Origin: Chloroflexota bacterium
GTDB taxonomy: Bacteria > Chloroflexota > Anaerolineae > JAAYEA01
NCBI GenBank assembly: GCA_019873665.1
Contig: JAIOAV010000010.1
Coordinates: 1-64,000, forward strand
DNA: 64,000 nucleotides
Reading direction: 5' to 3'
Position 1 is the stretch's first letter, and each line of letters begins with the position of its first letter. The notes below the pieces were generated by a model, which saw only the letters and a program-made list of their open reading frames with translations, was not told where the DNA came from and did not search any database. Made by a program: the position numbers and the translations under genes. This document shows positions 1 to 64,000 of the stretch, in pieces.

Positions 1-2216
1 AAGGCGCGCGTGATGGGGCCGCGCACATCCACCTGATGGAAGGATGTGCCTGACCATGGGATCGTCATGCCATGCTCATCGCGCGCCTGCACGCGGACAT
101 AGTAGCGCCCGCCTTCTGCCCAGGAGTGTGTGAAGGTTACCGGCTGCCCGCTTGGCACCAGCGCGCTCCAGTCGGAGCGTGTGCCATCGTCCCAGAAAAA
201 GCGGTAGGAGATGCTGTCGCCATCCAGATCGGTGGATGTGGCGGCAAAGGCATAGCTGTAGCCAGTGGCGGCGAGTGTTGGGCCGGTGATCGTCGGCGCG
301 GTTGGCGGGAAGGTGGCCGTCACATGGAACGTCGCCGTTGCCGGAGTTGGGTCAATGTTCCCGGCGCGATCGCGAGCGCGGACCTGAAACGTGTGTGGCC
401 CGGTGGTCAGCTGCAGCGCCGCATATTCGTCCCCGGCGAACGTCTTGACCTGGTAGCTTGTCCAGAGCGACCACTCGCCTTCGTCAAACCGATAGGAGTA
501 GGAGACCACGCCCGAACCGCTGTCGCTGCCATTCCAGGCGAAGGTAAAGGGTGGCGTCTCAGAGCCCACCGCGCTGGCGATGACAGTCTCTGGCGGGATG
601 GTGTCCAGCGTGACGGTGCGCGTGATGGCGGCGGACGGCGTGCTGATGACGATGGCGTGCGTGCCCTCCGTCAGCGATAGCGTGCTGCTAAACGCCCCTG
701 TGGGCGCGGGCGTGACAACATGGCCATTGATGGCGACGGTGGCCGCGGGCGTGACAACGCCCGACACCCAAAGCGTGGCGTCTGCTGTGACCAGCCCGGG
801 CGGCGGTGAGGCCACGTCGAGCACAAAGCCGGACGGCAGGGCTGCGGGCGCCCTGTAAATATGCACGGCATAGGTATCGAACTGGTCCTGGAACGATCCC
901 GCCGATACAGGCACACTCCGGCTTTCAAAAAGCACCTCCACCTGCGAGGCGGCGGTGGGCAACCCGCTGAACTGCACCGTCAGTGGCTCTGCGGCCACGT
1001 TCGCCGCGATCAGATAGACCTTGTCCTCGTACACCGCCAGCCGGTATTGCAGTCGGCCATAGCGACGGGTGTACTCGAACATCTCCAGCGCGATCAGGTC
1101 CGTCGGTCCGGAGAGCACTGTGTGCGTTACAGCCTGTGGCACGGACGGCGCCAGCGCCACCAGACCCAGCTTGCCGCTCCCCATCAGCTCTTCGTGCAGC
1201 CGATCCAGCTCGGCGCGAAAGGCGGGATAGAGCTGCGCGTCAAAGCCGGAAGCCTCGTAGCAGATGATGCCATCGGCGCCGCCAATCACCGCCTGGTACA
1301 CATTGTTGCGCAGGCGTAAGGGGCCCTGCGCGTCGGTGAGGATCGGCCCGAACGTCTCTGGCACGGCGTAAAAGCGCTTGTTGACCGGCCAGAGCGCCAG
1401 CCGGCCGCTCTCCATCACGCCGGTCATGACCGCCTGCGGATATTCCTTGTACACCGGATACGCGCCGAGCCGGTCAATGTCAACCGCATCCCGGAAACGG
1501 ATGATCGGGTCCACGTCGAGATGCCCCAGATACGTCAGGACTGGCCGCCGCAGCGGGTCCTCATCGCGGATCAGGTTCGCGATGTCAATCATCGCCGGGA
1601 TCTCCGCGTCACCCGGCTCCTCCGGGATATAGAAGCCTGCCATCACCTCCGGACCATAGGCCACCGCCGGGCGGATCCATTGGTCGCGCAATGTGGCCAG
1701 GGGGATGCCCAGCGTGCCCGCAGGCAGGTATTGATACACCTGCACGCCGCCAGCGGCAGCAGCGTCAAACACAAAGGCCATTGTCTCCGGACTCAGGCCG
1801 CTGTCTATGTGGACGCGCGGCGTAAAAGCCGGATTCTGCACCGGCTCCTCCATGCCATAATAGCCAAAGACAAAGGTTCGCGTGATTGGATCGGGGGCGG
1901 TGACCTTGCTGGCAACGGTCGCCGCGCTGCCCGCTGCAGCGCTGACAGCCGCGCTTCCCTCCATCGCCCCTGACGTTGGGGCTGGTGTGACGCCAACGCT
2001 TTCTGAAGGGACATTCAACTGATGCGCCGCGTCCGTCTGAGAGGCGGCCTCCAGCCGACGGGCTGCGGCATCGGTCATCGAGGCCGAGACAGCGGCGCGG
2101 TATCCGGTGGCGCGCCACAACCCGACCGCGAGCAGGGGGAGGGTGAGCGCCAGCAACAGCGAGCACGCCAGAACGCCCAGCGTACGCTTGTTGCCCCTTT
2201 CACGTGATGATGTCAT
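1..2216 (-). CDS. Secreted/membrane-anchored TIM-barrel-like protein with Ig and PKD-like repeats (3' end missing)
   Basis: The frame is open from an ATG at 2216 to the left edge (at least 738 codons, no stop). The start follows a purine-rich AAGAGAAGAG stretch. Residues about 11-31 form one hydrophobic segment, a signal anchor or signal peptide. Residues about 85-340 contain FYIPEEPGD and a YLGH motif and look like a glycoside-hydrolase-type TIM barrel. From about 440 onward there are beta-sandwich repeats: a bacterial Ig-like segment, an Fn3/Ig-like segment containing VRARDRAGN, and a PKD-like segment containing VRVQARDEHG. It is the last visible gene of the exopolysaccharide locus, 43 nt after the FemAB-like gene, so it may trim or bind the exported polymer. 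The enzymatic role is inferred; only the domain layout is seen. It was missed as a single reading frame only because its stop lies outside the window. Confidence 0.8.
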   Translation of the reverse strand, partial: MTSSRERGNKRTLGVLACSLLLALTLPLLAVGLWRATGYRAAVSASMTDAAARRLEAASQTDAAHQLNVPSESVGVTPAPTSGAMEGSAAVSAAAGSAATVASKVTAPDPITRTFVFGYYGMEEPVQNPAFTPRVHIDSGLSPETMAFVFDAAAAGGVQVYQYLPAGTLGIPLATLRDQWIRPAVAYGPEVMAGFYIPEEPGDAEIPAMIDIANLIRDEDPLRRPVLTYLGHLDVDPIIRFRDAVDIDRLGAYPVYKEYPQAVMTGVMESGRLALWPVNKRFYAVPETFGPILTDAQGPLRLRNNVYQAVIGGADGIICYEASGFDAQLYPAFRAELDRLHEELMGSGKLGLVALAPSVPQAVTHTVLSGPTDLIALEMFEYTRRYGRLQYRLAVYEDKVYLIAANVAAEPLTVQFSGLPTAASQVEVLFESRSVPVSAGSFQDQFDTYAVHIYRAPAALPSGFVLDVASPPPGLVTADATLWVSGVVTPAATVAINGHVVTPAPTGAFSSTLSLTEGTHAIVISTPSAAITRTVTLDTIPPETVIASAVGSETPPFTFAWNGSDSGSGVVSYSYRFDEGEWSLWTSYQVKTFAGDEYAALQLTTGPHTFQVRARDRAGNIDPTPATATFHVTATFPPTAPTITGPTLAATGYSYAFAATSTDLDGDSISYRFFWDDGTRSDWSALVPSGQPVTFTHSWAEGGRYYVRVQARDEHGMTIPWSGTSFHQVDVRGPITRA

Positions 2217-2259
2217 CGCTCTTCTCTTCTGGGCCGATCTGGCCCCGCTCTCGAGGGCC

Positions 2260-3360
2260 CTAACCCCGGTACTGTGGGAAGTAGCGCCCATCTCCCTCCG
2301 GCTGGCCCATTGCCTGCCGGTAAGCCTGATGCCGTGCATTCAGTTCGGCATAGAGTGCCGCATCGTGCACGGCGCGGTATGTATAGAATGTCATTGATAG
2401 CTCTGAAAAGCCTGCCTTGAAGCGCGACAGGCTATCCCCCGGATGATACCCACCGCCCAGGTTGAACCAGCGGTATCCTTGCGTGCGCGCCCAACAGATC
2501 GCTTCGTACATCAGCAGGTTATTCGGGCGCAACTCCAGCCGTTCGCTCGCCGAGCCGCCCAGAAAGTAGTGCACCACTTCCCCGTCGTGCAGGAACGAGG
2601 CCGCCGCGATCATCTCCCCCTCGTACCACGCGCTCAGCAGCGTTACTTTGTCGCGCAGCCCCGCGAATGTGTCGGCAAAGAAAGCTGGCGAGAAATAGTA
2701 CCATTGGCTGGCGTCATTGCGCCGCATGGTCTCCACGTAGAGCGCGTAGAAGCGATCTATCCATCCCGCCTCTGCCCCCATACGGATCGTCACGCCCCGC
2801 TGGCGCGCTTTGTGAATGTTGCTGCGATTCCCTCGGTTCAGCCCCTGCCAGATCTCCTCTGGCGATTGCGCTAGGTCCACGCACACGATGCTGCTGGCAG
2901 CCGTCACGCCGTCCGTCAGCGCCTGCAATGGCTCGTGATTCGCGACAAAGGGATTGAGCCGCGCAAACTCACAGACGATGCGCGCCTCCTGGCAGTAGGC
3001 GTGAAACGCCGTCAGGAAGTCGCGCCAGAGCGCCTGCTCTCGCTCTGGCTGGCTCGCCCGCGCCAGCGGTCCGCTGTAACCGTAGGGTGAGACGATGTCA
3101 TAGTAAACCGTGTCGCCTGCCAGCGGCTGCGCCTGATAGAAAGGAAGATCATTGACACGCCGCAAGAAGAACGGGTATATGACATAATCCAGGTCGTCGC
3201 CGAACACAAAAGCCTGCGCGATGTCTCCGGACAAACTCTCGAACAGCCGCACATAGTCTGGGTGGAAGAAAACGTCGCGATGGGACGCGCCTTGCACCAG
3301 GCGGTCCCACTCGTCCCGCTCCTGTGTTGTCAGGATGGCACACTGCTGTACCTTTTGCAT
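2260..3360 (-). CDS. FemAB/GNAT-like aminoacyl- or acyltransferase (copy 1)
   Basis: A 366-residue protein of the FemAB-like, double-GNAT fold (Acetyltransf_6 type). The C-terminal half has the hallmark RPNNLLMYEAICWA then FNLGGGYHPGDSL followed by RFKAGF, the region that in FemAB relatives forms the acyl-CoA or aminoacyl-tRNA site. The open frame reaches further upstream to 3543, but that part is antisense-free overlap with the preceding gene. The ATG at 3360, preceded by GGGGTG, is the sensible start. It is the third FemAB-like gene in a row and is only distantly similar to the other two. In this context it probably attaches an amino acid or acyl group to a sugar or lipid-linked precursor. 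The substrate cannot be read from sequence. Confidence 0.85.
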   Translation of the reverse strand: MQKVQQCAILTTQERDEWDRLVQGASHRDVFFHPDYVRLFESLSGDIAQAFVFGDDLDYVIYPFFLRRVNDLPFYQAQPLAGDTVYYDIVSPYGYSGPLARASQPEREQALWRDFLTAFHAYCQEARIVCEFARLNPFVANHEPLQALTDGVTAASSIVCVDLAQSPEEIWQGLNRGNRSNIHKARQRGVTIRMGAEAGWIDRFYALYVETMRRNDASQWYYFSPAFFADTFAGLRDKVTLLSAWYEGEMIAAASFLHDGEVVHYFLGGSASERLELRPNNLLMYEAICWARTQGYRWFNLGGGYHPGDSLSRFKAGFSELSMTFYTYRAVHDAALYAELNARHQAYRQAMGQPEGDGRYFPQYRG

Positions 3361-3422
3361 CAAGCACCCCGCAAGGGTAGTATGGCTGGGGCGGCCCGTA
3401 TCTGTGCGCTGCCTCCCGGGCG

Positions 3423-4490
3423 TCAAACGGTCTGAAGCGGAGATTGTTCGTGCTGTTCTCCCTTTGGCAATTGCCGCCGGCCCGCGCGCTGCAGGCTGCA
3501 GTTGAGCCGCCGCCAGCGCGGCACAAGCCAGAGATAGAGCCACCGCCCGACCTGTCCCGCGAGTGTCAGGTCCTTGCGAACGGCGATATAGGTTCGTAGC
3601 TCGCCCCCATATGCGGATTTGTACTGCGCGATGCCGGGGATATTAGCGCCCATCATGTCCAGGGAGCGTATTCCCTGAGACGCCGCCCACTCGATCATCG
3701 TCCAATCTATGAGGTTGTTTGGCTTTAGGCGATAGTGCTCCCGCAACCCGGCCCTGTCCAGTCCATAGAGCCGCTGGTTGAAGCAAAGCACAAAGGCGGC
3801 GGCGATCATCCGTCCCTCCAACCATGCAGCAAAGGCGTGGATTCGGTTGTGCGGCCGCAATGTGTCCCAGACAACCCCCAGATCGCGCCGCGAGTACACC
3901 GGTGGCCGATTGGATTTGCTCCATGTCTCTTTCGACATCTCATAATAGGCGTCCAGGAAGCTGTCGTCGGTGGCCTCGCTCACCGTGATGCCACTCTTGC
4001 GTGCCTTGCGCACGCCGGTCCGGCAGTCGCCATCTATGCGCGCCCAAATCGCCTCCGGCCCGGGTGCCAACGAGAGCACAATAGTCTGAAACTCCTGCAC
4101 TTCATAGCGTTGTGCAGCGAGCGCAAGCTGGGGCAGGGGCTGTTGTGAGTGAAACTCGACAAAGTCCGCGCGCAGTGTGCGCCACAGCGCGTCCACCTGC
4201 TCCGCAAACGGCTGCTGATACGCCTCGCGCACCAACGGCCCGCCATAGCCGGTGCCGCCCGGACAGCACGATATCTGTCGCAGAGGGCCGCGGCGAATGA
4301 GAAAGGTGGGCAAGACGCCCACCAACTCACTCTCATGCCAGATGCCGAGAGGCATCATCCGGGCATTCTTGAGCCTGGCAACCGCTTCCATCCAGGCCCA
4401 GGAGTGATAAGCGCTCCCCTCGTCAAAACTCGCCACTATCTCGTCCCACCTCGTTGCTTCAGCGTTATCCCACGGTTCGAGGCGCAACAT
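3423..4490 (-). CDS. FemAB/GNAT-like transferase (copy 2)
   Basis: A 355-residue FemAB-like double-GNAT protein. Characteristic stretches are YHSWAWMEAV near residue 28, CPGGTGYGGPL near 75, KPNNLIDWTMIEWA near 260 and LDMMGANIPG followed by YKSAYGGELRTY. The frame continues to an ATG at 4505, but the ATG at 4490 has a GGAG nine bases upstream and aligns with the start of the neighbouring paralogue (MLRLEPW versus MLHLEPW). The two neighbours share well over half of their residues by eye, so they are a tandem duplication. The likely role is transfer of an amino acid or acyl group in cell-surface polysaccharide biosynthesis; donor and acceptor are unknown. Confidence 0.85.
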   Translation of the reverse strand: MLRLEPWDNAEATRWDEIVASFDEGSAYHSWAWMEAVARLKNARMMPLGIWHESELVGVLPTFLIRRGPLRQISCCPGGTGYGGPLVREAYQQPFAEQVDALWRTLRADFVEFHSQQPLPQLALAAQRYEVQEFQTIVLSLAPGPEAIWARIDGDCRTGVRKARKSGITVSEATDDSFLDAYYEMSKETWSKSNRPPVYSRRDLGVVWDTLRPHNRIHAFAAWLEGRMIAAAFVLCFNQRLYGLDRAGLREHYRLKPNNLIDWTMIEWAASQGIRSLDMMGANIPGIAQYKSAYGGELRTYIAVRKDLTLAGQVGRWLYLWLVPRWRRLNCSLQRAGRRQLPKGEQHEQSPLQTV

Positions 4491-4533
4491 GGCTATCTTC
4501 TCCATTACGGTGTACAGGCTTACCCCGACAAGC

Positions 4534-5583
4534 CTAGACCCTTATGCTCTGCGTTCTTAGTGGGCTATGAGCCAGCGTGCGCTGCCATGCCCATCGCAGG
4601 CGACGCAACCACGGCTTGAGCTTCAGGTAGAGTGGACGCGCGATACGTCCGATGTGTGTTACGTCCTTGGCTGCCGCGATATACGTGCGCAATTCCCCGC
4701 CAAAAGACGCCTTGTACCGGGTGAAGCTCGACGTGTTGGCTCCCATCATGTCCAGGGAGCGCATCCCCTGACGAGCGCCCCACTCGATGACGGTCCAATC
4801 AATAAGGTTATTGGACCCCAGACTGTAATACTCGCGGAAACCAGCCCGATCCCAGCCATAAATTCTGCCGTTGAAACAGAGCACAAAGAGCGCCGCGATC
4901 ACACGACCGTCGAGCCGCGCCACAAAGGCCCTGATCTGGCCGCGTGGCCGCAGCATGTCCCAAGCAATCTGGAGATCGGTGCGCGAGTAGACGGGCGGCC
5001 TGCCCGAACGGCCCCAGGTCACCTGGGACATCTCCCAGTACGTATCGAAAAAGCTGTCGTCGTCCGCTTCGCTGACCTCGATGCCGCTCTTGCACGCCTT
5101 TTTTATGGCCCTGCGACATCCGCGATCCAGGCGTGCCCATAGCTCGTCCGCGCTGGCCTGCAGTGGGATAACAAGCGTCTGGAGCTGTCGGGCGGCGAAG
5201 CGCTGAGCGCGCAGCACCTCCAGCGGCAATGCTTGCAGGGAGTGAAACTCCGCATAGTCGGCCCGTAGCTCGCGTATCAGCCTCTCGAACTGCTCGAGGA
5301 ACGGCGCATGGTATGCCTCGCGCAACAGCGGCCCGCCGTAGCCGGTGCCACCAGGACAGGAGGAGATGAGCGAAAATGGCCCATGATGGACGCGGAACAT
5401 GGGAAGCACTCCCACCAGATCCGTGTCGTCTCGGATGCCAAAGGGCATCATGGCGGCACCTCTGATCTGGGCTATCATTTCCATCCAGGCCCAGGAGTGA
5501 TAGGCGGTGCCCGCCCGAAAGCTCGCCACTACCTGATCCCATCTCGCTGCTTCCGCGCTGTCCCACGGTTCGAGATGTAGCAT
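4534..5583 (-). CDS. FemAB/GNAT-like transferase (copy 3)
   Basis: A 349-residue paralogue of the gene at 3423-4490, with the same blocks in the same order: YHSWAWMEM, CPGGTGYGGPL, SNNLIDWTVIEWG, LDMMGANTSS and YKASFGGELRTY. The chosen ATG at 5583 lies behind GAGAGGATAGGA. An in-frame ATG at 5613 overlaps the stop of the ATP-grasp gene as ATGA and would add ten residues, so translational coupling is possible. The open frame to 5949 only overlaps the upstream gene. As FemAB-type enzymes often use aminoacyl-tRNA or acyl-CoA, and an ATP-grasp ligase precedes it, an aminoacylation or acylation step on the polysaccharide is the simplest inference. Confidence 0.85.
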   Translation of the reverse strand: MLHLEPWDSAEAARWDQVVASFRAGTAYHSWAWMEMIAQIRGAAMMPFGIRDDTDLVGVLPMFRVHHGPFSLISSCPGGTGYGGPLLREAYHAPFLEQFERLIRELRADYAEFHSLQALPLEVLRAQRFAARQLQTLVIPLQASADELWARLDRGCRRAIKKACKSGIEVSEADDDSFFDTYWEMSQVTWGRSGRPPVYSRTDLQIAWDMLRPRGQIRAFVARLDGRVIAALFVLCFNGRIYGWDRAGFREYYSLGSNNLIDWTVIEWGARQGMRSLDMMGANTSSFTRYKASFGGELRTYIAAAKDVTHIGRIARPLYLKLKPWLRRLRWAWQRTLAHSPLRTQSIRV

Positions 5584-5609
5584 CACTGTCCTATCCTCTC
5601 CCGCCGCTC

Positions 5610-6599
5610 TCATGTTTTGACCTCGACGAGATCCGGCACGTACAGCTCTTCCCAATAGCGCAGCGCCCCACCAAGGGTTACTCTGGGTGGCGCGACACGC
5701 TCTCCCAACACGAAGGCCCGCAACGCCATCTCCACCTCGTTGTAGCCAAAGTGCGCGCGCATCGAGGTGGTGCTGGAAAAGCGCGCATTGATCTCGAATG
5801 TGACGGGTCCGCGCGCCGTCAACCGCAACTGCACGTTGCACGGCCCCCGTGGCCGCAGGGCTGCGGCTACAGCCTGCGCTGCCGCCGCCACCTCTGGCTG
5901 CTCCATCACGCGCGCGCGATAGGTCAGCCCCGCTGCCAACTCGCGCCACATCACGATCGCTCCCTGCGGCACGCCATCGCCATCTACAAAGGTGGCGACG
6001 GTGTATTCCTCTTCGTCAGGTTGCAGATACTCTTGCACCACCGGCTGCGGCACAAGCTGCAACAGCAATTCCAGCTCGCGACGCCCGGGTACTTTGTGCA
6101 ACCCTCTCGAGCCGGAGCTGTGGCGCGGCTTGATGATGAGCGGGAAACCCGCCTCGGCGATCAGCGTCTCGAGCGCCTCTCGCTGCTCCGGCAGCGCAGA
6201 GCGTGGATGCGCCAGGCCATGCGCTGCCAGAAACTGCGCCGTCTCCCACTTGTCAGTCGAAATCCGCAACACCTCCGGCGAGCTAACGATGACGCGCGCG
6301 CCCGTCTCCCGCTCAAAGCCCTCTCTGGCGCTCGCCAGCGCCAGCATCTCCCCTTCGGAGCCGATCAGCACGGCATCCACCGCCTCCCGGCGGCAGATCG
6401 TGGCCAGCGTCGGCAGGTAGGCAGGCTCCTCCGCAGAGGGCAGCACCTCATGCGCGTCCGCCCAGTAGAAGCCCACCGACAGCGGGTTACGGTCGGTGGC
6501 CAGCAGACGGCACGGGAGGTCGCTCTGCCGCACCGCTTTCATCACGCTCTGGCCAAGCGGCCCCCCCGCGCCGGTAACTAAAACATTGAGCGTTCTCAT
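5610..6599 (-). CDS. ATP-grasp ligase (carbamoyl-phosphate-synthase-like)
   Basis: A 329-residue ATP-grasp protein. The N-terminal pre-ATP-grasp Rossmann region has VLVTGAGGPLGQSVMKAV (residues 5-22). The ATP-grasp domain follows with KPRHSSGSRGL (nucleotide-binding loop), VQEYLQPDEEEYTV, and the metal/phosphate-binding end FEINARFSSTTSM. Such proteins couple ATP hydrolysis to carboxylate-amine or carboxylate-thiol ligation. The ATG at 6599 overlaps the TGA of the dehydratase gene as ATGA, and its own TGA overlaps a possible ATG of the next FemAB-like gene, so this is a tightly coupled block. The presence of an ATP-grasp enzyme beside three FemAB-like transferases suggests that it activates or joins a small carboxylate used to decorate the sugar. 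The exact substrate is unknown. Confidence 0.85.
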   Translation of the reverse strand: MRTLNVLVTGAGGPLGQSVMKAVRQSDLPCRLLATDRNPLSVGFYWADAHEVLPSAEEPAYLPTLATICRREAVDAVLIGSEGEMLALASAREGFERETGARVIVSSPEVLRISTDKWETAQFLAAHGLAHPRSALPEQREALETLIAEAGFPLIIKPRHSSGSRGLHKVPGRRELELLLQLVPQPVVQEYLQPDEEEYTVATFVDGDGVPQGAIVMWRELAAGLTYRARVMEQPEVAAAAQAVAAALRPRGPCNVQLRLTARGPVTFEINARFSSTTSMRAHFGYNEVEMALRAFVLGERVAPPRVTLGGALRYWEELYVPDLVEVKT

Positions 6600-8674
6600 G
6601 TGCCTGCAGCCTCGCCGAGCCAGTGCGATTGCTCGATAACCACTGGCGATACGATCAGCGGTGTCGGCACCAGGCGCTGGGACACGTCCGCTTGGCAGCT
6701 CGGCAGGGCCCGATCCGCCTGCCGCCGTTGCCCATACTGGCGCAGGGGGATCCCGGCAAGGGTCTCCAGCAGACCATCCACATCCCCTGCCGCTGCCAGA
6801 AGCACCGCCTTGCCCAAGCGCCCATTGACTGCGGCGCATTCCGCTGCTGCTGCGAGCACCGCGATCTGCCCCAACAAAGTCTGCCGATCAGGCGCGACTC
6901 CGTCCTCCAGACGGTGAATCTTGGGGTGGATCGTCGCCGTCGTGCGCTCTGTGCGGTAGGCAAGCTCTTCATGCAGCTTTTCTCCCGGGCGGATGCCGAT
7001 GTATTTGATACGGATGTCGCTGCCCGGGCGCAACCCGCGCAGGCGGATCATCTTGTGTGCCAGCTCGACGATCGAGACTGGCTCACCCATATCCAGCATG
7101 TAGATGCCGCCGCGATCCGAAAGCGATCCTGCCTGGATGATCAGGCTGGCGGCCTCCGGTATGCTCATAAAATAGCGCGTCATACGTGGGTCTGTTACGG
7201 TCACGGGCCCGCCGCGCTCGATCTGCCGCTCAAAGATCGGGATCACGCTGCCGCGGCTGCCGACGACATTGCCGAAACGTACGGCGGAAAAGCGTGTGCG
7301 TGAGGTCTGTTGCAGCGCCGCGATCCACAGCTCGCCCAGTCGCTTGCTGGCACCCATCACGCAACTCGGATTCACCGCCTTGTCGGTGGAGATGAACACA
7401 AAGCGCTCAACACCGTAGCGGTTGGCCAGGTCGCTGAGGATCATGGTGCCCAGGACATTGACGCGCACTGCCTCGTCCGCGTTCACCTCCATCATGGGCA
7501 CGTGCTTGTACGCGGCGGCATGGAACACGATCTGTGGCGCTTCTCGTCGGTAGATGGCCTCGATCTTGCGGGCGTTCGTGATGTCGGCCACCAGGCATGC
7601 TACCTCGGTGGTGCAGTCGCTGGGGCGCGTCTCCGCGAGCTCACGATCCACATCATGCAGCGCGGTCTCGTTGTTGTCCAGCAGCAGCAGCCGTCGCGGC
7701 CTCAGCCGCAGCAGTTGTCGCGATAGTTCGGACCCGATAGAGCCGCCCGCGCCGGTAACGAGGACGGTGCGCTCTGCCACTGCAAGCTGGCAGAGGCTCT
7801 GATCAACGCACACCGGCGCGCGCCCCAGCAGGTCCTCGATTGTCAGCGGCCGCAGATTGCTGGAATGCCCGTTGCCATCCAGGATGTCGCAGAAGCGCGG
7901 CACTGTCTTGATCTGCACCGATGTGGACTGGCAGATCGCCACAAGCTCGTCAAAGCTGCTGCCGAAAGTGGCTGGGCTGGCGATGATGATCTGGTCCACG
8001 GCATGGTTCTTCACGATGGTGGGGATATCATGCCGATTGCCGAGCACGCGCAAGCCGTGGATATGAAGGCCCTGCTTGTCCGGGTCGTCGTCTACAGAGC
8101 CGATCGGCTCGTAGTGGCTGCGCTGTACGGGATCATCGTGCAGATGCTCCGCCAGCCTTCCCCCATGGTCACCCGCGCCCACGATGAGCGTGCGCAGGCG
8201 ACGATCTCCGCCTGCCTGGTGGTGTCCATCGTAGAAGTGACCGAGAATCTGTCGGCGATAGCGGGCCAGTAGCATCAAAATAAAGGTCAGCAAGCCGCCC
8301 AGCAGGATCTGGCCTGTTGGCAGCGGCCGGCCCAGTGGCCAGAGTAGGTTGATTGCCAAGATCAGCAGCGTGGCAAAGCCCGTCGCGTCCGCCAGCACCA
8401 TATTGTCGTGCGCGGTGGCGTGCAGCCAGAGCCGGTCATAGATCCGCCAGATGTGGTTTGCGGCGACGTAGACGGCGACAAAGAAAGGCACCCAGAAGTT
8501 CGTCGGTCGCAGGTAGCGGAGGGGCTCGTTGCCGGAGAAGCGAAAGGTGAGGGCTATGTAGAACGCCACCACCACCAGCAACCCGTGAACAAGGCTGTGC
8601 AGGAAATACCTCCTTATGCGTCGGCTCGCAGAGCTAAGGGGCTTTCGCTCTAGGGGGGGTCTGATGATTTGCAT
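6596..8674 (-). CDS. Membrane nucleotide-sugar 4,6-dehydratase (CapD/PglF/WbpM-like)
   Basis: A 692-residue protein of the polysaccharide biosynthesis CapD family, a typical length for the membrane-bound group. Residues about 20-130 hold four to five hydrophobic helices. Next comes a CoA-binding-like Rossmann domain (LIVGAGDHGG) and then the SDR dehydratase domain with VTGAGGSIGSELSRQLL. The SDR active site reads FISTDKAVNPSCVMGASKR, i.e. the Met-x3-Lys variant usual for this group instead of Tyr-x3-Lys. The family makes UDP-4-keto-6-deoxy-HexNAc from UDP-GlcNAc. The ATG at 8674 has AGAAGGTG seven bases upstream; the alternative ATG at 8692 overlaps the preceding stop as ATGA and adds six residues. 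It should feed the DegT aminotransferase next to it. Confidence 0.92.
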   Translation of the reverse strand: MQIIRPPLERKPLSSASRRIRRYFLHSLVHGLLVVVAFYIALTFRFSGNEPLRYLRPTNFWVPFFVAVYVAANHIWRIYDRLWLHATAHDNMVLADATGFATLLILAINLLWPLGRPLPTGQILLGGLLTFILMLLARYRRQILGHFYDGHHQAGGDRRLRTLIVGAGDHGGRLAEHLHDDPVQRSHYEPIGSVDDDPDKQGLHIHGLRVLGNRHDIPTIVKNHAVDQIIIASPATFGSSFDELVAICQSTSVQIKTVPRFCDILDGNGHSSNLRPLTIEDLLGRAPVCVDQSLCQLAVAERTVLVTGAGGSIGSELSRQLLRLRPRRLLLLDNNETALHDVDRELAETRPSDCTTEVACLVADITNARKIEAIYRREAPQIVFHAAAYKHVPMMEVNADEAVRVNVLGTMILSDLANRYGVERFVFISTDKAVNPSCVMGASKRLGELWIAALQQTSRTRFSAVRFGNVVGSRGSVIPIFERQIERGGPVTVTDPRMTRYFMSIPEAASLIIQAGSLSDRGGIYMLDMGEPVSIVELAHKMIRLRGLRPGSDIRIKYIGIRPGEKLHEELAYRTERTTATIHPKIHRLEDGVAPDRQTLLGQIAVLAAAAECAAVNGRLGKAVLLAAAGDVDGLLETLAGIPLRQYGQRRQADRALPSCQADVSQRLVPTPLIVSPVVIEQSHWLGEAAGT

Positions 8675-8688
8675 GGTTTCACACCTTC

Positions 8689-9942
8689 TCATCTCTCTCG
8701 TTGGGCCGAAAGCGCGGCGGCGATCTCCTCAGCATGCGTCTGGATCCGCACGATGGCGTCGCAGACGCGGTCAACGCTCTCGGCTGGCATGTGCGAGTAG
8801 ATCGGCAAGCTAATCACCTCTGGCGCAAGGGCTTCGGTGACCGGCAGATGTGGCCGTTGCTGCGTCATCAGCTCGCGATACGTGGTGTGCTGGTGCACGG
8901 GCGGCACATAGTACTGGCGTGTCCCAATCCCTTCGGCGCGCAGGGCGATGCCGAATTGATCGCGATCAAGGCCGAACTGGGCAGCATTGATGCGAATGGT
9001 CAAATCCTTGTACGATGATCTATCATACGGTTGAATCTTCTGGTATGAGATCCCCGGCACCGTGGCCAGTCTCTCTTGGTAGCGGGCCGCCAGGGCGTTC
9101 CGTCGTTGCGCATTCTCCTCCAGCATCTTGAGGGTCTCTAACCCCAGGATGGCGCTGAACTCCTGCATGCGGGCGTTGATGCCCGGCAGAACGCTGTCAT
9201 AGTTGCCAGGATTGCCATACTCCCGCGCCACGCGGAGGCGTTCCGCCAGCGCGCCGTCGTTGGTTGTGACCACGCCGCCCTCGCCGGTTACCAGCAGCTT
9301 GGTTGGGCTGCTGCTGAACACCTCGGCGTGGCCATAGCGGCCCACCGGCTGGCCGTGGTGCAGCGCGCCAAAGCCGTGCGCTGCGTCCAGGATCAGCGTC
9401 AGCCCGTGGCGCGCGGCGACGCGCTCCAGCTCCTCCACCGGCGCGGGGTTGCCGAACACGTGCACCCCGACGATGGCGGTCGTTCGCGGCGTGATGGCCC
9501 GCTCTGCCGCTGCCGGGTTGATGTTCCACGTTTCGGGGTCCACATCCACAAACACCGGCGTGAGCTGTTGCCACACCATGGCATGCACGGTGGCCATGAA
9601 GGTAAAGCTCGGCACCAGCACCTCACCATGCAGGTCCAAACACAGGCACGTCAGCAGCAGCCCGGTGGTGCAGCTCGACACGCCGACGGCATGCTTCACG
9701 CCGAGATACTCGGCGATGGCGCGCTCGAACGCTTCCAGATGGCGGCCCTTGGTCAGCATGCCGCTTTCAATGATCTTGCGAAGCGGGTCTGCGAGCGCCT
9801 CCCAGGGCGGCAGCGTGGGTCGCATGAAGGGGATCCCTTCCGGAAAGACCGGCTCCCCGCCCAAGACTGCCGGGCGTCCATTGGCACGATCTGATACCGG
9901 CTGCCGTACGGTAGCTACTTGATGGTCCGCGTTGTTTTTCAT
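8689..9942 (-). CDS. DegT/DnrJ/EryC1/StrS-family sugar aminotransferase
   Basis: A 417-residue PLP-dependent aminotransferase of the DegT/DnrJ/EryC1/StrS family. Landmarks are VSSCTTGLLL (PLP phosphate region), VPSFTFMATVHAM, LILDAAHGFGA (the PLP-ring Asp) and SSSPTKLLVTGEGG with the Schiff-base lysine. These enzymes transaminate 4-keto (or 3-keto) nucleotide sugars. The ATG at 9942 follows GGAGGAGAC and overlaps the stop of the methyltransferase gene as ATGA; the longer open frame to 10134 is overlap only. Because a 4,6-dehydratase lies directly downstream and a formyltransferase upstream, it probably converts a 4-keto-6-deoxy sugar nucleotide to the 4-amino sugar. Confidence 0.92.
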   Translation of the reverse strand: MKNNADHQVATVRQPVSDRANGRPAVLGGEPVFPEGIPFMRPTLPPWEALADPLRKIIESGMLTKGRHLEAFERAIAEYLGVKHAVGVSSCTTGLLLTCLCLDLHGEVLVPSFTFMATVHAMVWQQLTPVFVDVDPETWNINPAAAERAITPRTTAIVGVHVFGNPAPVEELERVAARHGLTLILDAAHGFGALHHGQPVGRYGHAEVFSSSPTKLLVTGEGGVVTTNDGALAERLRVAREYGNPGNYDSVLPGINARMQEFSAILGLETLKMLEENAQRRNALAARYQERLATVPGISYQKIQPYDRSSYKDLTIRINAAQFGLDRDQFGIALRAEGIGTRQYYVPPVHQHTTYRELMTQQRPHLPVTEALAPEVISLPIYSHMPAESVDRVCDAIVRIQTHAEEIAAALSAQRER

Positions 9943-10616
9943 GTCTCCTCCTCTGGCGTCGTCGCCGGTGGCTGGGGCTGGCGTGGGTTGGGATAGGCGA
10001 CCGCCCAGGAACCAACGAACTGCCAACTTGAGTAGCCTGTTGCTTGCAGATAGCGCGCCATATCCTGCTGTGTGTGAAAGTAGAGCGGGCACCTCTTCAG
10101 CCAATAGCGGATGCGCCGCTGCGCCTCCCGCCAACCGCCGGGTGGCGGGAAGCTCAGGATGACCTTTTCCGTTGTCAGAGTATGCATGCGCTGCAGGAAT
10201 GGCGTCGGGTCCGCTACATAATCAAAAAGGCCGAGCGCTAGCGAGATGTCGAACGGGCCGGTCAGGTCGTACGCCAAAAAGTCGCCGAGCACAAACTGGC
10301 ATCTGTCCAAGACGCCATGGTCCTCGGCCAGCTTGTGCGCCAGCTCCAACATGTGGGCGGCAAAGTCAATGCCGACCACGTATGCGCCGCGCTTTGCCAG
10401 AGGCACCATATACCGACCGGAACCACAGCCGACATCCAGAATACGCTTGCCGCACACATCCCCGCAGGCTTTCATGGTTAGCACATACCGCCGGTAGAAG
10501 GGGCGGCGCACCCAGTTGTTCCAGACCCTGTTGAGTAGCGGAGACGCGCTATACAGGTTGTCAAACTGCTGTGCGTGCCTCTCAAAGTATTCCTGCGCGC
10601 TACCCTTTGGCGACAT
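9939..10616 (-). CDS. Class I SAM-dependent methyltransferase
   Basis: A 225-residue class I methyltransferase. Motif I is ILDVGCGSGRY (around residue 58) with the acidic post-I residue in VVGIDFA. The start ATG at 10616 has GGGAG ten bases upstream and lies inside the end of the deacetylase gene (17-nt overlap). The open frame to 10649 offers a further ATG but without a better ribosome site. The gene ends in an ATGA overlap with the DegT aminotransferase. In this locus it could O- or N-methylate a sugar, or act on a lipid precursor; the fold does not tell which. Confidence 0.85.
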   Translation of the reverse strand: MSPKGSAQEYFERHAQQFDNLYSASPLLNRVWNNWVRRPFYRRYVLTMKACGDVCGKRILDVGCGSGRYMVPLAKRGAYVVGIDFAAHMLELAHKLAEDHGVLDRCQFVLGDFLAYDLTGPFDISLALGLFDYVADPTPFLQRMHTLTTEKVILSFPPPGGWREAQRRIRYWLKRCPLYFHTQQDMARYLQATGYSSWQFVGSWAVAYPNPRQPQPPATTPEEET

Positions 10617-11478
10617 GCATCCATATCTCCCGTAGTGGAGCGAAGGCAAAGGAGTTGACGAGCCTAGCGAGTTTGGCGCGCGTTACCGCGCCGCGCCCCC
10701 AGTTGCGGACCAAGGCGCGTAGCCGCAACCTCGCCCAGCGTCCAATCGTGGTTTCGGGCACCGGCAGGTCCAGTTGCTGATCCTCCAGATCGTAGGTGTG
10801 AAAATAGAGGACAGCAGGGTGACCAGCTCTGTTCAGCTCCCGAATCCCCTCTCGTACCGGCGCCAGCGGGAGTATTCGGGCATATCCACCACCGGCAATC
10901 GGCAGATTTTGCCCCAGCACTCGCCACGTCGCCAGCGGGAACTCGGTCAGCGTACCAGCCGGCGTGTGCACCTGGTACGGATAGCGAGAGGCGTCGCGAA
11001 TCCCGTAGCGCCAGTGGCGGATCGGGAAGACGCTCGAATCGTAGCGAATCCCCGTCGCGGCCATCACCTCCAAGGCCCAGAGCGAATAGCCATCGAGCGA
11101 GAACTCAGCGGCCCGGTGACCCAAGATCGGCTGCTGTACGATGTCCTCCAGCACCTGAACCGATCGCCTCAAATCCGCGGCGAACGCCTCCCGACCGATC
11201 CGCTTTGCCTGAAGGTGCTCGTGGCCGTGGGTGCCAACCTCGTGACCCTCTGCCGCGATCCGCCGTACCATGGCGGGGAATTGCTCGGCGACAGCGCCAA
11301 CGACAAAGAAAGTCGCGCGGGTTCCATGTTCCGCCAGCAGGTCCAGAAGCCGATAGGTATCTTCGACTACGCGCTCCGAAGCAGCTACCATGTTTCCCAG
11401 GAGTTTGCGGTTGGCTAACTGATACCAGTCCTCAACGTCGATCGTCAATGCGTTCACTGGCTGCTGCGTCGCGCACAC
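10600..11478 (-). CDS. Polysaccharide deacetylase (NodB-type, DUF3473-like)
   Basis: A 292-residue NodB-fold deacetylase. It opens with the metal/catalytic motif TIDVEDWYQ (residues 12-20), and has ATFFVVG, VGTHGHEH (the zinc His pair) and a long C-terminal part of the kind seen in exosortase-associated deacetylases, although no exosortase gene is present in the window. The start is a GTG at 11478 with AGGAGG four bases upstream; an overlapping ATG two bases earlier is out of frame. The enzyme probably removes N-acetyl groups from the exopolysaccharide. No signal peptide is visible, so it may act on a cytoplasmic or lipid-linked precursor. Confidence 0.88.
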   Translation of the reverse strand: MCATQQPVNALTIDVEDWYQLANRKLLGNMVAASERVVEDTYRLLDLLAEHGTRATFFVVGAVAEQFPAMVRRIAAEGHEVGTHGHEHLQAKRIGREAFAADLRRSVQVLEDIVQQPILGHRAAEFSLDGYSLWALEVMAATGIRYDSSVFPIRHWRYGIRDASRYPYQVHTPAGTLTEFPLATWRVLGQNLPIAGGGYARILPLAPVREGIRELNRAGHPAVLYFHTYDLEDQQLDLPVPETTIGRWARLRLRALVRNWGRGAVTRAKLARLVNSFAFAPLREIWMHVAKG

Positions 11479-11556
11479 ATCTCCTCCTTAGATAGAACTG
11501 TTGTCATACGGTTCTACCCGAATCCCCCACTACACAGCTACACAGCCAAGAGGGCG

Positions 11557-12573
11557 CTATCTGATCTCCTTCTCTTCATCGGTTACGCCCTCATGGTAGC
11601 GTTGCGCGATCTGTCGCAGGATCTCCGCCTGGCTCCCGCCCTCCAGCACATCGCCCACGCTGATCTCTTCGACGGACACGCCCTCGAACTTTTTCACCAG
11701 CAGCGTGCCATCGGCGGTCTTGACGACAAAGCAACCTAGCGAGAGTGATATGTCCACGACTGTCCCCGGCTGGATGCTGGAATGGAACATGGTGGATTCG
11801 AACGGATACGCCTCCGTGATATAGAGTGTCTTGCCCTGGTGAAAGCAGTACGCCGGCGGATAGGGCGGCGCGACCGCGCGGATCAAGTTGTACACTTGCA
11901 GCGTCCGCTGCGTCCAGTCTATCAGCCCATCCTCCGGGTTTCGTTTTGGGTAAAAAGTAATCTGTTCCGGCGGCTGCGGCCAGTAGACCGCCTTGTCCGC
12001 CGCAATCAGAGGCACATAGGTTCGCAGCAGATGGTACATGGCGATCCGGTTCTTGAGATGCAGCGTAGCGATGGTGTCGAACGGGTTGATGTCGAACACC
12101 TTGAACCCGATAATCGAGCCATCGTCCACCGAAGGGCTATAGCGGAAGAGATAGGTGATGAAGCGATTCTGCTCCGTCAGGATGGACCAGTTCAGCGGCG
12201 ACCGGCCGCGCCCCTTGGGCAGGCCATAACTGCTGCCATGCATGCCGCAGGCGATCCTGCCCAGGCTTAACAGCACCTCGGCAGGTAACAATCGCTCCCA
12301 ACCGATCACCAGCAACAGGTCAATCGCTGCCTCCCGAAAGAACTCGACATCCGCGCGATCCTTCAAGTCGTAGGAGCGAACGAAATGAACCGGCATGCCG
12401 TGCGCGCGGCAATACTCGACAAGCTCGTGGCCGCTGTAATACGCCACCCGGTTCCGGTTAGCGATCGGCTCTGGCAACGTTACTACCAGGTCAATGTCGA
12501 AATCGCGTCCGGCGATGACGGCGTGCAGCAAGTCCAATGTCGTGCCTTTGCTGCCAAGCAGCGCGATCTTCAT
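11557..12573 (-). CDS. Formyltransferase (sugar N-formyltransferase-like)
   Basis: A 338-residue protein with an N-terminal formyltransferase domain and a C-terminal Fmt-like domain. The N10-formyl-THF site reads GMHGSSYGLPKGRGRSPLNW, followed by SVDDGSIIGF with the catalytic Asp. The Asn of the usual N-x-H pair is Gly here (GMH), so the catalytic triad is not fully canonical. ATG at 12573 is preceded by GGGGAGATGGGCAC. Enzymes of this type formylate the amino group of nucleotide-linked dideoxyamino sugars, which fits the 4,6-dehydratase and DegT aminotransferase encoded downstream. A methionyl-tRNA formyltransferase role is unlikely because of the locus and the altered motif. Confidence 0.82.
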   Translation of the reverse strand: MKIALLGSKGTTLDLLHAVIAGRDFDIDLVVTLPEPIANRNRVAYYSGHELVEYCRAHGMPVHFVRSYDLKDRADVEFFREAAIDLLLVIGWERLLPAEVLLSLGRIACGMHGSSYGLPKGRGRSPLNWSILTEQNRFITYLFRYSPSVDDGSIIGFKVFDINPFDTIATLHLKNRIAMYHLLRTYVPLIAADKAVYWPQPPEQITFYPKRNPEDGLIDWTQRTLQVYNLIRAVAPPYPPAYCFHQGKTLYITEAYPFESTMFHSSIQPGTVVDISLSLGCFVVKTADGTLLVKKFEGVSVEEISVGDVLEGGSQAEILRQIAQRYHEGVTDEEKEIR

Positions 12574-12593
12574 GTGCCCATCTCCCCTCTTGC

Positions 12594-13694
12594 TTACTGT
12601 GGCAATGTGGCGGCGGTGCGGATTCTGGAGGGAATCGGCCTCGCTGCAGGTGTGCATGCTCGGATGAACGCGCGCAGCAGGTTGATCCATGCCTGATCCT
12701 TGATGGCGGCCTGATATGTCCGCCGCGGCTGCGACGCGCCGTCCGGCAGCAGCGGCAGATACCCGGCATTGGCCGCCGCGTGCAGCTCCTCATACTCTCG
12801 TTCCGCTTGGCGCGCCAGCATCAGGCCCAGATGCGCGTCCGCGCTGCTGCACGACAGGCCCAGCGCAGCGCAGTAGCGCACGATCGTGCGACGCACCAAC
12901 GCTGCGTAGGGTCCGTCTTCCAGATATGCCATCTCCAGGGCACGCACAAAGTTGGCCAGCGGAGCATGCCGTGTCGGCGGAAACAGATATGCCAGCGCAA
13001 AGAACAACAGATCATGCAACGGCAGTGCCGCGGCCCTGCTCTGCTCCCAGTTGATAATGGTCAACCGATCATCGGCACACCAGATACTGCGGCGGCAGAG
13101 ATTGCCATGCGCGGCAAACAAGTCCACATGGCTGCCGGGCATCCCCGCATCCCATATCGCGATCCACCGCTCAATGGTGGCGCTCTCTGTTGGCGTCAGC
13201 GCAAAGCGCTCTACCACTCGCGTCATCTCGTTCTCCAGATCGCGACGCACCTGCGCTTTGTCGTACGACGATCTTGTCGCCGCCGCGAGCTGGATCAGCC
13301 AGTCACCCATCTCTGTGATCCGCTTGGCTGCCGAACCGTTGTTATCGGTCAGCGGCTGTCCCGCCGGCGCGGTCGTAACGAGCACGTGCCCGCCGGCCAC
13401 CACATCCCACAGCACGGGGTGCAGAAGTGATCTCCCCACCGTCTGCGCGGCAGTCTGGTGCAGCCATTGTAGCATCTCCCAGGCGTGGCCTAACCGTGTG
13501 GTGGCCGCCGCGTGGCGTGGAATCTGGACCAGGAAAAGGGGCGCGGAGTCCCGATCCGCAAACGCAAGCCAGGTCGAATACCCATCGGCGATGTCGGTGC
13601 GCATGCCCAGATAGCTGACTCGCTCCGGACGGCGGCGCTCCAGCGGCAAGTCATTCCAGATCTGCAGCAGATACTCGGTCAACTGCGGTAACAT
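12594..13694 (-). CDS. Aminoglycoside-phosphotransferase-fold protein with degraded kinase motifs
   Basis: A 366-residue protein resembling the APH/choline-kinase fold. The region matching the catalytic loop reads HGNLCRRSIW instead of the usual HGDxxxxN, and the region matching the metal-binding IDWE reads IINWEQS. Both catalytic aspartates are therefore asparagine and the metal-binding asparagine is serine. This suggests a pseudokinase or a protein that only binds a sugar or nucleotide. The downstream DLLFFALAY segment is the usual APH helix. ATG at 13694 lies 8 nt after the preceding stop, with AGAGGAG inside the end of that gene. The role in the locus is unknown. Confidence 0.75.
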   Translation of the reverse strand: MLPQLTEYLLQIWNDLPLERRRPERVSYLGMRTDIADGYSTWLAFADRDSAPLFLVQIPRHAAATTRLGHAWEMLQWLHQTAAQTVGRSLLHPVLWDVVAGGHVLVTTAPAGQPLTDNNGSAAKRITEMGDWLIQLAAATRSSYDKAQVRRDLENEMTRVVERFALTPTESATIERWIAIWDAGMPGSHVDLFAAHGNLCRRSIWCADDRLTIINWEQSRAAALPLHDLLFFALAYLFPPTRHAPLANFVRALEMAYLEDGPYAALVRRTIVRYCAALGLSCSSADAHLGLMLARQAEREYEELHAAANAGYLPLLPDGASQPRRTYQAAIKDQAWINLLRAFIRACTPAARPIPSRIRTAATLPQ

Positions 13695-13702
13695 CGCTTG
13701 GA

Positions 13703-14794
13703 TTAGCTCCTCTGGGCCACGATGCTGAGCCCGGGCACGACATATCGCGCCAGGCCCGCCAGCCGCAAGCGCGACGCCAACGACAGGCCGGCGTTCGCCA
13801 CGCGATACGCCAGGCGATAGTCTTGCGCTCTCTCCGGCGTCCCCTCAGTAAATGACGGCCAGAGCTGTGCCAGGAAATAGCCAAAGGCCCCGCTCTCCTG
13901 CAATGGGATATAGTAGTGCGGGTGACGATACTGCGGCAGATCGCCGTAGAACTGGCATTGCCCAAAGCCGGCGGCCTGCAACAGGTCGCGATATCCCTTA
14001 ATGGAGTACTGGTAGGTGCGGAACGGCTCTCCAGTACGCCGGCGTGACACCCAGTCGGCCAGTCGGCGCGGCAAGAGCCCGACAAATGGCACCCCGTTGT
14101 GATCCGGTCGTCCCATCAAATAGTCATAGCCGAATCGGTTCTCGATACCCACATATAGATGCCCTCCCGGCTTGAGCAATGCGCGGAGATTGCGCAGCGC
14201 CTTCAGTTGCGCCTCGCGTGGCGGCAGCTCCGGGTATGATTCGCCGAACCACTCCAACACGCCCACCAGCACAACCAGGTCAAAGTGGCCGTCAGGGAAG
14301 GGGAAGGTCAGCGTATCGCCGCCATGTATCGGCCACAGGTTGCGCACACCCTGCTGCTGGCGGCGGATCTGCAAAAAGTGCACCCGCTCCCACGTGGCAT
14401 CCATCGCCACGACCTCGCCGCACACCTCCGCCAGCGCCATGGCGGCCGCGCCCCAGCCACATCCCAGATCGAGCGCGCGGCTATGGGTATCCAGCGGCAG
14501 CAGGTACTTCCAGTCGGCGCGCCGCCCGTCGCCGATAGTGGCGTACACTTCGCTGTTGCGCGGCCTCAGCACGTCATAGATGGCCGTCTGCCAGCCGGAT
14601 TCCTGCGCGGCCTGGATGACCTGCGCCATCTGCTCGCGCGACACCTCGTTCCAGTAAAAGTCGCGGCTGGCAAAGCTGGGAATCCCCTCGCGCACAGGAT
14701 AGCGAGCCGCGCACGCGGGGCACACCAGACTGCCATCCTCGGCGGCCAGCGCAGCCTTGCATGTCGGGCATACCAGCGACAGAGAGTCGTTCAT
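13703..14794 (-). CDS. SAM-dependent methyltransferase with N-terminal zinc ribbon
   Basis: A 363-residue protein. Residues 8-30 form a Trm112-like zinc ribbon with CPTCKAAL and CPACAARY. A class I methyltransferase domain follows, with motif I ALDLGCGWGAAAMAL and an acidic MDATWE strand end. The long C-terminal region is typical of polysaccharide-locus methyltransferases. The ATG at 14794 has GAGGGG just upstream and starts 7 nt after the phosphoglycosyl transferase stop. The open frame to 14944 overlaps that gene and is not used. The likely job is methylation of a sugar or of the polymer end; the substrate is not readable. Confidence 0.85.
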   Translation of the reverse strand: MNDSLSLVCPTCKAALAAEDGSLVCPACAARYPVREGIPSFASRDFYWNEVSREQMAQVIQAAQESGWQTAIYDVLRPRNSEVYATIGDGRRADWKYLLPLDTHSRALDLGCGWGAAAMALAEVCGEVVAMDATWERVHFLQIRRQQQGVRNLWPIHGGDTLTFPFPDGHFDLVVLVGVLEWFGESYPELPPREAQLKALRNLRALLKPGGHLYVGIENRFGYDYLMGRPDHNGVPFVGLLPRRLADWVSRRRTGEPFRTYQYSIKGYRDLLQAAGFGQCQFYGDLPQYRHPHYYIPLQESGAFGYFLAQLWPSFTEGTPERAQDYRLAYRVANAGLSLASRLRLAGLARYVVPGLSIVAQRS

Positions 14795-14801
14795 TATCCC
14801 C

Positions 14802-15428
14802 TCACCCTTTGGCCTCGGGCGCCTGCCAGGCGCTGCCGTGGCCGCGAAAGTACACACTCGCCTGATCCAGAATCGCCTTGGGCGTCCGCAGCAGGATGCG
14901 CAAGTCGAGCCCCAGCGAATAGCCCTCCACGTACTGGATGTCATAGGCGATCTTTTCTTCCCATGTCAGTGTGTTGCGTCCGTTCACCTGCGCCAGGCCG
15001 GTCATGCCGGGACGTACCTCCAGCCGACGGCGCTGCTCGGCGTCGTAGCGCTCCACGTGGCGCAATAACGCTGGGCGAGGCCCGATGAAGCTCATCTCGC
15101 CGCGCAACACGTTGATCAACTGCGGCAACTCGTCCAGGCTGGAGCGGCGCAGCCAGCGCCCCACCCGCGTGATGCGGGGGTCGTTCTCGTCTTGCGCTCC
15201 GCGCGTCGGCGCGGTCGAGACGCGCATTGTGCGGAACTTGTAGATCAGAAACGGCACACCGTCCCGGCCGGCGCGCTCCTGCCGGAAGAACACCCCTCCT
15301 GGGGAGTCAAGCGAGATGAGCACGCCGATCAAGAGGAACAATGGCGACAGGAGCACCAGGCCGATGCCCGCACAGACGGCGTCCGCCGCTCGCTTGAGCC
15401 GGTCATAGCTGCTGCGTCTGGATGCCAT
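14802..15428 (-). CDS. Small monotopic phosphoglycosyl transferase (initiating sugar transferase)
   Basis: A 208-residue bacterial sugar transferase of the short, PglC-like type. It has one N-terminal hydrophobic (re-entrant) helix at about 12-38, then [17 protein letters not shown], the catalytic Asp-Glu in [23 protein letters not shown] and [13 protein letters not shown]. It transfers a sugar-1-phosphate from a nucleotide sugar to undecaprenyl phosphate and so starts repeat-unit assembly on the inner face of the membrane. The ATG at 15428 has GGAAGG seven bases upstream and overlaps the GT4 gene by 26 nt; an in-frame ATG at 15449 lacks a better site. Confidence 0.92.
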
Positions 15429-16680
15429 GCCTGAACCTTCCTTTGCCATTCTGCAACACCGCCTCTAACCCGTTTGCAAGGTACGAGGCCAGGGTCGAAC
15501 GCAGGTAGTGCTGCATCACGTACTGGCGACCGTTCTGCCCGAGAGCCAGCCGCGCCTGTGGATTGTCTCGCATATCCAGCAGGGCGGCGCTTAGGGCGAC
15601 TTCATCCTCTGGTGGGATCACCACCCCCGCATTCGCCTTTTCCACGAGTGATTGCGTCTCACCGGGTGGTACGGCGGCGATCACCGCTCGCGCTCCGGCC
15701 ATATAGTCAAAGATCTTGTTCGGCAGCGTCATGCTGAAAAAGCCATCTCGCTTGACCGGCATAAGGCACACGTCGGCTGCGCTGATATAGTCGGGCACCG
15801 AACGCTTGGGCTGTGACGGGATGAACATGACATTGTGGAGCTGCAGCTCTTCCGTCAGTGCCATCAGCTCAGGCTTGACCTCGCCATCCCCCAGAAAGAC
15901 GACCAGCAGGTCTTTGTTGTCCACAAAGCTGGCAGCGGCCCGCACGATGGCGAATAGGCCGTCGCTACGCGCCAGTGTCCCGGCATAGATGGCTACAAAG
16001 CGATCGCCCCAGCCGTACTCCCGCCGGATGCGCTCTCGCGCCCCTTCGGGGAGAGAGGTGAAAAGATCATCATCCACGCCGTTTGGCACAAAAAGGATCT
16101 TCTCTGGAGGGATGCCGGCTTTGATGATACCCTGCCGAATCCCCTCGGTTACGGCGACGATCCGCACTGCCTTGCGGTACAGCATGTGTGCCAGCGCGAA
16201 GCTTCTCTTGATCATGAACGGGCTACGCAGCGCCCCCATGACGATCGCGGTCTCTGGCCAGAGATCGCGCACCTCCAACACAAACGGCACGCGGCGTACC
16301 AGACTGAGCAGGTAGCCGGTGAGGCCGACAAAGAGAGATGGCGACGATGCGAACACCAGATCGCACGCCGGCGCTTTGAGTCCGGCGATGAACGAGTAGA
16401 ACATGAAAGACAGGTAATTCAGCATGCGCGTGCGAAAGTCCCGCCCGTAGTTAGGATAGGCGTATGTCTTGTAGATCGTCAGGTCTCCCTCTTTCTCCTT
16501 GGCAATCTTGATTCCCTTATACTCTGGTGGGATCACGCGCAACCTGTTTTTGACATAAGACGTGATCAGGGTAACGTCGTAGCCGCGTGCCATCAGGTAG
16601 CGGATGTGCTGATAGTGGCGGCTGGCGCCGGGCTGATCGGCGCTGGCATAGTATTGAGTGAGATAGAGAATCCGTTTCAT
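15403..16680 (-). CDS. GT4-family glycosyltransferase (WbuB-like)
   Basis: A 425-residue GT-B glycosyltransferase. The N-terminal acceptor domain begins RILYLTQYY and contains DLVFASSPSLF and LEVRDLWPETA, a signature of WbuB-like enzymes that use undecaprenyl-linked acceptors. The C-terminal donor domain has YAGTLARSDG, FLGDGEVKPEL and MTLPNKIFDYMAGARAV. The ATG at 16680 overlaps the stop of the WbqC-like gene as ATGA. It probably adds the second or a later sugar to the lipid-linked repeat unit at the cytoplasmic face. Confidence 0.9.
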   Translation of the reverse strand: MKRILYLTQYYASADQPGASRHYQHIRYLMARGYDVTLITSYVKNRLRVIPPEYKGIKIAKEKEGDLTIYKTYAYPNYGRDFRTRMLNYLSFMFYSFIAGLKAPACDLVFASSPSLFVGLTGYLLSLVRRVPFVLEVRDLWPETAIVMGALRSPFMIKRSFALAHMLYRKAVRIVAVTEGIRQGIIKAGIPPEKILFVPNGVDDDLFTSLPEGARERIRREYGWGDRFVAIYAGTLARSDGLFAIVRAAASFVDNKDLLVVFLGDGEVKPELMALTEELQLHNVMFIPSQPKRSVPDYISAADVCLMPVKRDGFFSMTLPNKIFDYMAGARAVIAAVPPGETQSLVEKANAGVVIPPEDEVALSAALLDMRDNPQARLALGQNGRQYVMQHYLRSTLASYLANGLEAVLQNGKGRFRHGIQTQQL

Positions 16681-17450
16681 CTGTGATCCTCCGGCGGCAT
16701 GGAAGTGTTAGCCTGCATGGTCTGAGCCGCAACAATGTCCGGCAGCGCAGCGGGCTGGCTCAGATACCTTGCGCTCGCCGCAACACCCACATTCATGAAC
16801 AAATCAATAATGGACAGGCCTGGCACGAAATCGCCGAACAACTGCGGGTACAGGGGATGGCGGAAATCATGAAACTGCACGGCGATGCCCGCTGCCTCAA
16901 ACAAACCAAGGTCCAAATAGCTCCGCCCGCTCGGCCCAGAAAGGTAGAGATCGCCTCCCACCGCCTGCACGAGCCGCAAGAGTAACTCTGAGCCAGCTCC
17001 GGAGCAACCGAGGCTGGACGCGAGCACCAGGTCGGCATGGAAGCCAAGGCGTTGGTGGATGACCTCGATGATCCCGCGGTTGAACGTCGCCAGCAGCGAG
17101 GATGTATCGTTGTAGAGCGGTTCCAGCCAGGTCATCACCTCTGCCATATGGGGCGCTCGGCTGTAGTTTGTGCGCAATGTGGCAAGATGCGTCTTCTGCC
17201 AGGCCGTGGCGCTGTTGATCTCCACTTCATTTGTAAGCTGCCCAAAGCGCCCCTTGGTCAGCACAGGGACCGTCAGCCACTGCTCTCCCTGGGCTGTCTT
17301 GATCCGCACGCGGTTCTGGTAGCTGTTCTTGGTGAAGGGCACGGTGTCTAGCAGCACAAAGACATCGGCGCATGACATTTTGTGAAAGAAGCCGAGCCAC
17401 GGGATAAAATTCGGCTGATGAATGGCGACTATGCGCGATGCGGACATCAC
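16677..17450 (-). CDS. WbqC-like family protein
   Basis: A 257-residue protein of the WbqC-like family, with the family N-terminus IVAIHQPNFIPWLGFFHKM, then VFVLLDTVPFTKNSYQNR and WLTVPV. WbqC-like proteins are common in O-antigen and capsule loci, but their reaction is not well established. The start may be GTG at 17450, seven bases after AGGAGGG, or the ATG at 17447. The gene lies between the PIG-L deacetylase (18 nt gap) and a GT4 gene (ATGA overlap), so it is coexpressed with them. A role in making or modifying an unusual sugar is inferred from this company only. Confidence 0.85.
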   Translation of the reverse strand: MMSASRIVAIHQPNFIPWLGFFHKMSCADVFVLLDTVPFTKNSYQNRVRIKTAQGEQWLTVPVLTKGRFGQLTNEVEINSATAWQKTHLATLRTNYSRAPHMAEVMTWLEPLYNDTSSLLATFNRGIIEVIHQRLGFHADLVLASSLGCSGAGSELLLRLVQAVGGDLYLSGPSGRSYLDLGLFEAAGIAVQFHDFRHPLYPQLFGDFVPGLSIIDLFMNVGVAASARYLSQPAALPDIVAAQTMQANTSMPPEDHR

Positions 17451-17468
17451 GCCGTTTCCCTCCTCCGA

Positions 17469-18107
17469 CTAGATTACCCCATTGAGCACCCAGCGAATGA
17501 CCTCAAAGGCCTCAGCATACGGCGCGCCGATCTGAATGCCACGCGCCTTGGCCAGGCTCCGGATAAAGTCTCCATCCGCATAGGGCCTCCCCTTCTGGGA
17601 TAGATAGCAGGCCAGCGCCTCGATCTTGCGGTTGATGTGCCGCTCCTCCAGAAAGACGAACGCGGTCGTGCTGAAGGTCATGTTGTTCCATGGCAGCTCG
17701 TAGCCGAGCATCGTCGTCGTCTTGAAGGCGCGCAACCCTTCCGCTGCGATAGTGGTATGATCCTGGTGGAGGTCATGGAACGCCGGCAGCAACACCAGGT
17801 CCGGATGGATAGAGCGCTGCAGGCGGATCATGTCATCCAGAATCTCCTGGCGATGCGCCGGGAAATCGCGCACATCGTAATTCAGCACCACCAGATGATC
17901 CGGCTCTATCCCCAGCACGTGCGTGGCGCTCTTGACCTCGCATCGCAGTGTGTCTCTCGGCAGATCCGGCGGCAACGACCGTTCCGCCGCAGAGAACGCC
18001 ACATAGTAGACGTCATCACCATTCTCGACCATCTTGGCGATGGTCCCGCCACATCCTAGCTCCCCATCATCGGTGTGAGGAGCCAGTATCAACGTTGTCT
18101 TTTTCAT
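17469..18107 (-). CDS. PIG-L/LmbE-family N-deacetylase
   Basis: A 212-residue zinc-dependent deacetylase of the PIG-L/LmbE family. The metal-binding motif is APHTDDGELGCGG near residue 10 and the second His motif is HDLHQDH near residue 110. Family members deacetylate N-acetylglucosaminyl groups on lipid- or nucleotide-linked substrates in the cytoplasm. ATG at 18107 follows AAGGAG at ideal distance; the longer frame to 18137 only extends into the preceding glycosyltransferase gene, which it overlaps by 41 nt. Together with the two NodB-type deacetylases, this gives three separate deacetylases in one locus. Confidence 0.9.
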   Translation of the reverse strand: MKKTTLILAPHTDDGELGCGGTIAKMVENGDDVYYVAFSAAERSLPPDLPRDTLRCEVKSATHVLGIEPDHLVVLNYDVRDFPAHRQEILDDMIRLQRSIHPDLVLLPAFHDLHQDHTTIAAEGLRAFKTTTMLGYELPWNNMTFSTTAFVFLEERHINRKIEALACYLSQKGRPYADGDFIRSLAKARGIQIGAPYAEAFEVIRWVLNGVI

Positions 18108-19335
18108 CGGTAGCTCCTTCTGCACGCTCATCACCATCCCCTATGCCAGCGTCTTGCGTTGCTCTGGCGGTCGTCTGGACGGCCGGCACGGTGCCGCCCA
18201 GCAAGCTGTCGTAGACGCGGAAGAGCGCCTGTTCCGAGACACCCCAGTTGTAGCGCTCCCGGACAGCGCGCCAGCCATTGCGCCCCATCGTTGATCGCAC
18301 CAGCGGATCGGTCGCCAGCAGCTCTAGCGCATTCGCGATACTTTCCGGACGGCAGTCCGGCAACACTAGGCCGGCGCCTGCGGCGGTGACCACATCCTTC
18401 GCGCCGCCGCTGGGCTGCACAATGATGGGCACGCCCATAGCCATTGACTCGTAGAGTTTGAGGTTGAGCGCCAGCCGCTTCTGGGGCACGTCAGCATCCA
18501 CCATGATAGACATGTCCAGCAGTTGATAGTAGCGGGGCACCTCTGGATACGGCACGGGGCCGAGGATCTGCAAGTGCTCTCCTAAAGCGCGGCCACGCTC
18601 CAGGAGCAGCTCCTTGTAAGCTGGAGCGATCAGTCCGACGAACAGCAGCCCCATCGGCGCATCTGGGTGGCGTGCGTTATACTCGGTAACGCCATCAACG
18701 ATTAGCTCAAGCTGATTCCCCGACTTCAGGCTGCCGATCCAACCAAGCACCAGTGGTGTGCCATCTGGCCGCGGCTTGGGTGTGGTGTCGCTGTAGAAGA
18801 GATCGTCAGGATAATTGGCCACAAGGGTCGTGCGCGTCGCGCCACGCGACCGCACCCAGTCTACCATGCCCGGCGTTACAGTGATCACATGGTCGGCGTG
18901 GCGTAGCATGTAACGCTCCACTCCGGAGAGGATCCGGCGGAAGGGCCCGCCGAACCGTTGGTAGAGAGAATAGGGCTCATGCGCGTCAAAGATGACCGGC
19001 TTACCGCGCAGCCGTGCCAGCAGATAGCCGAAAGGCATGGTATCCAGATCGTGGCTGTGCACGATGTCAAACGGTTGCGCCAGCGCACGCCGTACTGCCG
19101 CCAGGCCAAAGCCGGCAAAGCCGCTCAGCGAGAGTGCGCCACGCCCATACCCCGCAGCCACGTGCACCCGCTCGATCTGGAAGCCGTTCTTCGTTTCGTG
19201 TGCGGGATGCGCCCCGGCACGATCCCAAGCATAGACGGTAACCCGATGTCCCTGTCGCGTGAGCGATGTGGCTTCACGAAAGACGCGGGCATCGTGGACG
19301 AACGGATTGCTGAGCAGCATCACAACACGGCCCAT
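18067..19335 (-). CDS. GT4-family glycosyltransferase
   Basis: A 422-residue GT-B glycosyltransferase. N-terminal landmarks are VVMLLSNPFVHDARV, DIVHSHDLDTMPFGY and FDAHEPYS; the C-terminal GT4 donor site has LGWIGSLKSGNQLEL and NLKLYESMAMGVPIIVQPSG with the expected Glu. The C-terminal 40 residues are hydrophilic and acidic and appear dispensable. ATG at 19335. The end overlaps the PIG-L gene start by 41 nt. It is a cytoplasmic enzyme that probably builds the repeat unit; donor and linkage are unknown. Confidence 0.9.
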   Translation of the reverse strand: MGRVVMLLSNPFVHDARVFREATSLTRQGHRVTVYAWDRAGAHPAHETKNGFQIERVHVAAGYGRGALSLSGFAGFGLAAVRRALAQPFDIVHSHDLDTMPFGYLLARLRGKPVIFDAHEPYSLYQRFGGPFRRILSGVERYMLRHADHVITVTPGMVDWVRSRGATRTTLVANYPDDLFYSDTTPKPRPDGTPLVLGWIGSLKSGNQLELIVDGVTEYNARHPDAPMGLLFVGLIAPAYKELLLERGRALGEHLQILGPVPYPEVPRYYQLLDMSIMVDADVPQKRLALNLKLYESMAMGVPIIVQPSGGAKDVVTAAGAGLVLPDCRPESIANALELLATDPLVRSTMGRNGWRAVRERYNWGVSEQALFRVYDSLLGGTVPAVQTTARATQDAGIGDGDERAEGATDEKDNVDTGSSHR

Positions 19336-19353
19336 TCCTCTCCCCCTTGTCCC

Positions 19354-20895
19354 CTACGTCCTGGTGGTCTGGCTGAGCGTCGCGGGCACGCCATACACTG
19401 CCTCGCCGCTGGCTCTCCGCTTGCTCCGCTCCAGCCATTGTCGCATGACCTCGCGGCCAGCAAGACCTCTCCCCCCCACTTGCGAGATCCATGCGAGGAT
19501 GCGCGCATACAGCTCGCCGTAACCGGCGAAGTAGCCCTCCCAAAGGTTGTGCCACAACAGCGTCAGGCAGCCCCGCCGCGCCCGCACTCGCTGCAACCAC
19601 TCCTCTATGACCGCCCACGCCTCCGTAGCCGAAAGGCCGCGGTAGCCGCCGAGCGTGGCGTCCATGATCACTGTTGGCAATTCCAAGAACCGATACGGTC
19701 GCTGCTCGTCATGGTTGTAAGGCCAATACGGGTAGCTGAACTGGTTGCGGTATCCCTCTCGTTCCGCATATCCGAGCGTCGTGTCATACTGCAGTCCCGC
19801 CCGCTCGTAGATAGGAAAGGTGACCCCATACTCCATTCGCAGGTAATGCTGGCGATGCCCCACCGGCTCCCGCCCCAGCACAGCCGCCAAAGTTGCCTTT
19901 TCCCGGCAGAACTGCTCTTCGTCAAAGGCGGCGCGATACGTCCCGTGCAGTCCCACCTCAAAGCCTCCCGCATCTAGCTCGGCGATCAGCTCGCGCACTT
20001 GCGGCTCGTCGAGTGAGTAACGGCTGCCACCGCCTCGCCCTCCCGCTTGCCAATTGTACGTCGAGGTGAAGCCATGCTGCGCCTCGAGCGCCATGAACGC
20101 CGGATAGGTCCAGCAGGGATCAGCGCGCTGCCAGAGCGTGCTCCAGCCTACCTGGGCGCGCGTTGCCCAGGGCAAGGGCTGTTGCGCTTCGCCCGGGCGC
20201 GCCAACTGATCCCAGGCGAACTTGAGCCGACGAGCGCGCGACAAGTGAACATCATCTACGTCGTGCGTCAGGCATACCACAAAGGGTACGCCTCCTTCCC
20301 AGGACGGGATGGCGATTGGTGGCCGCCCTGGGGGCGCGATAGCGTTCAACAGCGCGACGAACAACTCCAGATAGAGGTCTACGACGTTGTCGCGCAGCCC
20401 GAGCTGCGCGGCGAGCGATGCGCGGTGCGGAAAGCGCCCATGCGCGTCTCGCTCGGCGATCACTGACTCTTCCCAACACGACAGCCAGTAGAAGGCCGAA
20501 GCCACAAGATCGTATGGCACGACGCTGCCCGCGCCCGCGCACAGCGCATCCAGTGTTCCCGCTATCGCGCGCCCGGGCGCTGGCGGAAACAGAAACGGCA
20601 TCTCTGCACCACGCCAGGCAGCATAGATCACCTCATCCGGCTGTCGCGCCGCGCGTCCAGCGAACAGCCCCTTGGCCTCCGGCGCGGCGTAAAGATAGAG
20701 CACTCCTGGCAAGTCGGTCGCTGCCGAGGGCAGCGGCCCATAGCGCACCGCCGGCCCATCGTGCGCGGCGAGCCACGCTCCGGCCTGATACTCAACGACC
20801 TCCAGGCCCAATACGTCGGCGAGGGTGGTCAGCACGTAGCGCGCCTTGGGCTTCATGCTCTCATCGCATGTCAGTTGCAGACCTAATCCCATCAT
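19354..20895 (-). CDS. Polysaccharide deacetylase-like protein with N-terminal DUF7033-type domain
   Basis: A 513-residue protein. The first ~190 residues match the arrangement of the domain that precedes NodB modules in polysaccharide-locus deacetylases (YYAAPE- and WLSCWEE-like segments). The NodB-like part starts at VCLTHDVDDVH near residue 217 with the metal Asp pair, continues with VGLHGTYRAAFD and GHRQHYLRMEYG, and ends with LLWHNLWEG. The second zinc His of the classical HxxxH motif is not obvious, so activity is likely but not certain. The ATG at 20895 overlaps the stop of the polymerase gene as ATGA. No signal peptide is seen. Confidence 0.82.
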   Translation of the reverse strand: MMGLGLQLTCDESMKPKARYVLTTLADVLGLEVVEYQAGAWLAAHDGPAVRYGPLPSAATDLPGVLYLYAAPEAKGLFAGRAARQPDEVIYAAWRGAEMPFLFPPAPGRAIAGTLDALCAGAGSVVPYDLVASAFYWLSCWEESVIAERDAHGRFPHRASLAAQLGLRDNVVDLYLELFVALLNAIAPPGRPPIAIPSWEGGVPFVVCLTHDVDDVHLSRARRLKFAWDQLARPGEAQQPLPWATRAQVGWSTLWQRADPCWTYPAFMALEAQHGFTSTYNWQAGGRGGGSRYSLDEPQVRELIAELDAGGFEVGLHGTYRAAFDEEQFCREKATLAAVLGREPVGHRQHYLRMEYGVTFPIYERAGLQYDTTLGYAEREGYRNQFSYPYWPYNHDEQRPYRFLELPTVIMDATLGGYRGLSATEAWAVIEEWLQRVRARRGCLTLLWHNLWEGYFAGYGELYARILAWISQVGGRGLAGREVMRQWLERSKRRASGEAVYGVPATLSQTTRT

Positions 20896-22268
20896 GGTTG
20901 TCGCCCCTCAGAAGGCCACTTTGCTGTCTCGGGCGCAGTAAGTGCGACTATGATGCCGATCAACATCCATGCTTCGCGCGCGTCGTTCAGATCACCACTC
21001 ACCAAAGACGCCGACAACATGTAGATGAGCATGGCAAAGATCGCCAACAAGAGCGGCAAGTCGCGGCGCGCCGTGCCTGCGTCCAGGATGGCACGCAGCA
21101 GACGCTGAAACGATAGCGCCAGGAACGCCACCAAAGCGATCAGCCCGATCAGCCCCTGTTCCGCCGCCACTTCTAGCAAGAGGTTATGCGCATAGACCTG
21201 TTCCTGTCCCGCTCCATAGCGACTGATGGCGCCGGCTCCCGCGCCTATCAAGGGATGGCTCGCAAAAAGATCGAGAGCGTCGCGCCAGACCGCCTCTCGT
21301 GCCATAGCGGAGGTGTCCGCCTCGGTGTCGCTCATCAACATGAGAAAGCGCGCTCTCGCCTCCTGCGGGATCAACGACGACGCTGCCGATACCGACATCA
21401 GAACGACTCCCAGCACCGCAATGACGATGGTTTGTCCACGGTGCCGAGAAATGCCGGTGGATAAAGCTAGGGTGAGCAAGAAGGCGACGATGGCAAACAC
21501 CATCGGCCCGCGCGACCCCGTGGACAACATGGCCACAAGGAGGACAAATGCGAGACCTCCGCTGGCCGCTTTCGCGGCCCAAGGCACATCTCCCAGCATC
21601 ACCATGAAGATGAGGCATAGGATCGCCATGCCAATCACCCGGCTCACGCCGATGGCACTGGCATGAAAGGCTGACACGCGCTGCATCGTGTGCGGCTGGC
21701 TGAGCGTAGTGACTGCCAGCAGCATGCCAACTGCGATCCAGACCACAAGCAAGACTCGCGCGTCGTGCGGCGTCCGTATCAGAACAAGCGGCGCGGCAAA
21801 GGCGAGCATCGTCAGAGATGCGAACTGCAGCACGCGCGGTGTGCCATAGCTGTTGGGCGGGGCATAGATGAGGCTGATCAGAACAATGGCGAGAAAGACC
21901 AATGATGCAGTTACCTCTCGCGACCACTTGATGCGCACTCGCCGCGACAGCATGTAGAAAGCCAGGATGGCGATCAGCCCGCCTGCCGTTAACAGCGTCA
22001 GGTCAATCCCCATAGTGAGCGCTCGAATCTGTGGGTCCGCCTTGAAGATGCCGGCATTCATAAAGAGCACCATCAACACCTGCGGGAACGCGATCATCAG
22101 CGGGATCGCGGGCAGCATCAGCATGACCGCCAGTAACACCTCTTGCCCGTAGGCGCTGGCGACCCCCAGCAATCCCAGTAATGCCAGGAGCACCACGCTA
22201 AACCCTGGTGTCAACACCGACACCATACGCCGCATGTTTTCGCGCCAGGACGTCAGCAGAGATACCAT
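20892..22268 (-). CDS. O-antigen ligase/polymerase family membrane protein (Wzy-like)
   Basis: A 458-residue integral membrane protein with about ten to twelve hydrophobic segments. The Wzy_C/WaaL signature is near residue 360-400: ASHPLIGAGAG, then VYAHNLLLEVAAEQGLIGL. In a locus with Wzz and Wzx this is most likely the Wzy polymerase that joins lipid-linked repeat units on the outer face of the membrane; a ligase role cannot be ruled out. The ATG at 22268 has GAGGAAAACG just upstream and starts 8 nt after the flippase stop. The open frame to 22610 overlaps the flippase gene and is not real. Confidence 0.88.
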   Translation of the reverse strand: MVSLLTSWRENMRRMVSVLTPGFSVVLLALLGLLGVASAYGQEVLLAVMLMLPAIPLMIAFPQVLMVLFMNAGIFKADPQIRALTMGIDLTLLTAGGLIAILAFYMLSRRVRIKWSREVTASLVFLAIVLISLIYAPPNSYGTPRVLQFASLTMLAFAAPLVLIRTPHDARVLLVVWIAVGMLLAVTTLSQPHTMQRVSAFHASAIGVSRVIGMAILCLIFMVMLGDVPWAAKAASGGLAFVLLVAMLSTGSRGPMVFAIVAFLLTLALSTGISRHRGQTIVIAVLGVVLMSVSAASSLIPQEARARFLMLMSDTEADTSAMAREAVWRDALDLFASHPLIGAGAGAISRYGAGQEQVYAHNLLLEVAAEQGLIGLIALVAFLALSFQRLLRAILDAGTARRDLPLLLAIFAMLIYMLSASLVSGDLNDAREAWMLIGIIVALTAPETAKWPSEGRQP

Positions 22269-22276
22269 CGTTTTCC

Positions 22277-23812
22277 TCACACGAGACGGTGTAACCAGAG
22301 CGATAATCTGCCGAGTTGCATGCCAAGGTGGCTGAAACGTTGCGATAAGGCGCGCCGTTCGTGTTCGGTGAGCGCGCCAACCGCCAGAATCAGCGCGCCA
22401 TAGACCGCCGCGCCCAGCGCCACCAGCGCTACCAGCCCGATCACGCGCGAGGCCAGCAGCGGGCGCAGCGTGTAAAGCAGCGCCCCCATGCCCGCGGCGG
22501 CCAATGGCACGCGCCAGATGTGGCTTCCACCGAAACGGAGCGGCACTAGGCGGCGCGCAGAGAAAGATGCCAGCATCAGGAGCAGTACATGCGAACCCAG
22601 CGTCGTCCACGCCGCTGCCTGGTAGCCAAAGCGCGGCAGGAGGACGACATTCGCACCAAGGACAAAGAGCGCCGCGATCACCGAGTTCACCAGCGGGATC
22701 ACCGTCCGTTTGGTCGCGTCAAAGATTGAGCCGATGATCAGCGTGTAGCCATGCACAAAGAGCGCCCCTCCCACACAGACCACCGTCAGAGAGTGGTCAA
22801 CATATTCCGCCGTGGAGACGAGGGTGATCAGTTCGGTGCGCAGCAGCACCAGTCCAACCAATACCGGGGCCGCCATGATAAAGTAATAGCGCGATAGGCT
22901 CTCGATGAAACGGTATGTAATCGCCGCCCCATGTTGCTCCCAAGTGTGGTAGATCAGCGGCTCTGCCGTCGTCAGCAGCGTCCGCGCCACTAGCAGGATA
23001 CTCCCCTCCGCCACTGTGTAGCTGACGGCGTAGAGGCCCACCTCGTGACTGGAGTAGAATCCCTTGATGAGGTAGCGATCCGCCACCGAGTAGATCATCG
23101 CCGCCAGGTTCATCGCCACGATTGGCAGGTTATAGGCGAGCATGTCGCGCAGGATCGGCATGGCAAAGCGTGGTGGCCACGCCAGCGCCCAGAGCTTACG
23201 GAAGCCCGTCATCACTTGCGCTCCAGCCGTGATGGCCAGCATGCCCACAATACCGAGCATCATGCCGGTAGCGCCGAGGTGTAGCGGCACTGCCAACACC
23301 AGCCCCAGCGCAAAACCACCGAGCACGCGGATCAGCGAATGGGCGGTGTATGTCGTCACGCGCTCAGTGATGCGATAGGCCGCCAGCCCGCAGTTGAACA
23401 CCGTCATGAGCGGCACGCCGATGAGTGCGATCCAGTAGAGCCGGTAGAGCTCCCCTTCCCATTGCATGCGATTCGCGGCGAGCACCGCGCTGCCTGTTAC
23501 CATAACAACGGCCATGAATATCCCGCCGGCCAGGATCAGTGTCCCTATCAGTTCGCGAATCTTGCCCACCTGCTGGTATTGCGGCACGAGCCGCATGATG
23601 CTCCCTCGCAGCCACAGGCTGGTGACCATCGAAAGCACCACCAGTAGGTTAGAAGCCAACACGTAGTTGCCGTATTCCGCCGGCCGGAACACCTTGCTGA
23701 GCACCGTTACGCTTAACAGGCTCATCACGCCGGAGGTGAGAAGCGCCGGGAGGTAGAGCACATAATCCTTGGCCGTCCGGCGCACGAGCCGTTGCTGGAT
23801 CGAGTCAGTCAT
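22277..23812 (-). CDS. Polysaccharide flippase (Wzx/MOP superfamily)
   Basis: A 511-residue membrane protein with 12-14 hydrophobic segments, of the MOP superfamily oligosaccharide flippases. It opens with DYVLYLPALLTSGVMSLLSVTVLSKVF-type segments, with FRPAEYGNYVLA typical of the first conserved loop. It should move undecaprenyl-linked repeat units across the cytoplasmic membrane. The ATG at 23812, with GGGGGGAGTC directly before it, overlaps the end of the Wzz/BY-kinase gene by 8 nt, so translation is probably coupled. Confidence 0.9.
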   Translation of the reverse strand: MTDSIQQRLVRRTAKDYVLYLPALLTSGVMSLLSVTVLSKVFRPAEYGNYVLASNLLVVLSMVTSLWLRGSIMRLVPQYQQVGKIRELIGTLILAGGIFMAVVMVTGSAVLAANRMQWEGELYRLYWIALIGVPLMTVFNCGLAAYRITERVTTYTAHSLIRVLGGFALGLVLAVPLHLGATGMMLGIVGMLAITAGAQVMTGFRKLWALAWPPRFAMPILRDMLAYNLPIVAMNLAAMIYSVADRYLIKGFYSSHEVGLYAVSYTVAEGSILLVARTLLTTAEPLIYHTWEQHGAAITYRFIESLSRYYFIMAAPVLVGLVLLRTELITLVSTAEYVDHSLTVVCVGGALFVHGYTLIIGSIFDATKRTVIPLVNSVIAALFVLGANVVLLPRFGYQAAAWTTLGSHVLLLMLASFSARRLVPLRFGGSHIWRVPLAAAGMGALLYTLRPLLASRVIGLVALVALGAAVYGALILAVGALTEHERRALSQRFSHLGMQLGRLSLWLHRLV

Positions 23813-26129
23813 GACTCCCCCCTCCGACAACGCGCGTGGCAGGGGCCGTCGCTGGCTCCGCTGCCTCCGCCTGCGGTGGCGTATCTGCGCTCAACGTTTC
23901 GTCAAGAGATGTCACTGCCGCGGAAGGAGTGGGTGCGGGATGGCGCCACGGGGCGCGGACGCGCCGGCCTCTTCCCAGACTCGGTCGTAGCTGGTTGAGC
24001 ACACGCGAGAGGAACGGGCGCGGCTCTTCGCGGTTGTAATAGTAGTACACCTCGCTGCGTCCGGTCTTGGTGAGGACGACACCGAGCACGCGGCCGCCCA
24101 CGCTGCGCAGCGCATCGCGCGCCCGCACCACCGACTCGCGTCGCGTACGACCTCCCTCCGCTACGAGGATCACGCCATCCATGCGCTGTGCCAGCACCGC
24201 CGCGTCGGTTACGCTCAAGACAGGCGGGCTGTCAAAGATGATGATGTCCACATGTTTCAGCAATTCTGCGATCAGCGTCTTGAGACGGTTCGAGCTGAGC
24301 AGCTCGGACGGGCTGGCAGGCAGGGGGCCAGTACGCAACACCTTCAGGTTGGCGATGGCGGTGTCGGCCAGGTAGAGGCTACAGTCCTCGCCTTCGCTCA
24401 GCAAGAGATCGGTAATCCCCGCACCATCGGGAAGGCCAAAGATACGGCTGATGGATGGCCGGCGCAGGTCGCTATCCACGACCAGCACACGCATGCCTGC
24501 CTGCGCCATCACCACGCCGAGGTTCGCGACCGTGTTGCTCTTGCCCTCTTCCTTGTGGGCGCTAGTCACCAGCAGCGTCCGCAGCGAGCGGTCCACGTTG
24601 GCGAACTGCACGTTCGTACGCAGCGTGCGATATGCTTCCGCAATAGCCGAGGTGCCACGCGCGGCGGCAATGGGGCCGGCGACAGGTCGCCCTCCAGGGT
24701 ACTTGGGAATGACACTCAATGCGGGCAGCGCCAGCGCTTGCTCCACGTCTTCCGAGCCTTTGAGCGTATCGTCCATATACTCGACCAGGAACGCCACACC
24801 GACCATCAGCACAAAACCCGCCAGTGCCCCGATGGTGGTGTTAAAGACCTTACGCGGCGAGACCAAGATGGCAGGCGCTTGCGCCGGTTCGACCACATCA
24901 ACATCAATGCGGCGCGCATTGGTCAACTGTAGATTGACATAACCAGACAACAGAGACGAGTAAGCGCTGCGGTTCGTGGCCAACTGCGTGCGCAAGACAG
25001 TCTGTTCTTGCTGCGGGGTCACTTGCCCAGCTTGCGTTTTGACCGCGGGTCGCTCTGTCAGAGAGATCTCGAGCTCGGCGATCTTCTGCGACGTTTCGGC
25101 GATGCTCTGTTCCATAGTCTTGATCTCGCGGAGCAGCATGTCCTTCTGCTCCTGCAGCGCATCCTGCGGCGCGATAGTGGCGCTGTCAGGGGTGTTGGTG
25201 CTCTCGATCTGTCGGATCAGGGACATGTAGGTGCCGAGAAGGCTTGAGTAGGTTGACTGCAGCTGTGTAACGTCCGTGCGGAGCTCGCGCAGCTCTGTCG
25301 CTTGGGCCTCGGACAAGGTCTCTCGCGCCTCTAGCTCTGCGACCCGCGCTCGCTTCGCTTTGATCTCCTTTTCCAGCGTGCCGATCTCGCCCGCGAGGAT
25401 CGTCTTGCGCGCTTCCAGGTCTTTGCGGGTGGCGACTGCCGCCTCCTGCACGGTGGCAGGAGTTGTGCTGGTCTGGCGGCTAAGCGTGAGGTACGTGTCA
25501 ACGAGCAGAGCATAGGCATTCCGATAGGTGGACAGATCAGATTTGAGGTCCCTGAGGTCCGTCTCGCGTGTATCTACCTCGGTCTGGACGCTGCCCAAAG
25601 CCTCCAACTCGGCGAGGCGAGCCTGCGCGACTGCGATGTCGCGGCGGATGCCCTCCATCTGCGTGACCAGTGCTTCCTCGTAGCTGGCAAAGCCCGTGTC
25701 CTGGCGCTTTATCTCTTGCTGCACAAAGACGCGTGCGATCTCATTGGCGACGCTGATGGCCAACGCCGGGTCGTCGTATTCGACCGTCAGCTCCAGCAGC
25801 CGCGTGTCTGGGATGACGCGCACACCCACACGCCGCGAGAGCTGGATAGCGGTGAGATCAAGCTTCAGGTTGTCGACGACTTGCTGCAGAATAGGGCGTG
25901 TCGTGAGCAGCCTGCCGTAGGTCTTGGCCAGCTGAGCGCTGGTGAGGAGCGATGTGTACTCGACGAATTCGCTGCCGCTCGCCTGAGCGACGAGGAGCGT
26001 TGTGGAGGCGTGGTAAATATGGGGCATGCGCGCGCTGACGACATAGCTGATCGTGCCCGCCACGAGTGTGCCGGCAACGATCAGCCACAGCCAGCTAGCG
26101 GCAATCTGTAGATAACGCCTGAGTTCCAC
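23805..26129 (-). CDS. Fused Wzz chain-length regulator and bacterial tyrosine kinase (BY-kinase)
   Basis: A 774-residue one-piece Wzz/BY-kinase. Residues about 10-33 are TM1, a long coiled-coil extracytoplasmic part spans about 140-420, and TM2 lies at about 425-447. The cytoplasmic kinase follows: deviant Walker A AHKEEGKSN, Walker A' VLVVDSDLRRP, and Walker B IIIFDSPPVL. A tyrosine cluster EVYYYYNREE sits near residue 694, followed by an ~80-residue Pro/Ala/Thr-rich tail without tyrosine. The start is a GTG at 26129, six bases after GGGAGG; it gives the usual family N-terminus VELRRYLQ, while the open frame to 26270 adds a basic extension in the leader. It controls chain length and export and is the first gene of the operon. 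Confidence 0.92.
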   Translation of the reverse strand: MELRRYLQIAASWLWLIVAGTLVAGTISYVVSARMPHIYHASTTLLVAQASGSEFVEYTSLLTSAQLAKTYGRLLTTRPILQQVVDNLKLDLTAIQLSRRVGVRVIPDTRLLELTVEYDDPALAISVANEIARVFVQQEIKRQDTGFASYEEALVTQMEGIRRDIAVAQARLAELEALGSVQTEVDTRETDLRDLKSDLSTYRNAYALLVDTYLTLSRQTSTTPATVQEAAVATRKDLEARKTILAGEIGTLEKEIKAKRARVAELEARETLSEAQATELRELRTDVTQLQSTYSSLLGTYMSLIRQIESTNTPDSATIAPQDALQEQKDMLLREIKTMEQSIAETSQKIAELEISLTERPAVKTQAGQVTPQQEQTVLRTQLATNRSAYSSLLSGYVNLQLTNARRIDVDVVEPAQAPAILVSPRKVFNTTIGALAGFVLMVGVAFLVEYMDDTLKGSEDVEQALALPALSVIPKYPGGRPVAGPIAAARGTSAIAEAYRTLRTNVQFANVDRSLRTLLVTSAHKEEGKSNTVANLGVVMAQAGMRVLVVDSDLRRPSISRIFGLPDGAGITDLLLSEGEDCSLYLADTAIANLKVLRTGPLPASPSELLSSNRLKTLIAELLKHVDIIIFDSPPVLSVTDAAVLAQRMDGVILVAEGGRTRRESVVRARDALRSVGGRVLGVVLTKTGRSEVYYYYNREEPRPFLSRVLNQLRPSLGRGRRVRAPWRHPAPTPSAAVTSLDETLSADTPPQAEAAEPATAPATRVVGGGSHD

Positions 26130-26387
26130 CTGGGGCCTCCCTTGCAACCATCTGCGATGCTGCGCAAGGAACCACGGCAAGTGGTGATAGCGGCGATGAC
26201 GAGAATGCCTCGCGCCCGCATGCTTCTCACCAGTTGAGCGCGCCACGTCGGCGCTCTGCCTCGCAGGCACCTGAGCTTGCGAACCCCAACTCCCCTAGTA
26301 GTGGCGGTCGGGCAGGATTCGCGAACACGGGCTTGCATCGGTCACACCCCCCAAGTGTGATAGCCGAAGGCAACGCCTTCTTTCCTT
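26130..26387 (-). ncRNA. Structured 5' leader of the exopolysaccharide operon, possible cobalamin-type riboswitch
   Basis: About 258 nt lie between the predicted transcription start and the GTG of the Wzz/BY-kinase gene. On the minus strand there are hairpins at 26366-26380 (GAAGGC/GCCTTC with a 3-nt loop), 26342-26360 (TCACAC/GTGTGA) and 26236-26256. Between them lie GCGAATCC (26315-26322), CGCCACT (26300-26306), GGGGAG (26290-26295) and AAGCTCAGGTGCCTGC (26263-26278). Their order and wording resemble the core and B12 box of cobalamin riboswitches, though spacing after GGGGAG is short. GCGAATCC can also pair with GGGTTCGC. The structure is clear; the riboswitch class is a guess. Confidence 0.4.
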
Positions 26388-26393
26388 TCTATG

Positions 26394-26422
26394 ATTTTAC
26401 ACCACGCGACGGCGAAAATCAA
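26394..26422 (-). promoter_or_regulatory. Sigma70-type promoter of the exopolysaccharide operon
   Basis: On the minus strand TTGATT (26422-26417) and TAAAAT (26399-26394) are separated by exactly 17 bp. Transcription would begin near 26387 and run leftward into the wzz-type gene. It is the only good promoter seen upstream of the 26-kb gene string. Confidence 0.6.
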
Positions 26423-26520
26423 CGCTCCAGCCGCGTACAAAGCTTACAGTTTGCTTACAGAACGACGCAGGAGTGTGCAATAGCGTGCATGCTAGTATGG
26501 GAATCGCACGACCTACCGTG

Positions 26521-26726
26521 TCATTGCGAGGTGCACCCTGGCTCCTGTCGTTGCGAGGGACCGAAGGGAGCGAAGCAATCCCCCTGCTAGCGTGGGTGGA
26601 GACTCTTGCGGCCGCCCCGCTCCCGCGTCACGACACCGGCACTGTCACTGCGAGCCGCGCAGCGGCGAAGCAATCCGCTGTGCGAGTGGATGGAGGTTGC
26701 TTTGGTGCTCTGCTCCCTCGCAATGA
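26521..26726. repeat. Cluster of ~81-bp imperfect palindromic repeats (locus 1)
   Basis: Two to three copies of a small inverted-repeat element. Ends are variants of TCATTGCGAG and its complement CTCGCAATGA, with an inner GAAGCAATC. Copy ends are at 26548-26633 (TCGTTGCGAG to CGCGTCACGA, decayed) and 26645-26726 (TCACTGCGAG to CTCGCAATGA); a lone left end TCATTGCGAG lies at 26521-26530. The same element occurs at 35809-35981. There is no coding capacity; apparent reading frames across this stretch are artefacts. It looks like a MITE- or REP-type palindrome family. Apart from the two promoters and these repeats, I see nothing else between 26423 and 26945. Confidence 0.75.
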
Positions 26727-26888
26727 CATGTGGCTGGAGATTACTGCGTTTGTTCTCCTCTGCAATCACAAGAATGGTCCAGGCTGCGCACAAGCATCAA
26801 GCTCCAGCTGGCCTCATAGGCGCCTGCTCACCTGCAAGCGGCTGCTATGATCGCTGCGGGTGGGATCTGTGCATGTAGCGCGTTATGG

Positions 26889-26897
26889 TGGTACAAT
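26889..26897 (+). promoter_or_regulatory. Extended -10 promoter element upstream of the RidA-family gene
   Basis: TGGTACAAT combines a TGn extension with TACAAT (26892-26897), 49 bp before the ATG of the RidA-like gene. No good -35 is seen at the right distance, which is normal for extended -10 promoters. It may also serve the histidine kinase gene downstream. Confidence 0.4.
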
Positions 26898-26945
26898 GCA
26901 CATGTGTGCTATGAGACGACACACATTGCTCAGGAGGCAGATACT

Positions 26946-27440
26946 ATGCCGGAGACAGATGAGATCGAAGCCAGATTGACGGCGATGGGGCTCTCGCTCC
27001 ATGCGCCTCTGCAGGCGCCGCCTGGAATGCGGCTCCCCTTTGCCTTTGTGCGGGTGCGCGGGGATCGTGCCTATATCTCGGGACATGGCCCGACACACCC
27101 TGATGGCGTGCTGGCCGGGCCATTTGGCCGTGTGGGCGCGGAGGTGACGGTCGAGCAAGGCTACGAGGCGGCGCGGCTCACGGCGCTGACCATCCTCAGC
27201 AGCCTCAAGCGGGAGCTGGGCAGCCTCGATCGGGTGACGGCGTGGCTGCGTGTCTTTGGCATGGTGAACTCGGCTCCCGGTTTTAGCCAGCAGCCAGCGG
27301 TGATCAACGGATTCTCTGATCTGATACTGGAGCTGTACGGGCAGGAGCGCGGGCAGCACGCCCGCTCTGCTGTCGGCATGGCGGGACTGCCACTGAACTT
27401 GCCAGTGGAGATCGAAGCTGAGGTGGAGATCGCGCCGTAA
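26946..27440 (+). CDS. RidA/YjgF/UK114-family protein (YjgF-like 2 subgroup)
   Basis: A 164-residue protein of the RidA superfamily, longer than the ~125-residue classical deaminase and of the subgroup with RLTALTILSSLKRELGSLDRV, VFGMVNSAPGF and a GQHARSAVGMAGLPLN end. The arginine of RidA that holds the iminoacrylate carboxylate corresponds to HARSAVG here. The ATG at 26946 has GGAGG nine bases upstream; open frame further upstream is fortuitous. Classical RidA clears reactive enamines and imines; for this subgroup the substrate is not settled. It lies 81 nt before the histidine kinase gene and may be cotranscribed, but no functional link is evident. Confidence 0.85.
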   Translation: MPETDEIEARLTAMGLSLHAPLQAPPGMRLPFAFVRVRGDRAYISGHGPTHPDGVLAGPFGRVGAEVTVEQGYEAARLTALTILSSLKRELGSLDRVTAWLRVFGMVNSAPGFSQQPAVINGFSDLILELYGQERGQHARSAVGMAGLPLNLPVEIEAEVEIAP

Positions 27441-27521
27441 CGCAAGAGCAACACGTCTCGTGGGGTTTTCCATGCCTGTGGTATACGGCGAGCGCTGGCC
27501 TGCTCGATAGAAGGGAGTCGT

Positions 27522-29282
27522 ATGTTCCGTTCCATTCGCTGGCGTATTGCCCTACCATATGTTGTCCTGATTCTGGTCGCCATGATCGGCCTGGCACTGT
27601 ATCTGACCGCTTTGACAGAGAACACTCACAAGGCGGACCTGCGGGACAGGCTGGAAGCGGAGGCGACTCTTCTTGCGGCACAACTCAGCGCGCCAGATAG
27701 CTGGCAGTGGTCGCGCGAGAGGCTGGACGCGCTGGTGGCCCAGTTCGCCGCGAGCCTGGGCGCGCGCGTGACGGTGATTGCGCGCGATGGGGTCGTGCTG
27801 AGCGACTCGCACGAGAACCCGGCGCGCATGGAAAACCATCTCTTTCGCCCGGAGGTGCAGCGCGCGCTGGCCGTGGGCGTGGGCAGTAACATCCGCTACA
27901 GCGAGACGCTGGGCTATGACATGCTCTACGTGGCGACGGTCGCCCGGACAGGGGAACAAGTTACGCGTGTAGTGCGCCTGGCGCTGCCGCTGCATGAGAT
28001 CGCCACGGATATTGCCGCACTGCGCCGCGCGGCATTAGGCGCGACGCTTCTCGCTGCCGTGCTGGGGGTCCTGTTGGCGGTCGCCATCGCCGAGCGCACC
28101 GCGCAGCCGGTGCGACAGCTCACCGCCGCGGCGCAGCGCGTGGCCGCCGGCCAACTGGATACGCGCTTGCTGATCACGAGCCAAGATGAGGTGGGCGCGC
28201 TCACCCACGCTTTCAACGAAATGGCAGCAAAGCTAGGGGAGCAGATGGCGACTCTCACGAACGAGCGCGCTCGCCTGGCATCGGTGCTGACGCACATGGC
28301 GGATGGCGTGCTGATCACTGACCCCGAGGGCCGGGTGCTGCTGGTGAACCCAGCCGTATCCCGACTGTTCGAGATCAGGGTGGAGGATGCGCTGGGGCGG
28401 TCCTTTGCCCAGGTGGTGCGCTACCATCAGATCATCGAGATCTGGCGGCGCTGCCACGACACCGGCGAGGAACAGGTCGAGGCGGTGGAGGTGGGGCGGC
28501 AGCGTCTCTTCTTGCAGGTGATCATCACCCCGCTGCAGGGGGTCGAGGCGGAAGGTTACCTGGTCATCTTGCAGAACCTGACCCAGGTACGTCGGCTGGA
28601 GACGGTGCGACGCGATTTCATCAGCAATATCTCGCACGAACTGCGCACGCCGTTGGCGTCGCTCAAAGCGCTGGTGGACACGCTGCGCGACGGCGCGTTG
28701 GAGGATCCACCCGCGGCGCAGCGCTTCCTCGGCCGTGTCGAGGTTGAGGTGGACGCCATGACGCAGCTGGTGCAGGAGCTGCTAGAGCTGTCGCGTATCG
28801 AGTCTGGCCAGTCGCCGCTGCACCTGCGCCCGCTGGATGTGGCGGAGGCCATCGTGCCGCCGGTGGAGCGGTTGCGCCCGCAGGCGGAGCGGGCCGGCTT
28901 GCGGCTGGAGGTACAGTTGCCGTCAGAGGAGGTGCGCGTGCTGGCGGACCGAGAGCGGCTCCAGCAGACGATGACTAACCTGGTGCATAACGCGATCAAG
29001 TTCACGCCGCCGGGTGGCGAGATCACCGTTACCGTGCAGCGTGCCGGTGACGAGGTGGTTATCGCGGTGCGCGACACCGGCGTTGGCATCTCGGCAGATG
29101 ACCTGCCGCGCATCTTTGAGCGTTTCTACAAAGCGGACCGCGCCCGAGTCGGTGGTGGGACGGGCCTTGGCCTGGCGATCGCCAAACACATCGTGCAATC
29201 GCACGGCGGCCGCATCTGGGCGGAGAGCATCGAGGGCCAGGGTAGCACCTTCTATGTGTCCCTCTTGCCTGCCCCCTCCTGA
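27522..29282 (+). CDS. PhoR-like sensor histidine kinase
   Basis: A 586-residue membrane sensor kinase. TM1 is at about 9-31, an extracytoplasmic sensor domain at 32-165, TM2 at 168-190, HAMP at 190-242, PAS at about 255-355 (ADGVLITDPEGRVLLVNPA) and HisKA with FISNISHELRTPLASL, whose phospho-acceptor is His372. The ATPase domain has NLVHNAIKFTPPGG, VRDTGVGIS, IFERFYKADRA and GGTGLGLAIAKHIV. This layout is that of PhoR/PnpS kinases, and the pst operon with Pho boxes follows 235 nt downstream, so phosphate sensing is the natural inference. No response-regulator gene is adjacent; the PhoB/PhoP partner must be encoded elsewhere. Confidence 0.92.
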   Translation: MFRSIRWRIALPYVVLILVAMIGLALYLTALTENTHKADLRDRLEAEATLLAAQLSAPDSWQWSRERLDALVAQFAASLGARVTVIARDGVVLSDSHENPARMENHLFRPEVQRALAVGVGSNIRYSETLGYDMLYVATVARTGEQVTRVVRLALPLHEIATDIAALRRAALGATLLAAVLGVLLAVAIAERTAQPVRQLTAAAQRVAAGQLDTRLLITSQDEVGALTHAFNEMAAKLGEQMATLTNERARLASVLTHMADGVLITDPEGRVLLVNPAVSRLFEIRVEDALGRSFAQVVRYHQIIEIWRRCHDTGEEQVEAVEVGRQRLFLQVIITPLQGVEAEGYLVILQNLTQVRRLETVRRDFISNISHELRTPLASLKALVDTLRDGALEDPPAAQRFLGRVEVEVDAMTQLVQELLELSRIESGQSPLHLRPLDVAEAIVPPVERLRPQAERAGLRLEVQLPSEEVRVLADRERLQQTMTNLVHNAIKFTPPGGEITVTVQRAGDEVVIAVRDTGVGISADDLPRIFERFYKADRARVGGGTGLGLAIAKHIVQSHGGRIWAESIEGQGSTFYVSLLPAPS

Positions 29283-29404
29283 TCCTCCCACTGCAACAAG
29301 ACATGCACCAAGACGCAGGGGCAAAGCACCGGCAGGTGGTACATGGCCGTCATTGCGCGCCTCTGCGTCCTTTGTCAGGGTCAGCGGTGCCTGAGCGACC
29401 GCCG

Positions 29405-29480
29405 TTAAGAAAACCTTTCCCCGTTCTTAACATATCATTAACAACCCCTTGAAGTGGCGTTAAACCTCCTCTGGTAGAAT
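29405..29480 (+). promoter_or_regulatory. Pho-box array and promoter of the pst operon
   Basis: Six hexamers stand in perfect 11-bp phase: TTAAGA (29405), TTTCCC (29416), TTAACA (29427), TTAACA (29438), TTGAAG (29449) and TTAAAC (29460). The TTAACA-N5 pattern equals the PhoP/PhoB direct-repeat logic. An extended -10, TGGTAGAAT (29472-29480), lies 9 bp after the last hexamer, and no -35 is present; the array takes its place as expected for a PhoB-class activated promoter. pstS starts at 29518 after GGAGGAAAC. Confidence 0.85.
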
Positions 29481-29517
29481 GGCAGCGTGCAGAGAACAAG
29501 AAATCTGAGGAGGAAAC

Positions 29518-30531
29518 ATGCGTAAGGTCCTGGTTATTGCGTTCCTGGTTCTGACCATCGTGGCTAGTGGCTGTGCGACGGCGGCGCAGCCCGCGACCGC
29601 CCCTACAACAGCACCAACGAACACTGTGGCTCCCGCGGCGACCGTCGCGCCGGCGGCCAGTGGCATCCAGTTGCCGGAAGTGAACCCGCTGCAGGTCAAA
29701 GGCGACATCGTAACTGCAGGCAGCTCGACGGTGTATCCGCTATCGGAGCGGATGGCCGAGCGCTTTGCTGATGAAGGTTACACCGGCAAGATCACCATCG
29801 CCAGCATCGGCAGTGGCGCAGGCTTTGAGCGCTTCTGCAAGGCAGGCGAGACGGACATCTCCAATGCTAGCCGCGCCATCAAATCCAGTGAGATCGAATC
29901 ATGCCGCTCTATCGGGCGCGAGCCGCTGGAAATCCGCGTGGGCACAGACGCTCTCGCGGTGGTGGTGAGCAAAGAGAATACCTTTCTGGACAATGTAACC
30001 AAAGAGCAGCTCGCCAAGATCTTTTCCGCGGCGGCGGTCAAGTGGTCCGATGTAGATCCCACCTGGCCGAAAGAGGACATCAAGCGTTTCATCCCCGGCA
30101 CGGACAGCGGCACCTTTGACTTTTTCGTGGAGGTGATCCTGGGGAACAAGAAAGAGTTGGCGCTTGAAGCGCCGAACCAGCAACTCAGCGAGGATGACAA
30201 TGTGCTGGTGCAGGGTGTGCTGGGCAGCCCGTATGCCATCGGCTACTTTGGCTACGCGTACTATCAGGAGAATGCGGGCAAGATGAAGGTGTTGTCGGTG
30301 GAAGGCGTTGCGCCGACGGCGGAGACGGTGGACAGCGGCAAGTACCCGCTGGCGCGGCCGCTGTACATGTACACGACCGCCAAGATCCTGAAGGAAAAGC
30401 CGCAGGTGGCCGCCTTCATCAACTTTTACCTGACGCACGTGAACGAGGAGATCGGCAAGGTTGGCTACTTCCCGGCCAGCACGGCAGCGCTCGAAGCCGC
30501 CAAGCAGGCTTTCCTCGACGCGATCAAGTGA
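29518..30531 (+). CDS. pstS: Phosphate ABC transporter substrate-binding lipoprotein PstS
   Basis: A 337-residue PstS-type binding protein. The signal peptide ends in the lipobox VASGC with the lipidated Cys near residue 19, followed by a Thr/Ala/Pro-rich linker to about residue 55. The phosphate-binding fold follows with TAGSSTVYPLSERMAERF, IGSGAGFERFC, DISNASRAIK and GTDSGTFDFF, which are the phosphate-contact loops. It captures phosphate outside the membrane and delivers it to PstCA. It is first in the operon, right behind the Pho-box array, and is followed by a strong hairpin before pstC that may keep its transcript in excess. Confidence 0.95.
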   Translation: MRKVLVIAFLVLTIVASGCATAAQPATAPTTAPTNTVAPAATVAPAASGIQLPEVNPLQVKGDIVTAGSSTVYPLSERMAERFADEGYTGKITIASIGSGAGFERFCKAGETDISNASRAIKSSEIESCRSIGREPLEIRVGTDALAVVVSKENTFLDNVTKEQLAKIFSAAAVKWSDVDPTWPKEDIKRFIPGTDSGTFDFFVEVILGNKKELALEAPNQQLSEDDNVLVQGVLGSPYAIGYFGYAYYQENAGKMKVLSVEGVAPTAETVDSGKYPLARPLYMYTTAKILKEKPQVAAFINFYLTHVNEEIGKVGYFPASTAALEAAKQAFLDAIK

Positions 30532-30567
30532 GACAGGATGGGAAGCGATCCAAAAGCGCGTCTCTTG

Positions 30568-30597
30568 GCCGACCGGGGGCGTTAGCCTCCGGTCGGC
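30568..30597 (+). terminator. Intercistronic hairpin between pstS and pstC
   Basis: A 13-bp stem (30568-30580 with 30585-30597, one G-T wobble) closes a GTTA tetraloop. There is no T-run after it, so it is more likely a partial terminator or an RNA-stabilising 3' structure for pstS than a full stop; the genes downstream have no separate promoter that I can see. Confidence 0.65.
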
Positions 30598-30624
30598 AAC
30601 CGTGTCAGCCGCGCTGAGGCGAGT

Positions 30625-31608
30625 ATGGAGCATATACAGATGACAGGGGAAGTGATGGGAGCGACGGTCAGGCCCATGTTGAGGCAGGGTGAGCAAGTGG
30701 CGACGGCCGTTGATCTGCGGCGGCGGTCCCGGCCGGGGGAGCGTCTTGTGCAGACGTTTCTCTTTCTGTGCGGCGCTGTCTCGATCCTGACCACTCTGGG
30801 GATCGTGTATGTGCTGGGCCACGAGTCTCTTCTCTTTTTCGGTAGTCCGGAAGTCACGCTGGTTGAGTTCTTTACCTCTACCAAGTGGCAGCCGGCGATC
30901 CTGCAATTTGGCATCTGGCCGCTGGTGACCGCCACCTTTGTCACCAGCGGCATTGCCATGTGCATCGCCTTACCACTGGGGCTGAGCGTGGCCATCTATC
31001 TCAGCGAGTACGCGACGTTGCGCACGCGCAACACGCTCAAGCCAATCCTGGAGACTCTGGCGGGCATCCCGACTGTGGTCTATGGCTACTTTGCCCTCTA
31101 TTTCATGACGCCGCTGCTACGCTCTATCTTCGGGCGTGATGTGGTGGACATCTATAACACCGCCTCCGCCGGGTTGGTGATGGGAATCCTCATCCTGCCG
31201 CTGATCACTTCCATGAGCGAGGACGCGCTTAGCGCCGTGCCGCGCGCGCTGCGCGAAGCGGCGTACGGTCTGGGCGCGACCAAGTTCGAGACGGCGATCC
31301 AGGTGGTTCTCCCTGCGGCGCTCTCTGGCATCGCCGCGGCGGTGATCGTGGGCATTTCGCGCGCGGTTGGTGAGACCATGATCGTCGCTATCGCCGCCGG
31401 CGCGGGGCCGAATTTCACGTTGAATCCCTTCAAGGCTGCCGAGACGATGACTGGCCATATCGTGCGCATCAGTGGCGGCGACCTATCGTATGATTCCATT
31501 GACTATAACAGCATCTTTGCCATTGGCCTGATGCTTTTCTTGATTACTTTGGCGCTGAACATCATCAGCCGCTTTGTGGTGCAGCGCTTTCGCGAGGTCT
31601 ACGAATGA
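30625..31608 (+). CDS. pstC: Phosphate ABC transporter permease PstC
   Basis: A 327-residue inner-membrane permease with six hydrophobic segments. The ABC-contact loop (EAA-like) is [21 protein letters not shown] around residue 205, followed by [18 protein letters not shown], both typical of PstC. The N-terminal ~40 residues are hydrophilic. The start may be ATG 30625 (GAGG upstream), 30640 or 30655 (GGGGAA upstream). With PstA it forms the transmembrane channel for phosphate. Its end overlaps pstA by ATGA. Confidence 0.95.
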
Positions 31609-32852
31609 AACAAGGGATGCAAGTGGGCGGAGACGCGTTCCGCAGCGACCTGCCGCGTCGCCATCGTGTCGGCAGGATATGGGCGGCTGTCTTTCAGGCT
31701 TCGACCCTCGTGGGCATCATCGCCCTGTCAGCGCTCCTCTATACCATCGTCAACCAATCGTTTGGCCTAGTGGCGATCGAGAATACGGTGGACCCGGCGA
31801 CGCTGGCCGTTGATGGCGTGCCCCTGGACGATCTGAGCCACGACCAGCTCGTCAGCATCCTGCAGGCGCACGTGTCCGTCGGCCTGATGCGGCGGCTGGA
31901 GAACGATCAGCCCTTTGCGCAGCGTTCGCGCGAGAATGTGCTGACGCTCCTCTATGAACGGGTCGTCCAGCCGCAGGTTGTGGAGGCGTGGCTGCTGTCC
32001 GAGTCGCTCCTCAGCCGCGACCAGATTGAAGCCTGGGTGGCAGCGGAGCGGCCAGCGGCCAGGCTGCAATTCCGCTCTTGGCTGACGCTGGATTTTGTCC
32101 GGCGACCGCAGTCCAGCCAACCGTTGATCGCCGGCGTGCGCACAGCGCTGCTGGGCTCGCTCTGGATGATCACCCTGACCATGGCTGTCGCCTTCCCGAT
32201 CGGCGTGGGTGCAGCGGTCTACCTCGAGGAGTACGCGCCGAGCAATCTCCTCACCCGAATTATCCAGACGAACATCAGCAACTTGGCGGGTGTGCCCTCG
32301 ATCATCTACGGTATGCTCGGACTGGCGATCTTTGTGCGCGGCCTGGAGCCGCTCACCAGCGGCGCGGTCTTTGGGTTGACCGACCCGACTACGACCAACG
32401 GACGGACCATCCTGTCCGCGTCGTTGACATTGGCACTGCTCGTGCTGCCGCTGCTGATCATCAACTCGCAGGAGGCGATTCGCGCCGTACCGACGTCGCT
32501 GCGGCACGCCAGCTACGGTCTGGGAGCCACCAAATGGCAGACGACATGGCATCACGTATTGCCCAGTGCCCTGCCCGGCATCATGACCGGCACGATCCTG
32601 GCGATGTCGCGCGCCATCGGCGAGACCGCACCGCTGGTCGTGGTAGGCGCTGCCACTTTTATCTCGTTTGACCCAGATAGCCCGTTTTCTCGCTTTACGG
32701 TGCTGCCGATCCAGATCTACCAGTGGACGACGCGCCCGCAGAGCGAATTTCGGCACATTGCCGCGGCGGCCATCATGGTGTTGTTGGCGCTCCTTCTGTC
32801 GCTGAATGCCAGCGCCATCCTGTTGCGCAACCGCTCTAGCAGGAGGATCTAA
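31605..32852 (+). CDS. pstA: Phosphate ABC transporter permease PstA with large periplasmic insertion
   Basis: A 415-residue permease, over 100 residues longer than the usual PstA (about 280-300). After TM1 (about 22-48) comes a hydrophilic insertion of about 130 residues ([39 protein letters not shown]) before the conserved permease core begins at ~[16 protein letters not shown]. The core keeps [45 protein letters not shown]-like EAA loop and [14 protein letters not shown] at 31605 overlaps the pstC stop as ATGA. The insertion is helical and charged; its role is unknown. Confidence 0.93.
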
Positions 32853-33667
32853 TGCTCGCGACGCAGACCAAGGCCGGCTTTGTTCTTGAGATGACAGAAT
32901 CAACCCCATATGCTATCGAGACGCGCGATCTGTGCGTCTATTACGGTGACTTCCAGGCAGTGCGTGATGTTACCCTGCACATCCCCGCGAAAAAGATCAC
33001 CGCCATTATCGGCCCATCCGGTTGCGGCAAGAGCACCATGTTGCGCGCCTTTAACCGCATGAACGAGCTGGCTCCCGGCGTGCGTACCACGGGGGAAGTG
33101 ATGTTCCTGGGCCAAAACATCTACGACGCAGATGTGGACCCGGTCGAAGTACGGCGGCGAATCGGCATGGTGTTCCAGAAACCAAACCCGTTCCCCAAGA
33201 GCATCTATGAGAATATCGCGTGGGGCGCGCGCATCAACGGCTATCGTGGCGACGTAGACGAACTCGTGGAGCGTTCGCTGCGCCAGGCGGCGTTGTGGGA
33301 TGAGGTGAAGGACAAACTGGGGCAGAGCGCGTTGGCGCTCTCCGGCGGACAACAGCAGCGTCTCTGCATCGCTCGCACCATTGCCGTCAAGCCGGAGATC
33401 ATCCTGATGGATGAGCCGGCATCGGCGCTGGACCCGATCGCCACTCTCAAAATCGAGGAGCTGATGCACGATCTCGCCCGCCACTATACGATCATCGTGG
33501 TGACCCACAACATGCAGCAGGCGGCACGTGTGTCTGACTTTACCGCCTTTTTCATGATGGACGAGCGGCGCGCAGGCTATCTCGTAGAATATGGCCCCAC
33601 TTGTCAGCTTTTCACCAACCCACAGGACAAGCGTACCGAGGACTATATCACCGGGAGGTTCGGATGA
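32852..33667 (+). CDS. pstB: Phosphate ABC transporter ATP-binding protein PstB
   Basis: A 271-residue ABC ATPase. Walker A is [20 protein letters not shown], the Q-loop region is [18 protein letters not shown], the signature is [16 protein letters not shown], Walker B is [16 protein letters not shown] and the H-loop is [19 protein letters not shown]; these are diagnostic for PstB. AGGAGG stands 6 nt before the ATG at 32852, which shares one base with the pstA stop. The gene ends in an ATGA overlap with the arsenate reductase gene. It powers high-affinity phosphate import. Confidence 0.96.
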
Positions 33668-34128
33668 GCCGAAAGCGCGTGCTCTTTCTCTGCACTGGCA
33701 ACTCGGCCCGCAGCCAGATGGCCGAGGCGCTCGTCAATCATCTGTCGGGCGACCAGTGGATCGCGTTCTCAGCAGGCGTGGAGCCAGCAGCCCGCGTACA
33801 TCCGTTAGCTGTGCAGGCGATGACCGAGATCGGCATAGATATTTCGGCCCAGCGCTCCAAGCCAGTGGATGCGTTTCGAGGGCAATCATTCGACGTGGTG
33901 ATCACCCTCTGCGGCCATGCCGCGGAGACGTGTCCGCTCTGGCTTGGCGGTGGCCTCAGGCTGCACATCGGCTTTTCCGATCCTGCGGCGGCAACGGGGA
34001 GCGATGATGAGCGGTTGGCGGTCTTTCGCCAGGTGCGAGATGAGATCCGTGAGCGCGTCATCGCGGCACTGGAGCAGGTTCAGTCGCTGCAAAGAGAAGA
34101 GGGATCACATGCCGCGCGGGAGTTTTGA
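33664..34128 (+). CDS. arsC: Thioredoxin-coupled arsenate reductase / LMW phosphatase-like protein
   Basis: A 154-residue protein of the low-molecular-weight phosphotyrosine-phosphatase fold. The P-loop is CTGNSARSQ with the nucleophilic Cys at residue 10. [11 protein letters not shown] carries the two further cysteines expected at about 82 and 89 in thioredoxin-linked ArsC, and [12 protein letters not shown] then FRQVRDEI match that family. It should reduce arsenate to arsenite. It sits between pstB and phoU (ATGA overlap before, 20-nt overlap after), which makes sense because Pst uptake also takes in arsenate under phosphate starvation. No arsenite exporter is seen nearby. Confidence 0.9.
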
Positions 34129-34810
34129 TCAGGAGTTGCGCCGCCTACAGGACCAAATCCTGATCCTGGGCAGCATCGTCGAGCAGGCGCTGCTGGACGC
34201 GGTGGATGTGTTGCGGCGGCGGGATATGGATGGGGCGCGTCAGCTCATCGCTGGCGATGAGCGGGTGAATGCGCGACGCTTTGCGATCGAAGCGGACTGC
34301 CTCGCGCTGATCGCCACGCAACAGCCGATGGCCGGCGACCTGCGCGTTCTGGCGGCCATCCTGGAAATCGCCACCGAGCTGGAACGGATCGGCGACTATG
34401 CCAAAGGGATCGCCAAGGTCAGCATCTTGATAGGCCCGACGCCCCTGCTCAAGCCGCTTGTGGACATCCCGCGCATGGGGGAAAAGGCATGCGACATGCT
34501 GCGCCGTGCGCTGGATGCCTTTGTGCGGCGCGACGTGGTCCAGGCGCAGGCCATCCCGCTGGAGGACGACGAGGTGGACGCGCTCTACAATCAGGTATAT
34601 CGCGACCTGCTGGCGCGTATCATCGCCAATCCGACCGCTATGGATGCGGCCACACATCTGCTCTGGGTAGCCCACAACTTGGAGCGTGCCGCGGACCGTG
34701 TTACCAACATCTGCGAGCGCACTCTCTTTACCGTTACAGGTCATCTTACCGAGCTGGATGTGGAGGATGGGCTGACCGCCGGAACGGGTAGTCTCGCAGC
34801 GCTGCATTGA
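34109..34810 (+). CDS. phoU: Phosphate signalling protein PhoU
   Basis: A 233-residue all-helical protein made of two PhoU repeats. The first metal-binding helix reads LRVLAAILEIATELERIGDYAKGIA and the second HLLWVAHNLERAADRVTNICE, the E/D-x3-D signatures of PhoU. PhoU links the Pst transporter to the PhoR-type kinase and lowers signalling when phosphate is plentiful. ATG at 34109 lies in the end of arsC behind AGAGAAGAGGG. As the last gene of the operon it closes the loop with the kinase encoded just upstream of pstS. Confidence 0.95.
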   Translation: MPRGSFDQELRRLQDQILILGSIVEQALLDAVDVLRRRDMDGARQLIAGDERVNARRFAIEADCLALIATQQPMAGDLRVLAAILEIATELERIGDYAKGIAKVSILIGPTPLLKPLVDIPRMGEKACDMLRRALDAFVRRDVVQAQAIPLEDDEVDALYNQVYRDLLARIIANPTAMDAATHLLWVAHNLERAADRVTNICERTLFTVTGHLTELDVEDGLTAGTGSLAALH

Positions 34811-34864
34811 GCTGGCAAGACGAGCCATGTAGAGCAAGCCTGCAAGGCTTCCGACCACTTTCAG

Positions 34865-34892
34865 TTGGCGTCCGTGGCAAATCGGATATAAT
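34865..34892 (+). promoter_or_regulatory. Sigma70-type promoter of the DegV-family gene
   Basis: TTGGCG (34865-34870) and a perfect TATAAT (34887-34892) are 16 bp apart. The start would be near 34899, giving a leader of about 25 nt before the ATG at 34925, which follows AGGAGGACGCCG. Confidence 0.65.
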
Positions 34893-34924
34893 ATCTGCGA
34901 TGCTGATTTGCCAGGAGGACGCCG

Positions 34925-35779
34925 ATGGTCAAGATCGTTACCGATAGTACCTCGACCTTGTCCGCCGCTGTGGCACGTCAATACGACATCCCCGTGCTGC
35001 CACAGGTCATCCACTTTGCCGACGCGTCCTTTCTGGAAGGCGTCGAGATTGACATCCCGACTTTTATGCAGCGGCTGCGGGCGGCGCGTGAGCTGCCCAA
35101 GACCTCCGCGCCACCGCCGGAGCTTTTTGTGCAAGAGTTCGCGCGGCTGGTGCCGCTGGGCGAGCCGATCATCTGCATCCACCCCACCGCCGAGGCGAGC
35201 GGCACGATCCGCTCGGCAACGGTGGCGCGGCAGGAGTTGCCCGACGCCGACATCCGCATCATTGACACTCGCATCACCGGCAGCCCAATGGCGACGATGG
35301 CGGTGCTGGCCGCGCAATGGGCGACAGCGGGCGTGGATGCTGACACCATCGAAGCGCGCGTGCGCGACATGTCGTCTCGCTGTCGCATCTACTTTCTCGT
35401 GGCGACCCTCGAATACATGGCTCGCGGCGGGCGCATCGGCGGGGCCACGGCGCTGCTCGGCAGCATCCTGCAGGTCAAGCCGATCCTCACCTTCAATGAC
35501 GGGCGTGTGGATGTGTACGAGAAAGAACGCACACAACGGCGTGCGGTGGCTCGCCTGAGGGAGCTGGTGCTGGCACAGATCGCGCGCGACGGGACCGGCT
35601 ATCTCAGCGTCATGCATGCCGGCGTGCCAGAAGAGGGGCGTGCCCTAGCCGACGAGCTGGCGGCGCAACTGGGCCTTGCCGAAGTGCCGTTGCACGATCT
35701 GCCGCCGACCATCGTCTGTCACGCCGGTCCGGGGGTGCTGGGCGTCGGCTTTTTCACGCCGGCGAGCAGCGCGGGCTAA
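34925..35779 (+). CDS. DegV-family fatty-acid-binding protein
   Basis: A 284-residue DegV-family protein, the normal length. It starts VKIVTDSTSTLS, the conserved first strand and nucleotide/lipid-head loop, and has PKTSAPPPELF, IHPTAEASGTIRSA, IIDTRITGSPM and ILQVKPILTFNDGRV. DegV/FakB proteins bind a fatty acid and present it to a fatty acid kinase for incorporation into phospholipid. No FakA-like kinase lies nearby. The gene has its own promoter and stands alone between phoU and the repeat cluster. Confidence 0.9.
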   Translation: MVKIVTDSTSTLSAAVARQYDIPVLPQVIHFADASFLEGVEIDIPTFMQRLRAARELPKTSAPPPELFVQEFARLVPLGEPIICIHPTAEASGTIRSATVARQELPDADIRIIDTRITGSPMATMAVLAAQWATAGVDADTIEARVRDMSSRCRIYFLVATLEYMARGGRIGGATALLGSILQVKPILTFNDGRVDVYEKERTQRRAVARLRELVLAQIARDGTGYLSVMHAGVPEEGRALADELAAQLGLAEVPLHDLPPTIVCHAGPGVLGVGFFTPASSAG

Positions 35780-35808
35780 CTTGCCCTGGAGGCCTGGTTG
35801 AGTAACTC

Positions 35809-35981
35809 TCATTGCGAGCGACCGGAGCGAAGCAATTACTCGCTAGCGTAGGCGGGGATTGCTTCGGTCGCTTTGCTTCCTCGCAATGACATGGGCGCTG
35901 TCATTGCGAGCGCGGTTTGCGAAGCAAACTCCCTGTTGGCTGGTTGGGTATTGCCACGGTCACTTCGCTCCCTCGTCATGA
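35809..35981. repeat. Two 81-bp palindromic repeats (locus 2)
   Basis: Two units of exactly 81 bp, 35809-35889 and 35901-35981, 11 bp apart. Each starts TCATTGCGAG; the first ends with the perfect complement CTCGCAATGA, the second with the decayed CTCGTCATGA. Inside the first, GAAGCAAT and ATTGCTTC pair as an inner stem. They are the same family as at 26521-26726. The rest of the 264-bp gap between degV and the next gene shows nothing else. Confidence 0.85.
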
Positions 35982-36043
35982 CGCAGGTGGTTCCGAGCTG
36001 TGCACAATCATTCAGTTTCTGGCTGTTCCGTCAGGAGGGCAAA

Positions 36044-37158
36044 ATGCAGGTTCGCAAGATAGACACGTCGCGCGGCGCTGATGTGCGGCAGTTCATGCAG
36101 CTCCCATTTGACCTCTACCGCGACTGTCCGCAGTGGGTGCCGCCGATCCGCGCGGAGATGCGCAAGGTTTTCGACCGCCGGCACTACCCTTTCTATCGGC
36201 ACTCTACCGCCGACTTTTTCGTGGTCGAGGATGCAGGCCGCACAGTGGGGCGCATCGCCGTGTTGCACAACCGCAACTATACCGCGTATCACCAGCGCCC
36301 CGCCGCTTTTTTCTATTACCTCGACCTGGTCAATGACCTGCAGGTGGCGCGTCTTTTGTGTGATGCCGCGGCGGAGTGGGCGCAGCAGGAGGGGTGCAAC
36401 GAGCTGATTGGCCCTCTCGGCTTTATGCAGGGGGATGGCATGGGGCTGCTCGTTGAGGGCTTTGCGCACCGTCCGGCCATGGGCATCCCGTACAACTACC
36501 CCTATTATGGCGAGCTTCTCACCGCGCTGGGCTTTGAGAAGGCCACGGATTTCTCATCTGGCTATGTGCGTGGCGATCACACGCTTCCGGAGCGCTTCTA
36601 CGAGGTGGCGGAAAAGGTCAAGCAGCGTCGTGGCCTGTCAAGTCCTTCACCTCGGAGAAAGAGCTGCGCGCGTGGGCGCCGCGCATCGGCGCGGTGTATA
36701 ACCGTGCGTTCCAGAACAACTGGGAGTATGCGCCGCTGCCCGAGGCGGACTTGCGAGTGGTGGCGGATCGCCTGATCTCCATTGCCGATCCCCGCTTGAT
36801 CAAACTGGTGATGAAGGGGGACGAGATCATCGGCTTTTGCTTTGCCTTCCCCGATATCTCTGCCGCCATCCAGCGCACCAAAGGGCGCATCTGGCCGTTC
36901 GGTTGGTTCCACCTCTGGCGCGAATTCAAGCGCACCAAGTGGGTCAACCTGAATGGACTGGGGCTGCTGCCGGAGCACCAGGGCGTGGGCGGCAACACGA
37001 TCCTTTACACCGAGCTGTTCAAGAGCATCTACGAATTCGGCTTTGAGCATGCTGACCTGGTGCAGGTCGAGGAGGAGAACTACAAGAGCCGCGCGGAGAT
37101 GAGCACCTTGGGCGTGCAGTGGTACAAGCAGCACCGCATCTACCGCCGTGCTTTGTGA
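36044..37158 (+). pseudogene. Frameshifted GNAT-family N-acetyltransferase
   Basis: Two partial frames form one protein of about 371 residues. The first part (36044 to about 36636) begins MQVRKIDTSRGADVRQF, with YRDCPQWVPPI, YPFYRHSTADFF, GPLGFMQGDGMGLLVEGF and IPYNYPYYGELL. The second continues KSFTSEKELRAWAPRIG, WPFGWFHLWREF, NGLGLLPEHQGVGGN (the GNAT acetyl-CoA loop) and VQVEEENYKSRAEMSTLG. The join is at 36633-36638, where CCTGTCAAG looks like CCTGGTCAAG with one G lost. It is either a true inactivating deletion or a sequencing error. ATG 36044 has AGGAGGGCAAA before it. The substrate of this family is unknown. Confidence 0.85.
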
Positions 37159-37238
37159 GCGGTATTGCCACAGGGAGCATCCGCAACCTGCCCCCTCTGT
37201 CCTCGGCGCAAACACCCCATTTGACTGGTGAGATGATC

Positions 37239-38462
37239 ATGCCATACTATGCCGCATCCCCCTTGGAGGCGATTCGAACTCACATGGACGCAGAAGATCT
37301 GGCCGAATGGCGGGCGTGGTTTCCGGTGCTGCAGCACACCGCCTATCTGAACACCGGCACTTATGGCGCGCTGCCCGCGCCGGTGGTGGACACTGTCTGT
37401 GCATGGTATCGCATGTTGGAGGCGGAAGGGCCGTGGTCGCCCGCCGTGACGCAGCGCGCCGACGAGATGTTCGAGCGGGTGCGTGGCAAGGTGGCGGCAC
37501 TGCTTGGCGCAGAGCCGGCAGAGATCGCCCTGACGCGCTCGGTAACCGATGGCATCAACATCATCGCGCACGGGCTGCGCTGGCAGCCCGGGGATGAGGT
37601 CATCCTCAGTGATCGCGAGCACGAATGCGCCTGGGTGATCTGGCATGAGATCGCGCGGCGGTATGGCGTGCGCCTGCGCATCTTTCCCCTGGCAAACGAT
37701 CCCAACGAGCTGCTGGCGAACGTCCAGGCGTTGCTGACGCCGCGCACGCGCCTCATCTTTTGCAGCCACATCTCCTGTGTTACTGGCCTTGTGGTGCCGG
37801 GCGCGGCGCTGGCGGAGCTGGCGCATCGGCACGGCGTGCTGCTGATGCTGGATGGCGCGCATGCCGCCGGGCAGATACCTGTGGACGTGCGCGCGCTGGG
37901 GTGCGACTTTTACGCCAGTTGCGGCCACAAATGGGTGATGGGGCCGCAGGGCACCGCCTTTCTCTATATAGCTGCGGAGCAGTTGCCGCAGGTGGAGCCG
38001 TCGTGGGTTGGCGCCGGCTCGCGCTCCCGCGAGTGCAAGGGGCCGGGCGATGAGCGTCTCCTCTGGGCGGAGGGGGGCAGGCGATTCGAGAATGCGACGC
38101 GCGCCTGGGGCCTCTACGCTGGCCTAGAGACGGCGTTGGACATCATCCAGCAGATCAGCCCGGCGAAAATCGCCGCGCATGTGCAGACGATGGTGCGGCC
38201 GTTCAAAGAGGTCGTGCAGGCGCTGCCACAGTTGCGGCTGCTGACGCCACTGGCGGCGGAACGCTCTGCCGGTCTGGTGGCGGCGGAGCTGACCGGCTAT
38301 CGGGACGAGCTGCTGAGTAAGCGTTATGAAGAGCGCAGGCTGCTCTTTCCCTGCGCGCCGCGTGACGATGGCACGCACTGGGTGCGCATTGCTGTCGCCT
38401 ACTATGTGCTGCCGGAAGAGTTACAACGGGTAGTGGAGCTGCTGCGTGAGGCGAGCATGTAA
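37239..38462 (+). CDS. Class V PLP-dependent aminotransferase (cysteine desulfurase/isopenicillin-epimerase-like)
   Basis: A 407-residue fold-type I PLP enzyme of the class V group. Landmarks are YLNTGTYGALPAPV near residue 30, LTRSVTDGINIIAHGL, SDREHECAW (His over the PLP ring), SHISCVTGLVVPG, MLDGAHAAGQIPVDV (the PLP Asp) and YASCGHKWVMGPQGTAFLY with the Schiff-base lysine. It is more like the isopenicillin-N-epimerase/kynureninase-like branch than housekeeping IscS, since no Cys active-site loop is obvious. The ATG at 37239 follows GGTGAG; another ATG lies at 37233. Substrate unknown. It follows the frameshifted GNAT gene by 80 nt. Confidence 0.88.
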   Translation: MPYYAASPLEAIRTHMDAEDLAEWRAWFPVLQHTAYLNTGTYGALPAPVVDTVCAWYRMLEAEGPWSPAVTQRADEMFERVRGKVAALLGAEPAEIALTRSVTDGINIIAHGLRWQPGDEVILSDREHECAWVIWHEIARRYGVRLRIFPLANDPNELLANVQALLTPRTRLIFCSHISCVTGLVVPGAALAELAHRHGVLLMLDGAHAAGQIPVDVRALGCDFYASCGHKWVMGPQGTAFLYIAAEQLPQVEPSWVGAGSRSRECKGPGDERLLWAEGGRRFENATRAWGLYAGLETALDIIQQISPAKIAAHVQTMVRPFKEVVQALPQLRLLTPLAAERSAGLVAAELTGYRDELLSKRYEERRLLFPCAPRDDGTHWVRIAVAYYVLPEELQRVVELLREASM

Positions 38463-38490
38463 CATCAGGCTGTAGCAAGGATGCCTCCCC

Positions 38491-41475
38491 GTGCGCGAGA
38501 TGATGAGCCATATTCTCTCCCATATAGGGCAGCGACGGCTGGTGGCCGGGGTTCTCTGCTGCCTGCTGGCCATGTCGTGGGCGGCCAGCGCCGCGCTCGC
38601 AGCGAGGCCGCGCCTTGGCACCTCGCCCATAACGATCGTCTTTCAGCAAAAGGTGTCGCCGGATGCCAATTATGTGGGCAGCGCCGACGTCTGGCTGGAT
38701 GAGTGGCAACCGCTAACCTGCCATGCGGATGACCCGCTGCTTCAGGCGGGCGCGCAGGGAAGTGCCGGGCGGCGTCATCCGCTCCTGCGCTTTGACCTCT
38801 CGACCATCCCCGTCAATGCCACCATCATCTCTGCGACGCTGACGTTGGAAAAGCTGTACTGGACGGCAGAGACGCACCGGGTGGAGGTGTATCCGATTCA
38901 GGTCGCCTGGAACCGGGATGTGGCGAGCTGGAATCTGCGCGACTATCAGCCGTGGCAGGCGATCGGTTGGGCTCTGCCCGGCGCGGGCGGCGCGGATCGC
39001 GGGCCGCTCGCGGCGACGGCGACGGTGCCCAAGGCTCCCGCGACTGTGCGTTGGGAGCTCACCGATCTGGTGCAGCGGTGGGTGGTGCGGCCCGCAGACA
39101 ACCACGGCTTTCTGTTGCTGAATATGGATGCCGAGATGGTACGCTTTGTCTCGGCAGAGGGCGCGGCGGCGCAACGGCCACGCCTGGCTGTAACGTATGT
39201 CGTAGATGTGCCGGATGCACCGCCTCGTGTGGCGCTGGTCGCGCCGGACGCATCGCAGGCGTTGTACGGCGTCGTCGAGCTTGCCGCCACCGCGACCGAC
39301 GACCGGGGTATTGACCGCGTCGCGTTCTATGCCGGCCCAGATCTCGAGCTATTGGGCGTGGATACGACACCTCCTTACACGGCTATCTGGGACACGCGGC
39401 GCTGGGCACTGCCGTCGTCCGTGCAGACGGTGCGCCCGCCGGTCGGCCTGGAGGCGCTGAAGCGCATTGACTTGCTTCCCCTCTTGCGGTCCGGCGTGCA
39501 GGCTTATGAGGTCTCCACACACGATCCATATGGCCAGAATAGCGATATGAAGAACTATCTCTATCGTCGCGGCGGCGAGTATGTGCTACTGGACGTGGAG
39601 GGGCCTGGCTGCATCTATAACCTCTGGTTCACCCACATCGAGCTATTCACGCGCCTGCGGATATATTTGGATGGCGAGACGACGCCGCGCATTGATGTGG
39701 AGCCGGCGGCCTTTTTCCGCGGCGAGTATCCGCCCTTTGTGCGGCCACTGGTAGGGAACAACCTGGACTCGAGCGGTGGATACTATTCGTTGCTGCCGAT
39801 TCCCTTTGCGCGCTCCTGCACCGTGGCTGTGAATGCGCTGCCCAGATACTATCATGTCATCTATCACATGTATCCCACCGCAGATGGGATCGAAACGTGG
39901 ACGTGGACCGGCATGGAGGACGTCTCGCCGGTGGTGGCGCTCTGGCAGCAGGCAGGTGAGGATCCCAAGCCGACGGCGGGCAACGAGATCATCACTGGCA
40001 CTATGACCACCGCCCGGGGCGAGACGGTGACGTTGGCGTCCATTGCGGGGGAGGGCAGCATTGCCAGCATCAAGCTGCGACCGACGCCCGCCACACTGGA
40101 TGTGTTGCAGCATGTGCGGCTGCGCGCCTATTGGGATGGCGAGTCTGCGCCGAGCGTGGATGCGCCGCTTGGCCCCTTTTTCGGCTCTGGCCTTGGCGAG
40201 ATGACAGTGCGCTCGCTGCTCTTGGGGATGAGCAGCGATGGCGATTACTACTGCTACTTCCCCATGCCCTTCTGGGAGCGTGCGCGTCTGGAAATCGCGA
40301 ACCAGAGCCAGACGGACGTGTCGCTCTCCTATGAGGTGCAGTGGCGCGCCGCGCCGTATCCGCGCAGCGCGGCGGGGTATCTGCACGCGCGCTATGACGA
40401 TCGCGAGTTGGCGGCCGATGGCGCCGACTATGTGCTGCTGCAAAGCCGTGGCCAGGGACACTATGTGGGAACAGTGCTGACCATGGCAGGTTACCAGCTC
40501 GGTTGGCCGAGCTTCCTGGAAGGGGATGATCGGGTCTATTTCGACGACAGCTATACCCCGGCGTTTTACGGATCTGGCACGGAAGAGTACTTTCTCGGCG
40601 CATGGTGGTTCCGCTATGGCACGTTTGGCCTCCCCACGCACGGCATGGTCGCCCGTCAGCGGGACACGATGGAACGCCTCTCCTGCTACCGGCTACACAT
40701 AGGCGACCTCATCCCCTACGCTTCTGCCATCCGTTTTGGCATCGAACATGGCGGCACCAATCAGGAGCCAGCCCGATATGCCGGCGTGGCTTTCTACTAC
40801 GAGGTAGATCTGCCGGCGCGGCACCTCAGCGATGAGCTGGACATCGGTGATGCGGCGTCAGAGGTGACCCACGGTTACATCTCTGATGGTATCCCGGTTA
40901 CGCGCGTGCTGCAATACGAAGGGGACTGGGATCATGTGCCGCTCATGGATGCCGGTCGCAGCGATGTGCAGACCAGCGAGTTCACGCTACGAATCCACCC
41001 GGCGAACCAGGGGGTGCTGCTGCGGCGGCGGCGGGATCAGGCGGTGGGGCGACAGCGGGCGCAGGTGTACGTAGATGGTGAGTACGTGGGGATATGGTAC
41101 TCGGCATATCAGAACGTGATCAAGAGCTGGAGCGACGAGACGTTCGCTATCCCGGCAGCCCATACGGCGGGCAAGTCCTCTATCGGACTGCGGATCGTGG
41201 CGGAGGGGCCGTGGAACGAGTTTCATTACTGGGCGTATAGCGACAGTAACACTGTGCCGATCGTGGCCCAGGCGTATGACACCGCGGGCCAGGTGGCAAG
41301 CGATGCGGTGCATGTGCGTGTGGAGCTGCCACCGCCATCCAGTCCGACGCCCACTCTCACTCCAGCTGCGACATTCACTGCCACACAGACGCCGGCCGCT
41401 ACGCCGTCGCCCACAGAAACATCCATCCCGACGCCCACACCTCACCTGTCACGGCTGCCGTTGATCTTGAATTGA
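38491..41475 (+). CDS. Secreted DNRLRE-Ig-GH172 (DUF2961) protein with Thr/Pro stalk
   Basis: A 994-residue secreted protein. A signal peptide covers about residues 15-38 (VAGVLCCLLAMSWAASAALA). Residues about 48-240 are a DNRLRE-type domain (HPLLRFDLSTIPVNATIISA). An Ig-like domain (ELAATATDDRGIDRVAFYAG) spans about 245-310. The GH172 catalytic part lies at about 320-720 with FYGSGTEEYFLGAWWF and IEHGGTNQEPARYAGVAFYYE, both hallmarks of DUF2961. A second jelly-roll follows, then a Pro/Thr stalk and the end SRLPLILN. GH172 enzymes cleave alpha-D-fructofuranosides or alpha-D-arabinofuranosides. Start is GTG 38491 or ATG 38500/38503. The modular build points to a surface-bound glycan-degrading enzyme. 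Confidence 0.88.
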   Translation: MREMMSHILSHIGQRRLVAGVLCCLLAMSWAASAALAARPRLGTSPITIVFQQKVSPDANYVGSADVWLDEWQPLTCHADDPLLQAGAQGSAGRRHPLLRFDLSTIPVNATIISATLTLEKLYWTAETHRVEVYPIQVAWNRDVASWNLRDYQPWQAIGWALPGAGGADRGPLAATATVPKAPATVRWELTDLVQRWVVRPADNHGFLLLNMDAEMVRFVSAEGAAAQRPRLAVTYVVDVPDAPPRVALVAPDASQALYGVVELAATATDDRGIDRVAFYAGPDLELLGVDTTPPYTAIWDTRRWALPSSVQTVRPPVGLEALKRIDLLPLLRSGVQAYEVSTHDPYGQNSDMKNYLYRRGGEYVLLDVEGPGCIYNLWFTHIELFTRLRIYLDGETTPRIDVEPAAFFRGEYPPFVRPLVGNNLDSSGGYYSLLPIPFARSCTVAVNALPRYYHVIYHMYPTADGIETWTWTGMEDVSPVVALWQQAGEDPKPTAGNEIITGTMTTARGETVTLASIAGEGSIASIKLRPTPATLDVLQHVRLRAYWDGESAPSVDAPLGPFFGSGLGEMTVRSLLLGMSSDGDYYCYFPMPFWERARLEIANQSQTDVSLSYEVQWRAAPYPRSAAGYLHARYDDRELAADGADYVLLQSRGQGHYVGTVLTMAGYQLGWPSFLEGDDRVYFDDSYTPAFYGSGTEEYFLGAWWFRYGTFGLPTHGMVARQRDTMERLSCYRLHIGDLIPYASAIRFGIEHGGTNQEPARYAGVAFYYEVDLPARHLSDELDIGDAASEVTHGYISDGIPVTRVLQYEGDWDHVPLMDAGRSDVQTSEFTLRIHPANQGVLLRRRRDQAVGRQRAQVYVDGEYVGIWYSAYQNVIKSWSDETFAIPAAHTAGKSSIGLRIVAEGPWNEFHYWAYSDSNTVPIVAQAYDTAGQVASDAVHVRVELPPPSSPTPTLTPAATFTATQTPAATPSPTETSIPTPTPHLSRLPLILN

Positions 41476-41522
41476 CATAAGCGGGAACATGGCACGCCAC
41501 GCTCTCGCTTCTTCGCCTCCGG

Positions 41523-42548
41523 TTAGTCCGCCAGGAAGAAGAGGGCACGCAACGCAATGTACGCGATGTAGAGACCTACAAGATAGTAGGCTGCCCAGCG
41601 GTTCAATTTCCCTTTGGTGAACCACAGAATGATCCACAGGATGACGCCGGTGATTGTCTCCCAGGGCAGGTCCCAGTAAAGCAAAGGCTTGGGTGCCCAG
41701 TAGGTGGAGACAAGCGCGCCGCCGCCGATGGCGACCAGCGGGTTGGTGATGTTGCTCCCCACCAGTGTGCCCAGCGAGATGCCATGCTCCTTGCAGCGGA
41801 TGCCAGAGATTGCCGTGACCAGCTCCGGCATAGCTGAGGCAACGCCTAATGTAACCACGCCGATGAAAGAGCCACCGATGCCGGTAGCCAGTACGACCCG
41901 CTCAGTGATCCCCAGCACCACCTGCGCGGTGGCGATGGTTAGGGCCATCGCGCCTGTTGCCAGCAAGACGTCGCGCAACATCTCTTTGCGGTTCTGTGGC
42001 GTGCGAGCTTCCGGCATCTCCTCCGCCGACTGAGGCTTGCGGTAGTACTTGCGCTCATCCACGTACAGGTAGTAAGTGTAGGCGATGAACGTGCCAAAGA
42101 GGATCAGGCCGTCCAGACGCGAATAGACACGATCCCACCCCAGGATGATGCACATGACCGTTGTGCCGATCATCGGGATCATGCTCTTGTACAGGAAATA
42201 GCGCCGGAAGTAGAGCGCGCCCGCGAAAAAGACAACCAGCGCCATGATCAGCGTCTGTTGCACCACATCCGAGCCGATGTTGGCGCCCAGCACGATAGAC
42301 GAGCCGATCTGAAAGTCCAATGTGCCGCGCAGAATGCCCACCGAGGCGGTGAGGTGTGATGTGATCTCCGGGATGCTGGTGGCCAGGGAGAGGACGGTCA
42401 TGCCCATGAAGGTTCCGGATAAGCGAAAGTAGTTCGCCAGGCCCACAAGCTTGTTGACCGCGAAATCCGCGCTCAGGACCAGGATCGCGATGGCTGCTAG
42501 GCCGACCACGATGTTGACGGCGAGACTGTGCCCAGCCAAGAACCCTTC
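41523..42548 (-). CDS. Sodium/calcium exchanger family protein (CaCA, YrbG-like)
   Basis: A 341-residue membrane antiporter with about ten hydrophobic helices and the two inverted alpha-repeats of the CaCA family: GMTVLSLATSIPEITSHL in the first half and IGVVTLGVASAMPELVTAISG in the second, each carrying the P-E pair that binds Ca2+/Na+. Length fits bacterial YrbG-type exchangers. The start is probably GTG at 42548, four bases after GGGGAGGAG; an in-frame ATG at 42566 would place that ribosome site inside the coding region. It is transcribed from a consensus promoter at 42670-42698 and converges with the GH172 gene. Confidence 0.88.
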   Translation of the reverse strand, partial: EGFLAGHSLAVNIVVGLAAIAILVLSADFAVNKLVGLANYFRLSGTFMGMTVLSLATSIPEITSHLTASVGILRGTLDFQIGSSIVLGANIGSDVVQQTLIMALVVFFAGALYFRRYFLYKSMIPMIGTTVMCIILGWDRVYSRLDGLILFGTFIAYTYYLYVDERKYYRKPQSAEEMPEARTPQNRKEMLRDVLLATGAMALTIATAQVVLGITERVVLATGIGGSFIGVVTLGVASAMPELVTAISGIRCKEHGISLGTLVGSNITNPLVAIGGGALVSTYWAPKPLLYWDLPWETITGVILWIILWFTKGKLNRWAAYYLVGLYIAYIALRALFFLAD

Positions 42549-42669
42549 CACTTGACTCCTCCCCATAGGATGTTTGTGCTCGCTCGGCCTGACTTTGCTC
42601 TCCGCTTGCTCGGCGGTTGCTTGAATTGTGTCGAGCGCACACGGCGAAATGGTCGAATGCCGAGTGATG

Positions 42670-42698
42670 ATTATATACCAAATACGGCCGCGCGTCAA
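42670..42698 (-). promoter_or_regulatory. Consensus sigma70-type promoter of the CaCA exchanger gene
   Basis: On the minus strand TTGACG (42698-42693) and TATAAT (42675-42670) are separated by 17 bp. The transcript would start near 42663 and carry a leader of about 115 nt. The 706-bp region between the exchanger gene and the repeat-protein gene holds this promoter and its divergent partner; otherwise no gene is seen in it. Confidence 0.75.
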
Positions 42699-42869
42699 AT
42701 CGCCTGGACCGGTGGGGCTTGAATCTCAGAGCGATCGGAGTGACTGTTTGATCTTCAGTGAACGCTGCTCGTGACCACTACCGGTTGTGTATGGCGACTT
42801 GCATCACTGCCGCAGGTTGTGGCTGGCGAGATTCTTCACCAGCTGTCGAACAATCACCAGGCGGAAAGC

Positions 42870-42898
42870 TTGACAGCGTCCGCAGCAGATGCTATAAT
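42870..42898 (+). promoter_or_regulatory. Perfect-consensus sigma70-type promoter of the repeat-protein pair
   Basis: TTGACA (42870-42875), 17 bp, TATAAT (42893-42898): an ideal housekeeping promoter, rare in this window. The start near 42905 leaves an unusually long leader of about 350 nt before the ATG at 43255. The leader contains a CCCCG/CGGGG hairpin (43144-43158) followed at once by GCGAAAGGAGGTGCGAC, a strong but apparently unused ribosome-binding sequence. Confidence 0.8.
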
Positions 42899-43254
42899 GG
42901 CAATAGTAGCTGTAGAAGTTTGCCCCGTCTCGCGCACACCCGCACAACGCTGGCGGCGGAACGCGCGAGATGACCCCGCATCGCCGCTCAACCAGGATAT
43001 CTCTGTCATGTCACCTTTCCCGCTGGCGTGTCGCGCGCCTGTCAGCCTGATCTACGCCTTGGCCAGCAACTGCTAGCGGATCATAACCAGTCGGCTTGGG
43101 CGGCTCCCCAGTAAGCTGCCCGTTGTGTGCGCCCCATGTGGCACCCCGCGCCACGGGGCGAAAGGAGGTGCGACATTCTCGGCCCCCTGGTCTGATGCAG
43201 GCACGGCTGCCCTGCCCCGAATGTGGGAAGCCGTGGTCCGGAAAGGAGCATGGT

Positions 43255-44259
43255 ATGAACGGACTGAAACGTCTGTTGGTGATCGCGGCGACATGGCTGC
43301 TCGTTGTGGCAGCGTTTAGCCCCGCCACTGGCCTCGCCCCGCAGCTCCCAGCGGCATGCGGCGAGCTGGCTTTTTCCACCGAGCAGAGCTTTGTCGCATA
43401 TGGCCCTGTTCCCGGCGATGGCAACCCCATCATCTCGGACGGCGATCTGCTGGGACGCGGCTGCATCGTCTGTGCGCGCAATCGCGACCTGGTGGGGCGC
43501 TTTGATGTGAGTGTTGATCTCGGCCTGGATGCGGTGGATGTCCTGAGTGTGGACGAGTACCTCGTCGCCTTTTCCACCGAGCTGGACAGCCCCCATCACG
43601 GCCAGTTCACCGCGGGCGACCTCTTGGCCACAAATGGCGCTGTCATTCCCAATATCGCTCTTCTCGCCAAGTTCGGGGTGCAGGACGATCTGGGATTGGA
43701 CGCGCTGCATTTTGTAGGGGAGACGGAAGCGGTCCTGGCGTTCATGCACGCGGCAGCGCAGATGCGACGCGACGGCTGGTTGCAGGACCCGACGAAACTG
43801 CCCGCGCTCTTGGAAGAGTTCAACGTTGACCTCTGGCTCTCCACAGAGGGCTCGCTACGCACGGCAGGCCGGCCCGGCTTTCTTGATGGCGATCTGTTGT
43901 CGGCGCGAGATGGCGTCATCGTCGCGGCCAACAAGGAGTTGCTGCCAGCCACGGTGCCGGCGGGCGTCCCTGATCGCGGGGTTGACTTCGGCCTGGATGC
44001 GGTGGCCGCGGATCGGGACGGAGAGCGTAGAACGATCCGCTTCTCCACCGAGATCCTCTACAATGGCGGGCCGAGCTTCAGCGATGGCGATGTGCTTCGC
44101 TATCAGGATGGGATCGGCCTGACGCACAAGGCGCTTGTGCAGTGTTTTGAGCCCAAGGCCGGTTTTCTGGGCCTGGACGCCATCTCACTCGGCAGCGTTT
44201 CAGCGCCACCGTCCACCGAACTGCCTCTTATCTATCGAAACCACAGAGCGGGGCGATAG
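43255..44259 (+). CDS. Secreted four-repeat protein (FSTE-GDLL-GLDA repeats), copy A
   Basis: A 334-residue secreted protein of unknown family. A Sec signal peptide covers about residues 1-27 (KRLLVIAATWLLVVAAFSPA). The rest consists of four divergent repeats of about 60-90 residues, each with three blocks: [FL]STE, then G-D-[LV]-L, then [LF]GLDA. Examples are LAFSTEQSF / SDGDLLGRG / LGLDAVDV in repeat 1 and IRFSTEILY / SDGDVLRYQ / LGLDAISL in repeat 4. The C-terminus has TELPLIYRNHRAGR, resembling the xLPLxx tails of other secreted proteins here. ATG 43255 lies seven bases after AAAGGAG. It is a tandem duplicate of the next gene. No catalytic motif is seen; a beta-rich binding or adhesive surface protein is a guess. 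Confidence 0.8.
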   Translation: MNGLKRLLVIAATWLLVVAAFSPATGLAPQLPAACGELAFSTEQSFVAYGPVPGDGNPIISDGDLLGRGCIVCARNRDLVGRFDVSVDLGLDAVDVLSVDEYLVAFSTELDSPHHGQFTAGDLLATNGAVIPNIALLAKFGVQDDLGLDALHFVGETEAVLAFMHAAAQMRRDGWLQDPTKLPALLEEFNVDLWLSTEGSLRTAGRPGFLDGDLLSARDGVIVAANKELLPATVPAGVPDRGVDFGLDAVAADRDGERRTIRFSTEILYNGGPSFSDGDVLRYQDGIGLTHKALVQCFEPKAGFLGLDAISLGSVSAPPSTELPLIYRNHRAGR

Positions 44260-44318
44260 CCATGATGACACCTATCGTGCGCTATGGCATCGACCCGTTT
44301 GCGAAAGGAGTGCGTCAG

Positions 44319-46121
44319 ATGAAAAGGGTATGGACGATCCTCTCTTTGGCTGCCGTGTTGTTGCCTCTGCTGCTAGTGCCCGCGCAACCGGTGCGCAGCG
44401 CGGTAGGGCGGGAGGCGCTGGTGGCGTGCCGCGAGCTTGCCTTCTCTACAGAAGAGGACTTTGTCACGCATGGGCCTGTGCCGTCAGACGGCAACCCCAT
44501 CATCTCGGATGGCGATCTGCTGGGGCCGGGCTGCGCGGTGTGTGCCCGTAATCAAGACCTATTGCGTGGCCTGGACGTGGCGGTGGACCTTGGCCTGGAC
44601 GCGGTGGACATCCTCGATTTTGACACGTATCTGGTGGTCTTCTCCACCGAGATAGACAGCCCACACAAGGGGCAGTTCACGTCAGGTGATCTGCTGGGCA
44701 CGAACGGCGTGATCATCCCGAACGTAGCGTTGCTCGGCAAGTTCGGGATCAACTATGATCTGGGGTTGGATGCCCTGCAGGTGATCGGCGAGCACAGCCA
44801 CATCCTTGCCTTCTTTGCAGAAGCGGATGGCATCGGACGCGACCGCTGGCTGGAGAACCCAACCATGCTGGCGGGGATGCTCAGCCAGTACGATATTGAC
44901 ATCTGGTTCTCTACAGAGGGGACCGCGCCGCCAGTAGAGAGTCCCAAGTTCTTTGACGGCGATCTGCTCTCCGCACGCACCGGCGTCATCGTGGCGGCGA
45001 ACAGCGCGCTCCTGCCACCGGATGTGCCCGCAGGTATCCCGAAGGGTGGCGTGGATTTTGGCCTGGATGCGGTGGCCACGGACCGCCAGGGCAATCAGAA
45101 ACTCATCCTCTTTTCCACCGAGATCCTCTACGAGGGCGAGTCCGCCTTTACCGATGGCGACATCTTGGCGCTCGGCAATGGCATCGTGCGCAAGAACGAA
45201 GACCTGGTGAGCTGCTTTGAGCCCAAAGCGCGCTTCCTGGGGCTGGACGCCCTGAGCATTCCGGAGGTGCCGCGTCCGGCCTGCGCCGCGGCGATCATCC
45301 GCGTCGGCGGCATGGCGGCGGGCAGCATCGGCGCGAACGGCCTGGCGAATGGCTTTAGCACCACAACGCCGCCCTTCGAGGCGTTCGATAGCCCCTTTGG
45401 TGGCTGGCTGGAGATCATCGGCCTGATGCCTTCCTGCACCGAGTGCTCCCAGTTCAAAGTGGAGTATGGCGCGTGGCCCAGCACAACGACGCCGCCAACC
45501 ATCTGGGTGCCGCTGAACGAGCCATTCAAAGAGTGGTCGTTCATCTGGCCGGGCTGGTACATCCGCGTGGATCGCACCCCCACAACGGATGGGTGGCTCG
45601 ACATCCTCTGCACGACGACGATGGGCGGGCTCTACATGCCGTGGAACACATCCGGCAAGAACGGCAAGTACAGCGTCCGCCTCACGGTGAAGGAAAACGG
45701 GGGTGTCGAGCATGTCAGCGCGCCGGTGGTAGTGATGTTGGATAACACCGTGCCGGATGCGACGCTGACGCTGGATGTCGTGCCGGTGTGTGGCGACGTG
45801 TATGCGGGGGACGTGGTCACGGGCAAGATAACCGGCACCGATGCCCATTTCTACAGCTACCGGCTCCGCTACGAGAGCAGCCTGGCCTCCGGACTGATCC
45901 TGCCGGTGCGCAAGTACACGGGGATCGCTGACACTGGCGACACGAATGTGGTCTTTTCGTGGGACACGACGGGGCTGCCCGCCTGCGGCTACCAGATCAT
46001 CCTGGAGGTGTGGGATCGGGCCATCGTGAACAACGGCCGCTCGTGGGGTGAGCCGGGCTACGGCTGGCGCACCATCAAGAGCTTCTACTTCTGCCTCGAG
46101 GAGGGAAGCCCGCCTTCCTAA
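44319..46121 (+). CDS. Secreted four-repeat protein (FSTE-GDLL-GLDA repeats), copy B with C-terminal extension
   Basis: A 600-residue secreted protein. A signal peptide covers about residues 1-28. Residues 36-330 carry the same four repeats as the preceding gene, with clear block-by-block identity (DGNPIISDGDLLG and DFGLDAVA occur in both). The extra ~270 residues are unique: a Cys-containing beta-rich segment (MPSCTECSQFKVEYG, WSFIWPGWYIRVDRT) and a last Ig-like segment (VVPVCGDVYAGDVVTGKI). Start ATG 44319 lies behind GCGAAAGGAG; the frame open from 44262 lacks a ribosome site. It lies 59 nt after copy A and is presumably in the same transcript, which ends at the hairpin at 46141-46189. Confidence 0.82.
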   Translation: MKRVWTILSLAAVLLPLLLVPAQPVRSAVGREALVACRELAFSTEEDFVTHGPVPSDGNPIISDGDLLGPGCAVCARNQDLLRGLDVAVDLGLDAVDILDFDTYLVVFSTEIDSPHKGQFTSGDLLGTNGVIIPNVALLGKFGINYDLGLDALQVIGEHSHILAFFAEADGIGRDRWLENPTMLAGMLSQYDIDIWFSTEGTAPPVESPKFFDGDLLSARTGVIVAANSALLPPDVPAGIPKGGVDFGLDAVATDRQGNQKLILFSTEILYEGESAFTDGDILALGNGIVRKNEDLVSCFEPKARFLGLDALSIPEVPRPACAAAIIRVGGMAAGSIGANGLANGFSTTTPPFEAFDSPFGGWLEIIGLMPSCTECSQFKVEYGAWPSTTTPPTIWVPLNEPFKEWSFIWPGWYIRVDRTPTTDGWLDILCTTTMGGLYMPWNTSGKNGKYSVRLTVKENGGVEHVSAPVVVMLDNTVPDATLTLDVVPVCGDVYAGDVVTGKITGTDAHFYSYRLRYESSLASGLILPVRKYTGIADTGDTNVVFSWDTTGLPACGYQIILEVWDRAIVNNGRSWGEPGYGWRTIKSFYFCLEEGSPPS

Positions 46122-46140
46122 GCGTCCGGGTGAAATAGCA

Positions 46141-46189
46141 GAGTTCCGGAGTCCAAACCAGGCTCGGCCTGGCGCAGACTCTGGAACTC
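46141..46189. terminator. Nested hairpin between convergent genes, probable bidirectional terminator
   Basis: An outer 13-bp stem (46141-46153 with 46177-46189, one wobble) encloses an inner perfect 6-bp hairpin (46158-46163 with 46167-46172). It lies between the plus-strand repeat protein and the minus-strand flavodoxin. No T-run follows, so it may act through structure rather than as a classical intrinsic terminator. Confidence 0.6.
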
Positions 46190-46203
46190 TCGTAGCACTA
46201 TCG

Positions 46204-46674
46204 TCAACTCAATAGCTCATGTACGAACATGCCAACTTGCTGGGTATATCCGCCGTCTTTCACCTCGGCACTGGAGACGGCGACGGTGGCATATGGCTCG
46301 CGCTCGATCAGGTCGCGCATCTCGGCAAAGGCGGCGTCGGCGTTGCCGCTGTCGCAACTGGAAAAGAAGGCCACCTTCTCCAGCCGATCCCTTTCCTGCA
46401 GCAGGTAGGCGCGCACTGCCGGCGTCATCCTGCCGGCCCAGATCGGCGTGCCGATGATGATCAGGTCATAGTCGGTGGGGTCCTCGCGTGTCGGCGCGAT
46501 CACTGTCGGCGCGCTGCGCCATGCGTCCAGGCCGGCGCGTAGCCAGCCGATGAGGCCGGCGCGGCTGCGCAGGTCGTGCAGCTCTTCCATGGGCGCTTCT
46601 AGGGCGCTGGCGATCGCTTCCGCCACCCGGCGCGTGTTCCCGCTGCGCGAATAAAAGACGACGAGTGCTTTCAT
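46204..46674 (-). CDS. Flavodoxin-family protein
   Basis: A 156-residue flavodoxin-like protein. The FMN phosphate loop is FYSRSGNTRRVAEAIA (residues 7-22), the second loop is GTPIWAGRMTPAVRAYL, and FFSSCDSGNAD forms the third. It should bind FMN and carry electrons or act as a small quinone/flavin reductase. ATG 46674 is preceded by AAAGGAGATG; the ORF could be read from 46695 but without better support. Convergent with the repeat-protein genes and 39 nt downstream of the ABC permease gene, with which it may be cotranscribed. Confidence 0.85.
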   Translation of the reverse strand: MKALVVFYSRSGNTRRVAEAIASALEAPMEELHDLRSRAGLIGWLRAGLDAWRSAPTVIAPTREDPTDYDLIIIGTPIWAGRMTPAVRAYLLQERDRLEKVAFFSSCDSGNADAAFAEMRDLIEREPYATVAVSSAEVKDGGYTQQVGMFVHELLS

Positions 46675-46713
46675 GCTGTTGACATCTCCTTTCATCGCCG
46701 CCGAAGCGGCCTT

Positions 46714-47919
46714 TTACTCGTACCGAAAGCGCCAGATGCCGACAGTGAGGAACACCGCGGCAAAGCCAAGCAGCACGACGACCTCTGTCAAGACACCCGA
46801 GACGCCGACGCCGCGCACGATGACGTCAGTCAGACTGCGCATGGCCCATGTAGTGGGCAACACCTTGACGGCGGCCTGATATGCAGGCGGCGTAACCTCC
46901 ATCGGCCACCACGCGCCGCCCAGCGCTGCCGTCAGCATGGAGAAGAGGACGGTTAGCCCTGCGGCCTGGCTGCGCGTCTTGGCAAAGGTGGCCAGCAGCA
47001 CGCCCAGCGCCACCGCTGACAGTCCAAACGAGACGAGAACCAGCACTAGCGCCAGCGGCGAACGTCCCCAGTTCACGCCCAGAGCAAACGCGCCAAAGCC
47101 GATCAGCAGCGCCATCTGGATCAGGCCCAATGCCATGCGGCCCGTGATCTTGCCGATAAGGATCGTGGCCTTGCGTATCGGCATCACCACAAGGCGGCGC
47201 AATGTACCCCCCAGCCGCTCATTCACGAACACCTCTGCCGCGCCGATCAGCGTGATGAGCACCCACGTGACGAGCTGACCCGGCGACGACTGCTCGTTAC
47301 CTTCGGCGGTCTGTGGGTTCGTCTCGGGCGCTCGCGTCGTCTCGATGCGTGCGGGAGGCTGTGCCAGAATCTCTGAGGCCAGCGCAAGCCCTTGCTCCAA
47401 GTATGCATCTCGTGCCGCTGTGTTAGCAAATGGCCGCACCTTTTCCGCCTCCGCCACGCTGACCAGCGCCACGGTGATGGCGTTCCCCAACTGGGCGGTA
47501 GCGGCGCGCACTTCCTCGCTCACCAGCAGCGCTTGGGTGTCATTTGGCGCACTGCGCAGACGGATCGCCACCTGCTGCCCACCCAGCAGACCCGCCGCAA
47601 AGCCAGCGGGAACCGTTAGTACTGCCGCAACGCTCTCCTCCGCCAGCAGCTCATCCCCTTTTGCTGTCGTCGCTGGGATTGCCCGGACCACCGTAGAGGC
47701 AGATAACACGGTGACCAACCGCTGTGAAAGCGCAGTGCCATCTGCGTCCACCAGCGCCACGGGGACGCGATTATCGCCGCCGCTGCTGTTGCCGCCGTTG
47801 AGCGCTGTGCCGAGCACGCTAGTGAAAACCAACGGCAAGATCAGGAAGAAGACGAGAGTGGATCGGTCGGAGAACTCGATCTTGATATCGTTCCAAGCGA
47901 TGTGCAGGATCTTCTTCAT
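46714..47919 (-). CDS. ABC-2 type transporter permease (second subunit)
   Basis: A 401-residue ABC-2 exporter permease. TM1 lies at about 20-40, followed by a large extracytoplasmic domain to about 220, then five hydrophobic segments (about 222-395). The ABC-2 signature region is VFVNERLGGTLRRLVVMPI, and the next helices include LALGVLLATFAKTRSQAAGL. It resembles YhfE/LinearMycin-type efflux permeases. It is paralogous to the gene just upstream and separated from it by 9 nt, forming a heterodimeric exporter with the ATPase encoded first. Confidence 0.9.
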   Translation of the reverse strand: MKKILHIAWNDIKIEFSDRSTLVFFLILPLVFTSVLGTALNGGNSSGGDNRVPVALVDADGTALSQRLVTVLSASTVVRAIPATTAKGDELLAEESVAAVLTVPAGFAAGLLGGQQVAIRLRSAPNDTQALLVSEEVRAATAQLGNAITVALVSVAEAEKVRPFANTAARDAYLEQGLALASEILAQPPARIETTRAPETNPQTAEGNEQSSPGQLVTWVLITLIGAAEVFVNERLGGTLRRLVVMPIRKATILIGKITGRMALGLIQMALLIGFGAFALGVNWGRSPLALVLVLVSFGLSAVALGVLLATFAKTRSQAAGLTVLFSMLTAALGGAWWPMEVTPPAYQAAVKVLPTTWAMRSLTDVIVRGVGVSGVLTEVVVLLGFAAVFLTVGIWRFRYE

Positions 47920-47928
47920 GGCAAGCTC

Positions 47929-49164
47929 CTACGCGTACTGCCGACGGAAGGCGATGACCGCCAGGCCAAAGATGACCACAGCCATCACTAACAGGGCCAC
48001 AATGCCGCCGCCGATGTCCGCCAGCGCCGCGCCTGCCGCCAGGTCGCCAAAGCCCTCCAGCCCCCAGGCGTTGGGTGATATATAGCTGGCGAGGCGCAAC
48101 CAAGTGGGCAGCAGAAAGCGCGGTATAAAGTTGCCCGCTACGCCACCGAATGTCAACGTGAGCGCCGTGCCCACCGCGTTCGCCTGCGCGGGGGTTCGCG
48201 AATAAGCGGCGATGAACATCCCCCAGGCGGTGGCCGCGGCAACCAGTGCCAACGTCAGCAGCGCCACGCCGGCGATTGAGCCCCAGTTGAGGTCGAAGAT
48301 CAGGCTGCTGGCGACGATCAGGATCGTCATCTGCGCCAGGCCAGTCAGATAGGCGCCAAGAACCTTACCGCCCAGCACCGCCGCTGCATGGGTTGGCGTC
48401 GTCAGCAGGCGTGGCAGCGTCCCCTGGCTGCGCTCCACAAGCAGACTGCGTCCCGCACCGGTCGTCGTGAACATCAGGAACATGATCGCCATGCTGGGGG
48501 CCATATAGCCCAGCCAGTTGAAGTTCCCATTTCCCTCGCGCACTACCGTCTCTTGGGTGATGCTGATCCGCTGCCCTGTCGCCACTTCCTGCGCGGTCCG
48601 CTCGCCAACCGCTTGGCCAACAGCCACAGCCTGCTGGGGTGCGATCAACCCGCTCTGCATCATCTGATGCACAGCGACCTCTCCTGCCGCGGCCCCCGCC
48701 GCTGTTGCGCTGAGAAAGCGCTCCACCGCAGCGCGGATCACGCCGCTGCTGATGGGACGGGACGGATTCGCGTACACCTCGATCAGTGCTTGCCTAGTGG
48801 TGACGCTGCTGCCATCCGGCATGAAGACTGCCGTGAAATCAGGCGGGATCATCACCGCCGCAGTCGCCTTCTCGACGTCCACGAGTCGCCGCGCTTCATC
48901 AATGTCGTCGAGCGCCGTCGGGCTGACGAGATTCGCCAGCTCTGCCGCCTCGAACATGGCGACAAGGTGCGCGCCTAGCTCGCCTTCGTCCCGGTTCACC
49001 AGCACCACCGGGATGCGCGAGACGCCGCTCCCACCACCCAGCCCGCCGAATGCCGAGGCGATGGCCAGGGTCAGCGCAAAGGGCGTTACGAGCATCATCA
49101 CCAGTGCGCCCGTGTCGCGAAAGACGACCTTGAGATCCTTGAGGGCGATCTGCAACACTTTCAT
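47929..49164 (-). CDS. ABC-2 type transporter permease (first subunit)
   Basis: A 411-residue ABC-2 exporter permease of the same architecture as its neighbour: TM1 at about 22-42, an extracytoplasmic domain at 45-225, then five or six TM helices. The signature segment is LLVERSQGTLPRLLTTP, followed by AYLTGLAQMTILIVASSL. It begins MKVLQIALKDLKVVFRDTGA, typical for the subgroup. It starts 9 nt after the ATPase stop. Substrate unknown; drugs, lipids or linear peptides are all possible for such exporters. Confidence 0.9.
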   Translation of the reverse strand: MKVLQIALKDLKVVFRDTGALVMMLVTPFALTLAIASAFGGLGGGSGVSRIPVVLVNRDEGELGAHLVAMFEAAELANLVSPTALDDIDEARRLVDVEKATAAVMIPPDFTAVFMPDGSSVTTRQALIEVYANPSRPISSGVIRAAVERFLSATAAGAAAGEVAVHQMMQSGLIAPQQAVAVGQAVGERTAQEVATGQRISITQETVVREGNGNFNWLGYMAPSMAIMFLMFTTTGAGRSLLVERSQGTLPRLLTTPTHAAAVLGGKVLGAYLTGLAQMTILIVASSLIFDLNWGSIAGVALLTLALVAAATAWGMFIAAYSRTPAQANAVGTALTLTFGGVAGNFIPRFLLPTWLRLASYISPNAWGLEGFGDLAAGAALADIGGGIVALLVMAVVIFGLAVIAFRRQYA

Positions 49165-49173
49165 CGTGCCCCC

Positions 49174-50124
49174 CTAGTCTCGCAGCGCGCGGCCGGTCAA
49201 GTGGAGAAACACCGCTTCGAGGTTTGGTTCCTCGATGTCCACCGAGCGCACGCGCACGCCGAGGGCATTCGCCTGGGTGATCGCTTCCGGCAGCACTTCC
49301 TCCGCTTCGGGGACGATCAGGATGATCTGGTGGTCGGTGGCGGAGACCTGGATCACCTCCGGTACCTGGCGCAGCGCCGCCACAAGCTCATCCGTGGGCA
49401 TGGTCTCGCTCAGATGCAGCCGCAGCGTCTCGTGTTCGCCCACGAGTCGCGTCAGCTCCTTCTGCGTGCCCAATGCGATCAGCTTGCCATGATCCATGAT
49501 GCCCACGCGGCTGGATAGCTCTTGCGCCTCCTCCATATAGTGCGTGGTGTAGAGCACCGTCATCCCCTGGCGGTTCATCTCTTTTACCATGTCGAGGATG
49601 TTACGGCGGCTCTGCGGGTCAATGCCAACCGTTGGCTCGTCCATGTAGATCAGGCGTGGCCTGTGCAAGAGGCCGACGCCGATGTTCACTCGGCGCTTCA
49701 TCCCGCCGGAATAGGTCTGGATGCGATCATTGGCGCGGTCGCTCAGACCGATCTGCTCTAGTACCTCGTCCACCCGCGCTCGCAAGGGCGCCCCGCCCAT
49801 GCCGTACATCTGGCCCCAGAAGGTGAGGTTCTCGCGCGCGCTGAGCGTTTCGTACAGCGCGATCTCCTGCGGCACGACGCCGATAGCCGCCTTGACGGCG
49901 ATTGGGTCGCGGATGATGGAATGGCCGGCTACCCATGCGTCTCCCTCGGTCGGCTCGATGAGGCAACTCAGCATCGAGATGGTGGTGGTCTTGCCCGCGC
50001 CGTTTGGGCCGAGCAGGCTGAAGATCTCGCCTTCGTGAATCTCGAAGGACACGCCGGCCACTGCCAGCGCGTTGGCCGGCATGTATCGCTTCGATAGCCC
50101 CCTGATCTCCACAATCGCGTTCAT
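49174..50124 (-). CDS. ABC-2 exporter ATP-binding protein
   Basis: A 316-residue ABC ATPase of the DrrA/CcmA group. Walker A is LLGPNGAGKTTTISML, the Q-loop lies in GVVPQEIALYETLSAREN, the signature is TYSGGMKRRVNIGVGLL, Walker B is LIYMDEPTVGIDPQSRR and the H-loop TTHYMEEAQ. A C-terminal ~80-residue regulatory domain follows. ATG 50124 is preceded by AGAGGACAG; the frame further upstream is noncoding. It heads an operon ATPase-permease-permease-flavodoxin running leftward from the divergent control region at 50125-50373. Confidence 0.93.
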   Translation of the reverse strand: MNAIVEIRGLSKRYMPANALAVAGVSFEIHEGEIFSLLGPNGAGKTTTISMLSCLIEPTEGDAWVAGHSIIRDPIAVKAAIGVVPQEIALYETLSARENLTFWGQMYGMGGAPLRARVDEVLEQIGLSDRANDRIQTYSGGMKRRVNIGVGLLHRPRLIYMDEPTVGIDPQSRRNILDMVKEMNRQGMTVLYTTHYMEEAQELSSRVGIMDHGKLIALGTQKELTRLVGEHETLRLHLSETMPTDELVAALRQVPEVIQVSATDHQIILIVPEAEEVLPEAITQANALGVRVRSVDIEEPNLEAVFLHLTGRALRD

Positions 50125-50203
50125 CTGTCCTCTTCTCTCTTGAGCCATGCAGTCGGATAGAACAGCAGGTGTAGCCGTGCCACGACGTAATATATACGCA
50201 AAA

Positions 50204-50225
50204 GCGGGCGCAACGTTGCGCCCGC
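50204..50225. promoter_or_regulatory. Perfect 22-bp palindrome between the ABC exporter operon and the NHL gene
   Basis: GCGGGCGCAAC and its exact complement stand back to back. On the minus strand it is followed by TTTTGCG and an AT-rich TATATATTAC stretch before the exporter ATPase start. It can be read either as an operator for a dimeric repressor or as an attenuator/terminator hairpin in the exporter leader. Confidence 0.5.
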
Positions 50226-50248
50226 GGGAAGATAGGGTGACTGGCTGC

Positions 50249-50277
50249 TTGCCACTGTGGCTCGACTGCGGTATACT
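50249..50277 (+). promoter_or_regulatory. Sigma70-type promoter of the NHL-repeat gene
   Basis: TTGCCA (50249-50254), 17 bp, TATACT (50272-50277). The start would be near 50284, about 90 nt before the ATG at 50374. Confidence 0.6.
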
Positions 50278-50373
50278 GCACTTTAGCTTCACGTTGCCTC
50301 ACGGCTGCGTCCGGCGCCGTCGGGTGGAGCGATCCTGTAACGTCGCTGCAGCAAGAGAGTCGCAGGGGGCTTG

Positions 50374-51348
50374 ATGATGAGGCGTTTCCTTTGGCTTGTG
50401 GCTGCTCTGTGCGTGCTGCTCTGGCTGCCGGGGTGGGCAGCGGCGCAGGGCGACATATATGAGTATGCGACGGAATGGGGCGGTTATGGCAGCGCCATAG
50501 GGCGCTTCCTGTGGCCGGCTGGCATTGCGGTGGGGCCTGACGGATATATCTATGTGGGGGATACTTATAACTCGCGCGTGCAGGTTTTCGATCGCGATGG
50601 CGTGTTCATGCGGCAGATCGGCAGCATCCAGGGGGGCTCTGGCGAGGGCCAGCTCTACCTGCCTTCGGGTGTGGCGGTGGCGGCAAACGGCGAGGTTTAT
50701 ATAGCGGATACGCAGAATCACCGCGTACAGGTGTTCTCGCCAGATAGCGTCTTTGCCCGGCTATGGGGCGGCTCGGGGAACGAGGCCGGGCTGTTCAATG
50801 AGCCGATGGGCATCGCCATCGGGCCTGGTGATCTGGTATATGTGGCCGATTCGCACAACGATCGCATCCAGGTGTTCACGCGGCAAGGCTATTTCGTGCG
50901 CATGTGGGGCACGCGGGGCACGGGCGATACGGGCTTCTACTGGCCGTCGGGCGTAGCGGTGGCGGCGAATGGCGATGTGTATGTGTCTGATACAGAGAAC
51001 CATCGGATCCAGGTCTTTGATGCGGAAGGTCAAAGAGTGTGGATGTGGGGCGTGCGTGGCGCCGGCAACGGGCAATTCGGTCGCCCGGCAGGCATCGAGA
51101 TGCGCGCCGACGGCACGCTCTTTGTCGCCGATCAGGACAACAACCGCATCCAGTACTTTTCCGCTAATGGCACGTTTCGCGGCACTTTTGGCGGCGCTGG
51201 TTTCGGACCGGGGGAGCTGGATCGCCCCGCCGATGTCGCTTTGGGCGCGGATGGGCGGGTGTATGTGGTGGATACCTGGAACCATCGCGTAGTGGTTTTT
51301 GCGCCCAAGGCCAGATGGCCGGTCCATCTGCCACTGGCGCTCAAGTAG
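50374..51348 (+). CDS. Secreted NHL-repeat beta-propeller protein
   Basis: A 324-residue secreted protein. A signal peptide covers about residues 1-25 (FLWLVAALCVLLWLPGWAAA). It is followed by six NHL repeats of about 45-48 residues, each with the pattern P-x-G-[IV]-A-V ... [VI]-Y-V-[AGS]-D-[ST] ... R-[IV]-Q-V-F, enough to close a six-bladed propeller. The last residues are PVHLPLALK, matching the xLPLxx tail of other secreted proteins in the window. The in-frame TTG at 50371 is less likely than ATG 50374. NHL propellers usually bind proteins, RNA or ligands; no catalytic site is apparent. Confidence 0.9.
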   Translation: MMRRFLWLVAALCVLLWLPGWAAAQGDIYEYATEWGGYGSAIGRFLWPAGIAVGPDGYIYVGDTYNSRVQVFDRDGVFMRQIGSIQGGSGEGQLYLPSGVAVAANGEVYIADTQNHRVQVFSPDSVFARLWGGSGNEAGLFNEPMGIAIGPGDLVYVADSHNDRIQVFTRQGYFVRMWGTRGTGDTGFYWPSGVAVAANGDVYVSDTENHRIQVFDAEGQRVWMWGVRGAGNGQFGRPAGIEMRADGTLFVADQDNNRIQYFSANGTFRGTFGGAGFGPGELDRPADVALGADGRVYVVDTWNHRVVVFAPKARWPVHLPLALK

Positions 51349-51390
51349 GCTCGCGGCGATGATCGCCGTCGAAATGCACGGAGGCTTGCC

Positions 51391-52038
51391 GTGGATTGGG
51401 ACAACATAGCCGGCGAAGGCAGTGAAGGTTACGCCGTGCAGATCCTATTGCCGGAGGCGTTGCAGATGCAGTTCCGCGAATGGGTGACGCTGACGCCCGG
51501 AGCCACCTGGCCTGCGTGGGGCGGTCACGTAACGCTCGTGCCCCGCTTTATGCCGGTGGATGGTATCGAGGTGGTGCATCGCGTGTTGAAGGATGTCTGC
51601 AGCCGCTTTCCCCCGTTCATGCTCCAGCTTGACCGCGTCATTGCCGCCGCTAACTGGCAGCGGCCCCACCTGCAGAGCCTGTTTCTCATACCCAGCGATG
51701 CCAGGCACCCCGGCTACCGCACAGTGCTGCGCTTGCAGGAGGCGCTGGTGAAGGCCTTGGAGCCGCACAAGCGCGATCAGCGCCCGGAGGTGAGCAGGCA
51801 TCCCTTCCAGCCGCACATCACCCTGACGCTGGGACTGCCGGAGCGTGATGCGGCGGATCTGTTGCGCGCGGCCATCAACGCGCGCCTCGCCGTCGAGTTC
51901 CATGTGGACAAAATTTGGTTGCTGCAATACAGTCTCGTGCCGCAGACAGGTTCGCCCTCAGACGAAAAGGAGATCGTCAGCGGCAGCCGCTCCTTTGCGC
52001 TGACAGGCTCCCCGGAGCCGGAGGTAGCGGCAACATGA
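51391..52038 (+). CDS. 2'-5' RNA ligase superfamily protein (2H phosphoesterase)
   Basis: A 215-residue 2H-phosphoesterase-like protein. The two HxT motifs that define the fold are present: GGHVTLVPRF near residue 47 and QPHITLTLGL near residue 138. Such enzymes hydrolyse cyclic phosphodiesters or act on RNA 2'-5' linkages. GTG 51391 is preceded by ACGGAGGCTTGCC. The gene ends in an ATGA overlap with a heparinase-like lipoprotein gene, an odd partner; coupling may simply be for expression. Confidence 0.85.
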   Translation: MDWDNIAGEGSEGYAVQILLPEALQMQFREWVTLTPGATWPAWGGHVTLVPRFMPVDGIEVVHRVLKDVCSRFPPFMLQLDRVIAAANWQRPHLQSLFLIPSDARHPGYRTVLRLQEALVKALEPHKRDQRPEVSRHPFQPHITLTLGLPERDAADLLRAAINARLAVEFHVDKIWLLQYSLVPQTGSPSDEKEIVSGSRSFALTGSPEPEVAAT

Positions 52039-54062
52039 TCCTTTTCCGCCGCAGCTCGGTGTCGGCCGCGCTGCTCTTCATCGTGTTGGCGGTAGCGTCC
52101 TGTGCGTCCGCAACTACAGTTTTGCCCACCCCAACTCTGTCGCCTACCGCGCCAGCGCGGGCCACTATGCCCAGCGTTGCGACGCTTGGCCCTCTGCCGA
52201 CGGCCACGGCGGAGGCCAGAGCAACGCGGGCAGCGACCGTGGATGGGGTGGCACAGCGGATGACAGCGCCCACATCCACGCCAGCAGAAGGAGGGCCTTT
52301 GCTGCGCACCCTGAAGGTAGGTCATCCTCGCCTGCTGCTCACCGACGCACGCCTGGAGGGGCTCAAAGCGCTTCATGAGACCGACGAGACGCTACAGCGT
52401 TTCGTGCGCGATGTGGCGCGCCAGGCGGACGACCATGCCGGCCAGCCGATGTTGCAGCGCGAGCTGATCGGCCCGCGTCTGCTACATATCAGTCGTGCGG
52501 CGCTGCAACGGGTCTATACGCTGGCGTTCATGTACCGCTGGACGGGCGAAGCGCGCTATGCAGATAAGGCGATCGAGAATCTGCGCGCCGTCTGCGCCTT
52601 CAGCGACTGGAATCCGTCGCACTTTTTGGATGTGGCCGAGATGACGCACGCCGTCGGCATCGGCTACGACTGGCTCTATGACTATATGGACGTGGCCACG
52701 CGAGACGAGATCAGGACGGCGCTGATCCGTCATGGGCTAGAACCAGGCCTTGTTGCGTATCGGACGCACTGGTTTCCGCACAACGAGTATAACTGGAACC
52801 AGGTGTGCAACGGCGGCCTGGTCGTCGGAGCGCTGGCCGTGGCAGAGACGGATCCGCGCTATGCGGACGATATCATCGCGGGGGCCATCGAGTCGCTGCC
52901 ACGGGCGCTGGCCAGCTACGCGCCGGATGGCGTTTGGATGGAGGGGCCAAGCTACTGGCATTATGCCACCAGCTACACCGCCTATAGCCTGGCGGCGCTA
53001 CAGACCGCGCTGGGCACCGATTTCGGCCTCTCGGACGCGCCGGGCCTGGCGGCGACGGGGTACTTTCCCATCTTTGCCAGCGGGCCTAACAGCCTGTACC
53101 TGAACTTTGCCGATGCAGGATCGAAATCGCGACGCGGGCCGATGGGATGCATGTTCTGGCTAGCGCAGCGGTACGGCGACGCGAACCTGGCCGATGCTGA
53201 ACACGAGATGCTCAAGTTGGGTCGCGCTTCGGTGGAGCATGTCATCTGGTATGTGCCACCCTCCGGCAACTACTACCGGCCTGCAGAGCTGGATCGGCTC
53301 TTTCGCGGTGACGTGCCGGTCGCGGTGCTGCGCGGCGGCTGGGGCGATCGGCGCGCGCTCTTTGTGGGTATCAAGGGCGGCTTCAATCAGGTCAACCACG
53401 GCCACCTGGACCTGGGCAGTTTCGAGCTTGACGCGCTGGGGCAACGCTGGGCGCTGGACCTGGGATCGGATGACTATAACCTGCTGGGCTACTGGGATGG
53501 CGTGGTGGGCGGGCAGCGCTGGAGCTACTATCGCCTCAACTCGCAGAGCCACAATGTGCCGCTGATCAACGACCGCGACCAGCGCGTCGTAGGCGTGGCT
53601 CGCGAGATGCGGCTGACTCATAAAGTGCATGATGTGGGCGTGGTGATTGACCTCTCTGATGCGTATCGCGGCATGGCCGAGAGTCTGGGGCGCGGCGTGG
53701 CGCTGGTGGGTGGACGGCGCGCCGTGCTGGTGCAAGATGAGATCACCTTGGCGCAACCGGCCGACGTGGCGTGGGGCATGACGACCGAGGCGGAGATCAA
53801 GCTTCTGGCAGATGGCAGTGCGGAGCTGACGCTGCAAGGGGAAAAGATGCGCGCACTCGCGCTCTCGCCGGCAGGCGCGGCCTTGAGCGTGGAATCTGCC
53901 GAGCAGGAGCCACCGCAATTGCGGAATCGGGGCGTCCGCCGCCTGATGGTGCGGCTGTCCGCTGTGAGCGGCGATGTGCGGATTGCGGTGCTCCTGTCGC
54001 CCGTGTGGCCGGACGGGCGGGTGGTGACGGACGCGGCACTGATACCGCTGGGGGAGTGGTAG
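52035..54062 (+). CDS. Heparinase II/III-like lipoprotein
   Basis: A 675-residue lipoprotein. The signal peptide ends in a VASC lipobox near residue 21, followed by a Thr/Pro/Ala linker to about residue 85. Residues about 95-400 resemble the alpha/alpha-toroid of uronate lyases (YNWNQVCNGGLVVGALAVAE, MEGPSYWHYATSYTAYSL). The beta-sandwich part contains NQVNHGHLDLGSFELDALG and SQSHNVPLIN, the heparinase II/III-type metal and substrate region. It probably cleaves uronic-acid-containing polysaccharides at the cell surface. ATG 52035 overlaps the 2H-phosphoesterase stop. Family is fairly sure; substrate is not. Confidence 0.85.
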   Translation: MILFRRSSVSAALLFIVLAVASCASATTVLPTPTLSPTAPARATMPSVATLGPLPTATAEARATRAATVDGVAQRMTAPTSTPAEGGPLLRTLKVGHPRLLLTDARLEGLKALHETDETLQRFVRDVARQADDHAGQPMLQRELIGPRLLHISRAALQRVYTLAFMYRWTGEARYADKAIENLRAVCAFSDWNPSHFLDVAEMTHAVGIGYDWLYDYMDVATRDEIRTALIRHGLEPGLVAYRTHWFPHNEYNWNQVCNGGLVVGALAVAETDPRYADDIIAGAIESLPRALASYAPDGVWMEGPSYWHYATSYTAYSLAALQTALGTDFGLSDAPGLAATGYFPIFASGPNSLYLNFADAGSKSRRGPMGCMFWLAQRYGDANLADAEHEMLKLGRASVEHVIWYVPPSGNYYRPAELDRLFRGDVPVAVLRGGWGDRRALFVGIKGGFNQVNHGHLDLGSFELDALGQRWALDLGSDDYNLLGYWDGVVGGQRWSYYRLNSQSHNVPLINDRDQRVVGVAREMRLTHKVHDVGVVIDLSDAYRGMAESLGRGVALVGGRRAVLVQDEITLAQPADVAWGMTTEAEIKLLADGSAELTLQGEKMRALALSPAGAALSVESAEQEPPQLRNRGVRRLMVRLSAVSGDVRIAVLLSPVWPDGRVVTDAALIPLGEW

Positions 54063-54164
54063 CGGCACGAGCGCGTCTGTGGGAAGCATAGGGAACTTTT
54101 CCCTGTCATGCAGCGTCAACGAATGCAGAATCACCGAGAAGCTCGGAGAACAGGAGAAGAAAAG

Positions 54165-54938
54165 ATGCGTAACCGATTCAAGTATTTGGTCCTCGCCGCG
54201 GCACTGATCGCAGTGTTAGCGCTGGCCGGATGCCGTGGTGAGACCAGCGTGAGCAATGGTGGCGCAGTGTCTGCGTTGCGCAGCGCGGCAGAGACGGGCG
54301 CAACGCCATCGCCGCGCACTATCAGCGTTACAGGCACGGGCAAGGCGATCGCTGCGCCGGACATCGCCTATATCACGGTGGGCGTGGATACCAAGTCGTC
54401 TTCGGCCATTGTGGCAGCAGAAGAGAACAACCAGAAGATGAACGGCGTCGTGGCGGCCATCAAGGGTCTGGGGATCGAGGACAAGGATATCCAGACGGTC
54501 AATTATAACATCTATGTTGAACAAGAGTATGACCGCGAGGGCAAGCCCACGGGCGAGCGCCAGTATCGCGTGGTCAACGAGGTGCGCGTGCGCGTGCGTA
54601 ATCTGGACAATGTGGGCAAGCTGCTGGAACAGGCGGTAGTGGCGGGCGCGAACACCGTTGGCGACATCAGCTTCAGCCTGTCCGATCCTGCAGCGCTGCA
54701 AAAGCAGGCGCGAGATATGGCGATTGCCGATGCCAGGGAGCGCGCGCAGCAACTGGCCGCAGGGCTTGACGTCAAGCTGGGGCCGGCGCAGCAGGTGAGC
54801 GAGTGGGGTGGCGAGGTGCCCGCCTCGACCATGTACGAGTCGCGCGTGCGCGTAGAGCAGGCGATGGCCGCGCCATCCATCTCTGGTGGTGAGCTCTCTG
54901 TCAGCGTCCAGGTGGCGGTCACCTTTGCCATCGAGTAG
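54165..54938 (+). CDS. SIMPL-domain (DUF541) lipoprotein
   Basis: A 257-residue lipoprotein. The signal peptide ends LALAGC with the Cys near residue 23. The SIMPL domain follows: ISVTGTGKAIAAPDIAYITVGV, a helix with NNQKMNGVVAAIKGLG, IQTVNYNIYVEQEYD, YRVVNEVRVRVRNLDNVGKLLEQAV and an end with SVQVAVTFAIE. Domain members are found in periplasmic or membrane-associated oligomers; the biochemical role is poorly known. ATG 54165 follows AGGAGAAGAAA. The transcript ends at the perfect terminator 10 nt downstream. Confidence 0.9.
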   Translation: MRNRFKYLVLAAALIAVLALAGCRGETSVSNGGAVSALRSAAETGATPSPRTISVTGTGKAIAAPDIAYITVGVDTKSSSAIVAAEENNQKMNGVVAAIKGLGIEDKDIQTVNYNIYVEQEYDREGKPTGERQYRVVNEVRVRVRNLDNVGKLLEQAVVAGANTVGDISFSLSDPAALQKQARDMAIADARERAQQLAAGLDVKLGPAQQVSEWGGEVPASTMYESRVRVEQAMAAPSISGGELSVSVQVAVTFAIE

Positions 54939-54947
54939 GCCAACAAG

Positions 54948-54982
54948 AAAAGGGCCTGACGCCACATGCGTCAGGCCCTTTT
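54948..54982. terminator. Perfect bidirectional intrinsic terminator
   Basis: AAAAGGGCCTGACGC (54948-54962) pairs without mismatch with 54968-54982 around a 5-nt loop. The stem ends in TTTT on both strands, so it can end the SIMPL-gene transcript from the left and the long minus-strand operon from the right. Confidence 0.92.
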
Positions 54983-54984
54983 CG

Positions 54985-57096
54985 TTACCTGATGATGATG
55001 TCCATCGCTGGCACCGTAACGCGCCCGATGCCACCCACCGCCAGGTCCGCGGCAGCATCCCCAAAGTTCGCCACGATGGTCAGCGTCTTCCCCTTGCCAT
55101 CGCGCACGCGGTACGCGCGCACGTCGCTCGCGCCGACCGGCACCGGCTCTGGCAGCTCAGAAGCGCGCCGGGCGCCACCACGTCCCAGCCGCAGCACCAC
55201 GGCATAGTCGCGCAGCGTGGCGTCCTGCGCCGCAGGCCGCACGAATACCCGATCTTGCAGCACGCTCTTCCACCGTTCCGGGGTATTACGCTCCGCAGCG
55301 TCCTCATAGAGCAGTGGCAGGCCACTGGTGGCAATGCCAAGGCAGCCGGCGACGCTCAGCCACGGTGAGGCGGTCTCGATCACCCGCGCCCGACCGCCCA
55401 CGCCCCGCACGCGCTGTCGGCCACCCTGATACGCGATCGCCACGCGGTTGCCATCCATAAAGTCATTCATCACATAGACGCCGAGGCCCTCGTTAACGGT
55501 AACGTTCGTGCTCGGCGCTGCCGTGGTCAGATCAATCACAACAGCGGTCTCGCCGTCGGGCAGCGCCGCCACTGCGAGCCTTTGCTCGATCTTGCCGCCG
55601 GCATAGGTGAGCTTGCCGGTTGTGGAAAAGCCGCGTGCGCCAGTGTGGTCGGTGTGGCAAATCACCTTGGGCTTCTGTCGCACGCCATCCACCTCGATCC
55701 GCCCCACCAGGCCATCCTGATCGGCGCCAAAGACGTTCTCGCCGCCGGCGGGCCAGACGCTGCCCATCACACCATGCGCCAGGCTACGCCAGCAAAAGCT
55801 GAAGGTCCCCGCCAAGCTGCGCCGAATCTGCATCCAGACAAAGGGGTGCGAAACCGTGCCCACCTGGCGTCGCCGAAAGTCGTCAGCGGAGAGGCGCTTG
55901 GCTCTGGGCAAGCCGGCCATCACCGTCGCCGCCAGCCCGCCCATCACGCCGGTCTCGAACTGGAAGTAGCGCCCGCCCGGCGCGTGCGGAATGCGGCCAT
56001 CAAAGCGGCCGTCGCCCGCATAGCGCATGGATTCATCGGTGTAGCGCGTCTGCTCCCAGAGGAGGTGGCCGGCGATCTCGTCGCCGAACTCGCGCGCCAT
56101 CACCGCTGCCTGCACGCCCACCCCCGGCCAGTGGTAACCCCAGTCCTGCCCCGAAGGATAGGTTACAAAGGCGTTGCAGAGGTAGAAGCGCTTCAGGATG
56201 TCCCACACCTCCAGCACGTGGTGCATATAGTGCGGCGGCGGCTCCATGCCTGCCTTCTGGAATGCCAGCCGTCCTTCCATGAGCATGCCGCCGCAGCCAA
56301 GATAGCCCGGATGGAACGAACCGTGGTTCTCCACCGTCAGGTCGGGGTGCGCCGTCTGGGTTTTCACCCAGTCGGCGATGGCGCGGCCCTCGATGGGGGT
56401 CATGTTCACGCGGTCGCGGTCTGTCGTGAACGTGTTCAGTGCGAACGCCTTGCCCCGATCCAACCATTGGGGAGCGTGTGGATGGTCCGGTTGCATGGCA
56501 TAGGCCCACGCCAGCAGGAACGAGTCCCACGCGTTTTCCTCCGCCTTGGTATCCAGCCAGCGCCCATCCGGCGGCGTTACGTCGAGGAAGCGATCTGCCT
56601 CGAACGCCAACATCTTGAGCGTCTGCTCCTTCACATCCGCGTCCAGCACATCCCACACCCAGTACGCGGCCATGGCGCACTGTCCGGCCCAGAGCGAAGA
56701 TTCCCAGTCGTCGCCCCACTGCCCGTCCCACTCCAGCGGCGTGGTGCGCAGTTCGCCCACCACGTGGTGCGCCATGATCCAGCGCAGACAGCGGTTCAGC
56801 CGATCCAGCAGGTGCGCACGGCTGACGCCGGCCAGCGCCTCATCGAATGCCGCGTGTTTGTACAACACGGCATAGCCCATCAGCTCCTGCGCCATGGAGC
56901 GGATCACTTCCTCGTTGATCGGCCCACCCGGCGGCATCCATTCGGCCATGTCCAGCGAGCCGAAATGGCCCATGTTGGCCGAATCATCCACCCAATACTT
57001 TTCGATGTGGCGCACATGGCGGCACATCAGCGTTACCAGATCGGCCTCGCTGGGAAAATCGGGGCGGGAGGTATCCAGTGGTGCAAAGGTGGTCAT
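54985..57096 (-). CDS. Uncharacterised 703-residue protein, alpha/alpha-toroid plus beta-sandwich (lyase/glycosidase-like)
   Basis: A 703-residue protein I cannot place in a named family. The first ~400 residues are helical with many Trp/His/Asp pairs (EWDGQWGDDWESSLWAG, ENAWDSFLLAWAYAM, VENHGSFHPGYLGCGG, QDWGYHWPGVGVQAA), like the alpha/alpha-toroids of heparinase-type lyases and unsaturated glucuronyl hydrolases. The rest is beta-rich (YAGGKIEQRLAVAALPDGET, VNEGLGVYVMNDFMDGN) like the C-terminal sandwich of those enzymes. No signal peptide is seen. ATG 57096 overlaps the stop of the 83-residue gene as ATGA. Carbohydrate cleavage is a fold-level guess. Confidence 0.8.
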   Translation of the reverse strand: MTTFAPLDTSRPDFPSEADLVTLMCRHVRHIEKYWVDDSANMGHFGSLDMAEWMPPGGPINEEVIRSMAQELMGYAVLYKHAAFDEALAGVSRAHLLDRLNRCLRWIMAHHVVGELRTTPLEWDGQWGDDWESSLWAGQCAMAAYWVWDVLDADVKEQTLKMLAFEADRFLDVTPPDGRWLDTKAEENAWDSFLLAWAYAMQPDHPHAPQWLDRGKAFALNTFTTDRDRVNMTPIEGRAIADWVKTQTAHPDLTVENHGSFHPGYLGCGGMLMEGRLAFQKAGMEPPPHYMHHVLEVWDILKRFYLCNAFVTYPSGQDWGYHWPGVGVQAAVMAREFGDEIAGHLLWEQTRYTDESMRYAGDGRFDGRIPHAPGGRYFQFETGVMGGLAATVMAGLPRAKRLSADDFRRRQVGTVSHPFVWMQIRRSLAGTFSFCWRSLAHGVMGSVWPAGGENVFGADQDGLVGRIEVDGVRQKPKVICHTDHTGARGFSTTGKLTYAGGKIEQRLAVAALPDGETAVVIDLTTAAPSTNVTVNEGLGVYVMNDFMDGNRVAIAYQGGRQRVRGVGGRARVIETASPWLSVAGCLGIATSGLPLLYEDAAERNTPERWKSVLQDRVFVRPAAQDATLRDYAVVLRLGRGGARRASELPEPVPVGASDVRAYRVRDGKGKTLTIVANFGDAAADLAVGGIGRVTVPAMDIIIR

Positions 57097-57344
57097 GATA
57101 TCTCCCCTCCCGTCGCGTCATACACCTCCTGCGGCTCTTCGACGCGAAACACGTAGAGCTTGCCGCCCTTCATCCGCTGTTTGATGTCGCGGACGAGCTC
57201 GCGCGCGATCTGGATGTCATACAGCACGTGCGCGCCCGGCCGCTGCGTCAACGACCGCCGCAGCCGAGGCTTTTTGGCTGCGAACGCGGCGGCCATCGCC
57301 TCGTCCGCTTCCGCTCCCTCACCGATCAGCACAATCCAAGCCAT
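57093..57344 (-). CDS. Small hypothetical protein (83 residues)
   Basis: A short protein starting MAWIVLIGEGAEADEAMAAA, with a hydrophilic, mixed-charge remainder (KQRMKGGKLYVFRVEEP). No family is recognised. It is accepted as real because AAAGGAGA stands directly before the ATG at 57344, and its stop overlaps the ATG of the 703-residue gene by ATGA, which implies translational coupling. A role as a partner or regulator of the large protein is possible but unproven. Confidence 0.65.
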   Translation of the reverse strand: MAWIVLIGEGAEADEAMAAAFAAKKPRLRRSLTQRPGAHVLYDIQIARELVRDIKQRMKGGKLYVFRVEEPQEVYDATGGEIS

Positions 57345-57572
57345 GCCATTCTCCTTTCACTCGTTCTTGGGCGGAACATGTGCCCGATGATGTCCTTTCT
57401 GCGCATCCTTATGGGGGTATTGCCCACTTGCTCACCACAGAGCGCGCAGAGATCGCCAAAAAACAGCAGTAGGAACCCCGCGTCCGCAGCGTCTCTGCAG
57501 TGGATCCTTCCGGCAACGCTTTAAGGGGGCTACCGCGTACCGCGAGCTCTGAGATCGTCCCCCGCCTGGCTT

Positions 57573-60287
57573 TCAGGGTTCGGCTGTCTGGCTTATCTCC
57601 AACTCGACGGCGGTCGTATCCGCGGGCAGGCGGATCTCCAGCGTGCCGGGATATGCCACCTCGACAGCGACCGGTTGCCCGTTGCAGGTCGCCCGATATG
57701 TGCCCGCCGGATTCATCGCCGCGATCACTACTGGCGCGCGCCCCGCGGGCGCGGCGCAGCGCAGCGTCGCTCGCAGCCGGCGGTTGTCATCTGCGAACGC
57801 CTGGCGCACGATCCATGTGTCATAGCCGACGGTCAAGCGACCGGGGCGGTGGTACGACCCGAACCAGTTGAGCACAGGGGAGGAGAGGCCGCTGAACTGG
57901 TGCCAGCCGGCGCCGCGTCCGGAGGCGACGATAAAGTGCTCAAAGCAATGATACGATGCCTCCACCTCCGCCCGCCACACGTCCAGCGCCGTCTGCGCGA
58001 TGCGCCGCGCCAGCGCCGCATGGCCTAGATCGAGCAATGCCTTCCAGAAGAACCACTGGTGCGGCATCCACACCGCGCCGTTCCAGTAGCCATCCACGCG
58101 AAAGTAAGGCGCGGACTGATCCACCGTGGAGAGGCCAATACGCGACCAGAGCCTGCCGGGCGTGGCCAGGTGCGCGATCAGCCGCGCCTCCTGCTCCGGC
58201 GTGCAGATCCCCGCCACCAGCGGATACGCGCCATCCAGCCCCATGTTGTAGTTGGCGCCGCTCTCGTGGCGCAGGATGCCCGTCGGCTGGCCCGCGTCGT
58301 CGTGTTGCACATAGCCAAAGTAGCCGGATTCGTCATCCCAGGCATGGCGCTGGATCGCCGCGGTGAACAGGGCGATGTCGGCGTCATCCTCCGCCACATC
58401 CGCCGCCTCCCCCAGCTCGATGGCAGCCTGGCGCAGGATCTTGGCACTGCGGATGGCGTGCGACGTGTTGGCGATCGGCGCGACACTCCCTTCCAAGCGG
58501 TGCGCGTGCACATGCACCTGTGGCGGATAGTCATCCCAGCCGCCGGAGTTGTAGAAATAGTCCCACGTCTTGATCAGGTTTGACTGGAGCGTGCGCGTGG
58601 TGGAGCTGCCCAGCTTGCCGCAGAGAAAGCGGTGATATTGCCGCAGGCGCGGATAAAAGTGCGCCAGCAGTTCCCGCGACTGCGTGCGGTTCCACAGCTC
58701 CAGATAGAGCGACATCTGCACCGGTACCGGGCTGCCGTGGTGGATGAACGCTGCCTGCGTGTCGCCCGGCTCTGTTACATAGGCGTTCAAGCAGTCTATG
58801 GCGCGCTCGATGTCCAGCTCGGCTAATCCCAGCCCCACAAAGCCGGAATCCCAGGTGTAGAGGCAATCCCACCAGCGGCCCGGCGTATTGTGCCGGATGT
58901 ATGTGCGCCGCGTATAGACCGGATAGACGACGTTCGCCAGCACGGTGGCGGCCATCCGTTCCTGGCTAAAAACATACGGCGCTCCGGCGGGCGTGGCCGG
59001 CATCCGCACTGCTTGCTGGCGAGCGGCGGCGTACTGCGCGTCGCGCTGCTCCGGCACGGCGGCGAACTGGCGCAGCCGCTGCGCCACGAGCTCCGGCGCG
59101 CCGCTGCACACCAGCCCGTAGATCACCTGCGTCTCGTGCGGCGCGAGCGGGATCGGCCGCATAAAGACGTTGGTAAAGTGCCCTTCGCCATTGCCCATTA
59201 GGACCGTCTGCACGTGCTGGTGGACGGTGTGCCGCATAAACCGATCCAGCTCGTCAGTGAGGAACTCGCGCACCTGGTATTTGTCATAATCCCAGATCAG
59301 GCCATAGCTGTTCTCCAGATCGGGATACTTGAGGATGATGCTGTTGGGTAGCTCGCCCGGCGTGATCGCTGGCTGCACGTGCCGCTCCACGGGGCGAAAG
59401 CGCACCGCTGCCGCATCGCGGCGGGCGACCAGCGCTAGCCCGTCCAGCTCCACGGGCGCGCCTCCTGCGGCGCGCAGGGTGAGCGTATGCTCGCCGGCGG
59501 CGAGATCGCCGACTGGGACGGTCGCCACCTGCAGCTCGCCGCTGCCGGAGAGAGTAACCTCGCCGCCGGCAAGTCCGGCCATAGAGAAGGCCAGCGTTTC
59601 TCCCACCGCCATCCGGTAGCGGATGAGCAGCACGGCGTCGCCGATCGGCGCCGGCACATGCCAGCAGTAGGATACCGTATCGCCGCGGTCGCGGCCAAAG
59701 CCACGCCCCACGCCGCCGCCGTTGACAAAGCCGTGCGCGCGGATCTCGCCCCGCCAGTAGCCATCGGTGTTCAGGTTGTCGGTCGGGCGGGGCGTGGCAA
59801 AGCTCAACTCCGCGTAGTCCAGCGCGTCTTGCCAGATGGCGCCCGGCGGCAGCTCCACCCGCGCCATCTGCAGCGGGGTCTGCGTGTAGGGGCCAATGGG
59901 CGGCAGGTTCAGGTATGCCATATAGTGCAACACAATGTTCTGCGGCTCGTCGGTATTGTTCACACATGCGCAACGGACCAAACGCGCATCGCCGGGAACC
60001 GCGACAAACGAGATATCGCAATACACGCGGTCCTTCCACTCCAGTTCGTGTCGCTGGCAGTAGTAGCTCAGGTCTGGCGCCGCTTCCCAGGGGTGATACC
60101 CTGACTCCCACATGACATTGGGCACGTCCACCTTGCGCCGGTAGAAGCCGGGAAAGACGCTCAAGTCAAAGCGAAAGCCCCGGCGGACATCCGGGATATG
60201 GGAGATGCCCATATACTTCTTCGTGTAGGGCCCCCAGTCAGGCAGGCGAAGATCATGCGTATTGACAAGTGCGGCGAAATCGGTCAC
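57573..60287 (-). CDS. Glycoside hydrolase of the GH63/trehalase-like (MGH1) alpha/alpha-barrel type
   Basis: A 904-residue protein. The N-terminal ~420 residues are beta-sandwich-like, with an inserted carbohydrate-binding-like segment at about 160-300. The (alpha/alpha)6 catalytic domain spans about 450-840 with WDCLYTWDSGFVGLGLAELD (the W-D-x-G-F motif with the probable general acid Asp), WDDYPPQVHV, YFRVDGYWNGAVWMPHQWF and HCFEHF then GWHQFSGLSSPVL. A short beta-domain closes it. Start is GTG 60287, seven bases after AAGGAGA. No signal peptide, so it acts in the cytoplasm or is exported in an unusual way. Substrate likely an alpha-glucoside-type sugar, unproven. The 228-bp gap before the 83-residue gene shows nothing. 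Confidence 0.82.
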   Translation of the reverse strand: MTDFAALVNTHDLRLPDWGPYTKKYMGISHIPDVRRGFRFDLSVFPGFYRRKVDVPNVMWESGYHPWEAAPDLSYYCQRHELEWKDRVYCDISFVAVPGDARLVRCACVNNTDEPQNIVLHYMAYLNLPPIGPYTQTPLQMARVELPPGAIWQDALDYAELSFATPRPTDNLNTDGYWRGEIRAHGFVNGGGVGRGFGRDRGDTVSYCWHVPAPIGDAVLLIRYRMAVGETLAFSMAGLAGGEVTLSGSGELQVATVPVGDLAAGEHTLTLRAAGGAPVELDGLALVARRDAAAVRFRPVERHVQPAITPGELPNSIILKYPDLENSYGLIWDYDKYQVREFLTDELDRFMRHTVHQHVQTVLMGNGEGHFTNVFMRPIPLAPHETQVIYGLVCSGAPELVAQRLRQFAAVPEQRDAQYAAARQQAVRMPATPAGAPYVFSQERMAATVLANVVYPVYTRRTYIRHNTPGRWWDCLYTWDSGFVGLGLAELDIERAIDCLNAYVTEPGDTQAAFIHHGSPVPVQMSLYLELWNRTQSRELLAHFYPRLRQYHRFLCGKLGSSTTRTLQSNLIKTWDYFYNSGGWDDYPPQVHVHAHRLEGSVAPIANTSHAIRSAKILRQAAIELGEAADVAEDDADIALFTAAIQRHAWDDESGYFGYVQHDDAGQPTGILRHESGANYNMGLDGAYPLVAGICTPEQEARLIAHLATPGRLWSRIGLSTVDQSAPYFRVDGYWNGAVWMPHQWFFWKALLDLGHAALARRIAQTALDVWRAEVEASYHCFEHFIVASGRGAGWHQFSGLSSPVLNWFGSYHRPGRLTVGYDTWIVRQAFADDNRRLRATLRCAAPAGRAPVVIAAMNPAGTYRATCNGQPVAVEVAYPGTLEIRLPADTTAVELEISQTAEP

Positions 60288-60343
60288 GCGACTCTCCTTG
60301 CGAAATCAGGTTATGGATCGACTTGCCAGCTGTTGTGAAGTCG

Positions 60344-61426
60344 CTATGGCATGGATGCGACCGAGATCTCGTACTCGCCCGTGCCCTTGGGCCGAAAATG
60401 GCGCACCTGCACATAGTAGGTGCCCGGCTGCAGATGGTGTACGATCTTGGCGTTGAACCCCATGCCGCTGTCATCATCTTCGGCGAGCTTGTCCACAAGT
60501 GTGTCAGACCCAAATAGTGTCACTACCACATCGGTCCAGCCGCGCGTTTCGATCTTGTACCGGTGGGCTGCCGTGACCGTAAACCGATACAGGTCCTGCT
60601 CATTCTTTTCGCCGATGGCAGCCTTGGTCGGCTCATCATCCACGATCAGGTCCATGATGGGCTTGGCCGTCAGCGGATAGAGCACGCCGACGAACGACTT
60701 GTCTGTGGGCGACAGCTCGCGGTTCCAGCCGACTTCGAAATCGCCGATGGTGTGCGCGTTAGGGATCGGGTAGAGCATGATCGAGTGCTTGTCGAACTCG
60801 GAGAACTGGGTGATGGTCCGGCTGTACTTCTGAAAGAGATTGACATCCACCTCCTCGCGTGACCAGTTGTTGGGCGGTCCCGCATAGTAGGCATACACCG
60901 CTTCCTTATCCCATGGGATCTCGCCCGCCGGATTCTGGTGCTCGTGGATGCATCCCAGCGCATGCCCGAACTCGTGTAACACCACGCGCTGGTACTCCTC
61001 GTCGCTGCTGGTGGGCGTTAGCCAGCCAAAGTTCATCGTCGGCTGGTTGCGCGGGATGGCCAGGGCATCCACGCCGATGTAGGACCAGGAGCCACGTCGC
61101 GTGAACGAGATGCGGATCTCCGCGTCGGGGCTGTCATCGAACTGGAAGTGAATGTTGGCATACTTGCTCCATTCGCTGGCGACCTGCACGACCTTGCTTT
61201 GCACCTGCGGGGAGCCATCCAGGAAGCGCACATGCAGGGTGCGCCCGGTTTGCCACAGCTTGCCGGTGATGGCCGCCAGCTCCAGCGGCGTGGGCGGCGC
61301 CACACCAAAGCCCGGGCGCAGGATGGGCACATTGGCCGGGCTTTCCGCGATGCCGCGGCGCGCGGCCTCGATTTGCCTGTTGGGGGTCAAGATGCGATCA
61401 ATGCATACGTGAATCTCATCTGCCAT
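60344..61426 (-). CDS. Astacin-like (M12A-type) metalloprotease with C-terminal PPC domain
   Basis: A 360-residue zinc protease. The metzincin site HEFGHALGCIHEH is near residue 151 and the Met-turn SIMLYP follows about 65 residues later. The C-terminal ~110 residues form a pre-peptidase C-terminal (PPC) domain (LYRFTVTAAHRYKIETRG, DDSGMGFNAKI, GTYYVQVRHF). The N-terminus MADEIHVCIDRIL is not a signal peptide, which is strange for an astacin-like enzyme. ATG 61426 has AAGGAGG eight bases upstream. It lies 82 nt after the metallo-beta-lactamase-fold gene and 56 nt before the glycosidase gene, all in one direction. Confidence 0.88.
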   Translation of the reverse strand: MADEIHVCIDRILTPNRQIEAARRGIAESPANVPILRPGFGVAPPTPLELAAITGKLWQTGRTLHVRFLDGSPQVQSKVVQVASEWSKYANIHFQFDDSPDAEIRISFTRRGSWSYIGVDALAIPRNQPTMNFGWLTPTSSDEEYQRVVLHEFGHALGCIHEHQNPAGEIPWDKEAVYAYYAGPPNNWSREEVDVNLFQKYSRTITQFSEFDKHSIMLYPIPNAHTIGDFEVGWNRELSPTDKSFVGVLYPLTAKPIMDLIVDDEPTKAAIGEKNEQDLYRFTVTAAHRYKIETRGWTDVVVTLFGSDTLVDKLAEDDDSGMGFNAKIVHHLQPGTYYVQVRHFRPKGTGEYEISVASMP

Positions 61427-61508
61427 GGATGCGCCTCCTTGTCGCTATGAAGCCGATGCGGGCTCTGTACCGTGCGAGAGCGTGGATCGGCTCCGCCTGT
61501 CTCCGGCA

Positions 61509-62660
61509 CTAGCCTGTGAACTCGATATCAACATATGCGCCGTCAGTCAGCCCTTCGACCGACGTGACAGCACAGCGGCTCTGGATCAGGGCCAGTGTCT
61601 CCGCATCCGGCACGCCGCCATACGTGTCCGGATAGGTCGAGAGCACGGCCCGGCGTCTGCGGCGCCCGGCGCGCGGCGGCAGCACCTTATCCAACAGCTC
61701 GACGTCAGGGGTGCCGTTGTGGCTGCCGTGGTGGCTGATCTTGAGGAACTGCACTGGCTGTAGCACGCCGTGTTGTTCCATCATCTTCCAGCTACGGTAT
61801 TCGGCGTCGCCGGGAAAGAGCAGCCGCCAGCCGCGCCACTCGAGCGACACGACGACGCTGGTGTTGTTGGCGGCCCTGTCAATGGCCAACAAGTTGCTGC
61901 CGTAACCGCGTCGCCGCATCTCAACCAGATTGTAGAACGCCCCGGCATCCACTCCCGCAGGTGGTAGTGGCTCTGTCAGGCCGGGGAGCGCGCTAGCACC
62001 GCTATCGGGGGACACGGCCAACGCCATTGGCACCAGCCCCCGATAGTAGTCCGCGGTATCCTCCTCTGGCGCCCAGACCTCGAACTGAGCTTCCTGGAAG
62101 GGATGCGCGCCCGTCAGATCCACGCCGCGGTGGACGTACGTGGTTTTCTGCGCTAGACTCCGCAAATAGTCCACGCACTGGCCCGTGTCGCGCGGATTGT
62201 TGTTGTGCATTAGCGCACGCACATAGGGCGTCTCCAGCTCGGGCGCGGCTCGCAGGAACTGGGCGATCTGCTCGTATGCCGCCTCCATCTGCAATCGCTT
62301 GCGCTTGGCCTCGGGATGCGTGTCATAATAATCTGGCGCAGCGGATGCGGTGAGCCAGGCATGGGTCACATTGAAGCGGACGCCCAGCTTTTCCGCACCA
62401 TAGAACAAACCCTGTATGTGATCCAGGTGCTCGTGCGTCATCACGTAGAGGTCCAGCGGCTGGCCCGCAAGCTGCTTCTGGATATCGGCCAGGACGGGGC
62501 GAAAAAGCTCATCGGCGCCGCCCGCGCCGCTCAGGACGTTCCCCACATCAATCAGCATGTGGCGCTTGGCGACGCTGCCATTTGGCGCGCGGTCAGGTAT
62601 CGTCACAAGCACCGCGTCGCCGAACCGCACGTTATATACCCGCACGCGCAGCTTGGCCAT
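61509..62660 (-). CDS. Metallo-beta-lactamase-fold hydrolase (ComEC/Rec2-like soluble type)
   Basis: A 383-residue soluble MBL-fold protein. It starts LRVRVYNVRFGDAVLV, the usual first strand of ComEC-like MBL domains. The metal motif is VMTHEHLDHIQG near residue 74; later metal ligands lie in LLFPGDAEYRSWKMM and LKISHHGSHNGTPDVEL. Proteins of this subgroup may be nucleases or phosphodiesterases, and several occur in bacterial conflict or stress systems. The ATG at 62660 starts one base after the stop of the upstream protease gene, with GGAGGCG before it, so the two are translationally coupled. Confidence 0.87.
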   Translation of the reverse strand: MAKLRVRVYNVRFGDAVLVTIPDRAPNGSVAKRHMLIDVGNVLSGAGGADELFRPVLADIQKQLAGQPLDLYVMTHEHLDHIQGLFYGAEKLGVRFNVTHAWLTASAAPDYYDTHPEAKRKRLQMEAAYEQIAQFLRAAPELETPYVRALMHNNNPRDTGQCVDYLRSLAQKTTYVHRGVDLTGAHPFQEAQFEVWAPEEDTADYYRGLVPMALAVSPDSGASALPGLTEPLPPAGVDAGAFYNLVEMRRRGYGSNLLAIDRAANNTSVVVSLEWRGWRLLFPGDAEYRSWKMMEQHGVLQPVQFLKISHHGSHNGTPDVELLDKVLPPRAGRRRRRAVLSTYPDTYGGVPDAETLALIQSRCAVTSVEGLTDGAYVDIEFTG

Positions 62661-62661
62661 C

Positions 62662-64000
62662 TCACGCCTCCTGCAGGATGTGCAGCATGCGGGCCGCGCC
62701 GCGCACTCGCATCAGGTCGCCGGTGGTCTCGGCGATGATGGCCGATTGCAGCTCGTGGCCGCCGGGTGCTTGCGCGTGCCTCTCCAGTTGCAGCGTGCCC
62801 TCGTCCGCCAGACGCCGCAGGATGGCGTCGCGGTCGGCCCGCTGCGTCTCGCTGGCATCGGACATCAGGTGCGCGCGGATGCGCCGGGTCTCCCAGTCAA
62901 TGGCCAGCGTAGTGCCCGCACTGACCTGCCGCTGTGCCGGAAAGCGCCTCCCCAGTGGGTTCGGCTCTTTCTGATCCCATAACACCTTGAGGATGCATTC
63001 GCGGATCTTGCGCGTGCCATCGCTCCCATAGTAGAGCTTGGTCACGTCCAGACGTGGGCGCACATGGAAGGGGATGGCCGGCGGGATGCCCAGCAGCTTA
63101 CGGTTGCGGTTCGCGAACTCATACGCGGCCCAGTCGCTGGCCACCAGTGTCTCCAGGTCCACATCCGCCAGCGCCGGATGCGCCACATTCGTCTCCACCT
63201 GCATCGCGGCGCGGTCTGAAACCATGTGGCGGGTGACGAACTCGTCGCAGATCCACTCTCGCTCCAGCGAGGGCTCCGTGTGCGAGGCCTGGTCGGCGGC
63301 GATGATCGCCCGGCCATAGTCGGCAAAGGAGATCTCGCCCGGAGGCAGATAGTCCAGGGCGCGAAAGATCATCCGTTTGAAGCGCGCCGCGCCGATCCCC
63401 AGCGCTCGCCCCGAAGCGCTGTACTCGGATGTGCCCATGCGTTGCGCCTCGCGTTTCTTCAGCGACTCGTGGATCTTGACCATGACGGTGTAAAGCGCGC
63501 CGCTGAGGACTTCGCTCAGGGCGTGCGGCTCGTCGCGGGGCACCAGATTGGGCTTCCCGTAGTCGTCCACAGACCTGTCGTTCTCGTCGAGCGTTCGCCT
63601 GTTGAGGAGCGTGCGCAGGTAAAAAGCGGCGTGGGACTCGCGGCTGAGAGCCCGCCCGAACTCCTCCGCGATGGAGCTAAAGGCGGTTGAGTTCGTGATA
63701 TACCCGCCGGTCTGTTGCAGCACCGTCTCGCGCAGGTTGTGACTATCGAACGCCATCATCAGCGCCGTCAGGTCGGCAATCGCCTCGTGCAGCGCCAGCG
63801 ACTGCGGTGTGATGGCGTTATATAGGTCGGGCGCGATCCCATCCAGGATGGCGTGTCCCGTCTCGTGCGCCACAATGTCGCGCGAGAGGCTGGTGTAGAT
63901 CATCTCGTTGCTCTGTGGGTGGATGGGAAAGTAAAAGAACTGGATACTATGAGAATCGCGCTCATAGAACGCGTTCGCCCACTGGCCGGCGCGCGGCACC
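62662..64000 (-). CDS. Gluzincin-type zinc metalloprotease, 5' end outside the window
   Basis: The frame is open from the right edge to a TGA at 62662-62664 (446 codons visible). The zinc site is DIVAHETGHAILDG at about 63850-63870, followed by LALHEAIADLTALMMAF with the distal Glu, i.e. HExxH plus ExxxD as in thermolysin-like gluzincins. The sequence downstream is long, hydrophilic and without membrane segments. The start and any signal peptide lie outside. It overlaps functionally with the next gene, which starts one base after its stop. The protease fold is clear; its target is unknown. Confidence 0.82.
   Translation of the reverse strand, partial: VPRAGQWANAFYERDSHSIQFFYFPIHPQSNEMIYTSLSRDIVAHETGHAILDGIAPDLYNAITPQSLALHEAIADLTALMMAFDSHNLRETVLQQTGGYITNSTAFSSIAEEFGRALSRESHAAFYLRTLLNRRTLDENDRSVDDYGKPNLVPRDEPHALSEVLSGALYTVMVKIHESLKKREAQRMGTSEYSASGRALGIGAARFKRMIFRALDYLPPGEISFADYGRAIIAADQASHTEPSLEREWICDEFVTRHMVSDRAAMQVETNVAHPALADVDLETLVASDWAAYEFANRNRKLLGIPPAIPFHVRPRLDVTKLYYGSDGTRKIRECILKVLWDQKEPNPLGRRFPAQRQVSAGTTLAIDWETRRIRAHLMSDASETQRADRDAILRRLADEGTLQLERHAQAPGGHELQSAIIAETTGDLMRVRGAARMLHILQEA

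Follow-up and report, generated by a model that had tools for sequence, protein, structure and literature searches.

Tuck et al. (2025; PMC12799240) described ComEC-related MBL nucleases that are held inactive by insertions until a trypsin or caspase partner releases them. In the text of that paper the pairs comprise HamM, Avs1a, LmuA and the DRT MBL with a trypsin, and CanC with a caspase, and the cut sites of HamM, I118 and I218, lie within such insertions. It was suggested there that more proteolytically activated enzymes would follow in antiviral immunity (PMC12799240). In the literature searched, which covered the text of PMC12799240 but not its supplement (where other protease families are treated), we found no metalloprotease-MBL or thermolysin-like defence system beyond that paper, and conflict-system papers from the Aravind group mention metallopeptidases only in other contexts (PMC8195603, PMC7159879). 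Here we compare with these pairs a Chloroflexota locus in which a thermolysin-like protease gene directly precedes that of a ComEC-like MBL.

Results

Organization of the Locus

The window (the whole 64,000-nucleotide stretch that was analysed) comprises positions 1-64000 of a contig of 67,636 bases, C10, from an incomplete assembly that is about 91.5% complete. Open reading frames and family matches agree with the first-pass annotation, which had named two zinc proteases, a ComEC-like MBL and an adjoining glycosidase; all four genes are on the minus strand:

62662..64000, minus strand: M4-like gluzincin, of whose 568 aa the C-terminal 445 are in the window (catalytic motifs HETGH...HEAIAD and DEPH)
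61509..62660, minus strand: ComEC-like MBL hydrolase, 383 aa, a predicted gated pro-nuclease (motifs, fold, family matches)
60344..61426, minus strand: astacin (M12A, myroilysin-like) protease with a C-terminal PPC domain, 360 aa (Pfam and PDB matches)
57573..60287, minus strand: MGH1/GH63-like glycosidase, 904 aa (MGH1-like PF22422, 7e-30)

Extending the contig rightwards, as the annotation had proposed, completed the gluzincin gene, which runs past the window edge to contig position 64368 and encodes 568 aa. The spacing that it had given, with the MBL start one base after the protease stop, is correct: a single base lies between the gluzincin TGA and the MBL ATG. The MBL and astacin genes are 82 bases apart, the astacin and glycosidase genes 56, and a Shine-Dalgarno-like sequence precedes each of the gluzincin, MBL and astacin genes (three of three).

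Signal peptides had been described as lacking in the two complete proteins, and by hydropathy only (no SignalP) a hydrophobic N-terminal stretch is indeed absent from the gluzincin, the MBL and the astacin. The same holds, again by hydropathy, for all three proteins in the two other loci that carry the three genes. Export is the rule for astacins, M4 proteases and PPC proteins, and the region is rich in CAZymes, which would suit a chance grouping of ordinary secreted exoenzymes next to a glycosidase; that reading is already contradicted by the lack of signal peptides and by the conserved adjacency and gene order, and we consider it very improbable.

The first-pass annotation had linked the glycosidase to the block by position only. 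It is a same-strand neighbour that is not conserved: GH42 and GH95 genes occupy its place in a genome of the same family (G697), and a second astacin does so in an Actinomycetota locus (L008). Because relatives have other families or none at this position, the glycosidase was rejected as part of the system. An upstream membrane protein (contig 64504-65421) was set aside as a component, as none of the other loci examined has a homologue of it. A search for an AAA+/NTPase or sensor neighbour, a check that the annotation had proposed, recognised none beside the block on contig C10. This locus and its Chloroflexota relatives lie mostly amid metabolic or CAZyme genes, with few defence neighbours.

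The Protease Resembles Thermolysin

As a single protein, the gluzincin gave no significant Pfam, NCBIfam, PADLOC or PDB match. A 13-sequence gluzincin profile matched only aureolysin, thermolysin and neutral protease among PDB entries (E from 0.0085), and the HExxH motif, the HE..D helix and an EPH resembling that of thermolysin H231 are invariant in 13 homologues. A low-confidence model of the L008 relative (pLDDT 43, too poor for more than a family hint) had thermolysin-family structures as its first 11 PDB matches, with thermolysin, aureolysin, ProA and LasB ranked first. On the evidence of profile, motifs and model, the window protease is an M4-like (thermolysin-fold) gluzincin. The name PDC-M48B was considered as a pointer to an M48 protease and dropped; the label is apparently a candidate-system number, and the gluzincin has no PADLOC match.

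The MBL Has a ComEC-Type Fold and a Long Insertion

The MBL catalytic motifs, HEHLDH (76-81), GDA (284-286) and HHGS (310-313), are invariant. The closest PDB fold to the MBL model (pLDDT 76, pTM 0.81) is the ComEC nuclease domain 9ic4 (1e-11), and sequence matches are to ComEC and to the defence MBLs LmuA, RTasMBL, Avs1a and 6A-MBL. Judged by sequence and model, the protein is a ComEC-type MBL with intact metal motifs. Its defence-model scores are far below the curated NCBI cut-offs: for Avs1a it has 41 bits where the cut-off is 420. The best PADLOC match is LmuA (52 bits). Its relatives in its own genome are only itself and one ComEC-like match.

The catalytic halves are separated by 173 residues, as against 66 in 9ic4, or about 107 extra, at the place of the protease-cut gates of HamM; the insertion is a candidate gate that may cover the active site. 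The inserted region spans residues 88-259 approximately, and its main segments predicted to be disordered (pLDDT <50) are 210-232 and 239-259, near the second HamM cut site (218) given in the text of PMC12799240. Length and predicted disorder are the grounds on which gating insertions are proposed. Residues 233-247 form a conserved motif, PPAGVDAGAFYNLVE, in which F242 and L245 are invariant in nine sequences. Thermolysin-like enzymes favour a bulky hydrophobic residue after the cut, and for this reason PPAGVDAGAFYNLVE, with F242 and L245, is the best candidate cut site. The candidate site is not kept in the distant half of the family.

Gluzincin and MBL Are Inherited Together

Loci were picked by gluzincin similarity alone, not by MBL. 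In 24 of them the gene of this MBL lies directly 3' of that of a full-length gluzincin on the same strand, with gaps mostly of -18 to +13 bases (larger negative values reflect over-long ORF starts); in one, L107, the gluzincin is broken by an in-frame stop. This MBL is downstream of all 23 testable homologues scoring at least 460 bits and of one of the six scoring below 405 bits. Short M4-like homologues (L065-L067, L069, L070) and homologues on phage contigs (L075-L082, L115) had weak scores and no MBL, and they were excluded.

The trees of gluzincin and MBL are congruent, with the main groups shared (Mantel r 0.91; permutation maximum 0.40). The hosts of the pair are Chloroflexota, Actinomycetota, replicons of Alpha- and Betaproteobacteria (rhizobial, Paraburkholderia), Bacteroidota (Hymenobacter) and one faecal scaffold, which places the module in at least four phyla, and many copies are on conjugative plasmids. 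Within Chloroflexota the gluzincin is rare, being present in 5 of 301 genomes by single-sequence search and in 14 of 400 by profile search with weak matches included. As the MBL has so few relatives in its own genome, its place directly downstream in 24 loci selected by gluzincin cannot be put down to chance. The two genes are adjacent and co-inherited, and the unlinked occurrence in relatives that the first-pass annotation had named as counting against its proposal was not found for this part of the block.

Some gluzincins have other partners and no MBL: in two Actinomycetota the partner is a tyrosinase, whereas Kovacikia and one Chloroflexota genome have an amidase-caspase protein. These cases speak for a non-immune maturation role, in which the gluzincin would mature MBL, tyrosinase or amidase for a metabolic, stress or extracellular-matrix function, joined here with polysaccharide degradation; glycosidase genes are downstream in both this genome and G697. 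However, the glycosidase families differ and L008 has none, partners are mostly nucleases, lipases and proteases, and the patchy, plasmid-borne, cross-phylum spread with defence neighbours is unlike a housekeeping role. We regard such a role as unlikely.

An Astacin Forms the Third Gene in Three Loci

The astacin matches PPC (PF04151, 8e-8) and Astacin (PF01400, 3.7e-5; 23.9 bits against a cut-off of 22.5) in Pfam, and it matches myroilysin structures with E 2e-67. In five aligned astacins, H151, E152, H155, G158 and H161 (HExxHxxGxxH) and the Met-turn (M217/Y219) are invariant. Cys8, near the N terminus, is invariant in five non-exported homologues. A cysteine switch has been described for myroilysin (PMC9848320), and Cys8 is possibly such a switch, lying further from the catalytic domain than expected from the myroilysin one.

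The first-pass annotation had raised conservation of the three-gene block, and the block is real but narrow. The gluzincin-MBL-astacin order occurs in this genome, in G697 (L105; identity to the proteins here is about 63% for the MBL and about 64% for the astacin) and in an Actinomycetota MAG. This last locus, L008, also has a further MBL on the upstream side and a further astacin on the downstream side. Among 251 Chloroflexota genomes, a sample that does not hold G697, the astacin was found only in the genome studied here. By the annotation's check on unlinked occurrence, the astacin is also found alone or, on plasmids, with other genes: related plasmid astacins lacking a signal peptide adjoin caspase and trypsin genes in L051 and a TIR gene in L055.

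Relatives Carry Lipases, Proteases and Defence Genes beside the Pair

In other lineages the pair is accompanied by other genes:

L017, L019, L047, L048: patatin, upstream or downstream of the pair
L013, L014: LCAT-like lipase beside the pair
L010: alpha/beta hydrolase beside the pair
L016: PLD beside the pair
L072: Tle1-like phospholipase beside the pair
L068: S8 domain fused to the gluzincin
L018, L074 (Hymenobacter plasmids): LmuB-like ATPase upstream of the pair (71 and 84 bits)

A second, LmuA-like MBL is present in L013 and in L106, the second copy in G697 (156 and 220 bits). The L013 copy comes after an S8 protease, and in L014 a trypsin-like protease is followed by an endonuclease gene; given these second pairs, protease-hydrolase pairing is a repeated theme in the clusters. 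The 957-aa protein between the two MBLs of L106 has no Pfam or PADLOC family. Further neighbours are a phage-lysozyme/amidase protein, an S1/P1 nuclease and a DNA/RNA non-specific endonuclease.

Plasmid copies are several times beside Hachiman, Septu or other defence genes. In L017, HamA/HamB (481 and 1292 bits) lie 114 bp downstream of the MBL, after a patatin-gluzincin-MBL cluster; PtuA/PtuB are found in L015, pAgo-SIR2-like genes in L013, JAB/E1-E2-like genes in L018 and L074, and an FRG (PDC-S15) gene near another pair locus. UvrD-type helicase matches (L072, L106) were left out of the defence count as generic. The plasmid defence neighbours can be hitch-hiking in islands.

The Tle1-like phospholipase, of a T6SS kind, and the three further neighbours named above also suit antibacterial effectors: gluzincin, MBL and astacin, with lipases, amidases and nucleases, could be delivered by a contractile or other non-Sec system rather than act in self-directed immunity. 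T6SS effectors lack signal peptides, and sheath-protein matches exist in G697, on another contig than the locus. Against this, no contractile sheath (PF04984) was found in the incomplete assembly of the genome studied here, nor in G400, G329, G712 or G717, and neither delivery nor immunity genes were seen beside the loci; moreover, the strict protease-then-MBL order and the tree congruence fit a functional pair, and HamAB and PtuAB as neighbours are in keeping with defence islands. We hold delivered effectors to be quite unlikely. Contractile-system cargo was rejected for this genome, as its assembly (about 91.5% complete) has no sheath protein, and the suggestion of non-classical export in the first-pass annotation is likewise not supported.

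Discussion

That annotation had proposed an intracellular conflict pair of protease and MBL. For the gluzincin and MBL the proposal is well supported by cross-phylum adjacency, congruent trees, plasmid defence neighbours and the lack of an export signal; the astacin block is narrow, and the glycosidase is outside. We favour, with a probability of about 0.5, a conflict module that acts inside the cell, moves horizontally and has this protease-nuclease pair at its core; in it the gluzincin would unlock a DNase and the astacin would be an accessory. The MBL would be made as a latent DNase with its active site covered by the insertion. On a trigger such as phage infection or DNA stress, the gluzincin would cut the insertion and free the nuclease, which would degrade DNA, and cell death or arrest would stop the phage. 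The astacin of this genome probably serves that response as a second, zymogen-like protease, and its accessory place may be taken in other lineages by a phospholipase or another protease. We infer the activation step from the architecture; cleavage, DNase activity, the trigger and phage defence are proposed with the same reserve.

A bolder version, which we put forward tentatively and consider unlikely, is a self-contained type of immune system free of a recognised sensor NTPase, in which the thermolysin-like intracellular protease would itself be the infection switch and would release the MBL DNase, the phospholipase and the zymogen astacin at once, in a proteolytic cascade with exchangeable executioners.

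The family brings a third protease fold, that of a metalloprotease, to a gated-type MBL, and lipases and second proteases replace one another in a variable position beside the pair. If the module works as proposed, proteolytic effector activation would be a wider principle in bacterial immunity than is seen from the trypsin and caspase pairs, and there would be a role for intracellular astacins and thermolysin-like enzymes.

Of the component enzymes, the gluzincin shares with the thermolysin family (MEROPS M4) the HExxH, the glutamate helix and the EPH histidine, and it matches thermolysin and aureolysin by profile and fold, but it is below Pfam detection, lacks a signal peptide and has its own N- and C-terminal regions. 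The astacin resembles myroilysin and other bacterial M12A astacins in its HExxHxxGxxH, Met-turn and candidate latency cysteine; unlike them, it lacks a signal peptide, has a PPC domain and shares an operon-like block with the genes of a protease-MBL pair.

Among defence systems, AVAST type 1 (Avs1a) differs in score (41 against 420 bits), and no STAND gene was recognised next to the block. For Lamassu with an MBL effector, LmuA is the best PADLOC match and an LmuB-like ATPase is upstream in two Hymenobacter plasmids; yet no LmuB or LmuC lies beside the block on contig C10, and the partner protease has another fold. With the nuclease-protease pairs in the text of Tuck et al., the locus shares a ComEC-like MBL that keeps its motifs and carries additional insertions, a co-inherited protease gene, some of the same adjoining defence systems and, as in canu, the order protease then MBL. 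In contrast to those pairs, the protease is a thermolysin-like gluzincin rather than trypsin- or caspase-like, it is standalone and not fused to a sensor, and lipase or second protease genes accompany the gluzincin and MBL; moreover, identity between the window MBL and the LmuA-like MBL of L013 is only about 21%. Because the protease fold differs, we do not claim membership in the trypsin and caspase pairs as defined. We conclude that this is a real, unnamed, cross-phylum protease-MBL module that is best read as a metalloprotease variant of the gated nuclease pairs.

Genes beside the gluzincin and its homologs

Upstream of the gluzincin (the M4-like metalloprotease of the window), just beyond the window edge, lies a gene for a predicted membrane protein, no homolog of which was found among the other loci examined. 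The related genome G697 carries a second gluzincin-MBL copy, at locus L106.

C10 64504-65421 (L002:4504-5421): predicted membrane protein with a signal peptide
L106 5181-16254: gluzincin, MBL, 957-aa protein, and second, LmuA-like MBL, in that order

The second MBL of L106 resembles LmuA, the MBL effector of Lamassu, at 220 bits. The 957-aa protein between the two MBLs has no known domains, and it perhaps forms another protease-MBL pair with the LmuA-like protein.

Other gluzincins have different partners. In two Actinomycetota loci (L063:5729-9749 and L064:6161-10302), a tyrosinase gene lies immediately upstream of the gluzincin-family gene and the MBL is absent; these genes possibly encode a protease-activated oxidase pair. 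Amidase and caspase domains are fused in one protein immediately upstream of the gluzincin on a Kovacikia minuta plasmid (L062:11578-16811) and in a Chloroflexota locus (L049). The Kovacikia plasmid also carries a frame-disrupted related astacin on the opposite strand, ~5 kb from these genes.

A short M4-like homolog follows YcaO and TfuA genes in L065:3873-7056 and similar Rhizobium plasmids, and this position suggests that its branch has a role in peptide natural products. Large-phage/viral contigs (L115 and L075-L082; one record is 595 kb) carry distant gluzincin homologs with no MBL neighbor.

Astacins without signal peptides

Residues 61-352 of the window astacin (60344-61426) match NCBIfam NF050131, "beta-glucuronidase AbsR1," at 161 bits, short of the model's cut-off (650). 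The protein that this name denotes may be of the astacin type. Signal-less astacins also adjoin caspase and trypsin genes (1788 aa) on a Bradyrhizobium barranii plasmid (L051:6974-14560) and a TIR gene in L055:5986-8453. Such intracellular astacins seem to be an overlooked element of conflict systems.
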